Shown piece after piece: positions 1 through 38,735 of a stretch of DNA of 38,735 nt (the stretch's first letter is position 1; each line of letters opens with the position of its first letter). Source of the stretch: a virus; the IMG/VR virus record IMGVR_UViG_3300042922_000585, positions 1 through 38,735 of that record. One strand, 5' to 3'. The translations under genes were made by a program, and so were the position numbers. The notes under the pieces are model-generated. The model did not search any database and was not told the DNA's origin. It saw nothing but the letters and a program-made list of their open reading frames with translations.

Positions 1-9
1 GAAGCAGAT

Positions 10-114
10 TACACAAGCTCATTCCTATGTTACCTCTTTTATATATAGCTATTACGGTCTATGCTGCCATGAACTGTTCATAGGCAATCTGGAGCTGTCT
101 GTTGTTTGTCTTGG
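10..114. repeat. Left copy of 105-base perfect direct repeat; half att site (attL-like)
   Basis: Every base from 10 to 114 matches 38631-38735. Identity starts at TACAC and breaks one base further left, where this end reads GAAGCAGAT and the right end reads a phage half-site. The repeat includes the end of the tyrosine recombinase gene. The break lies about four bases from the centre of the right-hand palindrome, as expected if this end is a recombined attachment site (host half on the left, phage half on the right). With only nine foreign bases visible, an assembly artefact at the contig end is a real alternative. Confidence 0.75.
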
Positions 115-1060
115 CATATATTTCAGTTGTATTTATCTGAGTATGCCCCAGGATCTGCTGGATCAATGTTATGCTCATGCCACGCTGCAGGGCTAAAGTA
201 GCAAAAGTATGACGGAAAATGTGAGGACTGATAGATTTCTTTATGCTGGTTCGTAAAGCAATCTTTTTAATTATTTTTTCAATACCTGACTTCGCCAGTG
301 GTCTAAACGGTGAGCGCTCTCCAAGAAACAGACTGTCGCTGTCTCCTTCTCGGCTATTCAAATATTCCTGCAGGTATAATTTACATTTGACTGAGAAGTA
401 GACTGTTCTATATTTATCACCCTTCCCATGAACAACCAGGCTGTTACTATTCCAGTTTATATCGGATACTTTGGCTTGTACAACTTCGGACACTCTACAT
501 GCGGTAGAATATAAGAATTCAACCAATGTCTTTTCCTTGATATCTTCACACACATTCCTTACTGTCTCCAGCTCTTCAGCTGTTAAATGCTCCCTGAGAT
601 TCTTAACATCAACCTTTATATTTTTTAATCTGATTGTTGGGTCCTTTTCAATGATTTCTTCCTTGTACAGCGTACCAAAGAAGCTTTTAAGCACACTCAT
701 TTTGCCGTTAATAGTAACTTTAGCATATGGTCGTTCTGATTGTATAATGGCAAAATAGCGCCTGATATCATTGACAGTAATTTGATTGACAGGCTTTAAT
801 ACATACTTACTAAACATTGATAGTTCGTCTCTGTATCGCTGAATAGACTGTTGTGAAAGTCCTTCAAGTGACTTTAGTCCTAAGAAAAATGTTATTTTCT
901 CCGGTAAGTCTGATACCATTAAGCTTGTCTCATTAGATGTTAAAGTGTACTCATCCAGGTTCCTTTCTAAGATATCTTTGATAATCATGTTATCAACTTC
1001 GAACCTCTCCTGGATCTCTGACATAATTTTGATGATTACTAATTCTTTGTGGTCCTCCAT
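59..1060 (-). CDS. Tyrosine recombinase (XerC/D-like phage integrase family)
   Basis: Site-specific DNA strand exchange through a tyrosine nucleophile. The 333-residue protein has an N-terminal core-binding (SAM-like) domain at about 55-140 and a catalytic domain with the full set of active residues: R189 (ACRVSE), K213 in the beta hairpin, H280 and R283 (HIFRH), H306 (LGHT) and Y315 (EIYAK). The ATG at 1060 is preferred because AGGAGG lies six bases upstream; the GTG at 1066 overlaps that site. It converges on the serine integrase across the attP candidate, so it belongs to the element rather than the host flank. An integrase of this kind is redundant beside a large serine integrase; its substrate is unknown. 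It may act in dimer resolution, DNA inversion, or be an acquired extra gene. Confidence 0.92.
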   Translation of the reverse strand: MEDHKELVIIKIMSEIQERFEVDNMIIKDILERNLDEYTLTSNETSLMVSDLPEKITFFLGLKSLEGLSQQSIQRYRDELSMFSKYVLKPVNQITVNDIRRYFAIIQSERPYAKVTINGKMSVLKSFFGTLYKEEIIEKDPTIRLKNIKVDVKNLREHLTAEELETVRNVCEDIKEKTLVEFLYSTACRVSEVVQAKVSDINWNSNSLVVHGKGDKYRTVYFSVKCKLYLQEYLNSREGDSDSLFLGERSPFRPLAKSGIEKIIKKIALRTSIKKSISPHIFRHTFATLALQRGMSITLIQQILGHTQINTTEIYAKTNNRQLQIAYEQFMAA

Positions 1061-1094
1061 AAACACCCTCCTGTAAGTGTTATTTTTCCTGAAT

Positions 1095-1170
1095 AAAAAT
1101 GAGTAGGTTCGTGCTCAGGAAAGCACTAGAGATTGAATGATCAGTTCAACCTTAACCTACTCATATTATA
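1095..1170 (-). promoter_or_regulatory. Promoter and structured leader (possible attenuator) of the tyrosine recombinase
   Basis: On the minus strand an extended -10 (TGTTATAAT, -10 at 1170-1165) is followed by an RNA that can fold as a three-way junction. The closing stem is ATGAGTAGGTT with AACCTACTCAT (1154-1164 and 1099-1109, 11 perfect pairs). Two inner hairpins follow: TTGAA/TTCAA (1133-1137, 1145-1149) and GTGCT/AGCAC (1111-1115, 1122-1126). The closing stem runs straight into TTTTTATT (1099-1092), 20 bases before the ribosome site. This is the layout of an intrinsic terminator in a leader. It matches no riboswitch core that I know. Seen: pairing and U run. Inferred: control of the recombinase. 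The predicted transcription start (about 1158-1160) would leave only part of the closing stem in the RNA. Confidence 0.5.
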
Positions 1171-1187
1171 ACAGTATCACAGACAGG

Positions 1188-1215
1188 AAAAAAGGTCAAT
1201 CAAAATGGCCTTTTT
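1188..1215. terminator. Hairpin with A and T runs on both sides, possible bidirectional terminator
   Basis: AAAAAGGTC (1189-1197) pairs with GGCCTTTTT (1207-1215) around a nine-base loop, with one G-T pair. It lies just upstream of the recombinase promoter and could insulate it from the small genes to the right. The rest of 1216-1384 is AT-rich, with no open frame or motif I can support. Confidence 0.35.
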
Positions 1216-1386
1216 GAAAATAGATAAACCTAATTAGTTGCCACCTTTTTTGTTAAAAATTTAAGCCTAAAAATAGAAAATTGGCCGTAGTCATATGCGT
1301 ACCAAAATTTGAGTTTTTCATTTGTATTTTTCAACGTTTTATTTAAAGCAAAATAATCAAAAACTCTGATTTTTAAAACTATGCTT

Positions 1387-1481
1387 ATGAGTACGGTTAA
1401 GACTGACACTTTTTACCCTTAAACGTACTCATTAATGAACTAATAAATGCAGTAAATTTCATACTCACAAATGATACTCAT
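1387..1481. repeat. Cluster of TACTCAT-type motifs including an imperfect inverted repeat
   Basis: ATGAGTACGGTTAAG (1387-1401) and CTTAAACGTACTCAT (1418-1432) form an inverted repeat, 14 of 15 positions, with a 16-base spacer. Two more direct copies follow: ATACTCA at 1461-1467 and ATACTCAT at 1474-1481. The same TACTCAT core ends both arms of the leader stem at 1099-1109 and 1154-1164. This gene-free stretch (1061-1568) thus carries six copies of one short motif. They could be binding sites for the neighbouring recombinase or for a repressor; nothing in the sequence proves either. Confidence 0.4.
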
Positions 1482-1568
1482 AACCTTACTTAATATTGCA
1501 TACCAAGGATTGCTAAAAATATTTTCATTTTTATGCATATGTGATAATATATAGTTGAGGTGATTATT

Positions 1569-1808
1569 TTGAAAATTATAAATGAACCTATTAAAGTTAT
1601 AGCTATTTTTACTAAAGAAGGAAAAATCGAACCGGTCAAATTCTGGTACGAGGACCAGGCGGTCATGGTAGAAAAGATCCTGAAATCATATGAAGACAAG
1701 AATTTAGGAAAAAACAATATTATGTTTGTATGCCAACACAGAGGCAGTGACATATATGAATTAAAGTATGATATTAAAAACAATACCTGGTATATGTTTA
1801 AGAAGTGA
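1569..1808 (+). CDS. Small conserved hypothetical protein
   Basis: The protein has 79 residues, mostly beta-like, with no signal peptide or membrane segment. The TTG at 1569 is chosen as start because GAGG ends eight bases before it; the GTG at 1560 overlaps that site. The wording (start like MKIINEPIKVIAIF, end like YELKYDIKNNTWYMF) resembles short uncharacterised proteins of clostridial chromosomes and mobile elements that I recall but cannot name. It is transcribed toward the small-RNA candidate, which begins about 60 bases after its stop. Function unknown. Confidence 0.65.
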   Translation: MKIINEPIKVIAIFTKEGKIEPVKFWYEDQAVMVEKILKSYEDKNLGKNNIMFVCQHRGSDIYELKYDIKNNTWYMFKK

Positions 1809-1833
1809 ATTTATGTTACAAAATTAACTAAAC

Positions 1834-1861
1834 TTGTAAAACTTTGTAGGAGTGCTATAAT
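1834..1861 (+). promoter_or_regulatory. Promoter of small RNA candidate
   Basis: TTGTAA (1834-1839), 16 bases, then TATAAT (1856-1861) preceded by TGC, an extended -10. The predicted start is near 1868, one base before the first hairpin of the RNA candidate, with no open frame before the terminator. Confidence 0.6.
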
Positions 1862-1867
1862 ATATAA

Positions 1868-1965
1868 GGTTGTCTTCCCCCAAGACAACTAGGTATATTT
1901 CAAACCCATATGCATATTAATGCTACACAACAATGGCCGTTCGATGGCCATTGTTGTGCTTTTTG
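1868..1965 (+). ncRNA. Candidate small RNA with C-rich loop, about 95 nt
   Basis: The unit is bounded by the promoter at 1834-1861 and an intrinsic terminator. Its 5' hairpin has an eight-pair perfect stem (1869-1876 with 1882-1889) presenting a loop of five C (1877-1881). The 3' hairpin has a 13-pair perfect stem (1926-1938 with 1946-1958), a seven-base loop, then CTTTTT. The linker is unstructured and encodes nothing credible. C-rich loops in Gram-positive small RNAs commonly pair with G-rich ribosome sites. The nearest match is the AGGGGGA ribosome site of the small membrane protein at 2188-2194. I do not recognise a known RNA family. Confidence 0.6.
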
Positions 1966-1997
1966 GAACTTATTTAAAGTACAAGCATATAATATAA

Positions 1998-2092
1998 CAA
2001 AGCCACTCGTGAAATACGCTGGCTGAAATCCTTAGTGGACAGAAAATTAAAAGGGCAGAACCTATACTTTGGTGTACGGCTGCCCTGATTTT
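1998..2092 (+). ncRNA. Second structured segment, possible RNA
   Basis: A TATAAT at 1988-1993 (TTGGAA 19 bases upstream, weak spacing) precedes a segment with a stem CCACT/AGTGG (2003-2007, 2034-2038). A long hairpin follows, with GGGCAG (2053-2058) paired to CTGCCC (2080-2085), inner pairs of UAUAC with GUGUA, then TGATTTTAAT. No frame is open through it. It fills the rest of the 1809-2199 gene-free stretch. It may be a second small RNA or a terminator with upstream pairing; evidence is weaker than for the first RNA. Confidence 0.3.
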
Positions 2093-2143
2093 AATAAATT
2101 CATTTAACATTTGTAAACTTGTCAAATTACCGTGAATATGTTA

Positions 2144-2172
2144 TTGCATAAAGAACCTTATTATTATATAAT
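2144..2172 (+). promoter_or_regulatory. Promoter of small membrane protein gene
   Basis: TTGCAT (2144-2149), a 17-base spacer and a perfect TATAAT (2167-2172). The predicted start near 2179 gives a very short leader before AGGGGG and the start codon. Confidence 0.65.
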
Positions 2173-2199
2173 ATTAAGAAACAGATGAGGGGGATGATA

Positions 2200-2421
2200 G
2201 TGTTGGATTTTAATTTTATTTTTAATCTTATCGGTAAATTAGGCTCATACATGATTGTATTTGCTATTTCATTTTTTATCTTAAAATATTCTATTTGTAA
2301 GCTGCTAAAACTAAGCCAATATATTGTCCTTAACAAGTTTTATTTAGACGATTTACTTAGCATCTTAATAAGCATATCCTTTATAATGAACCATGTAATT
2401 ATAGGAATTCCAAAACTATAA
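2200..2421 (+). CDS. Small hydrophobic membrane protein, own transcription unit
   Basis: About 73 residues, strongly hydrophobic, with two predicted membrane segments: one around FIFNLIG through FFILKYSI, the second around LLSILISISFIM. GTG at 2200 is chosen because AGGGGG (2188-2193) lies six bases upstream; ATG at 2194 touches that site and ATG at 2185 has none. It has a near-consensus promoter and a dedicated terminator, so it is expressed alone. Its ribosome site is complementary to the C-rich loop of the RNA encoded just upstream. It may be a type I toxin-like or other envelope peptide; no family recognised. Confidence 0.55.
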   Translation: MLDFNFIFNLIGKLGSYMIVFAISFFILKYSICKLLKLSQYIVLNKFYLDDLLSILISISFIMNHVIIGIPKL

Positions 2422-2463
2422 TAGCTCTTATCAAATATAATTTTAGATAAGAGCTATATTTTT
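2422..2463 (+). terminator. Intrinsic terminator after small membrane protein
   Basis: TAGCTCTTATC (2422-2432) pairs perfectly with GATAAGAGCTA (2446-2456), followed by TATTTTT. It starts at the stop codon of the membrane protein gene and its T run touches the end of the convergent gene at 2462, so it may stop transcription from both sides. Confidence 0.75.
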
Positions 2464-3493
2464 ATAGTGATTCACTAGGCAATGTTAATTGTAGTGCTTC
2501 TTTATCCTCGTTTAGTTTTTGGATTAAATTTTCTCTATCCTTTTCTCCATTCTGACTTTCAATCAGTTCTTTTACACAGTTTATTAGCCCTGGCAGACCA
2601 TTAGTTTGAACGCTGTATTCAAAACCAACTATTTTAAATTTCATGTTAGTTCCAAAAAGTGCACCTATGATTAATCCAATTATTAAAACATCTTTAACTG
2701 CACCTTTTAACTGTACAGGCCCTTTAGATTGCACACTAATTTTTAAAATAATTTGTTCGGCGTTCACTTGTATCTCTTGAGAATATTTGTTTATATATTG
2801 CATTATTTCATCATTGTCGTTTAAAAACTTAAGCATTTTACTATATGGAATATTCTTTTTTTTATTAACTTTATAAGTGAAGAAGGCTTCATCACCCTTA
2901 ATGTAAAATTGCGAAAGCATTCTATCAATATATACACTGTAATCGTCTGCGCAGGATACAGGCCCATAAGAGAATATAATTCTATGGAGAAGTGGATCCC
3001 AATCATTTCTTTTAAACGAAGTGATCCATTTTACTCTTCTTCTCTTTTTCAATATTTGTTTCTTTTCTTGTCCTTCATAATGAGCGTCTAAAATGTCTTC
3101 AAAGTCATATTCTTCTTCGTATATATACATTTCATCATCTAAGAATTGACCAATATGTAGCCATTGTGATTTTTCGTTAGGAATTAGTACTATGTCGCCT
3201 TTTTTGATTTCGTTTGCAAATTTTAATATTTGTTTTACTGGATAACCAGGCTTATCAACTTTTGGATAATACTTTGCAACCAGTAGTCTTAGCTCTTCTT
3301 CTTCGCAATTTTTAATTAGATTATTGTCGCTTATTTCATCCCATTCAATCCCGACATATCCTTCGTTAACAAAGCTATCGTAATATAATCCACCTTGTGT
3401 TCTTATAAACCAATATCTTCTACTTTCAGAAAATACATCAATACCAAGTTCTTTTAAAATAACATAATCTTCTTCCGTTAGTGATAACCCCAT
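2462..3493 (-). CDS. PUA/EVE-like domain protein with C-terminal hydrophobic segment; defence-type accessory gene candidate
   Basis: 343 residues. The N-terminal part looks like the EVE/PUA-like fold found at the front of Mrr-type and other defence proteins: WFIRTQGG at 28-35, GYVGIEW at 45-51, KGDIVLIP at 98-105, WLHIGQ at 111-116 and VKWI at 154-157. Residues 268-282 (VLIIGLIIGALFG) form one membrane-length hydrophobic segment, followed by a charged tail. No nuclease motif is visible in the C-terminal half. It stands alone beyond the late-operon terminator with its own promoter and a GAGGGG ribosome site, the usual form of a gene expressed in the lysogen. Inferred role: modified-nucleic-acid sensing or phage defence. 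This rests on domain resemblance only. Confidence 0.7.
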   Translation of the reverse strand: MGLSLTEEDYVILKELGIDVFSESRRYWFIRTQGGLYYDSFVNEGYVGIEWDEISDNNLIKNCEEEELRLLVAKYYPKVDKPGYPVKQILKFANEIKKGDIVLIPNEKSQWLHIGQFLDDEMYIYEEEYDFEDILDAHYEGQEKKQILKKRRRVKWITSFKRNDWDPLLHRIIFSYGPVSCADDYSVYIDRMLSQFYIKGDEAFFTYKVNKKKNIPYSKMLKFLNDNDEIMQYINKYSQEIQVNAEQIILKISVQSKGPVQLKGAVKDVLIIGLIIGALFGTNMKFKIVGFEYSVQTNGLPGLINCVKELIESQNGEKDRENLIQKLNEDKEALQLTLPSESL

Positions 3494-3534
3494 TAAAATT
3501 CCCCTCTCATATAGCGCATATAAATTTAATAATG

Positions 3535-3564
3535 ATTATAACATTAATTACTATATTTTGACAA
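3535..3564 (-). promoter_or_regulatory. Promoter of the EVE-like gene
   Basis: On the minus strand TTGTCA (3564-3559), an 18-base spacer and TATAAT (3540-3535). The start codon is 42 bases downstream of the -10. It lies between the late-operon terminator and the gene, so the gene need not depend on late transcription. Confidence 0.55.
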
Positions 3565-3591
3565 GAATCTTTGTAAATTGCTATTATAAAT

Positions 3592-3618
3592 AAAAAAGAC
3601 CAGGCTATTAACCTGGTC
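3592..3618 (-). terminator. Late-operon terminator
   Basis: On the minus strand GACCAGG and CCTGGTC (3618-3612, 3604-3598) form a perfect seven-pair stem with a seven-base loop followed by six T. It is 50 bases after the lysin stop codon and closes the structural and lysis operon. Confidence 0.85.
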
Positions 3619-3667
3619 GATATTCTCAAAGGCGTCATCACCTTTACAGATGCAGGATCACCTCCTG

Positions 3668-4930
3668 TTATAATCCAAAGCCAATAATATTGTGAATTAT
3701 TCTTCCATCACCTTTCAATACCATAGCATCAGAGTTGTTCATGAATGTTGAACCGCCTCCATCAACTGATAATGCTATATCATAATCACAGTCTTTTACC
3801 AAATCGAGAAGATCATATCTTGAGTCAACACTATGATAAATTGCAGTCCTTGCCATCAGATATAGTTTATTTACATTTTTGTTGTACCCTATGACTGTCT
3901 TATTTGCCATACGCAAAACATCAGCGTATGCTCCACTAAATCCCTCTGCAGCAGGATCATATTTGAAAGAACTATCAAGAGTGTTTCTAAGTCCAACTCC
4001 ACCAATTGCAATTTTTACCTTTTTCAAATCCAGTTCTGACAAATTTTTAATGCGTTTCATCTCAACGCTGTTGTCATTGTAGACTATAAAAACGCTCTGC
4101 GGTTTTGGCAAGTGATTTGCAGCTTCCTGATAAACCTTTCCGTTTGCAAAAAGTATTGAAGTTGAATATTTCTCTGTACCACTTAAGTTTGCATTCCAGA
4201 AAAATGTACCATTTGTACAATATGGCTCTTCTATTATTGTATTTTTCTTATTAACTATCTTGACTCCGAAGTCTGGAACATCACCTTTGAGTTGATAGGT
4301 GCCGTTTGTTGTAACGGAATATTCTACATTGAGTATTTTATTGTTAATTCCAAAATACTCTTTTAAACCGTTTACTATGCCCTCTGCGCATGACTGTCTG
4401 AATTCATCTGTCATGAGAAGTCTAGCTTCTGTAAGATTGTCCATGAATGCACATTCGCAAAGGCATGCAGTCATCTTAGCATTCTTAATTATGTAAAACT
4501 CTTCTCCAATAATTCCCCTGTCTCGTAATTTTGTAGCTTGTACCAAATATTTATGAATAGTTTCAGCAAATATTTTATCTACTGGATTTGTAGGGTAGTA
4601 ATATGTTTCTGTACCGTTTTGACTTCCCCACTCACCATTTAATGCGTTAGCATGAACACTGACTAATACTATTTTATCATATAGAGTTCTCACTTTTTCA
4701 TATAGATCATTGACTCGAATTATTCTTTCAGCCAAGCCAATTTCTCTTTTTTCAGTAGTGGTAAATATAACATCAATGTTTTCATCCTGTTCAAATAATG
4801 AATCAATTTTTCTAACTACAGAACGATTAAATTCATTTTCACGCATGAAAGTTCCATCAGGAAAGAGAGGCGTTCTCTTTCCTGATGTATCCAAACCATG
4901 GCCAGCATCCAATATTACTAAGTAATTCAT
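3668..4930 (-). CDS. Endolysin: N-acetylmuramoyl-L-alanine amidase fused to a phosphodiester glycosidase (NAGPA-like) domain
   Basis: Cuts the peptidoglycan amide bond for host lysis. Residues 1-195 are an Amidase_3 domain with all zinc and catalytic residues: H11 (DAGHG), E31 (RENEF), H93 (SVHAN) and E159 in CECAFMDN. Residues 200-420 resemble the phosphodiester glycosidase family (PF09992), with the diagnostic DGGGST at 390-395 and a preceding GG-rich turn. That family removes GlcNAc-1-phosphodiesters. In a lysin it could act on a wall glycopolymer or serve for binding, which is inference. There is no signal peptide, so export needs the holin. The start is four bases after the holin stop, suggesting translational coupling. 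Confidence 0.9.
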   Translation of the reverse strand: MNYLVILDAGHGLDTSGKRTPLFPDGTFMRENEFNRSVVRKIDSLFEQDENIDVIFTTTEKREIGLAERIIRVNDLYEKVRTLYDKIVLVSVHANALNGEWGSQNGTETYYYPTNPVDKIFAETIHKYLVQATKLRDRGIIGEEFYIIKNAKMTACLCECAFMDNLTEARLLMTDEFRQSCAEGIVNGLKEYFGINNKILNVEYSVTTNGTYQLKGDVPDFGVKIVNKKNTIIEEPYCTNGTFFWNANLSGTEKYSTSILFANGKVYQEAANHLPKPQSVFIVYNDNSVEMKRIKNLSELDLKKVKIAIGGVGLRNTLDSSFKYDPAAEGFSGAYADVLRMANKTVIGYNKNVNKLYLMARTAIYHSVDSRYDLLDLVKDCDYDIALSVDGGGSTFMNNSDAMVLKGDGRIIHNIIGFGL

Positions 4931-4934
4931 AGGA

Positions 4935-5234
4935 TCACTCTTCTTTCGTTGTTTGTTTTATTAATTGATTAACATAAACACTTGCACCAGCACACAATAT
5001 TCCCTGTGTTATTGCTGTAAAAATTGCTTTAAATATAGATTGCGTTCCTGTAATTTCTTCTGATGCAAATATGTAAATTACTGCAAGCACGATTCCTAAT
5101 AGTCCTAAAACCATAGGAATAAACTTATCTTTAATCAGCAAAGTATTTTTTATAGCTACAGCCATAAAATAAAGTACAGGAATTAATATTAGCAATTCCG
5201 GTTTAATAAATTCTTTTAGCATTTCAATATCCAA
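4935..5234 (-). CDS. Holin, Hol44-like (phage_holin_5_2 type)
   Basis: 99 residues with two or three membrane segments (about 14-30, 39-58 and a weaker one at 68-88) and a charged tail KQTTKEE. The opening resembles the holin superfamily V (Hol44) pattern, including a lysine-rich loop followed by FIPMVLGLLGIVLAVI. TTG at 5234 is the start, seven bases after AAGGGG. It lies directly before the lysin, as holins usually do. Role: timed membrane permeabilisation that releases the unsecreted amidase. Confidence 0.85.
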   Translation of the reverse strand: MDIEMLKEFIKPELLILIPVLYFMAVAIKNTLLIKDKFIPMVLGLLGIVLAVIYIFASEEITGTQSIFKAIFTAITQGILCAGASVYVNQLIKQTTKEE

Positions 5235-5238
5235 TGTT

Positions 5239-5571
5239 CTACCCCTTCCCTTCTTGTGGTTCTGTTGGCAATTCGCTCAACTTTTCTACTAATTTTGTTA
5301 CTGTTCCATTACCGCCTAAATTATGATATTGATTATATAAATTTTGAATGTTGTCCCGAGCATAAATTGGACAAAAGCCTTTTTCAAGATAATGATTGTA
5401 TGATTGAATTATTCTATCTCTAAGCAAAGCCTGCATACCCATTTTGATTGCTTCTTGTTCTTTTAATTTACACTCAAGTTCTCTCATTTTTCTTTTGCCA
5501 AAAAATGTAATGCTGGCTACTATTGCTCCGAAGATTGTTTGGAGCCAATATTTTGTCATCCATTCATTCAT
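5239..5571 (-). CDS. Membrane-anchored lysis-module protein (holin-associated, hypothetical)
   Basis: 110 residues with one N-terminal membrane segment (about 7-25, WLQTIFGAIVASITFF) followed by a basic, helical cytoplasmic part. The YNHYLEKGFCPIYARDNI segment is recurrent in uncharacterised proteins next to holins in Firmicutes phages, as I recall. The start is supported by GAGG seven bases upstream. Position just before the holin suggests a second holin component or antiholin. Function unproven. Confidence 0.75.
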   Translation of the reverse strand: MNEWMTKYWLQTIFGAIVASITFFGKRKMRELECKLKEQEAIKMGMQALLRDRIIQSYNHYLEKGFCPIYARDNIQNLYNQYHNLGGNGTVTKLVEKLSELPTEPQEGKG

Positions 5572-5607
5572 AAAACACCTCAGTAGAAAAGAGGGTTCCC
5601 CCTCCTT

Positions 5608-5874
5608 CTATCCTACTACCTTTGGAATTATGAAATTGTCTTCCAAGACTTTGATTTCTTCATCCAATTCTTCATAATTCAAATTTTCACATCCTGTGAA
5701 GTTATAGTAGTACGTAGTGTTAGACAATTGTTCTTCCGTCTTGTTTCTGTTTCTCACGTGTGCAACAAGAATGTCCATGGCAACACCCATGTCAACTTCC
5801 TTTTCCTTGCTGATTGTACGGATCTGTTCATCGTACTTTGATGTAAATGCTTGTTTTACTGCTGCTATATTCAT
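5608..5874 (-). CDS. Hypothetical late protein
   Basis: 88 residues from ATG 5874, chosen because AAGGAG is seven bases upstream; the GTG at 5880 is too close to it. Charged and helical, no membrane segment, no family recognised. It sits between the weak terminator after XkdX and the lysis genes, in line with the operon. Confidence 0.6.
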   Translation of the reverse strand: MNIAAVKQAFTSKYDEQIRTISKEKEVDMGVAMDILVAHVRNRNKTEEQLSNTTYYYNFTGCENLNYEELDEEIKVLEDNFIIPKVVG

Positions 5875-5916
5875 TTTCACTCTCCTTTTTAAGTCTCTTG
5901 GACTATTAATTTGTAT

Positions 5917-5945
5917 AAAAAAAGAGACCTCATATTAAAGCCTCT
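5917..5945 (-). terminator. Weak mid-operon terminator
   Basis: On the minus strand AGAGGC (5945-5940) pairs with GTCTCT (5928-5923), one G-T pair, followed by a run of T. It lies after XkdX and before the last structural/lysis genes and may lower lysis-gene expression relative to tail genes. Confidence 0.45.
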
Positions 5946-5976
5946 AGTAAGCGAAATTTTTCTTTTGTTCCTTAAC

Positions 5977-6105
5977 TTATGCCTGCGGTGTAGCAAGTAT
6001 CATGTCAGCTTCTTCTTGTGTTATGTATCCTTTTGTAACATAAGCTTGTATTTGTGTTGCTGTAATTCTTTTCATTATCCACATATTTAAAATAAAACCG
6101 TACAT
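5977..6105 (-). CDS. xkdX: XkdX family protein
   Basis: A 42-residue protein: a hydrophobic/aromatic start (MYGFILNMW), then KRITATQIQAYVTKGYITQEEADMIL. This is the layout of XkdX-type proteins, which lie at the end of tail modules in Firmicutes phages (the pattern is W, short gap, Y...G.IT.EEAD.IL). AGGAGG is eight bases before the ATG. The preceding gene stops one base upstream. The molecular role in the family is not known. Confidence 0.75.
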   Translation of the reverse strand: MYGFILNMWIMKRITATQIQAYVTKGYITQEEADMILATPQA

Positions 6106-6106
6106 A

Positions 6107-6349
6107 TTACATACCTCCTAACGTTAAGAATATCATTGCATCTTCGAGACTTTGAATTCTTTCTTCTGCTGTTGGCTCATGTGGTGGTGTTGGCTCTAAT
6201 GCTTTTCTTGCTTCAAACTCTTGTTCTGTTAATATTTCAACTTCTTCGGCTGTAACCCCTGCACTTTCAGCATTTTGTAGCATTACTTCTTGAGTATTTT
6301 CAGAACCATCTATAACTGTTGTCGTGTTTTTTATTATGCAATATTTCAT
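6107..6349 (-). CDS. Small tail-associated protein
   Basis: 80 residues from ATG 6349, set by AGGAGG five bases upstream; a longer reading would run into the previous gene. It has a beta-like N-terminus, a proline-rich linker (EPTPPHEPT) and a short C-terminal helix (ERIQSLEDAMIFL). Such linker-plus-helix proteins occur after fibre genes in Firmicutes phages. Possible fibre chaperone or baseplate accessory; no firm family. Confidence 0.65.
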   Translation of the reverse strand: MKYCIIKNTTTVIDGSENTQEVMLQNAESAGVTAEEVEILTEQEFEARKALEPTPPHEPTAEERIQSLEDAMIFLTLGGM

Positions 6350-6359
6350 ATAATCCTCC

Positions 6360-6845
6360 TTATTTAAATGCAATATATTTAGCGGTCAAACTTCCACTTA
6401 AAGTTCCTGTTGGAGTCCATAGTAATGTAAAACCATCTGTATCAAACGTTGCTACTTTTGCAGTTAAATAATTTGCAGATGATCCTTGATATATCTGTAT
6501 CGCACTATTAACATTAGTTCCCCAGTTATTAGCTGCAACACTATACCTATCGTAGACAACTTGTGCATCTGTTACTTCTGAATCGCTCTGAAAGCCGATT
6601 GAAAATATGCCAACATCAGCTTGTTTTGCAGCAATAAAAATTATTGCCTTTGGTTTAAACCCCAAACCCGCAATTGCTTGATTACCACTTAAAGCCATAT
6701 CTCTAGTTATGCTTCCAATTTTAAATCTTGCATTAGTGTTAAAGGCATCCAAATCGTTAATTAGTGTCTCAAGTGTTGGCACCTTAGTTACTGCTGCATC
6801 TATAGCAGCACCTGTATGTATTGATTGATATATTAATTCACTCAT
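6360..6845 (-). CDS. Tail/receptor-binding structural protein
   Basis: 161 residues. The start YQSIHTGAAIDAAV resembles the short N-terminal attachment helix used by many siphovirus fibre and neck proteins. The remainder is beta-rich (FKPKAIIFIA, GFTLLWTPTGTLSGSLTAKYIAF), as in small trimeric fibre heads. Next to the large fibre gene and in the same operon. Likely a secondary fibre or receptor-binding tip; host target unknown. Confidence 0.6.
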   Translation of the reverse strand: MSELIYQSIHTGAAIDAAVTKVPTLETLINDLDAFNTNARFKIGSITRDMALSGNQAIAGLGFKPKAIIFIAAKQADVGIFSIGFQSDSEVTDAQVVYDRYSVAANNWGTNVNSAIQIYQGSSANYLTAKVATFDTDGFTLLWTPTGTLSGSLTAKYIAFK

Positions 6846-6857
6846 ATAATCACTTCC

Positions 6858-8888
6858 TTAATAATAAATTATAATACAGCCGTTAGCACCATTGCCACCA
6901 GCTCCACCTAAGCCACCAATCCCATCTGAGCCATCCCATTCATAGCTGCTTGATGTTCCAATCCCTTCTCCTTTGTAGCCACCGCCACCGCCACCGGAAC
7001 CACCATTACCGCCAGAACCATATACTATAGCATTGGCACCATTGCCTGCATTAGCACCATTACCACCGTTCCCACCATCAGCAAAACCGTTACCATTGTT
7101 ATAACTACAGTCTCCGTCAGTTCCAGGAAATCCATTAGCAATATCGGATGCACCACCACCTGAGCCACCTACGCCATAAATAGTTTTAGTTCCTATTTTT
7201 AAACTATCAGTCTGTCCATATGCACCAGGCTTAAATCCATTTACTTCATTACCATATTCTGTGTCACTACTTCCCTTTCCACCATCTATACCCTTTTTAC
7301 CATTCTGAGCGAATCTTTCACCTGTATATATATCTACATATTCCCCTATGTTACTTCCATTGGCACTTGATAGACTGCTTAGAACCGTGTTGGCACCTGT
7401 ATTTCCAGCTGTAGCTTTTGGACCTCCATTACCACCAGCACCTATGGTATAAGTTAAGTTCTGTCCTGGAGTAACAGTTAAGGTAGTATTTAATACCTTG
7501 CCACTTTCACCGCCAACTCCACCTATTCCACCAGCTCCGCCTTTTTTTAGAGAAGCGCCTTCGTAATATGATCCGTTTTTACCATCTTCGCCTCCGGCGC
7601 CACCTGAACCACCACCAATTAAAATAGCTCTTAATTTAGTAACCCCTGCCGGTACTGTCCAACTTGTTCCAGTTGTTAATACAATTCTCGTAGAATACCC
7701 CATTGTTGGTTGACTTGGTACAAAATCAACAAGGAACTTTCCTTTTGCTTTTAAGAATCCACCGAATGTAATATCCAGAGATTTTACACATGCATCATTC
7801 ATTTCATATGTGTATGGATTTATAACACTAACCATGTCTCCAGTTCTTTCAGTGTCATAGATTATGTCCTGCTCTATTACTTTATCTAATGCATACACAT
7901 CATACAATCTCTTTACAACATCCTCAGAGTTAATCATTGTAACAAGAGTGGCATTATCAACTCTTATTTTATTGGTACCATTGCCACTACCATAAATCAA
8001 CTCTTTGGTAGTATGTAAATATTTCTTTCCTGTCAGCGTAACTGTTCCTGTGCCGCTTATGGTTGCATAATTTGCACCGCTTGCTATTATTGTACCGCCT
8101 GTTATAAATAAACTGTGCATAGGTTCTTTAAATATTACAGTTGTAGAACCGTTTAAACCCTCATTAAAGAGTGAAACTATTTCGTCAATAGTTTCATACT
8201 TGTGTTCAATCAAAATTAGATTTGTAGCTGGTACTAATCGGTTATAACTGCCTCCGATGATTGCTTTGCTGTTTCCTATCGTTGACATTTTATCCTTTGA
8301 TAAAGCTGTTATTAATAGCTTTCCGTTAGGTATAGTTCTTACAGTCAATCCTGTTGCTACCGTTATTTGTTGCAGATTATTTCTTCGTGTATCGTATGGC
8401 AAATAACCGTATAATCTCAAATCCTCCACAGAGTCATCTAGTTCATAATCTATGCCTATCAATAGGTCTGTTAATACACTTTTAACAGTTTGCCCTGTAT
8501 ATATGCCTCCATAGTGACTTGTCCTCTCTAAAATCCCTATGGAAGATATACAACGGAATGTATATGTATCATTGCTATTTCTTATAATTTCATCAATGTA
8601 AAATTTTCCGATTAACACATTATCAAAATAGTACATTAAAGGAGTACCAATAGTTAAAACCGTAGGATCTACGTTTACTGTCAAACCTTGAAATATAAAA
8701 CCGTCAGATGTTTTATACTTATAGTTATCGGATAAAATAAAACCTTCGGGCTCCTGTCCTACCCATGCCTTGAAAGCAAGTGAATCAATAGCAAGGCTTT
8801 CACCATTCATAGCATGTTGTAGGTTACAAGAGCCCTCTATTAAATTGCTGTGATTAAATTCTAATGTCCCATATACAATTCTATTCAT
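6858..8888 (-). CDS. Baseplate/tail fibre protein with C-terminal glycine-rich adhesin domain
   Basis: 676 residues. Residues 1-390 look like a baseplate-hub-type region (repeated beta segments, YDTERTGDMVSVINPYTYEM near its end). From about residue 400 the chain becomes a glycine-rich domain opening with WTVPAGVTKLRAILIGGGSGG, the start typical of the Gly_rich_2 tail adhesins. About 250 residues follow, dominated by GG, GGxGG and GAN runs, ending in NGCIIIYY. In known phage adhesins these runs form packed polyglycine helices carrying variable receptor loops. The main candidate for host recognition in this phage. Confidence 0.8.
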   Translation of the reverse strand: MNRIVYGTLEFNHSNLIEGSCNLQHAMNGESLAIDSLAFKAWVGQEPEGFILSDNYKYKTSDGFIFQGLTVNVDPTVLTIGTPLMYYFDNVLIGKFYIDEIIRNSNDTYTFRCISSIGILERTSHYGGIYTGQTVKSVLTDLLIGIDYELDDSVEDLRLYGYLPYDTRRNNLQQITVATGLTVRTIPNGKLLITALSKDKMSTIGNSKAIIGGSYNRLVPATNLILIEHKYETIDEIVSLFNEGLNGSTTVIFKEPMHSLFITGGTIIASGANYATISGTGTVTLTGKKYLHTTKELIYGSGNGTNKIRVDNATLVTMINSEDVVKRLYDVYALDKVIEQDIIYDTERTGDMVSVINPYTYEMNDACVKSLDITFGGFLKAKGKFLVDFVPSQPTMGYSTRIVLTTGTSWTVPAGVTKLRAILIGGGSGGAGGEDGKNGSYYEGASLKKGGAGGIGGVGGESGKVLNTTLTVTPGQNLTYTIGAGGNGGPKATAGNTGANTVLSSLSSANGSNIGEYVDIYTGERFAQNGKKGIDGGKGSSDTEYGNEVNGFKPGAYGQTDSLKIGTKTIYGVGGSGGGASDIANGFPGTDGDCSYNNGNGFADGGNGGNGANAGNGANAIVYGSGGNGGSGGGGGGYKGEGIGTSSSYEWDGSDGIGGLGGAGGNGANGCIIIYY

Positions 8889-8889
8889 A

Positions 8890-9267
8890 TTATATTTCCT
8901 CTAATACCATTGATATTCCAGCATTTTCATTTCCCCACAAAGTGTTAATATTATTTTCTAAAACTAAACTTGCAGCAGGAGTTGTTACTTTCATATTTGT
9001 TGCTCTGTCTGCTTTTGTCTTTGTATCAAAATAAGTAACTACTACGCTTTTTTTACTTTGAGCGTTTAAAACTATTGATAAATTATCTTCATTCAGAGGC
9101 CTTAATGACACAGTTACAACTGCTTTTTCTGCAATAATGTCTTCATGGGTTTTACCGTCAAGGGTAGTACACGTATTAGGTCCTATTATCTTGTTATAGC
9201 CAACTGTATATCCATACTTTGCTAAGAATGCGCTATAATTAACGCCATCTACGATAAGTGTTTTCAT
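8890..9267 (-). CDS. Small tail/baseplate protein
   Basis: 125 residues, beta-rich, between the tape measure and the baseplate/fibre protein, where siphoviruses place distal tail or connector proteins. The pattern KTLIVDGVNYSAFL...VTVSLRPLNEDN and the DUF6711-like length suggest a conserved but uncharacterised tail component. It is too short for a standard distal tail protein. The stop is one base from the next start. Confidence 0.65.
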   Translation of the reverse strand: MKTLIVDGVNYSAFLAKYGYTVGYNKIIGPNTCTTLDGKTHEDIIAEKAVVTVSLRPLNEDNLSIVLNAQSKKSVVVTYFDTKTKADRATNMKVTTPAASLVLENNINTLWGNENAGISMVLEEI

Positions 9268-9268
9268 A

Positions 9269-10660
9269 TTACACTGCCCCCATTGCTATGTTTGTGCCTC
9301 TTAATTTACTTTCGTTCTGCATAGGATCATATAAACCTCTTGCCAATGTTCGACCGTCTAAATTTACAACTAACTCTATTTTCTGCGAATTTTGATTATG
9401 GCTATTAACATTGTTTAATGTTAATGTTTTAAGAATGTCTACTATGCTTTGTTTGTCCTGAGCTTTAACTATTTCTTCACCCTTGTGAACCTCTGCCACA
9501 TAACCATCGTAAGGCACATAAGAAAGACCACTCGCATGACTGCCGTCAAGTTGATTCTTTCCTCTGTTTCTGCTACCTTTACTTCCAGTTCCTTTATTTA
9601 CATTCTGACTAAAATCAAAATCTTTTCCTCGTGTATCCTCTTCATCAAATGAATGCAGCCATTCAATAGCTAATTTAATTCCTTCAGATAATCCATTGAA
9701 TACATCTGTTACGCCTTTTACCACGTCACTGATACCTTTAAACGCTGATTCAACTGCTGCTTGAATTTGAGGCATATTAGGCTCTATCCATTCCCATAAT
9801 GCTTGCAAAGCTGGAAGTAAGCTAATGCTAAACAGGTCCCAAACACCACCTACAACAGTCGAAATTGCTCCAAATACGGTTTCGAATGTTTTCTTGATTT
9901 CTGGCATATTTTCCATTGCCCATGTTAAGAATTGAGTTAAAATAGGCAATAAAGACGTTCCAAACTCTAAAAATAAACCGTTCGCCATAGTTTTTGCAGA
10001 GTCGAGCATATCACCAAATTTCGCACCGGCTTCAACACTCTCATTACTCATAACTCCACCCATAGCAACAGCTTCATCTTTGAGTGCTTTTATTCCTTCC
10101 GCTCCACCGTTGAGCATTGGTGCCAATTCTGCATATGACTTTCCAAATATATCATTAGCAATAGCATTTCGTTCAGTAGTATCTTCTATGTCAGCTAGAG
10201 CCATAATAGCAGCATCAAAAGCTCCGTCACTTGTCATGTTTCTTACATCAAGTTTAAGTCTTGAAAAAGCTTCGGATGCTGTTTTACCACCTTCACTTGC
10301 ATCTGCAAAACCCTTCTGCGCTTTAATCATTGCACTTTCGAGTGTTGCTGTTTCCATGCCTGATAACTTAGCAGCATAAGCATATTTCTGAAACTCTTCA
10401 GCTGTAACTCCTGTACGCTGTGCCATATCGTCAATCTCACCCATGGCATCTGCTGTCTTAGTAGCAACACCAAGCATGGCACCACCAACAACACCGGCAG
10501 CAGTTCCTATACCAGCAGCCCATTTACCGGCTGTTTTAATTCCTGCACCTAATTTAGAGCCAAGTCCTTCAGCTTTATTCTCAGTCTTAGAAATACTTTC
10601 TTCAGCTTTGGATGAATCTACAAGTATGGTTCCAAATAGTTTAAAAATCTCGATAACAAT
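9269..10660 (-). CDS. Tail tape measure protein, short, with apparent ATT start
   Basis: Sets tail length and passes through the tail during DNA entry. About 463 residues if started at ATT 10660. The N-terminus (IFKLFGTILVDSSKAEES, then SKTENKAEGLGSKL) is characteristic of TP901-type tape measures. It is followed by hydrophobic Ala/Gly-rich stretches and the usual C-terminal GLSYVPYDGYVAEVHKGEE. The frame contains no ATG, GTG or TTG before ATG 10477, which would remove 61 conserved residues and has no ribosome site. AAGG lies five bases before ATT 10660, which overlaps the TAA of the tail chaperone. Either a rare AUU start, a point change of ATG, or a further frameshift from the chaperone. 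Confidence 0.88.
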   Translation of the reverse strand: MVIEIFKLFGTILVDSSKAEESISKTENKAEGLGSKLGAGIKTAGKWAAGIGTAAGVVGGAMLGVATKTADAMGEIDDMAQRTGVTAEEFQKYAYAAKLSGMETATLESAMIKAQKGFADASEGGKTASEAFSRLKLDVRNMTSDGAFDAAIMALADIEDTTERNAIANDIFGKSYAELAPMLNGGAEGIKALKDEAVAMGGVMSNESVEAGAKFGDMLDSAKTMANGLFLEFGTSLLPILTQFLTWAMENMPEIKKTFETVFGAISTVVGGVWDLFSISLLPALQALWEWIEPNMPQIQAAVESAFKGISDVVKGVTDVFNGLSEGIKLAIEWLHSFDEEDTRGKDFDFSQNVNKGTGSKGSRNRGKNQLDGSHASGLSYVPYDGYVAEVHKGEEIVKAQDKQSIVDILKTLTLNNVNSHNQNSQKIELVVNLDGRTLARGLYDPMQNESKLRGTNIAMGAV

Positions 10661-11255
10661 TACCCCCTTCCGCTGTTAAATAGGGTTATAATTTCTTTAA
10701 CATCTTTCAAGATTTCCTCATCACTTTTAATTACTTTAGGCTTTATTTGCAATTTAAAATCTTCAAAGCTAATGCGCTGATAAGGTATCCAACGTTGAAA
10801 TAAAAGCTCTTCCTCTCGCTTTTCGTAAGCATAATCAATGAAAGGAAGAGCGTCTTCTATGTCTAAATTAAATAAATAATCTAAGGAATGATATCTCCTT
10901 AGTAGCAGGTCTATTGTTTCTTTGTAATCAAACCTGCCAATAAAGTAAAAAAACGCTTTAGGTCATTCTCCTTGCTAAGCGTTTCTATGTTATCGACAAA
11001 TATAACTAAGTCTAATTTTTTTACCTCATCAGCAGTCATTTCAAATGGACCTGAAAGCACTTCATAAAAAGCCTGCTCGCATTTATGTTGAGATAAGAAA
11101 TCTAGCATACTAAGCACACCTTCAATTCCAGCATCCTCAATATTCATTTTCTCCTCAATAGCTTTTTTAATAATAGGCTTAATTTCTTCTTTTAAATTTG
11201 CTTTTGAGATTGCTCTTAAGGCATTAAATACATCTGGTGTTTGTAACTTTCTCAT
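10660..11255 (-). CDS. Tail assembly chaperone, -1 frameshift product (gpG-T type)
   Basis: Long form made by slipping at seven consecutive T (minus strand 10953-10947), where codons TTT TTT can re-pair one base back. The first 103 residues are shared with the short form. The shifted frame then runs 95 codons (starting YFIGRFDYK) to TAA 10662-10660. This second frame has no start codon of its own yet is open, uses normal codons and fills the gap to the tape measure. In many tailed phages the two forms load the tape measure with tail tube protein. Slippage is inferred from the sequence. Confidence 0.8.
10911..11255 (-). CDS. Tail assembly chaperone, short form (gpG type)
   Basis: 114 helical, charged residues between tail tube and tape measure, the standard place for this chaperone. 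It ends in LAGLITKKQ eleven codons past the slippery run. The short form would be the main product, with the frameshifted form as a minority. Confidence 0.82.
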   Translation of the reverse strand: MRKLQTPDVFNALRAISKANLKEEIKPIIKKAIEEKMNIEDAGIEGVLSMLDFLSQHKCEQAFYEVLSGPFEMTADEVKKLDLVIFVDNIETLSKENDLKRFFTLLAGLITKKQ

Positions 11256-11265
11256 TTAATCACTC

Positions 11266-11862
11266 CTATACAACAGTACTATCAGGATAGTAAATTTCAA
11301 ACGGAGGAGTATCAAGAGCAGCTGCATCATAATGGCCAGTGAATGTAGTCGGTATTAAGCCTTCGCTTTTGTCAGCCATATTGAGAGTTAATCCCCCAAA
11401 TGAAATAGCATTTTTAACAACTATAATAACTGGTATATCCGTCTTTGCGAGTTTTCCCACCCACACAACATTATCAATATAGTCGGTTAATTGAATATAG
11501 TTGTTTGCTGTGATTTTTTTATATCCAGTTGGACCATCGACAATAGTAGCTGCACCTAATGCATTTTTAATCGAATCCTGGGTAACTTCTTTGATGTTAG
11601 CCATAAGAGTTACTACCCATTCATCAATTTGTTGCAATCCTTTAGCACTACCTTTCACACCGTCAATAGGAATATTTCTTATTGTAGGTACAGCTGAAAA
11701 TGTACCTCCACCTTGTGTTGCACCTAACAACTTTCCAGCTGTAACAGCACTGTCAAAATTATCTGTTCCAACAATAAAATTTTTAAAAAATGCTCCCGCA
11801 TCTAACAGCAAATTTTCAGCTGTCTTGTTTGTAAATCCTGAAAAAACTTTTGGTGCTGGCAT
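11266..11862 (-). CDS. Major tail tube protein
   Basis: 198 residues, beta-rich. It follows the tail terminator gene and precedes the chaperone. The opening on tube residues PKVFSGFTNKTAENLLLDAGAF and the later GATQGGGTFSAVPTIRNIPIDG region fit the phi13/SPP1-like tail tube family. Forms stacked hexameric rings around the tape measure. It has the best context of all tail genes here. Confidence 0.85.
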   Translation of the reverse strand: MPAPKVFSGFTNKTAENLLLDAGAFFKNFIVGTDNFDSAVTAGKLLGATQGGGTFSAVPTIRNIPIDGVKGSAKGLQQIDEWVVTLMANIKEVTQDSIKNALGAATIVDGPTGYKKITANNYIQLTDYIDNVVWVGKLAKTDIPVIIVVKNAISFGGLTLNMADKSEGLIPTTFTGHYDAAALDTPPFEIYYPDSTVV

Positions 11863-11864
11863 AT

Positions 11865-12239
11865 TTATTCTCCTTTCAATTCATGTAAATGTATTTCAAA
11901 TAATAGTCTTCTTCGGATTATTTGTTTATCATCCTCTTCAACCTTTTGTCTTAATCCTCTGTAGACTCTAAATTGTATTTCACTGTTTATAAAATAATAT
12001 TTATTTAATACACTCTGGACTGTGTCGGCCAAATCTTCAACCACTCTTGTGCTTGTGCCATAATCTATGACATTAACCTCTAATTGAAATAAGGTCTTGC
12101 CTGAGTCATAAGATACTTCATTTAATTCAAATACCAAGCGAGGATATACGGCAGGATCCTGATTTCCTTCATAGTAAACATTTGTAGTCAGTGTCTTAAA
12201 CAACCTTTGTATTTCAGTTCTAAGTGTCCACGTCTTCAT
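11865..12239 (-). CDS. Tail terminator/completion protein
   Basis: 124 residues with an alpha/beta arrangement typical of tail terminators: TEIQRLFKTLT...PRLVFELNEV...FQLEVNVIDYGTSTRVVEDLADTVQSVLN. It overlaps the preceding neck gene by 20 bases, and tail tube follows directly. Caps the tail end that meets the head. Confidence 0.75.
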   Translation of the reverse strand: MKTWTLRTEIQRLFKTLTTNVYYEGNQDPAVYPRLVFELNEVSYDSGKTLFQLEVNVIDYGTSTRVVEDLADTVQSVLNKYYFINSEIQFRVYRGLRQKVEEDDKQIIRRRLLFEIHLHELKGE

Positions 12240-12675
12240 CTCCTACCTCCTCTGCTTCATCAATTAATGCTTGAGCTTTCATTTCATCCTCTACAGCACT
12301 TAAATACTGAGCTTCAATCTTTTGTATGTCATCAATACTTTCAAATACTGTGTCCCTGAGTATGCTCCTCTTAGGCTGATTTTTACCTCCTAATTCCTGA
12401 AGCACTCCGTACCAGGTATCATGTTTGAACCCTAGCTGCAGATCTGTTTCTTTTTTCCTCACCCAGTACTGCGTTGAACTGTAAATCCTTTTGTTTTTCT
12501 TCATGCCAGGGAGTTCTTTAAGCTTGATTATCATTTTTTTACGAATGACTTTTGCAACATCTTTAAGAGCGGCCCTGGACAGTTCTTGAATAGTGTAATT
12601 TGCTCGGTCAACTCCAGATGTAAATGTGACTCCGTTTTTATTAGTGTATTTTGTTACACTCTTTGGCATTGGCAA
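12220..12675 (-). CDS. Neck protein, HK97 gp10-like
   Basis: 151 residues. The N-terminal half is basic and helical, with VAKVIRKKMIIKLKELPG, followed by YWVRKKETDLQLGFKHDTWYGVLQELGGKN, which matches the gp10-like head-tail joining family. The acidic tail (EAEEVGDEDVDT) is unusual and may not be structured. Placed between the head-closure and tail-terminator genes. Confidence 0.75.
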   Translation of the reverse strand: MPMPKSVTKYTNKNGVTFTSGVDRANYTIQELSRAALKDVAKVIRKKMIIKLKELPGMKKNKRIYSSTQYWVRKKETDLQLGFKHDTWYGVLQELGGKNQPKRSILRDTVFESIDDIQKIEAQYLSAVEDEMKAQALIDEAEEVGDEDVDT

Positions 12676-12990
12676 TTAAACCACCGCCTCACATAATAAA
12701 GCAAGGGATTCAAATTCACTTTCGTCTTTCGCCTTAACAGGATACACATCTATGATTTTATATTTATTGCCGTCATATTTAAGCATTCTTTCACTGCTAT
12801 ACTCATATTTATTTACAGCAAAAGTAATAGAAGGCTTCAATCCATTTGTAAATGCCTGAAAGAATTCTTTGCTTCTGTAATCTAACTTATCTGCATATAC
12901 ACTTCTTTCAGTTTCTGTTTGAATGGTATCTCCGCCTTCATTTACATCATTGCTTGCTTTTATTAAGAATACTTCATAATCAAACGTCAC
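12676..12990 (-). CDS. Head closure (stopper) protein
   Basis: 104 residues, mostly beta, including RMLKYDGNKYKIIDVYPVKAKDESEFESLALLCE, the usual end of phage head-tail adaptor/stopper proteins. Overlaps the connector gene by four bases (ATGA). Seals the packaged head and joins it to the tail. Confidence 0.7.
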   Translation of the reverse strand: MTFDYEVFLIKASNDVNEGGDTIQTETERSVYADKLDYRSKEFFQAFTNGLKPSITFAVNKYEYSSERMLKYDGNKYKIIDVYPVKAKDESEFESLALLCEAVV

Positions 12991-13418
12991 GATGTAATCA
13001 CCACCCAGGAGCCATCAATTAAGTCAACAGTCACCCATACATCATTGACATACATTTGCTTAGTTCCATCACTGATTATATAAACAGCATTTGCAATAGG
13101 AGTTACCGGCAACGACTCTACTATGAAAACCGCATTTACAATTAGATTAGCATTACCTACATGAATCATTAAATTATGCAACCTGTACTGCAAATGTCTA
13201 GGCATACCCTTTTCACTGTCTCGGTTTTGATATCTCCAGGTAACATAGTCAATGACAAAAATTAAATGATAAGGGTTAGTACCATCAAGCACTAACCCCT
13301 TTTCATCTTCAAGTTCTTTTAATACTCCATCAATTATTGCCTTTAAATAAATGTCCCTAGCCGTTCCACTTAATCCTAACTTAGCTTTTACTAATCCTAA
13401 TATGGTTGATACATCCAT
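12987..13418 (-). CDS. Head-tail connector (adaptor) with C-terminal beta domain
   Basis: 143 residues. Residues 1-95 form the helical connector typical of the gp6/gp15 family (TILGLVKAKLGL..., WRYQNRDSEKGMPRHLQYRLHNL). From about residue 98 a short beta segment ending MYVNDVWVTVDLIDGSWVVITS follows. This resembles the small beta module appended to many Gram-positive phage neck and tail proteins. The extension is probably exposed on the virion. Confidence 0.75.
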   Translation of the reverse strand: MDVSTILGLVKAKLGLSGTARDIYLKAIIDGVLKELEDEKGLVLDGTNPYHLIFVIDYVTWRYQNRDSEKGMPRHLQYRLHNLMIHVGNANLIVNAVFIVESLPVTPIANAVYIISDGTKQMYVNDVWVTVDLIDGSWVVITS

Positions 13419-13431
13419 TCAATATCAACTC

Positions 13432-13692
13432 CTATTCTTTGCTTTTTAGTTTTTCTTCAGCTTCAAGAGCTGCAGCCTTTCCTTTTATCTTTTCGCCATT
13501 GGATAAAACATATAATCCTCCACCAACATGTTTAGGAAATTCAAGAGCGCTTTCTTCTAACACTTTAATTAACTCAGGGTGGGCAGACATAATTTGTTCT
13601 GCCCTTTCCTCTGTAATTTCAATTTCACTACCTTCATGCTGAATACATTTATTTTCTTTATCAGAAAATGATTTTAATATTTTAACTCTCAT
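13432..13692 (-). CDS. Small head-region protein (DUF7210-like)
   Basis: 86 residues. MRVKILKSF followed by EITEERAEQIMSAHPELIKVLEE resembles short phage proteins between capsid and connector genes, and GGGLYVLSNGEKIKGKAAALEAEE is a recurrent second half. AGGAGG precedes the start. Possibly a head decoration or assembly factor; not proven. Confidence 0.65.
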   Translation of the reverse strand: MRVKILKSFSDKENKCIQHEGSEIEITEERAEQIMSAHPELIKVLEESALEFPKHVGGGLYVLSNGEKIKGKAAALEAEEKLKSKE

Positions 13693-13702
13693 GATCTACC
13701 TC

Positions 13703-15100
13703 CTATGCGTTAGCAGTATCAGCTGCAAATGTTACTGCAGTAGCTGTAGGAGCTGTCTGTAAATCTTCCTGGCTAATGTTTAGAGCAACAAATCCTTCAC
13801 CGATTACAGGTCTTCCGTCATATCTTGCGGTTCCTTTAAATACTGTTTGGTCTTCTATGAATTTAGCATGTTCTGACTGTGCTAGTGTTGCGCCGGCTCT
13901 TTCTGCTAACAAGTAAAGAGATCCATATCCACCTACGATTACATTGTCAGGAATGAAATCTAAAAATTCAATTTCACCGCCAATTATAGGCATTGTTTTA
14001 TTTTGACCAGAAACAATTGCCCCAGCTGCATTTATAGTCAAAGCCTTTGCCAACAACGTTGCATAAGTTTTATCATTCATTGCCCAGAACTTTTCACCGT
14101 TGCTATAATTAGCTTTTACTTTTCCGAGCTTCAGAATCAGGTCCTTATAAAACAACGTATCTGTATTAGCTGCAGCATCAATCAATAACAAGTTAGTCAA
14201 ATGTAAATCCGTCCAAGCCTTTTCACTGTCTCCCCAGTAAGCCGGTTTAGCAGTTTCAGCGAGCCTTGTAATAATACCAACAGGCATCTTTGTTCCGGTT
14301 CCATATAGGATGGCCTTATCAACTGCAAGACCTATAGATTGTCCAATAGCTGTCATGATTTCATTTGCCAAGTTAATATCGCTATCTTCTAAGATTGAGT
14401 TAGAAATTGCAATAAAACCGCCAACTTTATATCCATCAACTTCAATTTGGTTGAATACAATACTTAATTCATTAAGTTTGCCAACCATTTCGGTCCAAAT
14501 ACCTTCTGGTACTGTTCCAGCTACATTTTGGCGAGCCTTTCCAGCAACTGGCTTTAGTGTTACCCTCTTAATCAGTTTTGAATACTGATTCATGTTATCC
14601 CTTAACATTTCAAGGAATACTGTAGGGATGTTCAATTCCGCACCTGTTACTGCTCTTTTTTCACTGATAAGCTCTCTAGTTCTTGTGATAAATTCTTTAA
14701 TATCGTCTCTTGCTATCAGTTCTTCTACTGCATGTCTTTCCATATTGTTGAAAAATTTGAATCTTTTCATAGTTCCCTCTCCTTTAGGATTTGATTTTTT
14801 TTGTTCAGGTTTTGGATCGCCTTTAGGCTCTTTGCTGTTAAGCTGTTCAAGTTCTCCTTCAAGGTCCGCAATTTCACCTTCTAGTTTGCTTTTCTTTTCA
14901 GTTAATTCAGCTTTTTCAGTTTCAAGCTTGTCTGTATTTTCTTCAACAAGAGCAATCTCTTCATCAGTCGCAGCTTCCTCTAGTGCTGTTTCCAGTTCTG
15001 CTTCTCTTGTTTTTAGCCCTTCCTCTTGAGTATTCAACTCAGCTAAGCTTGATTTTCTTTGTTCAATCTTCTTAGAGATCATTAATTGTTTTAATGCCAT
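13703..15100 (-). CDS. Major capsid protein, HK97 fold, with N-terminal scaffold domain
   Basis: 465 residues. Residues 1-100 are a long coiled coil of Glu, Lys and Leu (the delta/scaffold domain), then a proline/lysine linker up to GEGTMKRFKFFNN near 110. This is where the prohead protease would cut to leave a mature capsid of about 350 residues. The rest has capsid features such as VDKAILYGTGTKMPVGIIT and PDNVIVGGYGSLYLLAERAG. Overlaps the protease gene by ten bases, as in HK97-type head modules. Confidence 0.92.
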   Translation of the reverse strand: MALKQLMISKKIEQRKSSLAELNTQEEGLKTREAELETALEEAATDEEIALVEENTDKLETEKAELTEKKSKLEGEIADLEGELEQLNSKEPKGDPKPEQKKSNPKGEGTMKRFKFFNNMERHAVEELIARDDIKEFITRTRELISEKRAVTGAELNIPTVFLEMLRDNMNQYSKLIKRVTLKPVAGKARQNVAGTVPEGIWTEMVGKLNELSIVFNQIEVDGYKVGGFIAISNSILEDSDINLANEIMTAIGQSIGLAVDKAILYGTGTKMPVGIITRLAETAKPAYWGDSEKAWTDLHLTNLLLIDAAANTDTLFYKDLILKLGKVKANYSNGEKFWAMNDKTYATLLAKALTINAAGAIVSGQNKTMPIIGGEIEFLDFIPDNVIVGGYGSLYLLAERAGATLAQSEHAKFIEDQTVFKGTARYDGRPVIGEGFVALNISQEDLQTAPTATAVTFAADTANA

Positions 15101-15675
15101 TGTTTAATCCTCTCTTTCAATAGTTTTTTTCTTTGTTCAAGTTGTCTTTCTTTATGTTGCTCAACTTCAGCATGTCGCGCTTGCACTCCTGTATCTTCAT
15201 AAGCAGGAAATGTGCATACAGACATTTCGTGCAGATCTAATTTTGTCATGGTCCATTTGACAGTTCCATCATCACGCCAGTCAATTTTTTCCTCCAATAT
15301 GTTAAAACCGAAGCTGCACTGATCTACATCTCCGCGCTCTACTCTAACATAGCAGTTTACAGCATCTGTATCTTTAGGATTTATTTTTACTCTTCCCCAG
15401 AGTCCATGGCTGTCCACTTTTATTTCAAGAGTATTAGCTTTGTTTCTGCCAAGAACCAAAGTAGTATCATGATTTATTAAAGCTCTGATGTCATTGCCAA
15501 GTGTTTCGTCAAAAGCTCCTGGTGCAATTTCTTCATAAGCTCCCGGCCATAATTCTGTTTCTCTGTTGAACACCGCAAAATAGCCTTCAATGAACATGTC
15601 ATCGTTATTTTCTTCTGCTCTAGTTGCTTTAAAAGTTGTTTGCAAACTTCGCTTTTGAATTTCTTCTCTATTCAC
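15091..15675 (-). CDS. Prohead protease (S78, HK97 type)
   Basis: Serine protease that matures the capsid shell. GTG 15675 is preferred (AAGGAGG eight bases upstream), giving 194 residues. Visible catalytic residues are H69 (LINHD), S121 (QCSFGF) and an acidic partner near E150 (LHEMSV); EGYFAVFN and [11 protein letters not shown] are family signatures. A basic helical tail (about 170-194) may anchor it in the prohead. It overlaps the end of the portal gene by eight bases. Confidence 0.9.
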
Positions 15676-16879
15676 CGCTACCACCTCCTTGATTTAATTT
15701 TTTCTGTTCTCCAATCATCCCTGCCGGTATAAAGTTTTCTAATATGATCAGTTCGTCAAGCCCTTCTTTTGGTGAGTCGCCTATTAGGTTCAATACATCA
15801 TTTCCAGTGTAAATTCCCCTGATATAAAGATTCATACCCATTTCAGAAAGTTCTTTTGTATCATAAGCCATTAAACTCTTAGCATTGCATTTAAAGTACC
15901 AATCAGGATTTAACAGCAATCCTTTGGTTAGAACTTGTTGAAACATTTCAGCAATGCTTTTAATCTTTGTACGAATAAAATTGTTATATTCTTCTTTATT
16001 AAAATTGCCGACACCCAAAATAAAAGCCGGAACATCTAATATTCCAGCTACTGTCTTTTTATCTAATTGTACTGCATCGTTTATTGCTAGGTCGTTCAAT
16101 GACAGCGGTTTAACCTGGTCAACTTTAATCAAGTCAGCCGGTATTACCCAGGGCTTTCCTACTCCAGTATCGTCAACATACTTTCTAAGAACTGCATCTC
16201 TTCCTTCAGGAGTTGTAAACTCTTCAGTCATGGCATCAACTGAAATAATTACAGAAGGTTTCCACTTATCAGCCATAAAAGCATTTTTGGTCTTAGAAGC
16301 TTGTTTTAAGTTTGTAACTATATCTTTTAAAACAACTTTATAACCAGTTCCCTTCCACGGCTTTTCCGGATCTGGATTGACAGTGAAATGTAATATTTCA
16401 TCATAGTTGTAAATCTGGTTTCCATATCTCACCTCGTATCCATCTTCTGTTTCATAAAAATTTACCATTGACGGCTTTAAAGGTACGAGATCCTTTATTA
16501 ATCCATTTTCCATTTTAGGAAATACAACACTGTTACCGTCTCCCGGAAGTAGCATAGTGTATATTATATTATAAACCCATGTTTTCCTTGTCATTAACTT
16601 GTATGGATTAATGTCAATTTTGCGTGATAATTCATTTTTGATTCTTATATCACCACTCTTTGTATTTTCCATCAGATGAATTGTCATGCTTGACACCAGG
16701 TCTGCAATTTTACTTACCGCCATCTTGACTTCCGGATTATCAGCAAGCTTCGTATATCCAGGTACACATAAGGTATCATATGCATCTGTAGATAAAAACC
16801 AGCTTAAAGAAGTTTCTCTTTTTTGGCTTATTGGTTCATCACGCGTTCGTTGCTTTTTTCTATACTTGTTTTTACTCAT
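15668..16879 (-). CDS. Portal protein, HK97 family
   Basis: 403 residues, normal length for the family. Characteristic pieces include [62 protein letters not shown] and [25 protein letters not shown]. Forms the dodecameric ring through which DNA is packed and released. Lies between terminase and protease in the standard order; the ATG at 16879 has GGAGG nearby. Confidence 0.93.
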
Positions 16880-16895
16880 TCATTTGAACCTCCTT

Positions 16896-18620
16896 TCAAC
16901 TATTAAGCCATTTACTTGCAGCTCCAGCTTTTTCCATGCTTTTCAAGAGCCTTACACATGCAAACACACTTGCATCAAATAAATCTATTCTCATTACACC
17001 GCCATCACCATCAACTTTTTCATACTGAATCATATCGTCTGTTTTTTCTATAGCTCTTACGTTTTGCACACAATATTCATATGCTTCTGAGTGCAGGTAA
17101 TATAGATTCCCATCTTTTGCTTTTTTCTCTATTCGTCTAAATCCTTGTGACTTATTAATGTACAACTGTGGTTCGTCTATTATTACGAAGCCTGCTTTTT
17201 TCATTCCAAGATAAAATTCTTGACCGAATTTTCTATCAAATCCCACCTGTTTTATTTTAAAGCCTTTCCTCCTCATACCTATAAACCAATTGATTATATC
17301 AGAGTAGTTAACGGTAGGCGTATTACACATTGTAAGCCATCCGTCGTCTTGCCATCCAAACAAGGGTATGTTGTCTTCGTCAGCTTTTTGATGAGCTGCA
17401 ACTATTGGGAAGAAGGCATGTGTTATTACAATGTCTATATCTCCGTAAGTTCCATATAAAGCACTTGCTGTTAAATCGTAAAGCTTAGATAAGTCACCGC
17501 CCCCAAACCACTCAATCGGTAATTTTGCAAGCTCTTCCAATGTCCAGTTATGCTTCTTATCACTGTTTTTAAATTCATCTATGTTGAAGTAAGCCTTCAT
17601 GGCACTTGTGTATATGTTCAAAGATTTAGCTAAAAATGACTTCCTTTGTTGCGGATCATTCTGTGCCTGGTTTGAATCATTTAATAATTCTTGTGCTGAT
17701 ACTGATACATTATAATTAGGATTTGCTTTCTCGTGTTCTAATGGATTTGTATAGTCAACATTTCCCTCTTTATCTTCATCTGCCTTTGCAATAAAGATAA
17801 ACAACTGGTCATCTTTCACAGTCTCATTTAATACCTTCTGACAATATTTCATTCTGTTATAGCAAAATGAATTCATGTTGTCACCAGCTGTTGTAATGCC
17901 TATACACAAACTGTTTCTATATGCCTTTCCTGATTCTTTAATTGTATTATATTGGCTTGCATTTTTATATAAGTGCAATTCATCTAATATTTGAATCAGA
18001 GTGTTTAAACTATCCATTCTATCGCTGTTTCCTGCGATAGTTTCAATCCTTAAATATCCATCACCCAAATCTCCACTGATTGAGTGTTCTTGGTTATTAT
18101 CCAGGATACGGAAGTTATCTTCCTCTCCCATTTCCTTTAGGTTATAATTTATAAAATTAAAACTCTGCAACGCTTGTTTTAATAAAGCACCGACAATAAC
18201 TATCTCGGCTCCGGACTTTCTTTCGAGCAATCCCAATCCCCAAGCTAAAGCACTCATAAAAGGCGTCTTGCCATTTTTACGAGCAAGCATTATAAATGCT
18301 TCTTTATACTTTCTTAAAATAGTTCCTTTATGGAAAAACCCTAATAAATTGTAGACAACAAATTTCTGCCATGGTTCTAATAAAAAAGGCTTACCTCTTA
18401 AAGGATAGCCGTTCATATCTTCACCCTTTTGATGCACAAAGGTTTTTTCAATAATTCCTATTACAAATTCTGCATCTTTAGGATTAAAATCATATGCTGG
18501 ATTTTCTAAATCCTTTTTAAACCTAGCACACATCTGAATAGTTTCAACGCAAGCTACTTTTTTGCCGCTTAATACTTTTTCTACATACTCCATTACAATG
18601 TCAAAATTTTTATGTTTCAT
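16896..18620 (-). CDS. Terminase large subunit, HK97 type
   Basis: DNA packaging motor and nuclease, 574 residues. The ATPase domain has Walker A ARKNGKT at 113-119 and Walker B ILDELH at 211-216 (D213, E214), followed by coupling motif TTAG at 243-246. The nuclease domain starts near [10 protein letters not shown] (373-382), with further acidic sites at VGFDRKFG and DLFDASVFA. The start overlaps the small subunit stop by four bases. With the P27-type small subunit and upstream HNH nuclease, this indicates cos-type packaging. Confidence 0.95.
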
Positions 18621-18967
18621 TTTAAGCCCTTAAGAACATCCGATAATTTTGATTTACCCGTTACTTCTGCCGTTACCGCTTCTAAAGATTTAGGATTAAG
18701 GCAAAGTCTATCGGAGTATGCGAGTATGTCTTTTCTTAATGTTTCTAACGTCGCAACAATGGGCGATTTTTTACTGCCACCTTGGTCGGTTTCGACCTCA
18801 TATTTATAATTACTATCTTCAAATTCTTTAGTCAATTTTAAATACTGAAACACTAAATCTGAATATATATCAATAAGCCGATTATATTGCGGTTTATGGA
18901 TTCCAAGCTTATTCATATCTGTTATTGTTGCACGTTTGATTGTTTCTTTACTTGCTGTCTTTGCCAC
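18617..18967 (-). CDS. Terminase small subunit, P27 family
   Basis: 116 residues from GTG 18967 (AGGAGG seven bases upstream). Helical, with the P27 pattern: [21 protein letters not shown], then [35 protein letters not shown]. Recognises phage DNA for packaging and recruits the large subunit. Four-base overlap with the large subunit gene. Confidence 0.88.
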
Positions 18968-19023
18968 ACCCTCACCTCCTTGAAAAAAAAGTTTTTCACG
19001 GTTCGCTCTATTGGAAGAAGCTG

Positions 19024-19071
19024 CCCCCTCCGGTCCTTATCATAATAATTATTTACTTGAAAGGGAGGGGG
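19024..19071. other. GC-rich inverted repeat, candidate cos-region element
   Basis: CCCCCTCC (19024-19031) and GGAGGGGG (19064-19071) form eight perfect G-C-rich pairs around a 32-base AT-rich loop, between the small terminase and HNH genes. The right arm overlaps the end of the HNH gene. Such contrast with the AT-rich surroundings, next to a terminase and HNH pair, fits a terminase binding or cutting region. No cut position can be read from sequence alone. Confidence 0.35.
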
Positions 19072-19336
19072 GATATATTCTATTAACCCATTCCTTTCCT
19101 TTAGCAGTAAGCTCGTTAGTATTTCTATCATGCATACTATCATGATGCTTGCTACATAAACTAATTAAGTTCTTGCTTACATACCTTAACTCTGGATAGT
19201 TGCTAGCTGGTTTTACATGATGAACTGTTGTTGCTTCAGTAGTCTTCCCGTATCGCTTACATTCCCTACACAAATACTCATCACGCTTTAAAACAATAGC
19301 TCTCTTTTTTATCCATCTCTTGTCTTTGTAATTCAT
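19049..19336 (-). CDS. HNH endonuclease, packaging-associated
   Basis: 95 residues from ATG 19336 (AGGTG upstream); the earlier ATG at 19366 lies inside a terminator. HNH residues are clear: C23 and C26 (CRECK), H39-H40 (VHH), N56 (KNLISLC), and C61, H64 and H65. An HNH protein beside the terminase is a hallmark of cos phages with 3' overhangs, where it works with the large subunit to cut cos. It is the first gene of the late operon. Confidence 0.88.
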   Translation of the reverse strand: MNYKDKRWIKKRAIVLKRDEYLCRECKRYGKTTEATTVHHVKPASNYPELRYVSKNLISLCSKHHDSMHDRNTNELTAKGKEWVNRIYPPSLSSK

Positions 19337-19351
19337 CAAATCACCTGCAAT

Positions 19352-19376
19352 AAAAAAGCACCTCATTAGAGATGCT
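19352..19376 (-). terminator. Terminator after the Ltp-repeat gene
   Basis: On the minus strand AGCATCTC (19376-19369) pairs with GAGGTGCT (19364-19357), one G-T pair, four-base loop, then TTTTTT. It follows the Ltp gene stop by about 15 bases and precedes the first late gene. Late transcription must therefore start just after it or read through by antitermination. Confidence 0.75.
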
Positions 19377-19390
19377 TGAATTATATTTAA

Positions 19391-19978
19391 TTAAAGACCT
19401 ATTTGATCTACTGCGTAAGTAGCTTCTTCACTTGTGAAACCTTCATATTCCAGTTGTTCAATTAAACCACTTCTTGAGAAAGGCATAATATCTAAGTAAG
19501 ACTTGCCTTTTAATACAGCTTGTTCTTTCCAGTCAACACTTATTTTGTTTACCGCATAAGTTGTGTCATCATTACTAAATCCTTCATACTCTAACTGCTT
19601 TACTAAGCCAGATTTAGAAAAAGGCATAATATCTAAATAACTTTCAGCTTTAGCAACTGCATTCTTTTGCGATAAAGTTTCGCTTGAACTGTCTACAACT
19701 GGTGGTTTAACTGTACCCTTATCATTTATGCTTGCTGTATTTGTTGATTGGTCCCAGCCTACATCCTTGCCTAATGCTTCAGATACGGCTCTAAGTGGCA
19801 CATAAGTAGTACCATTGTAAAGTATGTTATCTGCATTAATCTTTGTGCCATTTACTGTAATGTTTACCGAGTTGTATACAACCTCAATTGTCTTTGTTAT
19901 TGTGTCCCCCAAAGCCGTAGTCATTAATAACGTCAGAATTACTGTTCCAATTACTAAATACTTTAATGCTTTTTTCAT
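19391..19978 (-). CDS. Secreted stalk-domain protein with two Ltp repeats; superinfection exclusion candidate
   Basis: 195 residues. A signal peptide spans 1-24 (KK, hydrophobic core, TALG) with no lipobox cysteine. Residues 37-85 are a copper-amine-oxidase-N-like stalk domain (VNGTKINADN, YVPLRAVSEALG). Two near-identical 40-residue repeats follow (107-146 and 154-193), each with SYLDIMPFS.SGL..QLEYEGF and TYAV, the Ltp (PF07553) helix-turn-helix repeat. In Streptococcus phage TP-J34 the two-repeat lipoprotein Ltp blocks DNA entry by targeting the tape measure. The gene has its own promoter, operator-like palindrome and terminator and lies between early and late operons, as expected for a lysogeny-expressed exclusion factor. 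It lacks the lipid anchor, so retention may rely on the stalk domain. Confidence 0.85.
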   Translation of the reverse strand: MKKALKYLVIGTVILTLLMTTALGDTITKTIEVVYNSVNITVNGTKINADNILYNGTTYVPLRAVSEALGKDVGWDQSTNTASINDKGTVKPPVVDSSSETLSQKNAVAKAESYLDIMPFSKSGLVKQLEYEGFSNDDTTYAVNKISVDWKEQAVLKGKSYLDIMPFSRSGLIEQLEYEGFTSEEATYAVDQIGL

Positions 19979-19990
19979 TTGTTAATACCT

Positions 19991-20035
19991 CCCTTTTAGT
20001 ATTAATATTATATACCAAAAGGGAAATCTTAACAA
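19991..20035 (-). promoter_or_regulatory. Promoter and operator-like palindrome of the Ltp-repeat gene
   Basis: On the minus strand TTGTTA (20035-20030), exactly 17 bases, then TATAAT (20012-20007). The -10 sits in an imperfect palindrome, 19991-20023, with outer arms CCCTTTT and AAAAGGG and inner GTAT and ATAC. Repressor binding there would block transcription. It differs from the CI/Cro operators at 36 kb, so a different protein, possibly of the host, would read it. Confidence 0.65.
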
Positions 20036-20094
20036 CTTTTTTTACCCGCCCCTATCCCTATGCAGTTTATTTTCACGTCTGCATCATCACAAAT

Positions 20095-20128
20095 AAAAAA
20101 GGCCTCGTGAATACCATGAGGTCTTTTT
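20095..20128. terminator. Bidirectional terminator at the end of the early operon
   Basis: GGCCTC (20101-20106) pairs with GAGGTC (20118-20123), extended by two inner pairs, with T runs on both strands (A run 20095-20100; T run 20124-20128). It follows the late-regulator gene by about 85 bases and separates early transcription from the Ltp gene. Confidence 0.8.
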
Positions 20129-20213
20129 GCTAAATTATACTGTTTGTTACTATCTATTACCACTTACTACCATTATACTAAATCAAAATCGGATTTTTCG
20201 GATTATTCAAAAT

Positions 20214-20642
20214 TTATTTTAAATTCTCCAAATATTTATCATGAATCACCTTCCTGGGATAACTCTCATCATACCTTTCTATCCTCCTGGCTATCTGAAG
20301 CCAGTTCAGGCCGTCGATATAACGTAAGCCAAATACCCTTCTTGTCCTGCTGTCCGGAATAGTGTTGATGAACTCCTCTATCTCCAGCTTCATTTCAGTA
20401 CACTTTGCCTTACGCCTATAAAGCACGCTGTTAAGCTTATCAAGCTGCTGTTCTCTTTTATCTTCCTCAAGTCCGGTAATAACAAATGACCGTTCCACGT
20501 ATGGGAAATGCTTTGATGATCCTTTTACCGAATCAGTTACTACTTGGGTGCATTTGTTTCTAACTCTTTCAATCCTCTGTTCCAATTCCTTAATTTCCTT
20601 TTGCAAGTCACAATACTGTTTAAGTAGTTCTTTTATTGTCAT
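20214..20642 (-). CDS. Late transcription regulator, DUF1492/RinA-ArpU-like, sigma region 4 type helix-turn-helix
   Basis: 142 residues from ATG 20642, preceded by GGAGG; the longer reading is out of frame with the gene it overlaps. Residues 1-30 and 65-105 are helical and charged. The C-terminal part (IPDSRTRRVFGLRYIDGLNWLQIARRI) is a sigma-70 region 4-like helix-turn-helix. Proteins of this kind close the early operon of many Firmicutes phages and switch on packaging and structural genes. Position here, last before the early terminator, fits exactly. The site it acts on is probably near 19340-19390 or upstream. Confidence 0.8.
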   Translation of the reverse strand: MTIKELLKQYCDLQKEIKELEQRIERVRNKCTQVVTDSVKGSSKHFPYVERSFVITGLEEDKREQQLDKLNSVLYRRKAKCTEMKLEIEEFINTIPDSRTRRVFGLRYIDGLNWLQIARRIERYDESYPRKVIHDKYLENLK

Positions 20643-20823
20643 CCATAACCTCCTCAGTTGTAATCTTAATCTTTGCTGTCCTGTAAGTCGGTTTCCAAGC
20701 TCTTTGTAAAAATCGCTCTTCTCCGTCTTGAAGTTTTTCTTTGTTTGCATAAGACTTGTAAATATATTCTGTTCCATCAGCCAGACTGCAGATAATCGCA
20801 TATCTGAATTTAATTTCTTTCAT
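20620..20823 (-). CDS. Small hypothetical early protein
   Basis: 67 residues. Start ATGA overlaps the previous stop and the end overlaps the late-regulator start by 23 bases, so it is translationally coupled on both sides. Beta-rich N-terminus (KFRYAIICSLADGTEYIYKSY), basic C-terminus. No family recognised. Confidence 0.65.
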   Translation of the reverse strand: MKEIKFRYAIICSLADGTEYIYKSYANKEKLQDGEERFLQRAWKPTYRTAKIKITTEEVMDDNKRTT

Positions 20824-21044
20824 TCGTATATCCTTCCTGTCTGCTTGTCCTTAAGTTTTATATGGCCAACTATCTCAAAATCTATAAGGTCCAAGAAGCT
20901 TTTTATGATATGCATTGCGTCGAAAACGTCTTTCTGTCTATTCCTATTCTTAGACTTTCCGTCTTTAGTTACCTTCGCTATGGCTGCATACGCCGTAGGG
21001 TCATTGCAGCCGGAGCCATTCTTTCTGATGTCCTTGTCTTTCAT
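20820..21044 (-). CDS. Small hypothetical early protein
   Basis: 74 residues, basic N-terminal half (KDIRKNGSGCNDPTAYAAI, then KSKNRNRQ) and a helical/beta C-terminus. Four-base overlaps with both neighbours support it as real. Function unknown. Confidence 0.65.
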   Translation of the reverse strand: MKDKDIRKNGSGCNDPTAYAAIAKVTKDGKSKNRNRQKDVFDAMHIIKSFLDLIDFEIVGHIKLKDKQTGRIYE

Positions 21045-21274
21045 ATTTCACCTTCTTCATGTATAAAAGGTATCTCAATACCCATCCACACAGGAGGCTG
21101 CTGTTGTCCAAATACAGATAACCAAACTACTCCTGTTTTCTGTACTTCCTTTTTCTCTTCTTCAGTCAGCTCCCAACAACTAATTATTTGATGTTCTGCT
21201 TTGTGAGCTGGAAGATCTCCGCAGCCTTCTGCTACGAACGTAGTATTTTGTTCGTCAAATTTTATTGGTCTCAT
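21041..21274 (-). CDS. Small hypothetical early protein
   Basis: 77 residues with a Trp-rich C-terminal half (WELTEEEKKEVQKTGVVWLSVFGQQQPPVWMGIEIPF). This pattern recurs in uncharacterised Firmicutes phage proteins of the replication module. Overlaps both neighbours by four bases. Confidence 0.7.
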   Translation of the reverse strand: MRPIKFDEQNTTFVAEGCGDLPAHKAEHQIISCWELTEEEKKEVQKTGVVWLSVFGQQQPPVWMGIEIPFIHEEGEI

Positions 21275-21648
21275 ATTAGTTTCTCCCTCGGTATAAATTC
21301 TTCTATTTCACTGAGTTCAAATTCTGTATAGCGTTCAATGCCTACCTCTTCGCACCATACTTTTAAGTCATCTCCATAGGTTGTAAAGCCGTCCACTCTC
21401 ATGAGGTCGTCATCATATTTTGTCCTGACGTAATCTCCAACTGCACAAGGTGTTATTATAACTTTGCCTTGTTCTTTCAGCTTAAGCAGCTCAAGGGATT
21501 CAAGCATTAATTCAAATCTATAGATTTTCTTTGTTAAGTTATTGCACTTATTTTGGTCAAACTTTTCAAAAGGTAAATTCTTTCTTGATTTCTTAAGTTG
21601 CTTTATTTGACCTTTGCAAAATTCTATTGTTTTTTCAGCCTCATTCAT
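21271..21648 (-). CDS. Hypothetical early protein
   Basis: 125 residues. N-terminal coiled-coil-like helix (1-60), then a small beta domain (GDYVRTKYDDDLMRVDGFTTYGDDLKVWCEE) resembling an SH3-like barrel. Coupled by four-base overlaps. No known role. Confidence 0.65.
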   Translation of the reverse strand: MNEAEKTIEFCKGQIKQLKKSRKNLPFEKFDQNKCNNLTKKIYRFELMLESLELLKLKEQGKVIITPCAVGDYVRTKYDDDLMRVDGFTTYGDDLKVWCEEVGIERYTEFELSEIEEFIPREKLI

Positions 21649-21860
21649 TTCTCTGCCTCCAACAACTCTAAATCATAATCCACGAAATAAGGCTTTCCTG
21701 CTAGAATTTTTATATTAATTATTTCTTCGTTTGAAATGATTATTATTCCATCATTAAAAACTGTTGCAAATTCTTCATCTTCTTCAACCTTTGAACCTTC
21801 GCCAAATTCTTTTTCATGCTCTTTTAATGCTAATTCAATAGCTTTTTGTATTTTATTCAC
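21645..21860 (-). CDS. Small hypothetical early protein, GTG start
   Basis: 71 residues from GTG 21860, preceded by GAGGTGAGAGC. The longer reading to 21935 runs through the previous gene and lacks a ribosome site. A helical acidic start (NKIQKAIELALKEHEKEF) is followed by a short beta region. Function unknown. Confidence 0.6.
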   Translation of the reverse strand: MNKIQKAIELALKEHEKEFGEGSKVEEDEEFATVFNDGIIIISNEEIINIKILAGKPYFVDYDLELLEAEK

Positions 21861-21864
21861 GCTC

Positions 21865-22227
21865 TCACCTCTTCTTATAAGTTCTAGTTTCCATGAAGCT
21901 TTCATATTTCCTGATGTCTCCCAGGATCCTTTCAAGCTTCTTGATAATCGGTTTGTTTTCGTTATAAAAGTTTAAAATATCCCTTGTAAACTCAATAGTG
22001 TCCTTTGAAGCTCTTCTTTCATGCCTCATTTTAGAAATCTTTGTTGCTACCTTTGCCCGTTCCTTGTAATTAAGTCCGTCAAGTTCAAGCTCATGAAGCA
22101 GGTTCTGTTGTTCCTTTTCACAGGTGTTAAGATTGTCATAGGCTATATGATTTAAAGCCTCTCACTCTCTTAAAAAATTCAAGAAGTTTTCTATTTCCTG
22201 GCTGTAGGTTGTCTTTGATTTATTCAA
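21865..22227 (-). pseudogene. Hypothetical early gene interrupted by an in-frame TGA
   Basis: One continuous frame from TTG 22227 (GGAGG eight bases upstream) to TGA 21865, broken by TGA at codon 22 (22164-22162). Before it: LNKSKTTYSQEIENFLNFLRE. After it: EALNHIAYDNLNT, then NYKERAKVATKISKMRHERRASKDTIEF. Both parts belong to one helical protein known in clostridial phages, where as I recall Cys stands at the interrupted position, one base from TGA. Start and stop mesh with the neighbours, so the locus was functional. Nonsense mutation, sequencing error, or readthrough/recoding. Confidence 0.65.
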
Positions 22228-22445
22228 TTCTCAGCCTCCGCCACATTAGGCAATACCATAATTGCTGATTTATTTCCTTTACCTGGTATGTAGATGCCTT
22301 CTACTTGATAAAATTCTCCGCTGTTTAAAACTACTTGCTCTGTACCTTTTTCTTTTATAGCCTTAACTAGCTCAATCAACATTGTTTCAGGTAACAAACA
22401 AGCCTTTAACCCTTTATCAGTTGTTAATATTAAACTTATGTTCAT
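22224..22445 (-). CDS. Small hypothetical early protein
   Basis: 73 residues, alpha/beta, no membrane segment. Start ATGA overlaps the helicase stop; its own stop overlaps the TTG of the next gene. Translational coupling supports expression; function unknown. Confidence 0.65.
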   Translation of the reverse strand: MNISLILTTDKGLKACLLPETMLIELVKAIKEKGTEQVVLNSGEFYQVEGIYIPGKGNKSAIMVLPNVAEAEN

Positions 22446-23813
22446 TTTTTACCTCCGTATTTTGCTTTTAAAGAATTTAACAACTCATCCTGTACATCCT
22501 TTTTCCCTTGCAAGCTTGCCAGTACCTTTTCATCGGCTGTTCCCTCTGTGATCAGGTGATGGATGATAACTGCATTCTCTTGTCCTTGTCTGTAGAGTCT
22601 TGCATTTGCTTGCTGATATAACTCAAGGCTCCAGGTTAATCCGAACCATACTATTATGCTTCCACCGGCCTGGAGGTTTAGTCCATGGCCAGCGCCGGCA
22701 GGATGCGCTAACAAAAGTTGAATTTCACCTTTGTTCCAGGCTTCAATGTCTTTAGAATCATTAAGCTTCTTTGCAAACTTGAATTTTTTCTGAATTCTTT
22801 CAAGGTCATGCTTGTATGAATAAAAGCACAATATCGGTTTTCCGTTCGAAACATCAATGATTTCTTCAAGTGCCTCAAGCTTTTTATCGCTTGTTTTAAC
22901 ATAACTACCATCGCCTTCAGGTAAATACATTGCACCATTACTGTACTGAAGTAATTTGTTAGTAAGTGCAGCTGCTGATGCTGCTGTTACTTCGCCTTCT
23001 ATAAACTGTAAATAGCTGTCTCTTTCAAACTTTTCATAGCCTTGCATTTCCTTAGGCGTCAATTTTACCGATTGAATATTGTCAATTCTCTCAGGCATTT
23101 CTAACCAGTCCTCTGCTCTCATGGATACGCATATATCTGAAATCTTCTCGTTTATAGTTTGTTCTGCTTCAGGCTTTGGCTTATAGTTGAAAATTGTTGT
23201 TTGATTTCTTTGTCCTGGTGTAAAGTATCTCTCCCTATATCCAGTGATTGTTTTACCCAATCTTTCGCCACCATCAAGTAAATATATCTGACTCCACAAG
23301 TCTATTAACCCGTTAGGTGCTGGAGTTCCGGTAAGCCCTACTACTCTTTCACTTCTTGTTATGTATTTCTTCAGTGCCCTGAAGCGCTGTGCCTTAGCTG
23401 ACTTGAAGCTTGATAATTCATCTATAACAACCATATCGAAATCCCAGCCGTTCCCGATTTGCGAAAGCTCATTTGTAAGCCATACTACATTTTCACGGTT
23501 AATGATATAAATATCCGCTTCAATTGCTAAAGCTCTGCGACGCTGAGTTGTATTCCCTAGAATTTTGGAAATCCTTAAGTGTTTTAAATGGTCCCACTTT
23601 TCGCTTTCTCTGCTCCAGGTATCTTCGGCGACTCTTAAAGGTGCTATTACAAGAACTTTATTAATTTCAAATCTGTTATATATCAGGTCCTCAACTGCGG
23701 TTAAGGTAATTACTGTCTTGCCGAAGTCCCATATCAAGGAATAGCCCTGCTTTTGAAGTACTAAATATTTTTTCAATTGCTATTTCCTGATATGTATGCG
23801 GTTTAAATTTCAC
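22442..23813 (-). CDS. SNF2/DEAD-type DNA helicase, frameshifted in the Walker A motif
   Basis: ATP-driven remodelling/helicase of the phage replication module. The true N-terminus reads from GTG 23813: VKFKPHTYQEIAIEKIF, then GLFLDMGL. One extra C (plus-strand base 23723) then breaks the frame; GKTVITLTAV resumes in the frame that continues to 22442. Removing that base restores LFLDMGLGKT exactly. Beyond it are VIAPLRVAEDTWSRE (motif Ia), VVIDELSSFK (motif II, residues DE), GLTGTPAPN (motif III), and C-terminal GHGLNLQAGG and QANARLYRQGQ (motifs V and VI). The apparent ATG at 23776 is an out-of-frame reading and not the real start. The protein is dead as written unless the insertion is an error. 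Confidence 0.88.
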
Positions 23814-24093
23814 GCTGCTCACCCCATTTCTGTATTAATTCGTCTATTTGCTTCTTGCTGTCTATTACTAATACTTCACAGTTAAGCCTTTTTAACTCTC
23901 TGTGGACTAGTTGTTGATAAGCTGTTGGTACTTTGCCGGGTGCTTTTAACTCTACAAATAATATTCGACCTGAAGGAAATATGATTATCCTATCTGGTAC
24001 CCCACTATTTCCCGGGCTTACCCATTTATAAGATTTCCCCCCAGCTTTTTTCATTTCATTTGTAAGGTATTTTTCTACATTTGACTCTCGCAT
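23803..24093 (-). CDS. VRR-NUC domain nuclease
   Basis: 96 residues from ATG 24093 (AGAGG upstream). PD-(D/E)xK nuclease core: E3 at the start, GVPDRIII with catalytic D, then FVELKA (E-x-K), then TAYQQLVHRELKRLNCEVLVID. Single-domain VRR-NUC proteins in phages act on branched or Holliday-type DNA. It lies between the candidate origin and the helicase, as is common. Confidence 0.9.
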   Translation of the reverse strand: MRESNVEKYLTNEMKKAGGKSYKWVSPGNSGVPDRIIIFPSGRILFVELKAPGKVPTAYQQLVHRELKRLNCEVLVIDSKKQIDELIQKWGEQREI

Positions 24094-24121
24094 TCTATAA
24101 TTCCTCTGAAACATTTTATTT

Positions 24122-24360
24122 TGTAGTCAAATTTTTCTATTAAATTTCAATAGTTTTATTACTTTTGACTACAGCGACTACAGTTTTTCTTATATGCTTT
24201 AAAAATATATGGTTTATAGAAATTATAGGTATTTAGTAAGTCTATAAAGTCTATAATTTCAAACTATATAGAAAATATTGTAGTCATTGTAGTCAATTTT
24301 AAATATACGTTGAAATTTCAGTATCTTTTTTGACTACAATTTTTTAACATCTTGTAGTCA
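24122..24360. repeat. Iteron-like TGTAGTCA repeats, candidate replication origin
   Basis: Very AT-rich gene-free stretch of about 260 bases between the primase/helicase and VRR-NUC genes. It holds seven copies of TGTAGTCA(A): plus strand at 24122-24130, 24279-24286, 24288-24296 and 24353-24360, minus strand at 24165-24173, 24176-24182 (7 of 8) and 24330-24338. A tandem 9-base repeat AGTCTATAA lies at 24239-24256. Such iterons beside the initiator/primase gene are typical of a phage origin bound by an initiator or the VapE-type protein. Confidence 0.6.
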
Positions 24361-26748
24361 CTGCTTTTTGAAAAACCCCCTTTGATTTCCGTATAATTCT
24401 CCAAATCTTAAGGGATATTTCATCTGTTCCCACTCACCAGTTTTTAAAATTATTTCCCGGAACTCTCTACTGCGCTGTGAGTTAAAGTCCTTTTTATCAC
24501 CGTTAAATAACTCGCACCAGATCTCTAAGGGGCACACTTTATCTCTGTTGATAGTCCCTTCAGTTTTAATCCCAAAGTCATTACCCTGGTAGAAAGAACG
24601 CCTTGCCGACATATCGTAATTGTCCCAATCTTCAGGTAATAATTTTTCAAGGTACTTCTTTATGTCTCCGGCTAAAGGACTTTCTTCTAAGTGCCTATCT
24701 TGTTCCTCTTCAGCTAATACCTTAAGCCTTTCATCGTCAAAGAAGATTTTTTCACCCTTCTTAAATAGTTCAACGGCTTCCGCCCATATTAGATCTATTG
24801 TGTCCGCATCTAATTCCTGCCACATATCTTTAGTAGCTTTTTGCGGATTTACATCCACCGGCCAGAACCTTCTGTTTCCTGTCATATCCCTTAAGAATTC
24901 ATATTTGTTAGTAGTTCCAAAGAATATGCACTGCCTTTTATAGGTCTCAACATGATGGCCATAAGCTGCACGATAAGCATCTTCACTCTTAGCAGTAAAA
25001 TGCTTGATTGCTTCAATCTCCTGCTTACGCATTGCTGCAAGTTCGGCTATTTCTATAATCCAAAATCCTTGAATCTGTTCGTATGCTTCCTTACCTTGTA
25101 TTGTTGTCAATGTGTCTGAAAACCAGTCACGTCCAAGCCTTTTTATAATCTGACTTTTGCCACAGCCTTGTGGACCTACTAAGACGAGCATTTGGTCATA
25201 TTTTATCCCTGGTACAAATATTCTTGCTACAGCTGCAACGAGTGCTTTTCTTGTAACAGCTTTTACGTATTCAGTGTTATCAGCGCCGAGGTAATCTATA
25301 AATAAATTGTCTATCCTGGAAGCCCCGTCCCAGGTTAGGTTGTTTAAGTAATCCCTTACCGGATGGTATTTATTTTCATTAGCAACCAGAGTCCAGGCAT
25401 CTTCTATTATGCTTTTACCTTTTATGCCATAGCCTTTTTCAATATAATGCCTTAATCCGGCATCGTCTGCATCTGTCCAGTCTCTTTCCGTGTCATCTTT
25501 ATTCCAAGGAAGAGCCCCAAATATTTTATATTTTTTTGTGAATTCATTAAATCCTATTTGTTTCCTGAATACCTGGTCATATTCTAATATCATTTTTACA
25601 TTATCAATTGTCAGTGAATATTGCCCGTTCTTATTGGCTGCTAGGTTAAGAATCCAGTCCTCGTTATATGCCTCATCATCTCCTATTAATCCTGAGAAAT
25701 CGTCCTTTAAACCTTCCATTCTTTCATGGTGGATAGTAAGTTTCACCTTACTATCCTTAGAAGCAAACTCCTGCATGTGTACATACGAGGGTAGTTTTAC
25801 TGTCGGTGTTCCTTCAGCTGCTTCATCATCCAAGTCCGCAAACTTATGTATTCGGATTAAGTCGAACGCATTACACAGCTGCCCACTTATTGGATCCGTA
25901 GCATGGTTCGAGTAAATGAATTTTCCATCTTCATACACTACTGCTCCAGCTGCTGTACTTCCGGCTGTATATGTATATCTATCTTGCACTGAACATTTTG
26001 TATATGTGTCTGGGATAAAATTTTCTATCGCTTCATCAACCGTATAAGTCCTGCAGAATACTCCGACTATTCCGTTTTTAGTAGTAGGATCTTCCTGTTT
26101 TTTAAGCAGCTTGTCTCTTGTTTTGATAGTCCTGGATGATGTTGGCCAACTTGAAATATCCTTCCAATCGTCATATCTTGCAAGCACTTCATCAACATCC
26201 AGAAGTTTGTTGTCTTCATGGCCAAACATGTAATCACCGTCTATGCTTGTGCTTGGCCAATACATTAACCTGTGTGCTTGATAGGTCGTGTCATCAAACA
26301 TGTCAATGCCAATGTCTGCAGCAATACGTCTTGCCACTGCTTCGTATTCATCCGGATTGCATGGACGTGATAATGGAATTAATAGTCTTAATCTTGGTTT
26401 ATCCGGAGTGTGTTTATGTGTTGAGTATATGCACCAGGAGAAATTGAAAAACATTTCCATGCTGTCTATGAAATCACTCGTTGCATAATCCGCGTCAAGT
26501 GTAAGAAGAAATCTCTTATCAATTGTATCTGCCTTACGTCTTCCATTTTTAAGCTTGCCACCTACAAAACCGCCTATATCTTTTACAGCGTCTTGTCTCG
26601 ATTTATTCATGTTGATGTATTCACCCTGTGTTTCAGGTGTCCTGGTTGTAGTCTGCAGCCTTTGAACGAGTTCTTCCCATGTGATTTCGGTGTTCTTCCA
26701 AAACTTAGATGTCCTGCTTTGTCCTGTTGCAATTATTAATTTTTGCAA
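24358..26748 (-). CDS. VapE-type primase/helicase (AEP primase plus superfamily 3 helicase)
   Basis: Replication protein of 796 residues. The N-terminal archaeo-eukaryotic primase-like part has LTLDADYA (D85, D87), RLRLLIPLSRP (119-129) and the AHRLMYWP histidine (H159). The C-terminal VirE/VapE ATPase has Walker A GPQGCGKS (525-532), Walker B IIEIAEL (564-570), and sensor region FFGTTNKYEFLRD with GNRRFWPVDV. A C-terminal winged-helix-like end follows. Synthesises primers and unwinds DNA at the nearby iteron region. Its stop codon lies inside the last iteron. Confidence 0.93.
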   Translation of the reverse strand: MQKLIIATGQSRTSKFWKNTEITWEELVQRLQTTTRTPETQGEYINMNKSRQDAVKDIGGFVGGKLKNGRRKADTIDKRFLLTLDADYATSDFIDSMEMFFNFSWCIYSTHKHTPDKPRLRLLIPLSRPCNPDEYEAVARRIAADIGIDMFDDTTYQAHRLMYWPSTSIDGDYMFGHEDNKLLDVDEVLARYDDWKDISSWPTSSRTIKTRDKLLKKQEDPTTKNGIVGVFCRTYTVDEAIENFIPDTYTKCSVQDRYTYTAGSTAAGAVVYEDGKFIYSNHATDPISGQLCNAFDLIRIHKFADLDDEAAEGTPTVKLPSYVHMQEFASKDSKVKLTIHHERMEGLKDDFSGLIGDDEAYNEDWILNLAANKNGQYSLTIDNVKMILEYDQVFRKQIGFNEFTKKYKIFGALPWNKDDTERDWTDADDAGLRHYIEKGYGIKGKSIIEDAWTLVANENKYHPVRDYLNNLTWDGASRIDNLFIDYLGADNTEYVKAVTRKALVAAVARIFVPGIKYDQMLVLVGPQGCGKSQIIKRLGRDWFSDTLTTIQGKEAYEQIQGFWIIEIAELAAMRKQEIEAIKHFTAKSEDAYRAAYGHHVETYKRQCIFFGTTNKYEFLRDMTGNRRFWPVDVNPQKATKDMWQELDADTIDLIWAEAVELFKKGEKIFFDDERLKVLAEEEQDRHLEESPLAGDIKKYLEKLLPEDWDNYDMSARRSFYQGNDFGIKTEGTINRDKVCPLEIWCELFNGDKKDFNSQRSREFREIILKTGEWEQMKYPLRFGELYGNQRGFFKKQ

Positions 26749-26768
26749 TTTTCACCCTCCTTTCTGTT

Positions 26769-28715
26769 TTAATCTTTTTGATAGAAACTGCATTCGTAGG
26801 CATCCGCCCTAAGCGGTAATCCGGGAGCCCAGTCTATAGGTTCTCCCATTATTTTAGAAACTTCTTCCGAAGAGCTTACTCCAAAAGGCACATCTAGTAT
26901 TACCTCATCATGCACATGGAAATTAACTTCAAAACCTCTGTCTTCTAATCTCATAATGCTTTCAGCAAGGCAATCCCTTGCAAATGCTTGTACTATGTTT
27001 TCTACAAGCTTGCCGCCGAACGTTTCTACTCTCTCCCATTTCTTAGTTGTTTGGTTCATACCCATGTATGATACTGAGGGGCTTCCAAACTGATTAACAC
27101 CTATTTCGGGCTTTACATAAGCAAGTCTTCTACCCGACGGTAAACCTATAAATAATATTCCTGACTGTTTCATAAAGCTTATTCCTTTACCTGTAGTTGA
27201 AGGTTTATCTTTTATTGCATCCATGGCAGCTCTCTCAACAATCTTCCAGTAGGCGGTTATTTTTTTGTTTGATTCTCTCCACATATCTACAAGTGGTTTA
27301 AGCTCATCTTCTTCTAATCCCATTTTTATAGCTCCCATCGAGATTAAAGCCCCTACGCTGCCACCATACCCTAATGCTAATTCTGCTATTTTCCCTTTTT
27401 GCCTCAGAGGATCACCTTTCTTAATACTTTCCACAGGGACCTTAAACATCTGTGCAGCCGACGCTTCATAAATCTTTCCGTGAGTACTAAACACCTCAAG
27501 TCTCCAGTGTTCACCGGCGAGATACGCAATAACCCTTGCCTCAATTGCTGAGAAATCTGCAACGATGAATCTTCTTCCGGGTGACGGGATAAAAGCGGTC
27601 CTTATCAATTCTGACAGGGTCTGAGGAACATTGCCAAACAGCATTTCAAACAATTCATAATCTCCGTCTGCGACTAACTCTCTTGCATATTCCAAATCTC
27701 TTAAATGGTTCTGCGGCAGGTTCTGGACCTGCACTATCCTTCCTGCCCAGCGCCCGGTTCTGTTGGCTCCGTAAAATTGCAGCAGTCCTCTTATTCTATT
27801 ATCAGGGCAAACACTTCTTAACATCGCTTCATATTTTGATACGGAGGTCTTGGCCATGAGTGAGCGAAGTCTTAATACTTCTTTAACTCTTAAACTTGTC
27901 GCGCTACTGTATAGCTCTTTTAACTTTTCTTTGTTCAGACTTTGTATTTCTTCACCAGTCCCGTCCTGGATCCACTGCTTGAGTTGTGCAACAGAGTTAG
28001 GGTTTTCAAGTCCGGTAAGCTTTTGAGCCTTATTAAAACATTTATTGTTGAACTGTAAACTATACCCTATCGCATTTTGAGCAAAGTTAGTGTCTACTCC
28101 AACCCCTCTGTCGCAGATTCTTTGATCATATGACCATAGTCTTTGTTCGAAGCTGTGAAGCGGAAATCTTGATATTTTCCTTTTTATTTCTCTTTCTACT
28201 ACAACATCCTGGATGCAGTAGTCTTTAAATGTTTGCCATTTTTCAGGATCGTGTTCTGGTAAATTTCTTTCTCTCATTCCGTTAGCCTTTGTAGGTTTAC
28301 ATGGCTTTGAAAAAAAGTTTATAAGGGCCTTACCTCTGGCATCCTTTTGCTCTGCAAGTCCTAAAGCTTCAGCTACTCCGGCAAGATTCTGTGGCAATCC
28401 TAATTCAGCAGCTGCTACAGCTGAGCAAGCCCATGATTTTATATTTAAATCTAGATTGTAGAACTTTTGAATACAGGTTCTCTCAAAGTTTGCATTATAC
28501 GCTGTCTTTATTACCGATTCATTTTTTAAAGCAAGCAGCACATCACTAGGAAGAGATCCTCCGGACTCTACATCTATTAATTTTACTTCTTCGTCATCAA
28601 AAGCATAAGCAAACAGTAAGATTTTAAAATCAGGGGCATTTACATACCTGTATACCCCTGATTCAATTAAATCTACGCTGCTGTATGTCTCGATGTCTAT
28701 TGACAGCTCACGCAT
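26769..28715 (-). CDS. DNA polymerase, family A (phage type)
   Basis: Replicates phage DNA. 648 residues. 3'-5' exonuclease domain at 1-190 with exo I SIDIETYSS (D7, E9), exo II AYNANF (72-77) and exo III YCIQDV (166-171). Polymerase domain with ANRTGRWAG (317-325), motif A VADFSAIEAR (D387), finger helix GDPLRQKGKIAELALGYGG and motif C HVHDEV (D603, E604). All catalytic residues are intact. Eleven bases separate it from the single-strand-binding gene. Confidence 0.95.
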   Translation of the reverse strand: MRELSIDIETYSSVDLIESGVYRYVNAPDFKILLFAYAFDDEEVKLIDVESGGSLPSDVLLALKNESVIKTAYNANFERTCIQKFYNLDLNIKSWACSAVAAAELGLPQNLAGVAEALGLAEQKDARGKALINFFSKPCKPTKANGMRERNLPEHDPEKWQTFKDYCIQDVVVEREIKRKISRFPLHSFEQRLWSYDQRICDRGVGVDTNFAQNAIGYSLQFNNKCFNKAQKLTGLENPNSVAQLKQWIQDGTGEEIQSLNKEKLKELYSSATSLRVKEVLRLRSLMAKTSVSKYEAMLRSVCPDNRIRGLLQFYGANRTGRWAGRIVQVQNLPQNHLRDLEYARELVADGDYELFEMLFGNVPQTLSELIRTAFIPSPGRRFIVADFSAIEARVIAYLAGEHWRLEVFSTHGKIYEASAAQMFKVPVESIKKGDPLRQKGKIAELALGYGGSVGALISMGAIKMGLEEDELKPLVDMWRESNKKITAYWKIVERAAMDAIKDKPSTTGKGISFMKQSGILFIGLPSGRRLAYVKPEIGVNQFGSPSVSYMGMNQTTKKWERVETFGGKLVENIVQAFARDCLAESIMRLEDRGFEVNFHVHDEVILDVPFGVSSSEEVSKIMGEPIDWAPGLPLRADAYECSFYQKD

Positions 28716-28727
28716 ACAGCATCATCC

Positions 28728-29288
28728 CTATCCTAAGAAATCTTCGTCATCATCATCGTTAAACATTCCTGCAAAATCATCTTCAGCTCTTGATCTTCCG
28801 CCTAAAGATTCTCCATCCCTTGTTTTCATAAGGTTGTTTAGTCCGCAGGCAATACCTTTGTTACCGTTGTTGTTAAAAGCATAGAACGTTACGGAAGCAT
28901 GTCCATAACAACCGCTGTAAAATTCAGTACTGTCAATTATTGGCTGGCCATTTTTATAAACAATACCAGGCTTAGTATTGGCATTGGCATTTACAAAATA
29001 GTGTCCTGCATATGTCTCGTCATCTTCACGATCAACATCGCCATCTCTTAACGGTAACTTTAAGTTTCCTGGAACTTTACCACCAAATTTTGATACCCCT
29101 GCCTGCTTAGCAGCTTCAATAGCTTTGTTAATTGCGTTTAAAGTTCTTTTATCTGATTTAGGTATTAATAAACTTACTGAGTATTTCTCATCTCCGCCGT
29201 TAATACTTGCCGGTTCCCATACATGCGCGTATGAAAATCTTACCTCTCCTGTTATTACTTTTGTTGAATTTTCTTGTTGTTTTTGCAT
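28728..29288 (-). CDS. DUF2815 single-strand-binding-like protein
   Basis: 186 residues, OB-fold-like: GEVRFSYAHVWEPASINGGDEKYSVSLLIPK at 14-44 is the family signature. The strongly acidic tail ending FNDDDDEDFLG resembles the protein-docking tail of SSB. Coats single-stranded DNA during replication or recombination. Always near polA and DUF2800 genes in phages like this. Confidence 0.88.
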   Translation of the reverse strand: MQKQQENSTKVITGEVRFSYAHVWEPASINGGDEKYSVSLLIPKSDKRTLNAINKAIEAAKQAGVSKFGGKVPGNLKLPLRDGDVDREDDETYAGHYFVNANANTKPGIVYKNGQPIIDSTEFYSGCYGHASVTFYAFNNNGNKGIACGLNNLMKTRDGESLGGRSRAEDDFAGMFNDDDDEDFLG

Positions 29289-29303
29289 GTCTTTTCTCCT
29301 TCT

Positions 29304-30470
29304 CTATTCTGTTATATTTTTAAAATCATCTGCTGCATTGGCAGCTGTATTTAACTCAGGGCGCTTGTCTTCAACTGGTACAAGTGTTGGTTTGCCCTGA
29401 GGTTTAACAATCATTTCACCAATTAATTCATTGAAAGTCTTCTTGCTTAAGTACTTTTCAAGGTCGGTTATTCCTTTTAACTTTCTTGGCCAGATGTCAT
29501 CATCCTTATAGCCGGCTCCTATTAACTTAGCAGCAACCAGAGTATCATCAACTGAATACTGCCTATTGCTTCTGCCTTCAACAAGCTTGAATCCTGGATA
29601 TTTAGCTTCATGATTTACCGCTTGATCCAGAGCGTAATCCTTTACAAGCTTGGACCAATTTGCAAGTCTTTCAGATAAATCTATAATCTCAGCAATTTCT
29701 TCGGCTGATAGTTCAGCAGGTTTCTTAAAATCAAGTGCTGCTATTCGGCTTCTTTCGTCCGCGTAGGCTCTGCAGATGGCTCTTGCTTTACAAAATCCAT
29801 CATCACAATGCTTGCCAGCAACGCATTCATCAGAGCCGTTAAAAGCTTTATTTGCCTTCTCCTGAACACCAACCGCCCATTTGAGTAATTCCTCAATCGC
29901 TACAGTGTCGCTGTCTATGTTGTCAATCCTAGGCTGGAATATTGTCATAGTAACTTCTTGGATGTCATACATAAATTCATATTCATTGATTGCGCCCAGG
30001 GAGTAGAGCATAAGCTGAGGATTGGATGTTGCATAAACCGGGACGCCCTTGCCATATTTTAGGTCTATAATTTCCATAGTACCATCAGCGATAATTACTA
30101 CGTCTCCAGTCCCAAAGCCTTCCGGTACCCACTGAGAAAAATCGAGTCTTTGTTCTAACATAAGCACGGCATCCGGAGTTTTAGCTTTTGCTGCATTGAA
30201 TCTCTCAATTACGAAGTCCCTGTAATCGTCAGTGTAGCTTTCCATGTCTTCAGTTATTTCAAGGTCCTTTATGAGCTTATGATATTTAACTCTTGTAATC
30301 TCTTTCATGGCCAGCCTGAGCTTTGCTTCACCCAGGCTGTGCGCTGTTGTTCCTTCAGAGGCATACGCACTCTGTGAATCAGGTATATTTGATTCGAGTG
30401 ATACGGATCCGGGGCAGTTCATCCACTTCTTAGCCCCGGATGCACTTAATTTAGCGTGCATATCTGGCAT
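29304..30470 (-). CDS. DUF2800 protein, Cas4/RecB-like exonuclease with iron-sulfur cysteines
   Basis: 388 residues from ATG 30470, which has AGGAGG six bases upstream; the reading from 30542 overlaps the previous gene. PD-(D/E)xK core: H44, then GTGDVVIIADGTMEIIDLKYGKG (D123, D136, K138). C19 and the cluster C216, C222, C227, C233 match the four-cysteine iron-sulfur pattern of Cas4/AddB nucleases. Likely makes single-stranded ends for phage recombination with the adjacent single-strand binder. Confidence 0.88.
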   Translation of the reverse strand: MPDMHAKLSASGAKKWMNCPGSVSLESNIPDSQSAYASEGTTAHSLGEAKLRLAMKEITRVKYHKLIKDLEITEDMESYTDDYRDFVIERFNAAKAKTPDAVLMLEQRLDFSQWVPEGFGTGDVVIIADGTMEIIDLKYGKGVPVYATSNPQLMLYSLGAINEYEFMYDIQEVTMTIFQPRIDNIDSDTVAIEELLKWAVGVQEKANKAFNGSDECVAGKHCDDGFCKARAICRAYADERSRIAALDFKKPAELSAEEIAEIIDLSERLANWSKLVKDYALDQAVNHEAKYPGFKLVEGRSNRQYSVDDTLVAAKLIGAGYKDDDIWPRKLKGITDLEKYLSKKTFNELIGEMIVKPQGKPTLVPVEDKRPELNTAANAADDFKNITE

Positions 30471-30471
30471 A

Positions 30472-30852
30472 TTAAGCCTCCTGTATTGCCTGCATAGCGG
30501 CATTGTATTGAGAGGCGTCAAGATCAGTAACTTTAGAGACATTGAATAGAGTTAATATTCCTTTTGCTATCTCTTTACCTTTTGCCTTGGATAGGTCCCC
30601 CAACGCCTTTCTTACTTCTTCCAATGTGTATTTTGATTCTTCTTCAGCTACTGGGTCATCTAGTGTTTTTACTGTTGGCGCCTTTTCAGCTTCTGCGACC
30701 CGAGATTTATCATTAACCGGTGCTTGCTGAACAGCCTCTTTAATTGCATCTCCTACTCCTATTTTGTCTACTGAGCAACCTATAGCTATTGCTAAAGTCT
30801 CCAGTGCGTGTGCCAGTTCTGGTGCTTTGATTTCGATTGTTATTGTACTCAT
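30472..30852 (-). CDS. Hypothetical replication-module protein
   Basis: 126 residues. N-terminal helix, a disordered middle rich in Ala, Glu and Pro (50-75), and a C-terminal helical unit (YTLEEVRKALGDLSKAKGKEIAKGILTLF). The last part is common to proteins just upstream of DUF2800 genes. May assist the nuclease; not shown. Confidence 0.75.
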   Translation of the reverse strand: MSTITIEIKAPELAHALETLAIAIGCSVDKIGVGDAIKEAVQQAPVNDKSRVAEAEKAPTVKTLDDPVAEEESKYTLEEVRKALGDLSKAKGKEIAKGILTLFNVSKVTDLDASQYNAAMQAIQEA

Positions 30853-30865
30853 GTCATCTTCTCCT

Positions 30866-31042
30866 TTATATTTTTCTAGCCTTAAATGGCCTGGTTTTGA
30901 TTTCTTCGATTTTTCTTAGTGTTACAGTTCCTTGAACCCTTACAACGTCGAACGTGTTCTGGCATATACAAGTTACTTGCTTATGCCCTTTGATGTGAAA
31001 TACTCGTCCACATACAGGGCAGGGTACGAGTTTAGTACTCAA
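30866..31042 (-). CDS. Small zinc-ribbon protein
   Basis: 58 residues from TTG 31042, with AGGAGG five bases upstream. CPVCGRVFH and CICQ supply four cysteines for one zinc ribbon, then a basic C-terminus. Probably nucleic-acid binding. It fills what would otherwise be a gap in the early operon. Confidence 0.65.
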   Translation of the reverse strand: MSTKLVPCPVCGRVFHIKGHKQVTCICQNTFDVVRVQGTVTLRKIEEIKTRPFKARKI

Positions 31043-31103
31043 TTTATCCTCCTATTGAATAATCAAGATTTTGTGTTATAATGTTGATGGTTAGTTAATT
31101 TTT

Positions 31104-31529
31104 TTAAGAAGCCGTTTCCATTGCCGTGGGACGGTTTCTTTCTTTCCATGCTGGTAAACTATGATCACGTCTATAATCGCTTACCCTCTTTACATCCATG
31201 TATAAATTCTTAGCTATCTCGCTGTCTGATAAGCCCTGAAGATAATACCAGTTGAAATGTTCGTCCAAAGTTTCTTTTACGCTTTTACCTCCTCTTGCTT
31301 CTTGATTTTGTTTTCTTGTCATTTGCCTTTTTTCAATCTGATCAGCCGGTAAAATGTTTCTGCAAACTTCATTAGCTCCGTATTTACGGTTATACTCTGC
31401 GCAAGCCTCCTCTCTTCTTCTCGCTTCTGGTTCATCAGCCCAGGAAGAGCAATTTTTAGGTGTTTTTTCGTGTAGAATTTTGCATTTCTTTCCTAAATTG
31501 TAGAAACAAGTGACACAGGTTTTTTCCAA
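31104..31529 (-). CDS. Cys-rich protein with C-terminal helix-turn-helix
   Basis: 141 residues from TTG 31529 (AGGAGG eight bases upstream). The N-terminus has CVTCFYNLGKKC, then C27, a probable zinc knuckle. The C-terminus (LSDSEIAKNLYMDVKRVSDYRRDHSLP) reads as a helix-turn-helix. The start overlaps the end of the preceding small gene. Probably a DNA-binding regulator of early genes; role not known. Confidence 0.7.
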   Translation of the reverse strand: MEKTCVTCFYNLGKKCKILHEKTPKNCSSWADEPEARRREEACAEYNRKYGANEVCRNILPADQIEKRQMTRKQNQEARGGKSVKETLDEHFNWYYLQGLSDSEIAKNLYMDVKRVSDYRRDHSLPAWKERNRPTAMETAS

Positions 31530-31666
31530 TTTCTTTTCCTCCTTCCGAGAACAATTTTTTCATTATGATTAATTTTCCACTGACACCAGGGACATACGTA
31601 TGTACTTTGGCTATTATATTTACTCGTGTCCCATGATTCGCAGCAGATTGTACAAATTATCTTCAT
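31493..31666 (-). CDS. Small zinc-ribbon protein
   Basis: 57 residues. CTICCESW and CPWCQW give two CxxC pairs 17 residues apart. The ATG at 31666 overlaps the stop of the SANT-like gene (ATGA), and the gene ends inside the start of the next, 37 bases of overlap. Unusual Trp content near the zinc ligands. Function unknown. Confidence 0.6.
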   Translation of the reverse strand: MKIICTICCESWDTSKYNSQSTYVCPWCQWKINHNEKIVLGRRKRNWKKPVSLVSTI

Positions 31667-32822
31667 GCATTAACCCTCGCAGCCATAACAGCATACTTTC
31701 TTTTAAATTGTTTAATCCTCTGTTCTCTACAAGATTTACAAATCTTACTTTCATGCCTTTCAAAGAATGTTTTTCCACATCTGACACAATACTGGGGTCT
31801 TATTCTTACAAATTTTGTACAGCTATCACAGCATGTTTCATTCTCAGTACAATAATCATCCCATTTGATACATATATCCTTCTGCCAATAATCGTTGTAG
31901 TCATAATGAGTTTTTGCATAAGCCCTTATTAATCCAGCAAGTTTTGATAAATCTTCCTTTACCTGCTCTTTTTCTTCAATATTCATTAGAAGTCTTTGTT
32001 TGATAGTTCTTTCTGGTCGATTGTCTCCCCAGGATCCATTACTGATATAAGCACGAACCTTGTCAAGATTTTCAGTTAAATACATTTGGTACACCCTGCC
32101 CCGAATTGCTTTATCTGATTTACCTAATACTTCAGCCATTAAAGGGTAGCTTGTTCCTTGCTTAATTAACTCCTCTAACTGTTTAAATTCTTCCGGAGTC
32201 CACAAGTTGTGATTATCTGCCTTAATCGGTCTCTCACGGTACCTTAAGTCACATATGCGCCTTTGTATTGCTCCACTTGTCCGGTTCAATTTCTTAGATA
32301 AATCCAAGTATGAATATTTAAATTCTCTAAGTAATCTTAGTAGCTGCTTGTCTTCACTTTCGGTCCAAGGAATTGTCTTGTATGCAGTATTTGTCTTATA
32401 ATCGATTTTTCGTTGTTCCTTAACCCATTCAGGTTCAAGCCCAAGTATGTTTTCTTCCATCTTTGAAAAATCTATAAAACTTCTATTTTTCCCGGCCCAT
32501 TCCCAGAAATCTTCTAAATACACAACTTTAAAACTGTTATTGTCAACTCGCTTTGTCTTAATTGGAAAGTCCCTGTTCTCTATCCAGCTAATGTTCTTAT
32601 ACCCACTACCAGATTTTCCAAGGCCTAAAGCAATCTGCAGCTGATTCCAGGTAATGTATTCACCATTTTCTAAGAATGCTCCTAATCCAAGTCTATCCTT
32701 TCTCACTCTAATGGCATTCTCAGACCTGTTAAGATTCTTTGCTATTGTTTTAAGAGATACAACTCCCCAATTATCCTTTAGATACTCTGCTTCTTCCTTG
32801 GTCCAGTTTCGTGCTTTCCCAA
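31663..32822 (-). CDS. SANT/Myb-like DNA-binding protein with C-terminal zinc cysteines, frameshift near start
   Basis: About 386 residues if repaired. The conserved N-terminus (ARNWTKEEAEYLKDNWG, LKTIAKNLNRSENAIRVRK) is open from 32817 but has no start codon in its frame. TTG 32822, eight bases after GGAGG, is one frame away. Restoring one A in GGGAAAG (plus 32815-32817) joins them as MGKARNWT. GTG 32706 would drop the first helix-turn-helix. Two further Myb-like units follow (IPWTESEDKQLLRLLREF and LWTPEEFKQLEELI). The C-terminus has several CxxC pairs (CCDSC, YCVRC, CKSC). Probable regulator or replication accessory factor of clostridial phages. Confidence 0.8.
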
Positions 32823-32853
32823 CTTAACCACCTCCAGTCTGTGCAGCAGTCTT

Positions 32854-33069
32854 TCACTTCAAAGCATCGCTTCCTAAAGTGGCCGTCAGCACCTTTTTAA
32901 AGCTTTCCAATGCACTTATTACATTATCAACATCTGTTACCGCAAAACTGCTTACCTGGATAACTCCGTTACGGTCTGGTATCGATAGATAAACGGGTGT
33001 ACCTTTCATAAAAAGATTTTGGTAAACCTCAATTCTTTTATCAGCTGATTCACCTTTAACACACGCCAT
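32854..33069 (-). CDS. Small hypothetical early protein
   Basis: 71 residues, alpha/beta, no recognised motif; one base from the preceding gene stop. Consistent with the operon; function unknown. Confidence 0.6.
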   Translation of the reverse strand: MACVKGESADKRIEVYQNLFMKGTPVYLSIPDRNGVIQVSSFAVTDVDNVISALESFKKVLTATLGSDALK

Positions 33070-33070
33070 G

Positions 33071-33376
33071 CTATGCCTTCAACCCCTTATACAGTTGGTC
33101 AATCCTCTCATTGCAGCGCTCTATTTTTTTAAAAGCTTCAGCTCTTGCCTTTTGAACTTTATCGATCTCTTGCTGTATTTCATCTTTAGTTCTTCCCGAG
33201 GGTTGTACACCTCTTGACTTCATTTCTTTAACTTTTGGAATAGTGATTCCTAATCTGCTTCGTGTTGCGTGAACGTCCTTTACTTCTATTCCTATAGCTT
33301 CAGCTATTTCCTTATTAGATTTTTCTGCGAATGCTAGTTCGGTCAATTTGTTCTCTTGATCCTTAGTTAGTCTCAT
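33071..33376 (-). CDS. Helix-turn-helix protein with coiled-coil tail
   Basis: 101 residues. KLTELAFAEKSNKEIAEAIGIEVKDVHATRSRLGI (10-44) is a helix-turn-helix of the sigma/LuxR-like kind. Residues 60-98 form a basic coiled coil that likely dimerises. Start overlaps the previous gene by 14 bases. Possible early transcription regulator. Confidence 0.7.
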   Translation of the reverse strand: MRLTKDQENKLTELAFAEKSNKEIAEAIGIEVKDVHATRSRLGITIPKVKEMKSRGVQPSGRTKDEIQQEIDKVQKARAEAFKKIERCNERIDQLYKGLKA

Positions 33377-33770
33377 AAACTTCCTCCGTTAGATATTTAA
33401 AATTATTTTTAAGAGCTTTTTTCACTATTTCTAACTGCTCTTCATCCAGCCCAATGATATCCGGCTCACCATTCACGAATCCTTCTGTCATAATCAAGAT
33501 GTCGCCTACAATTGGTTCAAATCCTAAAGGTGTTGGCGTGTTATTGTAGAGTGCGGTACCAACTAAATTATGCTCTAATCCTATCAACCGCCCCTCTTCA
33601 TTAACTATCATGCAGAGACTACCTTTGTACGGAGTATCCAAGTTGTATAAGCCCCACGGCCTTACATGTTCGAAATGGCCTCCTACTAGTTGTCCCATCC
33701 CCTTCCATGTTGGCTCTGGTACCGTTACAACTTTAATCTCATTATCAGTTGTTATTTTGATTGCTTTCAT
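33363..33770 (-). CDS. DUF3846-like protein
   Basis: 135 residues from ATG 33770 (GGAGG six bases upstream). MKAIKITTDNEIKVVTVPEP followed by GGHFEHVRPWG, LCMIVNEEGRLIGLEHNLVGT and VGDILIMTEG matches the DUF3846 pattern of phage and plasmid proteins. Function unknown; overlaps the previous gene's end. Confidence 0.75.
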   Translation of the reverse strand: MKAIKITTDNEIKVVTVPEPTWKGMGQLVGGHFEHVRPWGLYNLDTPYKGSLCMIVNEEGRLIGLEHNLVGTALYNNTPTPLGFEPIVGDILIMTEGFVNGEPDIIGLDEEQLEIVKKALKNNFKYLTEEVYETN

Positions 33771-33945
33771 CAACTACCTCCAATACGACATTGAGCTGCT
33801 GCCCTTCTTTATAACCAATTTCCTTTAATGCGTGCTTTTGCACATACAATGTGCCTATAGCAGGTGTATCCATTTCGTCTAGTACTTCTGTAAATCTAAC
33901 TGTGTTCTTTGTGACCTTTTCTTGTTCAAATCTGATAGCTTTCAA
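33745..33945 (-). CDS. Small hypothetical early protein
   Basis: 66 residues. KNTVRFTEVLDEMDTPAIGTLYVQKHALKEIG recurs in short clostridial phage proteins; single beta-rich domain. Its last 26 bases overlap the DUF3846-like gene. Confidence 0.7.
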   Translation of the reverse strand: MKAIRFEQEKVTKNTVRFTEVLDEMDTPAIGTLYVQKHALKEIGYKEGQQLNVVLEVVDESNQNNN

Positions 33946-33955
33946 TCTTTACCTC

Positions 33956-34102
33956 CTATTTTTTAAGTTTAAGACACAGCCCTAATGCTCCGGGTGATGT
34001 TCTTGGAAGTCTTTGATATTTGTCCTTGTAGTTGCAGGTATCATTTAGCTCGCACTTCCAGCATTCACATTTTTTGTCTTCGTTTTTATAAATCTTGTCC
34101 AT
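33956..34102 (-). CDS. Small Cys-rich protein
   Basis: 48 residues: KKCECWKCELNDTCNYKDK gives four cysteines, with a fifth near the end (LGLCLKL), a likely metal knuckle. Ribosome site is weak and distant (AAGG), so expression is less certain than for its neighbours. Confidence 0.5.
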   Translation of the reverse strand: MDKIYKNEDKKCECWKCELNDTCNYKDKYQRLPRTSPGALGLCLKLKK

Positions 34103-34149
34103 TTACTTTCAATCCTTTCTTACTTTAGGCGGCCCCAATATTTAAACCA

Positions 34150-34299
34150 TTAATTAGCATCCTGTTGCATTAGAAAATCTAACTGTTTGTCCATTTCAAG
34201 CCTTAATTCAGCATAAAACTTAGCTACACCTGACTTTCCTTCGTGGTTATAAGCAATAGAAAACTGTTCTTCAAGTGCTCTTTTTAAATCTTCATCCAA
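34150..34299 (-). CDS. Small hypothetical early protein
   Basis: 49 residues from TTG 34299, nine bases after AGGAGG. Acidic and helical (DEDLKRALEEQFSIAYNHEG, ELRLEMDKQLDFL). No family recognised. Confidence 0.5.
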   Translation of the reverse strand: MDEDLKRALEEQFSIAYNHEGKSGVAKFYAELRLEMDKQLDFLMQQDAN

Positions 34300-34313
34300 A
34301 TTTATCCGCCTCC

Positions 34314-34487
34314 TTAGTGCTTACACTTTTCAAGTCTTACCGGCTTTTTCTCTTCATCTCTGTTAAGCCTGGTCTTTAGTTTTCGGTCGTAGAAACTACA
34401 GTAGAAACCATTTATAAAACTATGTTCTAAACCACCGCAGTTTTTAGGACAAATCTCTTTGTTTTTGTGAAACCACATTCTTCCCAT
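34314..34487 (-). CDS. Small Cys-containing hypothetical protein
   Basis: 57 residues from ATG 34487, five bases after GGAGG; the longer reading overlaps the TM peptide gene. C12, C16, C29 and C55 could bind a metal; basic C-terminus. Start overlaps the preceding stop (TGATG). Confidence 0.6.
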   Translation of the reverse strand: MGRMWFHKNKEICPKNCGGLEHSFINGFYCSFYDRKLKTRLNRDEEKKPVRLEKCKH

Positions 34488-34597
34488 CAATACCTCCAAA
34501 TCAATATGAACATTCCAATGTAAAACATCATCGCCAGGCACCATTTAAGTCTCCAGTACTCTTGCGGATCCGTAAAATGCTCAATAAACTTTTTCAC
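34487..34597 (-). CDS. Small single-span membrane peptide
   Basis: 36 residues from GTG 34597 (GGAGG upstream): a charged N-terminus (KKFIEHFTDPQEYWRL) and one C-terminal membrane span (CLAMMFYIGMFILIW). Coupled to the next gene by TGATG. Early membrane peptides of this size in phages can alter the host envelope; role unknown. Confidence 0.5.
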   Translation of the reverse strand: MKKFIEHFTDPQEYWRLKWCLAMMFYIGMFILIWRY

Positions 34598-34606
34598 AAT
34601 GTCCTC

Positions 34607-34813
34607 CTATTTATTGAATATCCATGATTCTGTTATAGTCCCAGTACATCCACATTTTTTACATTCAACCACATATATTTCATCATGATATTTACCATTT
34701 TTATGGACTTCAGGTGTTGAATGTACTACCTCTAGGCTTTGACATTTAGGACAATAAATCGCTGTTGTATTTGCCACTTTAATTTTTACAACATTTTTTA
34801 ACATGTTAAACAT
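34607..34813 (-). CDS. Zinc-ribbon protein
   Basis: 68 residues with CPKC at 21-24 and CKKCGC at 51-56, one zinc ribbon, beta-rich between. Probable nucleic-acid or protein-contact factor. Start overlaps the 3D protein gene by eight bases. Confidence 0.7.
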   Translation of the reverse strand: MFNMLKNVVKIKVANTTAIYCPKCQSLEVVHSTPEVHKNGKYHDEIYVVECKKCGCTGTITESWIFNK

Positions 34814-35345
34814 CTGCTTCCTCCACTATCCAAACTCTTGCCATGTGCCGGCCGTTCTCCAGGGCTCGGTCAACCTCTTCAACGTAAACGTCGATTGACT
34901 TGCCGACTATGGCTCCTCCGGTGTCTTCCACAATCCTTTCACCGACTCCCTCGATGTAAACCTTCGTGCCCGGTTCTAAGACCGACCAATCAGCTGCAAT
35001 AGTTTGTCCCTCTTTTACGGTTGTTCCACTCTTAGTTATGCCATACGCTGGATGATCCGGAGTCTTTCCGGTTGACTCAAACCCTGCAGTGTAATAAGTG
35101 ATTTCAAACTCACCTACATACTGTTTGTCCAGTTCACATTGTCTCAGCTGCCTTCCCAGGATGTCATTCTCAACTTCTAGCTCTGCATTGCGTCGTTCAA
35201 AGTAGTTCTGACTCGATTCCATGATTATTATCTTTGATTCAAGGGCGTCCATCTGTGCTTCGCCCTCAACACCATATACCAGGTGTAGCAGCATGCTTCC
35301 GGCCAGTAGTGTAATTAGAGCAAATCTTTGTTGTTTTAGGTTCAT
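34806..35345 (-). CDS. Membrane-anchored 3D-domain protein (MltA/YabE-like cell-wall protein)
   Basis: 179 residues. N-terminal membrane anchor (8-24, ALITLLAGSMLLHLVYG), coiled coil (30-72), then a 3D domain (PF06725): ITYYTAGFESTGKTPDHPAYGIT, AADWSVLEPGTKVYIEG, VEDTGGAIVGKSIDVYV, with the family's three aspartates. The domain is found in lytic transglycosylases and resuscitation factors. Unusual because it lies in the early, not lysis, module. May open or remodel the wall during infection or act in the envelope; enzyme activity not certain. Confidence 0.85.
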   Translation of the reverse strand: MNLKQQRFALITLLAGSMLLHLVYGVEGEAQMDALESKIIIMESSQNYFERRNAELEVENDILGRQLRQCELDKQYVGEFEITYYTAGFESTGKTPDHPAYGITKSGTTVKEGQTIAADWSVLEPGTKVYIEGVGERIVEDTGGAIVGKSIDVYVEEVDRALENGRHMARVWIVEEADV

Positions 35346-35467
35346 TCTTCCCTCCTTAGTTCTAATTTTTTTCTAACTGCATATATTAGTAGGTTAAGCA
35401 CTTCCTTTCTAAATTTTTTTAAAGAGCCTAAGCTCTTACTTATCTTAAGTATTGCTAATTTGAACTC

Positions 35468-35683
35468 TTATCCTGTTTTAGTGCTATTTTCCAGCATCAT
35501 TTTCTCATAGATTTCATTTCTCACCTGTTCTGGCAAATTATCCCAAGCCCTTGATATAATCTCGCTAAACCTTTCATTCTGTTCTGGTGATAGCACTTTT
35601 GTTCCGTGATGGTGTACAACAACATTCCCATCAGGTGATGTATAGGTATGTTCAAAAACTTCACCGTCTTTATCAATAAACAT
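35468..35683 (-). CDS. Small hypothetical early protein
   Basis: 71 residues, with a His-rich turn (VVVHHHGTKV) and a C-terminal helix (FSEIISRAWDNLPEQVRNEIYEKMMLEN). No family recognised. Bases 35346-35467 downstream contain a small hairpin (AAGAGC/GCTCTT) without a T run and no gene I can support. Confidence 0.6.
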   Translation of the reverse strand: MFIDKDGEVFEHTYTSPDGNVVVHHHGTKVLSPEQNERFSEIISRAWDNLPEQVRNEIYEKMMLENSTKTG

Positions 35684-35736
35684 CTAATCACCTCCAATAC
35701 ATTATATTTGCGCCTGTTTGTACATTATGCTAGTTT

Positions 35737-35751
35737 AGTTTTCTAAACTTT
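35737..35751. promoter_or_regulatory. Operator copy 1 (at the end of the Cro-like gene)
   Basis: AGTTTTCTAAACTTT, an imperfect dyad identical to the copy at 36037-36052 but located downstream of the cro-like gene rather than at a promoter. It could work as a roadblock or loop partner. Confidence 0.6.
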
Positions 35752-35958
35752 TTCGGTAAAAAAAAAGTTGTATACTTTGTCCTCAGGTATTTTTAAAATA
35801 TCTGAAGCCCGGTTTATTTCCTGTTGTGTCCATTCAACCCTATTGTTGAGCTTTAAGCTAATTGAAGTATTTGATAGGCCCATAGCTTTTGAAAATGCAT
35901 CCTGGGTCTCGAAAACTTCTCTTATTTTTCCTCTTAACATTCTATAATCATATGCCAT
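35743..35958 (-). CDS. Cro-like repressor, DUF739 family
   Basis: 71 residues from ATG 35958 (AAAGGAG upstream); upstream codons overlap the operators. AYDYRMLRGKIREVFETQDAFSKAMGLSNTSISLKLNN is the DUF739 helix-turn-helix. First gene of the early operon, divergent from the repressor. Its stop codon lies inside an operator copy (35737-35751), which could let a bound protein affect operon read-through. Confidence 0.88.
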   Translation of the reverse strand: MAYDYRMLRGKIREVFETQDAFSKAMGLSNTSISLKLNNRVEWTQQEINRASDILKIPEDKVYNFFFTEKV

Positions 35959-35980
35959 TCGACAAATTCTCCTTTCGTTT

Positions 35981-36094
35981 AGTTTTCTATACTGATATAT
36001 TACACCGTTCGACAAAGTATGTCAACAACATTTTTTAAGTTTTCTAAACTTTTTATTAATTTTTGTTGTAATTTTCTAAACTTTAAACTATAAT
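35981..36094. promoter_or_regulatory. Genetic switch: divergent repressor and early promoters with three operators
   Basis: Early (Cro) promoter on the minus strand: TTGACA (36025-36020), 17 bases, TAATAT (36002-35997). Repressor promoter on the plus strand: TTGTAA (36066-36071), 17 bases, TATAAT (36089-36094). Operators with core TTTTCTAAACT lie at 35981-35993 (TTTTCTATACT, near the early transcription start), 36037-36052 (between promoters) and 36069-36084 (over the repressor -35 and spacer). This layout allows repression of early genes and autorepression, as in other temperate phages. Confidence 0.8.
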
Positions 36095-36114
36095 TTCAAT
36101 AAAAGGATGTGACG

Positions 36115-36618
36115 ATGATGTTGATAGAAAGTTTTGCTGTAAGATTAAAAAAGGCAATGGAATTAAGAAATATTACACAAGCAGAATTAGTAGAAAAAAC
36201 AGGAATTACTAAAGGCGCTATAAGTCAATATTTAAAAGGCGAATATGAACCTAAAATGATAAATACCGCAAAAATTGCCTGGGCTTTGGATATAAATCAA
36301 GCTTGGCTTGTGGGTGAATCCGAAAATATGGAAAGATATTATGGATTACAAGAAGGTGGAGGCCGAGTACCTAAAGAAAGAATTCTGTTTATGAGGAGTT
36401 TTAATAAGCTCAATGAGCTTGGAAGAGAGGAAGCTCTAAAGAGAGTTGAAGAACTTACATTCATTGATAAGTACATAAATAAAAAACAAGACAAAAAATC
36501 TAAAATTCAGGAAACCCACTTAATGGATTTTACACTTAACGCAGCACATGAGATAAAAGGTGCATCGGATGAGGATAAGCAGCATGACGAGGATATAATG
36601 GATGACGAAAATTTCTAG
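36115..36618 (+). CDS. CI-like XRE repressor (ImmR type)
   Basis: 167 residues from ATG 36115 (AAAGG eight bases upstream). Helix-turn-helix at about 15-60 (NITQAELVEKTGITKGAISQYLKGEYEPK). The C-terminal half is acidic and helical with no S24 peptidase residues, so RecA-induced self-cleavage is unlikely. The ImmA-like gene 17 bases downstream suggests removal by that protease, as in ICEBs1. Maintains lysogeny through the four operators. Confidence 0.9.
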   Translation: MMLIESFAVRLKKAMELRNITQAELVEKTGITKGAISQYLKGEYEPKMINTAKIAWALDINQAWLVGESENMERYYGLQEGGGRVPKERILFMRSFNKLNELGREEALKRVEELTFIDKYINKKQDKKSKIQETHLMDFTLNAAHEIKGASDEDKQHDEDIMDDENF

Positions 36619-36635
36619 CATATGACGGGGGATAT

Positions 36636-37091
36636 ATGACATACGAGGAATTAACAATCGAATCTGAGATAGAAGGGTTAATAATAAAAGAAAAGTGTCT
36701 AAAGGCAAATAAAGGCCGTATTAAGGGTAAACGAATTGCTATAAAAAAGGATATGACAGCTGCAGAAAAGTCATGTGTATTGGCTGAAGAATTAGGCCAT
36801 TATCATACCAATACTGGTGATATTCTTAATTTGACAGACTTAGGTAACAGAAAACAAGAACAAAAGGCAAGAGTTTGGGCATATAACAAACAGATAGGAC
36901 TTATAGGAATCGTTAAAGCATACGAAGCCAGATGTAAAGACAAAGCGGAAATGGCGGATTTTTTAGGTGTTACTGAAGACTTCTTAGAAGATGCTTTAAT
37001 CCACTATAAGCATAAATACGGATTAAGTGTAAAATTAGATAACTATGAAGTTTATTTTGAACCAAGCTTATATGTACTCAAGATGATATAA
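36636..37091 (+). CDS. ImmA/IrrE-like metallopeptidase, antirepressor
   Basis: 151 residues. The motif AEELGHYHT (positions 50-58) replaces the usual HExxH by EExxH, a variant I recall in phage ImmA-like proteins. H55 and H57 remain as metal ligands and E51 or E52 as base. GGGGGATAT precedes the start. By analogy it cleaves the XRE repressor after damage or quorum signals. The variant motif leaves activity uncertain. Confidence 0.85.
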   Translation: MTYEELTIESEIEGLIIKEKCLKANKGRIKGKRIAIKKDMTAAEKSCVLAEELGHYHTNTGDILNLTDLGNRKQEQKARVWAYNKQIGLIGIVKAYEARCKDKAEMADFLGVTEDFLEDALIHYKHKYGLSVKLDNYEVYFEPSLYVLKMI

Positions 37092-37126
37092 AATTCGGAA
37101 GCTAAGTAAGAAGGTGAAACAGAACG

Positions 37127-38605
37127 ATGGATTTAAGTAATTTAAGGGTATGCATGTACTTAAGAAAATCAAGGGAAGATCGAGATAGTCCAACTGATGA
37201 GCCTATTGAAATTACATTGCAAAGGCATGAAAAAACATTATTGGCTTATTCTAAAGAAAACCATATAAGCATTTCAGATATCAAAAAGGAAGTCGTATCC
37301 GGAGAGAGTTTGTCCAAAAGACCCAAGATGCTCGAAATGCTCGAAGAGATAGAGGACGGATTATACAATGCCATTCTTGTTATGGACATTGATAGACTTA
37401 CCAGAGGGGGGATGCTGGATCAAGGTATTATATTAAATACATTAAAAGATAATAATGTAAAAATCATTACACTTGATAAAATATATGATCTTAATGATGA
37501 TCTTGATGAAGATATGGTAGACTTCAGTGCTTTTTTTGCGCGTAAAGAACTCAAGATGATAAAGAAGAGGCTAAATCGTGGGAGAATGAAAAGTGTGGAA
37601 GAAGGCAGTTATATTGGAGGGTGTCCGCCATACGGGTATAATTATAATAAATTAACCCAACAATTAGAAGTGAATGATAGTGAAGCAGAAATAGTAAGGA
37701 CTATATTTGATTTATATGTTAATCAGGATCTTGGTGATATGAAAATTGCCACCATGATGAGAAACTTAAATATTAAAACAAAGCACAACAAAACCTGGGA
37801 TAAAACTACTGTAAGAAAAATAATAACAAACCCTATATACATCGGGAAAACCAGATGGGGTAAAACATCAATCAAGCTGCCATTGAAAGAATATGACGGA
37901 AAACACGAGCCATTAATCAGTGAAGACATTTACTATAAAGCCCAAGAACTCACTAAAAATAGGTATATTCCAAGGGTTAAAGATAGTTATGTTGAGAGAA
38001 ACCCTCTGTCTGGACTTATAAAATGCACATGTGGAAGGACCATGTCCTTAAGAACATCCAAGAAACAACCGGATTCACTGAGATGCCCGGTAAATTGCGG
38101 CAATAAAGGCTCTTATTTAAATCCTATTGAAAACAGACTAATAAGCGAGTTGTATTATCAATTAAAAGAAATATATTCAGAATTACTGTATAAAAAACAG
38201 CCGAAGAATAAGAAAAATAAATATGAGGCCTTGATCAAATCAAACAAAACTGAATTAAATAAAGCTATTGAACAACGTAATAAGTTGTTTGATTTATTGG
38301 AGCAGGGAATTTATGACAATAATACCTTCCTGGATAGAATGAATTTATTAAGTGAAAAGATATCTCTGTTAAATAAATCAATTGATGATATGGAAGCAGA
38401 ACAGGATAATTTAAATTCGTTAGTATTAAAAATAGATAGAATCCCACAGATTGAAAGTTTTATAGACTTTATCGAAAATATTTATTGGAAAAGCAACGCA
38501 AAAGATAAGAATGCTTTTTTACATGAAGTTGTAAAATACGTTAACTATAAAAAAACTGAAAGGGGCACAGATCTTTTTAAATTAGAAGTAGTCTTAAAAT
38601 TGTAA
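37127..38605 (+). CDS. Large serine recombinase (prophage integrase)
   Basis: Integrates and excises the phage. 492 residues. Resolvase domain at 1-150 with catalytic S15 (LRKSRED) and DIDRLTRGG (R90, R93). Recombinase domain at 165-290 (IGGCPPYGY). Zinc ribbon with C300, C302, C320 and C324. Long coiled-coil at 345-435, the motif that controls attP/attB pairing. No recognisable excisionase gene is adjacent. Ends five bases before the attP candidate, the usual arrangement. It is transcribed with the immunity genes. Confidence 0.95.
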   Translation: MDLSNLRVCMYLRKSREDRDSPTDEPIEITLQRHEKTLLAYSKENHISISDIKKEVVSGESLSKRPKMLEMLEEIEDGLYNAILVMDIDRLTRGGMLDQGIILNTLKDNNVKIITLDKIYDLNDDLDEDMVDFSAFFARKELKMIKKRLNRGRMKSVEEGSYIGGCPPYGYNYNKLTQQLEVNDSEAEIVRTIFDLYVNQDLGDMKIATMMRNLNIKTKHNKTWDKTTVRKIITNPIYIGKTRWGKTSIKLPLKEYDGKHEPLISEDIYYKAQELTKNRYIPRVKDSYVERNPLSGLIKCTCGRTMSLRTSKKQPDSLRCPVNCGNKGSYLNPIENRLISELYYQLKEIYSELLYKKQPKNKKNKYEALIKSNKTELNKAIEQRNKLFDLLEQGIYDNNTFLDRMNLLSEKISLLNKSIDDMEAEQDNLNSLVLKIDRIPQIESFIDFIENIYWKSNAKDKNAFLHEVVKYVNYKKTERGTDLFKLEVVLKL

Positions 38606-38610
38606 CTAAT

Positions 38611-38660
38611 AAAGGTAACATGAGAATGACTACACAAGCTCATTCCTATGTTACCTCTTT
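38611..38660. other. Candidate attP (serine integrase attachment site) and terminator-like hairpin
   Basis: Fifty-base imperfect palindrome: left arm AAAGGTAACATGAGAATGA (38611-38629), ten-base centre, right arm TCATTCCTATGTTACCTCTT from 38640. Sixteen of 19 arm positions match. Serine integrase attP sites are about 50 bases, near-palindromic and next to the gene. The geometric centre (38634-38635, AC) is non-palindromic, as a crossover dinucleotide must be. The right arm is inside the direct repeat; the left arm is unique to this end. Followed by TTTTATATATA, it may also stop both converging genes. Confidence 0.7.
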
Positions 38661-38735
38661 TATATATAGCTATTACGGTCTATGCTGCCATGAACTGTTC
38701 ATAGGCAATCTGGAGCTGTCTGTTGTTTGTCTTGG
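38631..38735. repeat. Right copy of 105-base direct repeat
   Basis: Identical to 10-114, and contains the last 19 codons of a second reading of the tyrosine recombinase (from its stop at 38680). The repeat reaches the last base of the window and may continue. It supports a circular or tandem molecule of 38,621 bases. Confidence 0.85.

What the first reader, a model, noticed from the sequence alone, without database searches (positions are those of the whole stretch)
19391..20035. Ltp-repeat protein as a self-contained superinfection-exclusion gene
Two near-identical Ltp repeats, known from a lipoprotein that blocks phage DNA entry, are here joined to a stalk domain and a non-lipid signal peptide. 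The gene has its own promoter, operator-like palindrome and terminators on both sides. The change of anchor would be a new design of exclusion factor.
Basis: partly seen in the sequence, partly recalled or inferred. Interest (0 to 1): 0.7.

Follow-up and report, generated by a model that had tools for sequence, protein, structure and literature searches.

The report
Prophage surface gene with swapped parts
A temperate phage of Clostridia-type bacteria carries a stand-alone gene for a secreted protein that probably stops other phages from injecting their DNA, and its relatives swap the front or back half of the protein at the same genome position, in one case replacing the likely DNA-entry plug with a DNA-cutting enzyme.

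Summary
At 19391-19978 (-) lies a 195-aa protein with a signal peptide without lipobox, one PF07833 stalk domain and two PF07553 Ltp repeats. It sits between two terminator-like hairpins, behind a near-consensus promoter inside a 57-bp palindrome that is unique in the window. The repeats are about 60% identical, not near-identical.

The Ltp half is modelled like the solved exclusion protein Ltp of phage TP-J34 (rmsd 1.1 Å). Superinfection exclusion is the best reading but is untested. The 'new anchor' claim is weak: Ltp repeats already occur behind lipid, transmembrane, SLH, LGFP and choline-binding anchors.

New here: the gene is a chimera joined in the linker. Its front half is 65-69% identical to front halves in other phages. 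Its back half is 76% identical to a transmembrane-anchored Ltp gene in the same slot (just before HNH-TerS-TerL) of a related phage. Another related phage has, in that slot and with its own terminators and promoter, the same front half on a staphylococcal-type nuclease. Trees reject a single origin of the stalk-Ltp architecture. I read this as a slot where phages swap surface proteins, at least two with payloads suited to blocking DNA entry. New variant of a known kind.

The parts
19391..19978 (-). CDS, 195 aa: signal peptide + stalk + 2 Ltp repeats
19907..19978 (-). signal peptide, residues 1-24, predicted SPase I site ALG|DT; no cysteine in the protein
   Evidence: read from sequence; hydrophobicity; related modules keep small residues at -3/-1
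19727..19897 (-). stalk domain PF07833 (residues 28-84)
19685..19726 (-). linker (residues 85-98) holding the recombination joint: DNA similarity to L235/L229 ends near nt 260-270 of the gene, similarity to L187 begins at nt 295
19544..19669 (-). Ltp repeat 1 (PF07553)
19400..19534 (-). Ltp repeat 2 (PF07553)
20007..20035 (-). sigma-70-like promoter TTGTTA-17-TATAAT
19979..20035 (.). 57-bp operator-like palindrome spanning -35 to RBS
20096..20128 (-). terminator-like hairpin upstream, after the late regulator
   Evidence: (I9), sequence
19356..19377 (-). terminator-like hairpin downstream, before HNH
20214..20801 (-). ArpU-like late regulator (phrog_36), upstream border of the slot
19049..19366 (-). 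HNH endonuclease, downstream border of the slot
18617..18967 (-). terminase small subunit
16896..18620 (-). terminase large subunit (used to find relatives)

Best explanation
It is a lysogenic-conversion gene ('moron') for superinfection exclusion. The protein is exported by its N-terminal signal and stays outside the membrane, held by the stalk domain or by slow release through the wall. Its two acidic three-helix Ltp repeats sit where incoming tails open, bind the tape measure protein and stall DNA passage, as proposed for TP-J34 Ltp. Its own promoter and flanking terminators let it be expressed apart from the silent early and late operons, under an unknown repressor that binds the palindrome. 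The gene arose by joining an SP-stalk front half to an Ltp back half inside the linker. The same slot in related phages holds alternative surface proteins, including the same front half on a thermonuclease. Shown here: anatomy, fold, chimera, slot exchange. Inferred: surface retention, expression in the lysogen, tape measure binding, exclusion.
For: PF07553 x2 and PF07833. PHROG 4980 and 15667 'superinfection exclusion', 2.6e-35 and 6.3e-30. Model of residues 101-195 at pLDDT 96-99, best PDB match Ltp of TP-J34 (4eqq, rmsd 1.1 Å, TM 0.86-0.89 by target). Ltp part pI 4.4, matching the acidic Ltp type (PMC5137146). Temperate phage: CI-like repressor, M78 protein and two recombinases. Same slot with Ltp on transmembrane anchors in L187/L083 (76% identical Ltp) and L144/L145. 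Same front half in the same slot on SNase in L235, confirmed by L301, where the SNase 3' end runs into a hairpin, HNH, TerS and a TerL 80% identical to the window's. Insulated unit also in L235 (terminator 7912, promoter 7951, terminator 8898) and L230 (hairpins on both sides). Of 40 related phages, 11 have an exported or membrane-like ORF just before HNH, against 2 of 295 late ORFs.
Against: No phenotype is known. PF07553 is widespread in Firmicutes and Actinobacteria, often with no sign of a prophage, and CbpL uses it in a host-colonisation protein. No wall anchor is proven; a cleaved signal peptide would release the protein. TP-J34 ltp lies in the lysogeny module, not here. The palindrome has no counterpart in relatives, viral contigs or 391 genomes, so regulation is unexplained. 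Other slot occupants (Pmp3, unknowns) need not be exclusion factors.
Confidence: 0.62

Rival explanations
1. Lysogenic conversion for another surface role: the Ltp repeats bind a wall or host-environment ligand and the protein helps the lysogenic bacterium (adhesion, wall modification), not exclusion.
For: Ltp repeats in many cellular genes with no phage context. CbpL carries an Ltp domain and acts in colonisation (PMC5137146). Stalk domains are common in secreted Clostridia proteins.
Against: The closest Ltp half is in a phage contig at the same phage slot. PHROG assigns exclusion families. The nuclease alternative in the slot fits defence better than adhesion.
Confidence: 0.2
2. A lytic-phase gene: made after induction, next to the late operon, to protect the producing cell from re-infection or to act on the envelope before lysis.
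For: Same strand as, and directly in front of, the late module. No CI-type motif (TTTTCTAAACTTT) near its promoter: exact copies lie only at 35739, 36040 and 36072.
Against: Own promoter and terminators on both sides separate it from the late operon. The same insulation recurs in L235 and L230.
Confidence: 0.12
3. Passenger cargo without present function.
For: The slot is variable among relatives.
Against: Intact frame, high-confidence fold, conserved repeat cores and intact expression signals.
Confidence: 0.06

Closest known systems
Ltp of Streptococcus thermophilus phage TP-J34 (PDB 4eqq; PF07553)
   Same: Two three-helix Ltp repeats, acidic, exported, temperate phage; fold match rmsd 1.1 Å.
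   Different: No lipobox; a folded stalk domain replaces the serine-rich spacer; gene lies between the late regulator and the packaging genes, not in the lysogeny module.
Transmembrane-anchored Ltp genes of related phages (L187/L083, L144/L145)
   Same: Same slot upstream of HNH-TerS-TerL; Ltp part 76% identical in L187.
   Different: N-terminal transmembrane helix instead of signal peptide plus stalk.
SP-stalk-Ltp proteins L003, L192, L193
   Same: Same order of domains, 46-50% identical over the full length.
   Different: Trees reject common descent with the window protein for the stalk (p 4.9e-5) and the Ltp half (p 0.015): assembled separately.
SP-stalk-SNase protein of L235/L301
   Same: Front half 65% identical, same slot, same insulation.
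   Different: Payload is a staphylococcal-nuclease domain with complete catalytic residues plus an Ada-type zinc domain.
CbpL of Streptococcus pneumoniae
   Same: Non-lipid protein carrying an Ltp domain (PMC5137146).
   Different: Excalibur and choline-binding modules, host gene, one Ltp domain.
SNIPE (membrane nuclease, PMC13190303)
   Same: Works like the proposed scheme: membrane-sited, meets the tape measure protein and DNA at injection.
   Different: GIY-YIG nuclease facing the cytoplasm, DUF4041; no sequence relation tested or claimed.

Membership tests
PF07553 Ltp domain family | PF07553 repeats over the curated cut-off | tested here: met
   114.4 bits against cut-off 23.2, two stretches
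PF07553 Ltp domain family | pair of three-helix (HTH-like) bundles as in 4eqq | tested here: met
   helices at 102-193, pLDDT 96-99; Foldseek 4eqq rmsd 1.1 Å
TP-J34-type Ltp superinfection exclusion lipoproteins | lipobox with lipidated cysteine | tested here: not met
   no cysteine in the 195 residues
TP-J34-type Ltp superinfection exclusion lipoproteins | gene in the lysogeny module, transcribed in the prophage | tested here: not met
   position: lies between late regulator and HNH/terminase; transcription could not be tested
TP-J34-type Ltp superinfection exclusion lipoproteins | blocks phage DNA entry through the tape measure protein | not testable with these tools
   needs plating and DNA-entry assays
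PF07833 stalk (copper amine oxidase N-terminal) domain | PF07833 over the curated cut-off | tested here: met
   45.8 bits against cut-off 24.2
CbpL-type choline-binding Ltp proteins | choline-binding repeats | tested here: not met
   only PF07553 and PF07833 found
Known PADLOC defence systems | match to a PADLOC model | tested here: not met
   0 families for the window protein; the L235 nuclease variant matches PDLC01096 'SNc+LTD' at 8e-36

The most novel reading that the evidence does not exclude
The SP-stalk front half is an exchangeable export chassis. Clostridial prophages keep it at an insulated slot and load it with different weapons against incoming DNA, here a tail-plug (Ltp) and in a relative a secreted nuclease (SNase), so that surface exclusion evolves by swapping payloads and anchors at one locus.
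Probability: 0.35. Interest if true: 0.72.

Novelty: new variant of a known kind. Interest (0 to 1): 0.5.

Why it matters
If true, one genome slot gives a ready catalogue of prophage surface-exclusion proteins for Clostridia, where few are known. It would make a testable link between two entry-blocking strategies (plugging the tail and cutting the DNA outside the membrane) that share one delivery module. It also shows that PF07553 genes cannot be found by lipobox alone.

Tried and rejected
Operator identity: the palindrome has no counterpart in viral contigs, in 391 Clostridia-class genomes or upstream of relatives, and is unlike the CI/Cro-region motif, so no regulator is named. RNA element at the 5' end: no Rfam match in the window; the hairpin arms straddle the start site, so a DNA operator is likelier. 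'Already a named defence system': no PADLOC hit. 'Unique architecture': rejected, L003, L192 and L193 have it, and one more full-length match exists (G384). 'Single descent of that architecture': rejected by AU tests. Plasmid relatives: none. Literature on stalk domains in phage exclusion: nothing relevant. Literature on prophage thermonuclease and superinfection: nothing relevant.

Full report
What is there. The window is a whole 38,735-base IMG/VR virus record of a temperate phage: CI-like HTH protein, M78 peptidase-like protein, a large serine recombinase and a tyrosine integrase. Its packaging and capsid genes resemble Geobacillus GBSV1 and Ruminococcus gnavus phages at 64-68% DNA identity. 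The gene at 19391-19978 (-) encodes 195 aa with two PF07553 repeats and one PF07833 stalk domain. It has no cysteine. Its N-terminus is a signal peptide with a plausible signal peptidase I site. The same site pattern (small residues at -3 and -1) recurs in the related front halves AYS|E, SFA|E, VLA|N and VLA|D, which favours true cleavage over a membrane anchor; this is inference, no predictor was available.

Expression signals. Reading the minus strand, the order is ArpU-like regulator (phrog_36), terminator-like hairpin 20128-20096, promoter 20035-20007, RBS, gene, terminator 19377-19356, HNH, TerS, TerL. Counts of such signals are no higher than in shuffles, so the order matters rather than the number. 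The palindrome over the promoter is beyond chance: unique in the window, 0 in 30 simulated windows. It is unlike the motif TTTTCTAAACTTT, whose only exact copies are at 35739, 36040 and 36072 near the CI/Cro region. I could not identify its regulator.

The Ltp half. phmmer finds 4eqq (TP-J34 Ltp) at 1.3e-10. The AlphaFold model of residues 101-195 has pLDDT 96-99 and matches 4eqq with rmsd 1.1 Å and target-normalised TM 0.86-0.89; no other PDB fold reaches E 0.001. The stalk part is poorly modelled (pLDDT 36-69), so nothing is claimed about its structure. The Ltp part is acidic (pI 4.4), as in TP-J34, where a negative surface meeting the tape measure protein is the proposed mechanism (PMC11480721, PMC5137146).

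Anchors vary throughout the family. Relatives show lipoprotein signals, N-terminal transmembrane helices and zinc-ribbon plus transmembrane fronts, three SLH domains (L038), LGFP repeats (L054) and TM2 (L013), besides the published CbpL. TP-J34 Ltp without its lipid anchor was reported to exclude additional phage species (PMC3952083). So a non-lipid Ltp protein is neither new nor a problem for function.

The gene is a chimera. At DNA level, gene positions -35 to about 260 match L235 (70.5%), and an inner part of this stretch matches L229 (75%); positions 295-587 match L187 (75%). The joint falls in the linker between stalk and repeats. In trees the stalk's nearest neighbours are L229 and L235 and the Ltp half's nearest is L083/L187. 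Forcing the four SP-stalk-Ltp architectures together (with L270 for the stalk, whose front half is 91% identical to that of L003) is rejected for the stalk (p 4.9e-5) and the Ltp half (p 0.015). The architecture was therefore assembled at least twice. These are quick trees on about 100 columns, so exact branching is not claimed.

The slot. L187 and L144/L145 have an Ltp gene with a transmembrane anchor directly before HNH-TerS-TerL. L235 shares the replication genes of the window phage (DNA polymerase 60%, VirE-like 51%). In the same slot it has the same front half (65%) fused to an SNase domain (PF00565, 5.2e-26) and an Ada-type zinc domain, with catalytic residues equivalent to D21, R35, D40, E43 and R87 of staphylococcal nuclease visible in the alignment (residue roles from general knowledge). 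Its gene too lies between two terminators with its own 11/12 promoter. Contig L301 carries the SNase 3' end, a hairpin, HNH, TerS and a TerL 80% identical to the window's, which fixes the slot. L230 has the front half (69%) on another C-terminus, between a phrog_36 regulator and TerS, again with hairpins on both sides. L300 shows a second, differently stalked SNase protein (SNase 75% identical) near the lysis genes of a provirus. Of 40 related phages with enough sequence, 11 have an exported or membrane-like ORF just upstream of HNH, against 2 of 295 downstream late ORFs (crude hydrophobicity rule, related phages not independent).

Mechanism, and what is inferred. A moron for superinfection exclusion fits best: export, an entry-blocking repeat domain and insulated expression in a temperate phage. 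The exchange with an exported nuclease suggests that the slot's common theme may be DNA arriving from outside. A membrane nuclease acting with the tape measure protein at injection (SNIPE, PMC13190303) shows that cutting at entry is a workable defence, though SNIPE is unrelated and faces the cytoplasm. Not shown: expression in the lysogen, retention at the surface, binding, phenotype.

Verdict. A real gene with the anatomy described; a PF07553 protein but not a TP-J34-type lipoprotein; function probable but unproven. The anchor change is ordinary within the family. The shared front half with interchangeable payloads at one insulated slot is the part a specialist might not expect.

Noticed in passing
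window 2462-3493 (-): 343-aa protein matching PADLOC candidate defence family PDC-S02 (9.6e-20, N-terminal part) and phrog_10226 of unknown function; between the lysin and the left-end integrase.
   Followed up: partly
window 3668-4930 (-): Endolysin that joins an Amidase_3 domain to a C-terminal NAGPA (phosphodiester glycosidase) domain; a NAGPA-like neighbour also lies beside the stalk-SNase gene in L300.
   Followed up: no
window 59-1066 (-) and 37127-38605 (+): A tyrosine integrase at one end and a large serine recombinase at the other end of the same record; which one integrates the phage was not examined.
   Followed up: no
L235:7938-8894, L301:1-94, L300:5566-6708: Exported stalk-thermonuclease proteins in phage contigs, one type in the window gene's slot; the L235 protein matches PADLOC PDLC01096 'SNc+LTD'.
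   Followed up: partly
window 35739, 36040, 36072: Three exact copies of TTTTCTAAACTTT around the divergent repressor/cro-like genes, probably the repressor operators.
   Followed up: no
L175:4913-5125: A Pmp3-type small membrane protein gene occupies the slot upstream of HNH in another related phage.
   Followed up: no
L282, L286, L270: Phage-contig proteins with a signal peptide, a stalk and a short C-terminal Cys-rich segment (YHYDxxCNGGTYWxV...CxKC) resembling the zinc tail of the L235 nuclease.
   Followed up: no
window 9269-10680 (-): The tape measure frame appears to start upstream of the listed ATG and to give only about 470 aa, a short tape measure protein.
   Followed up: no
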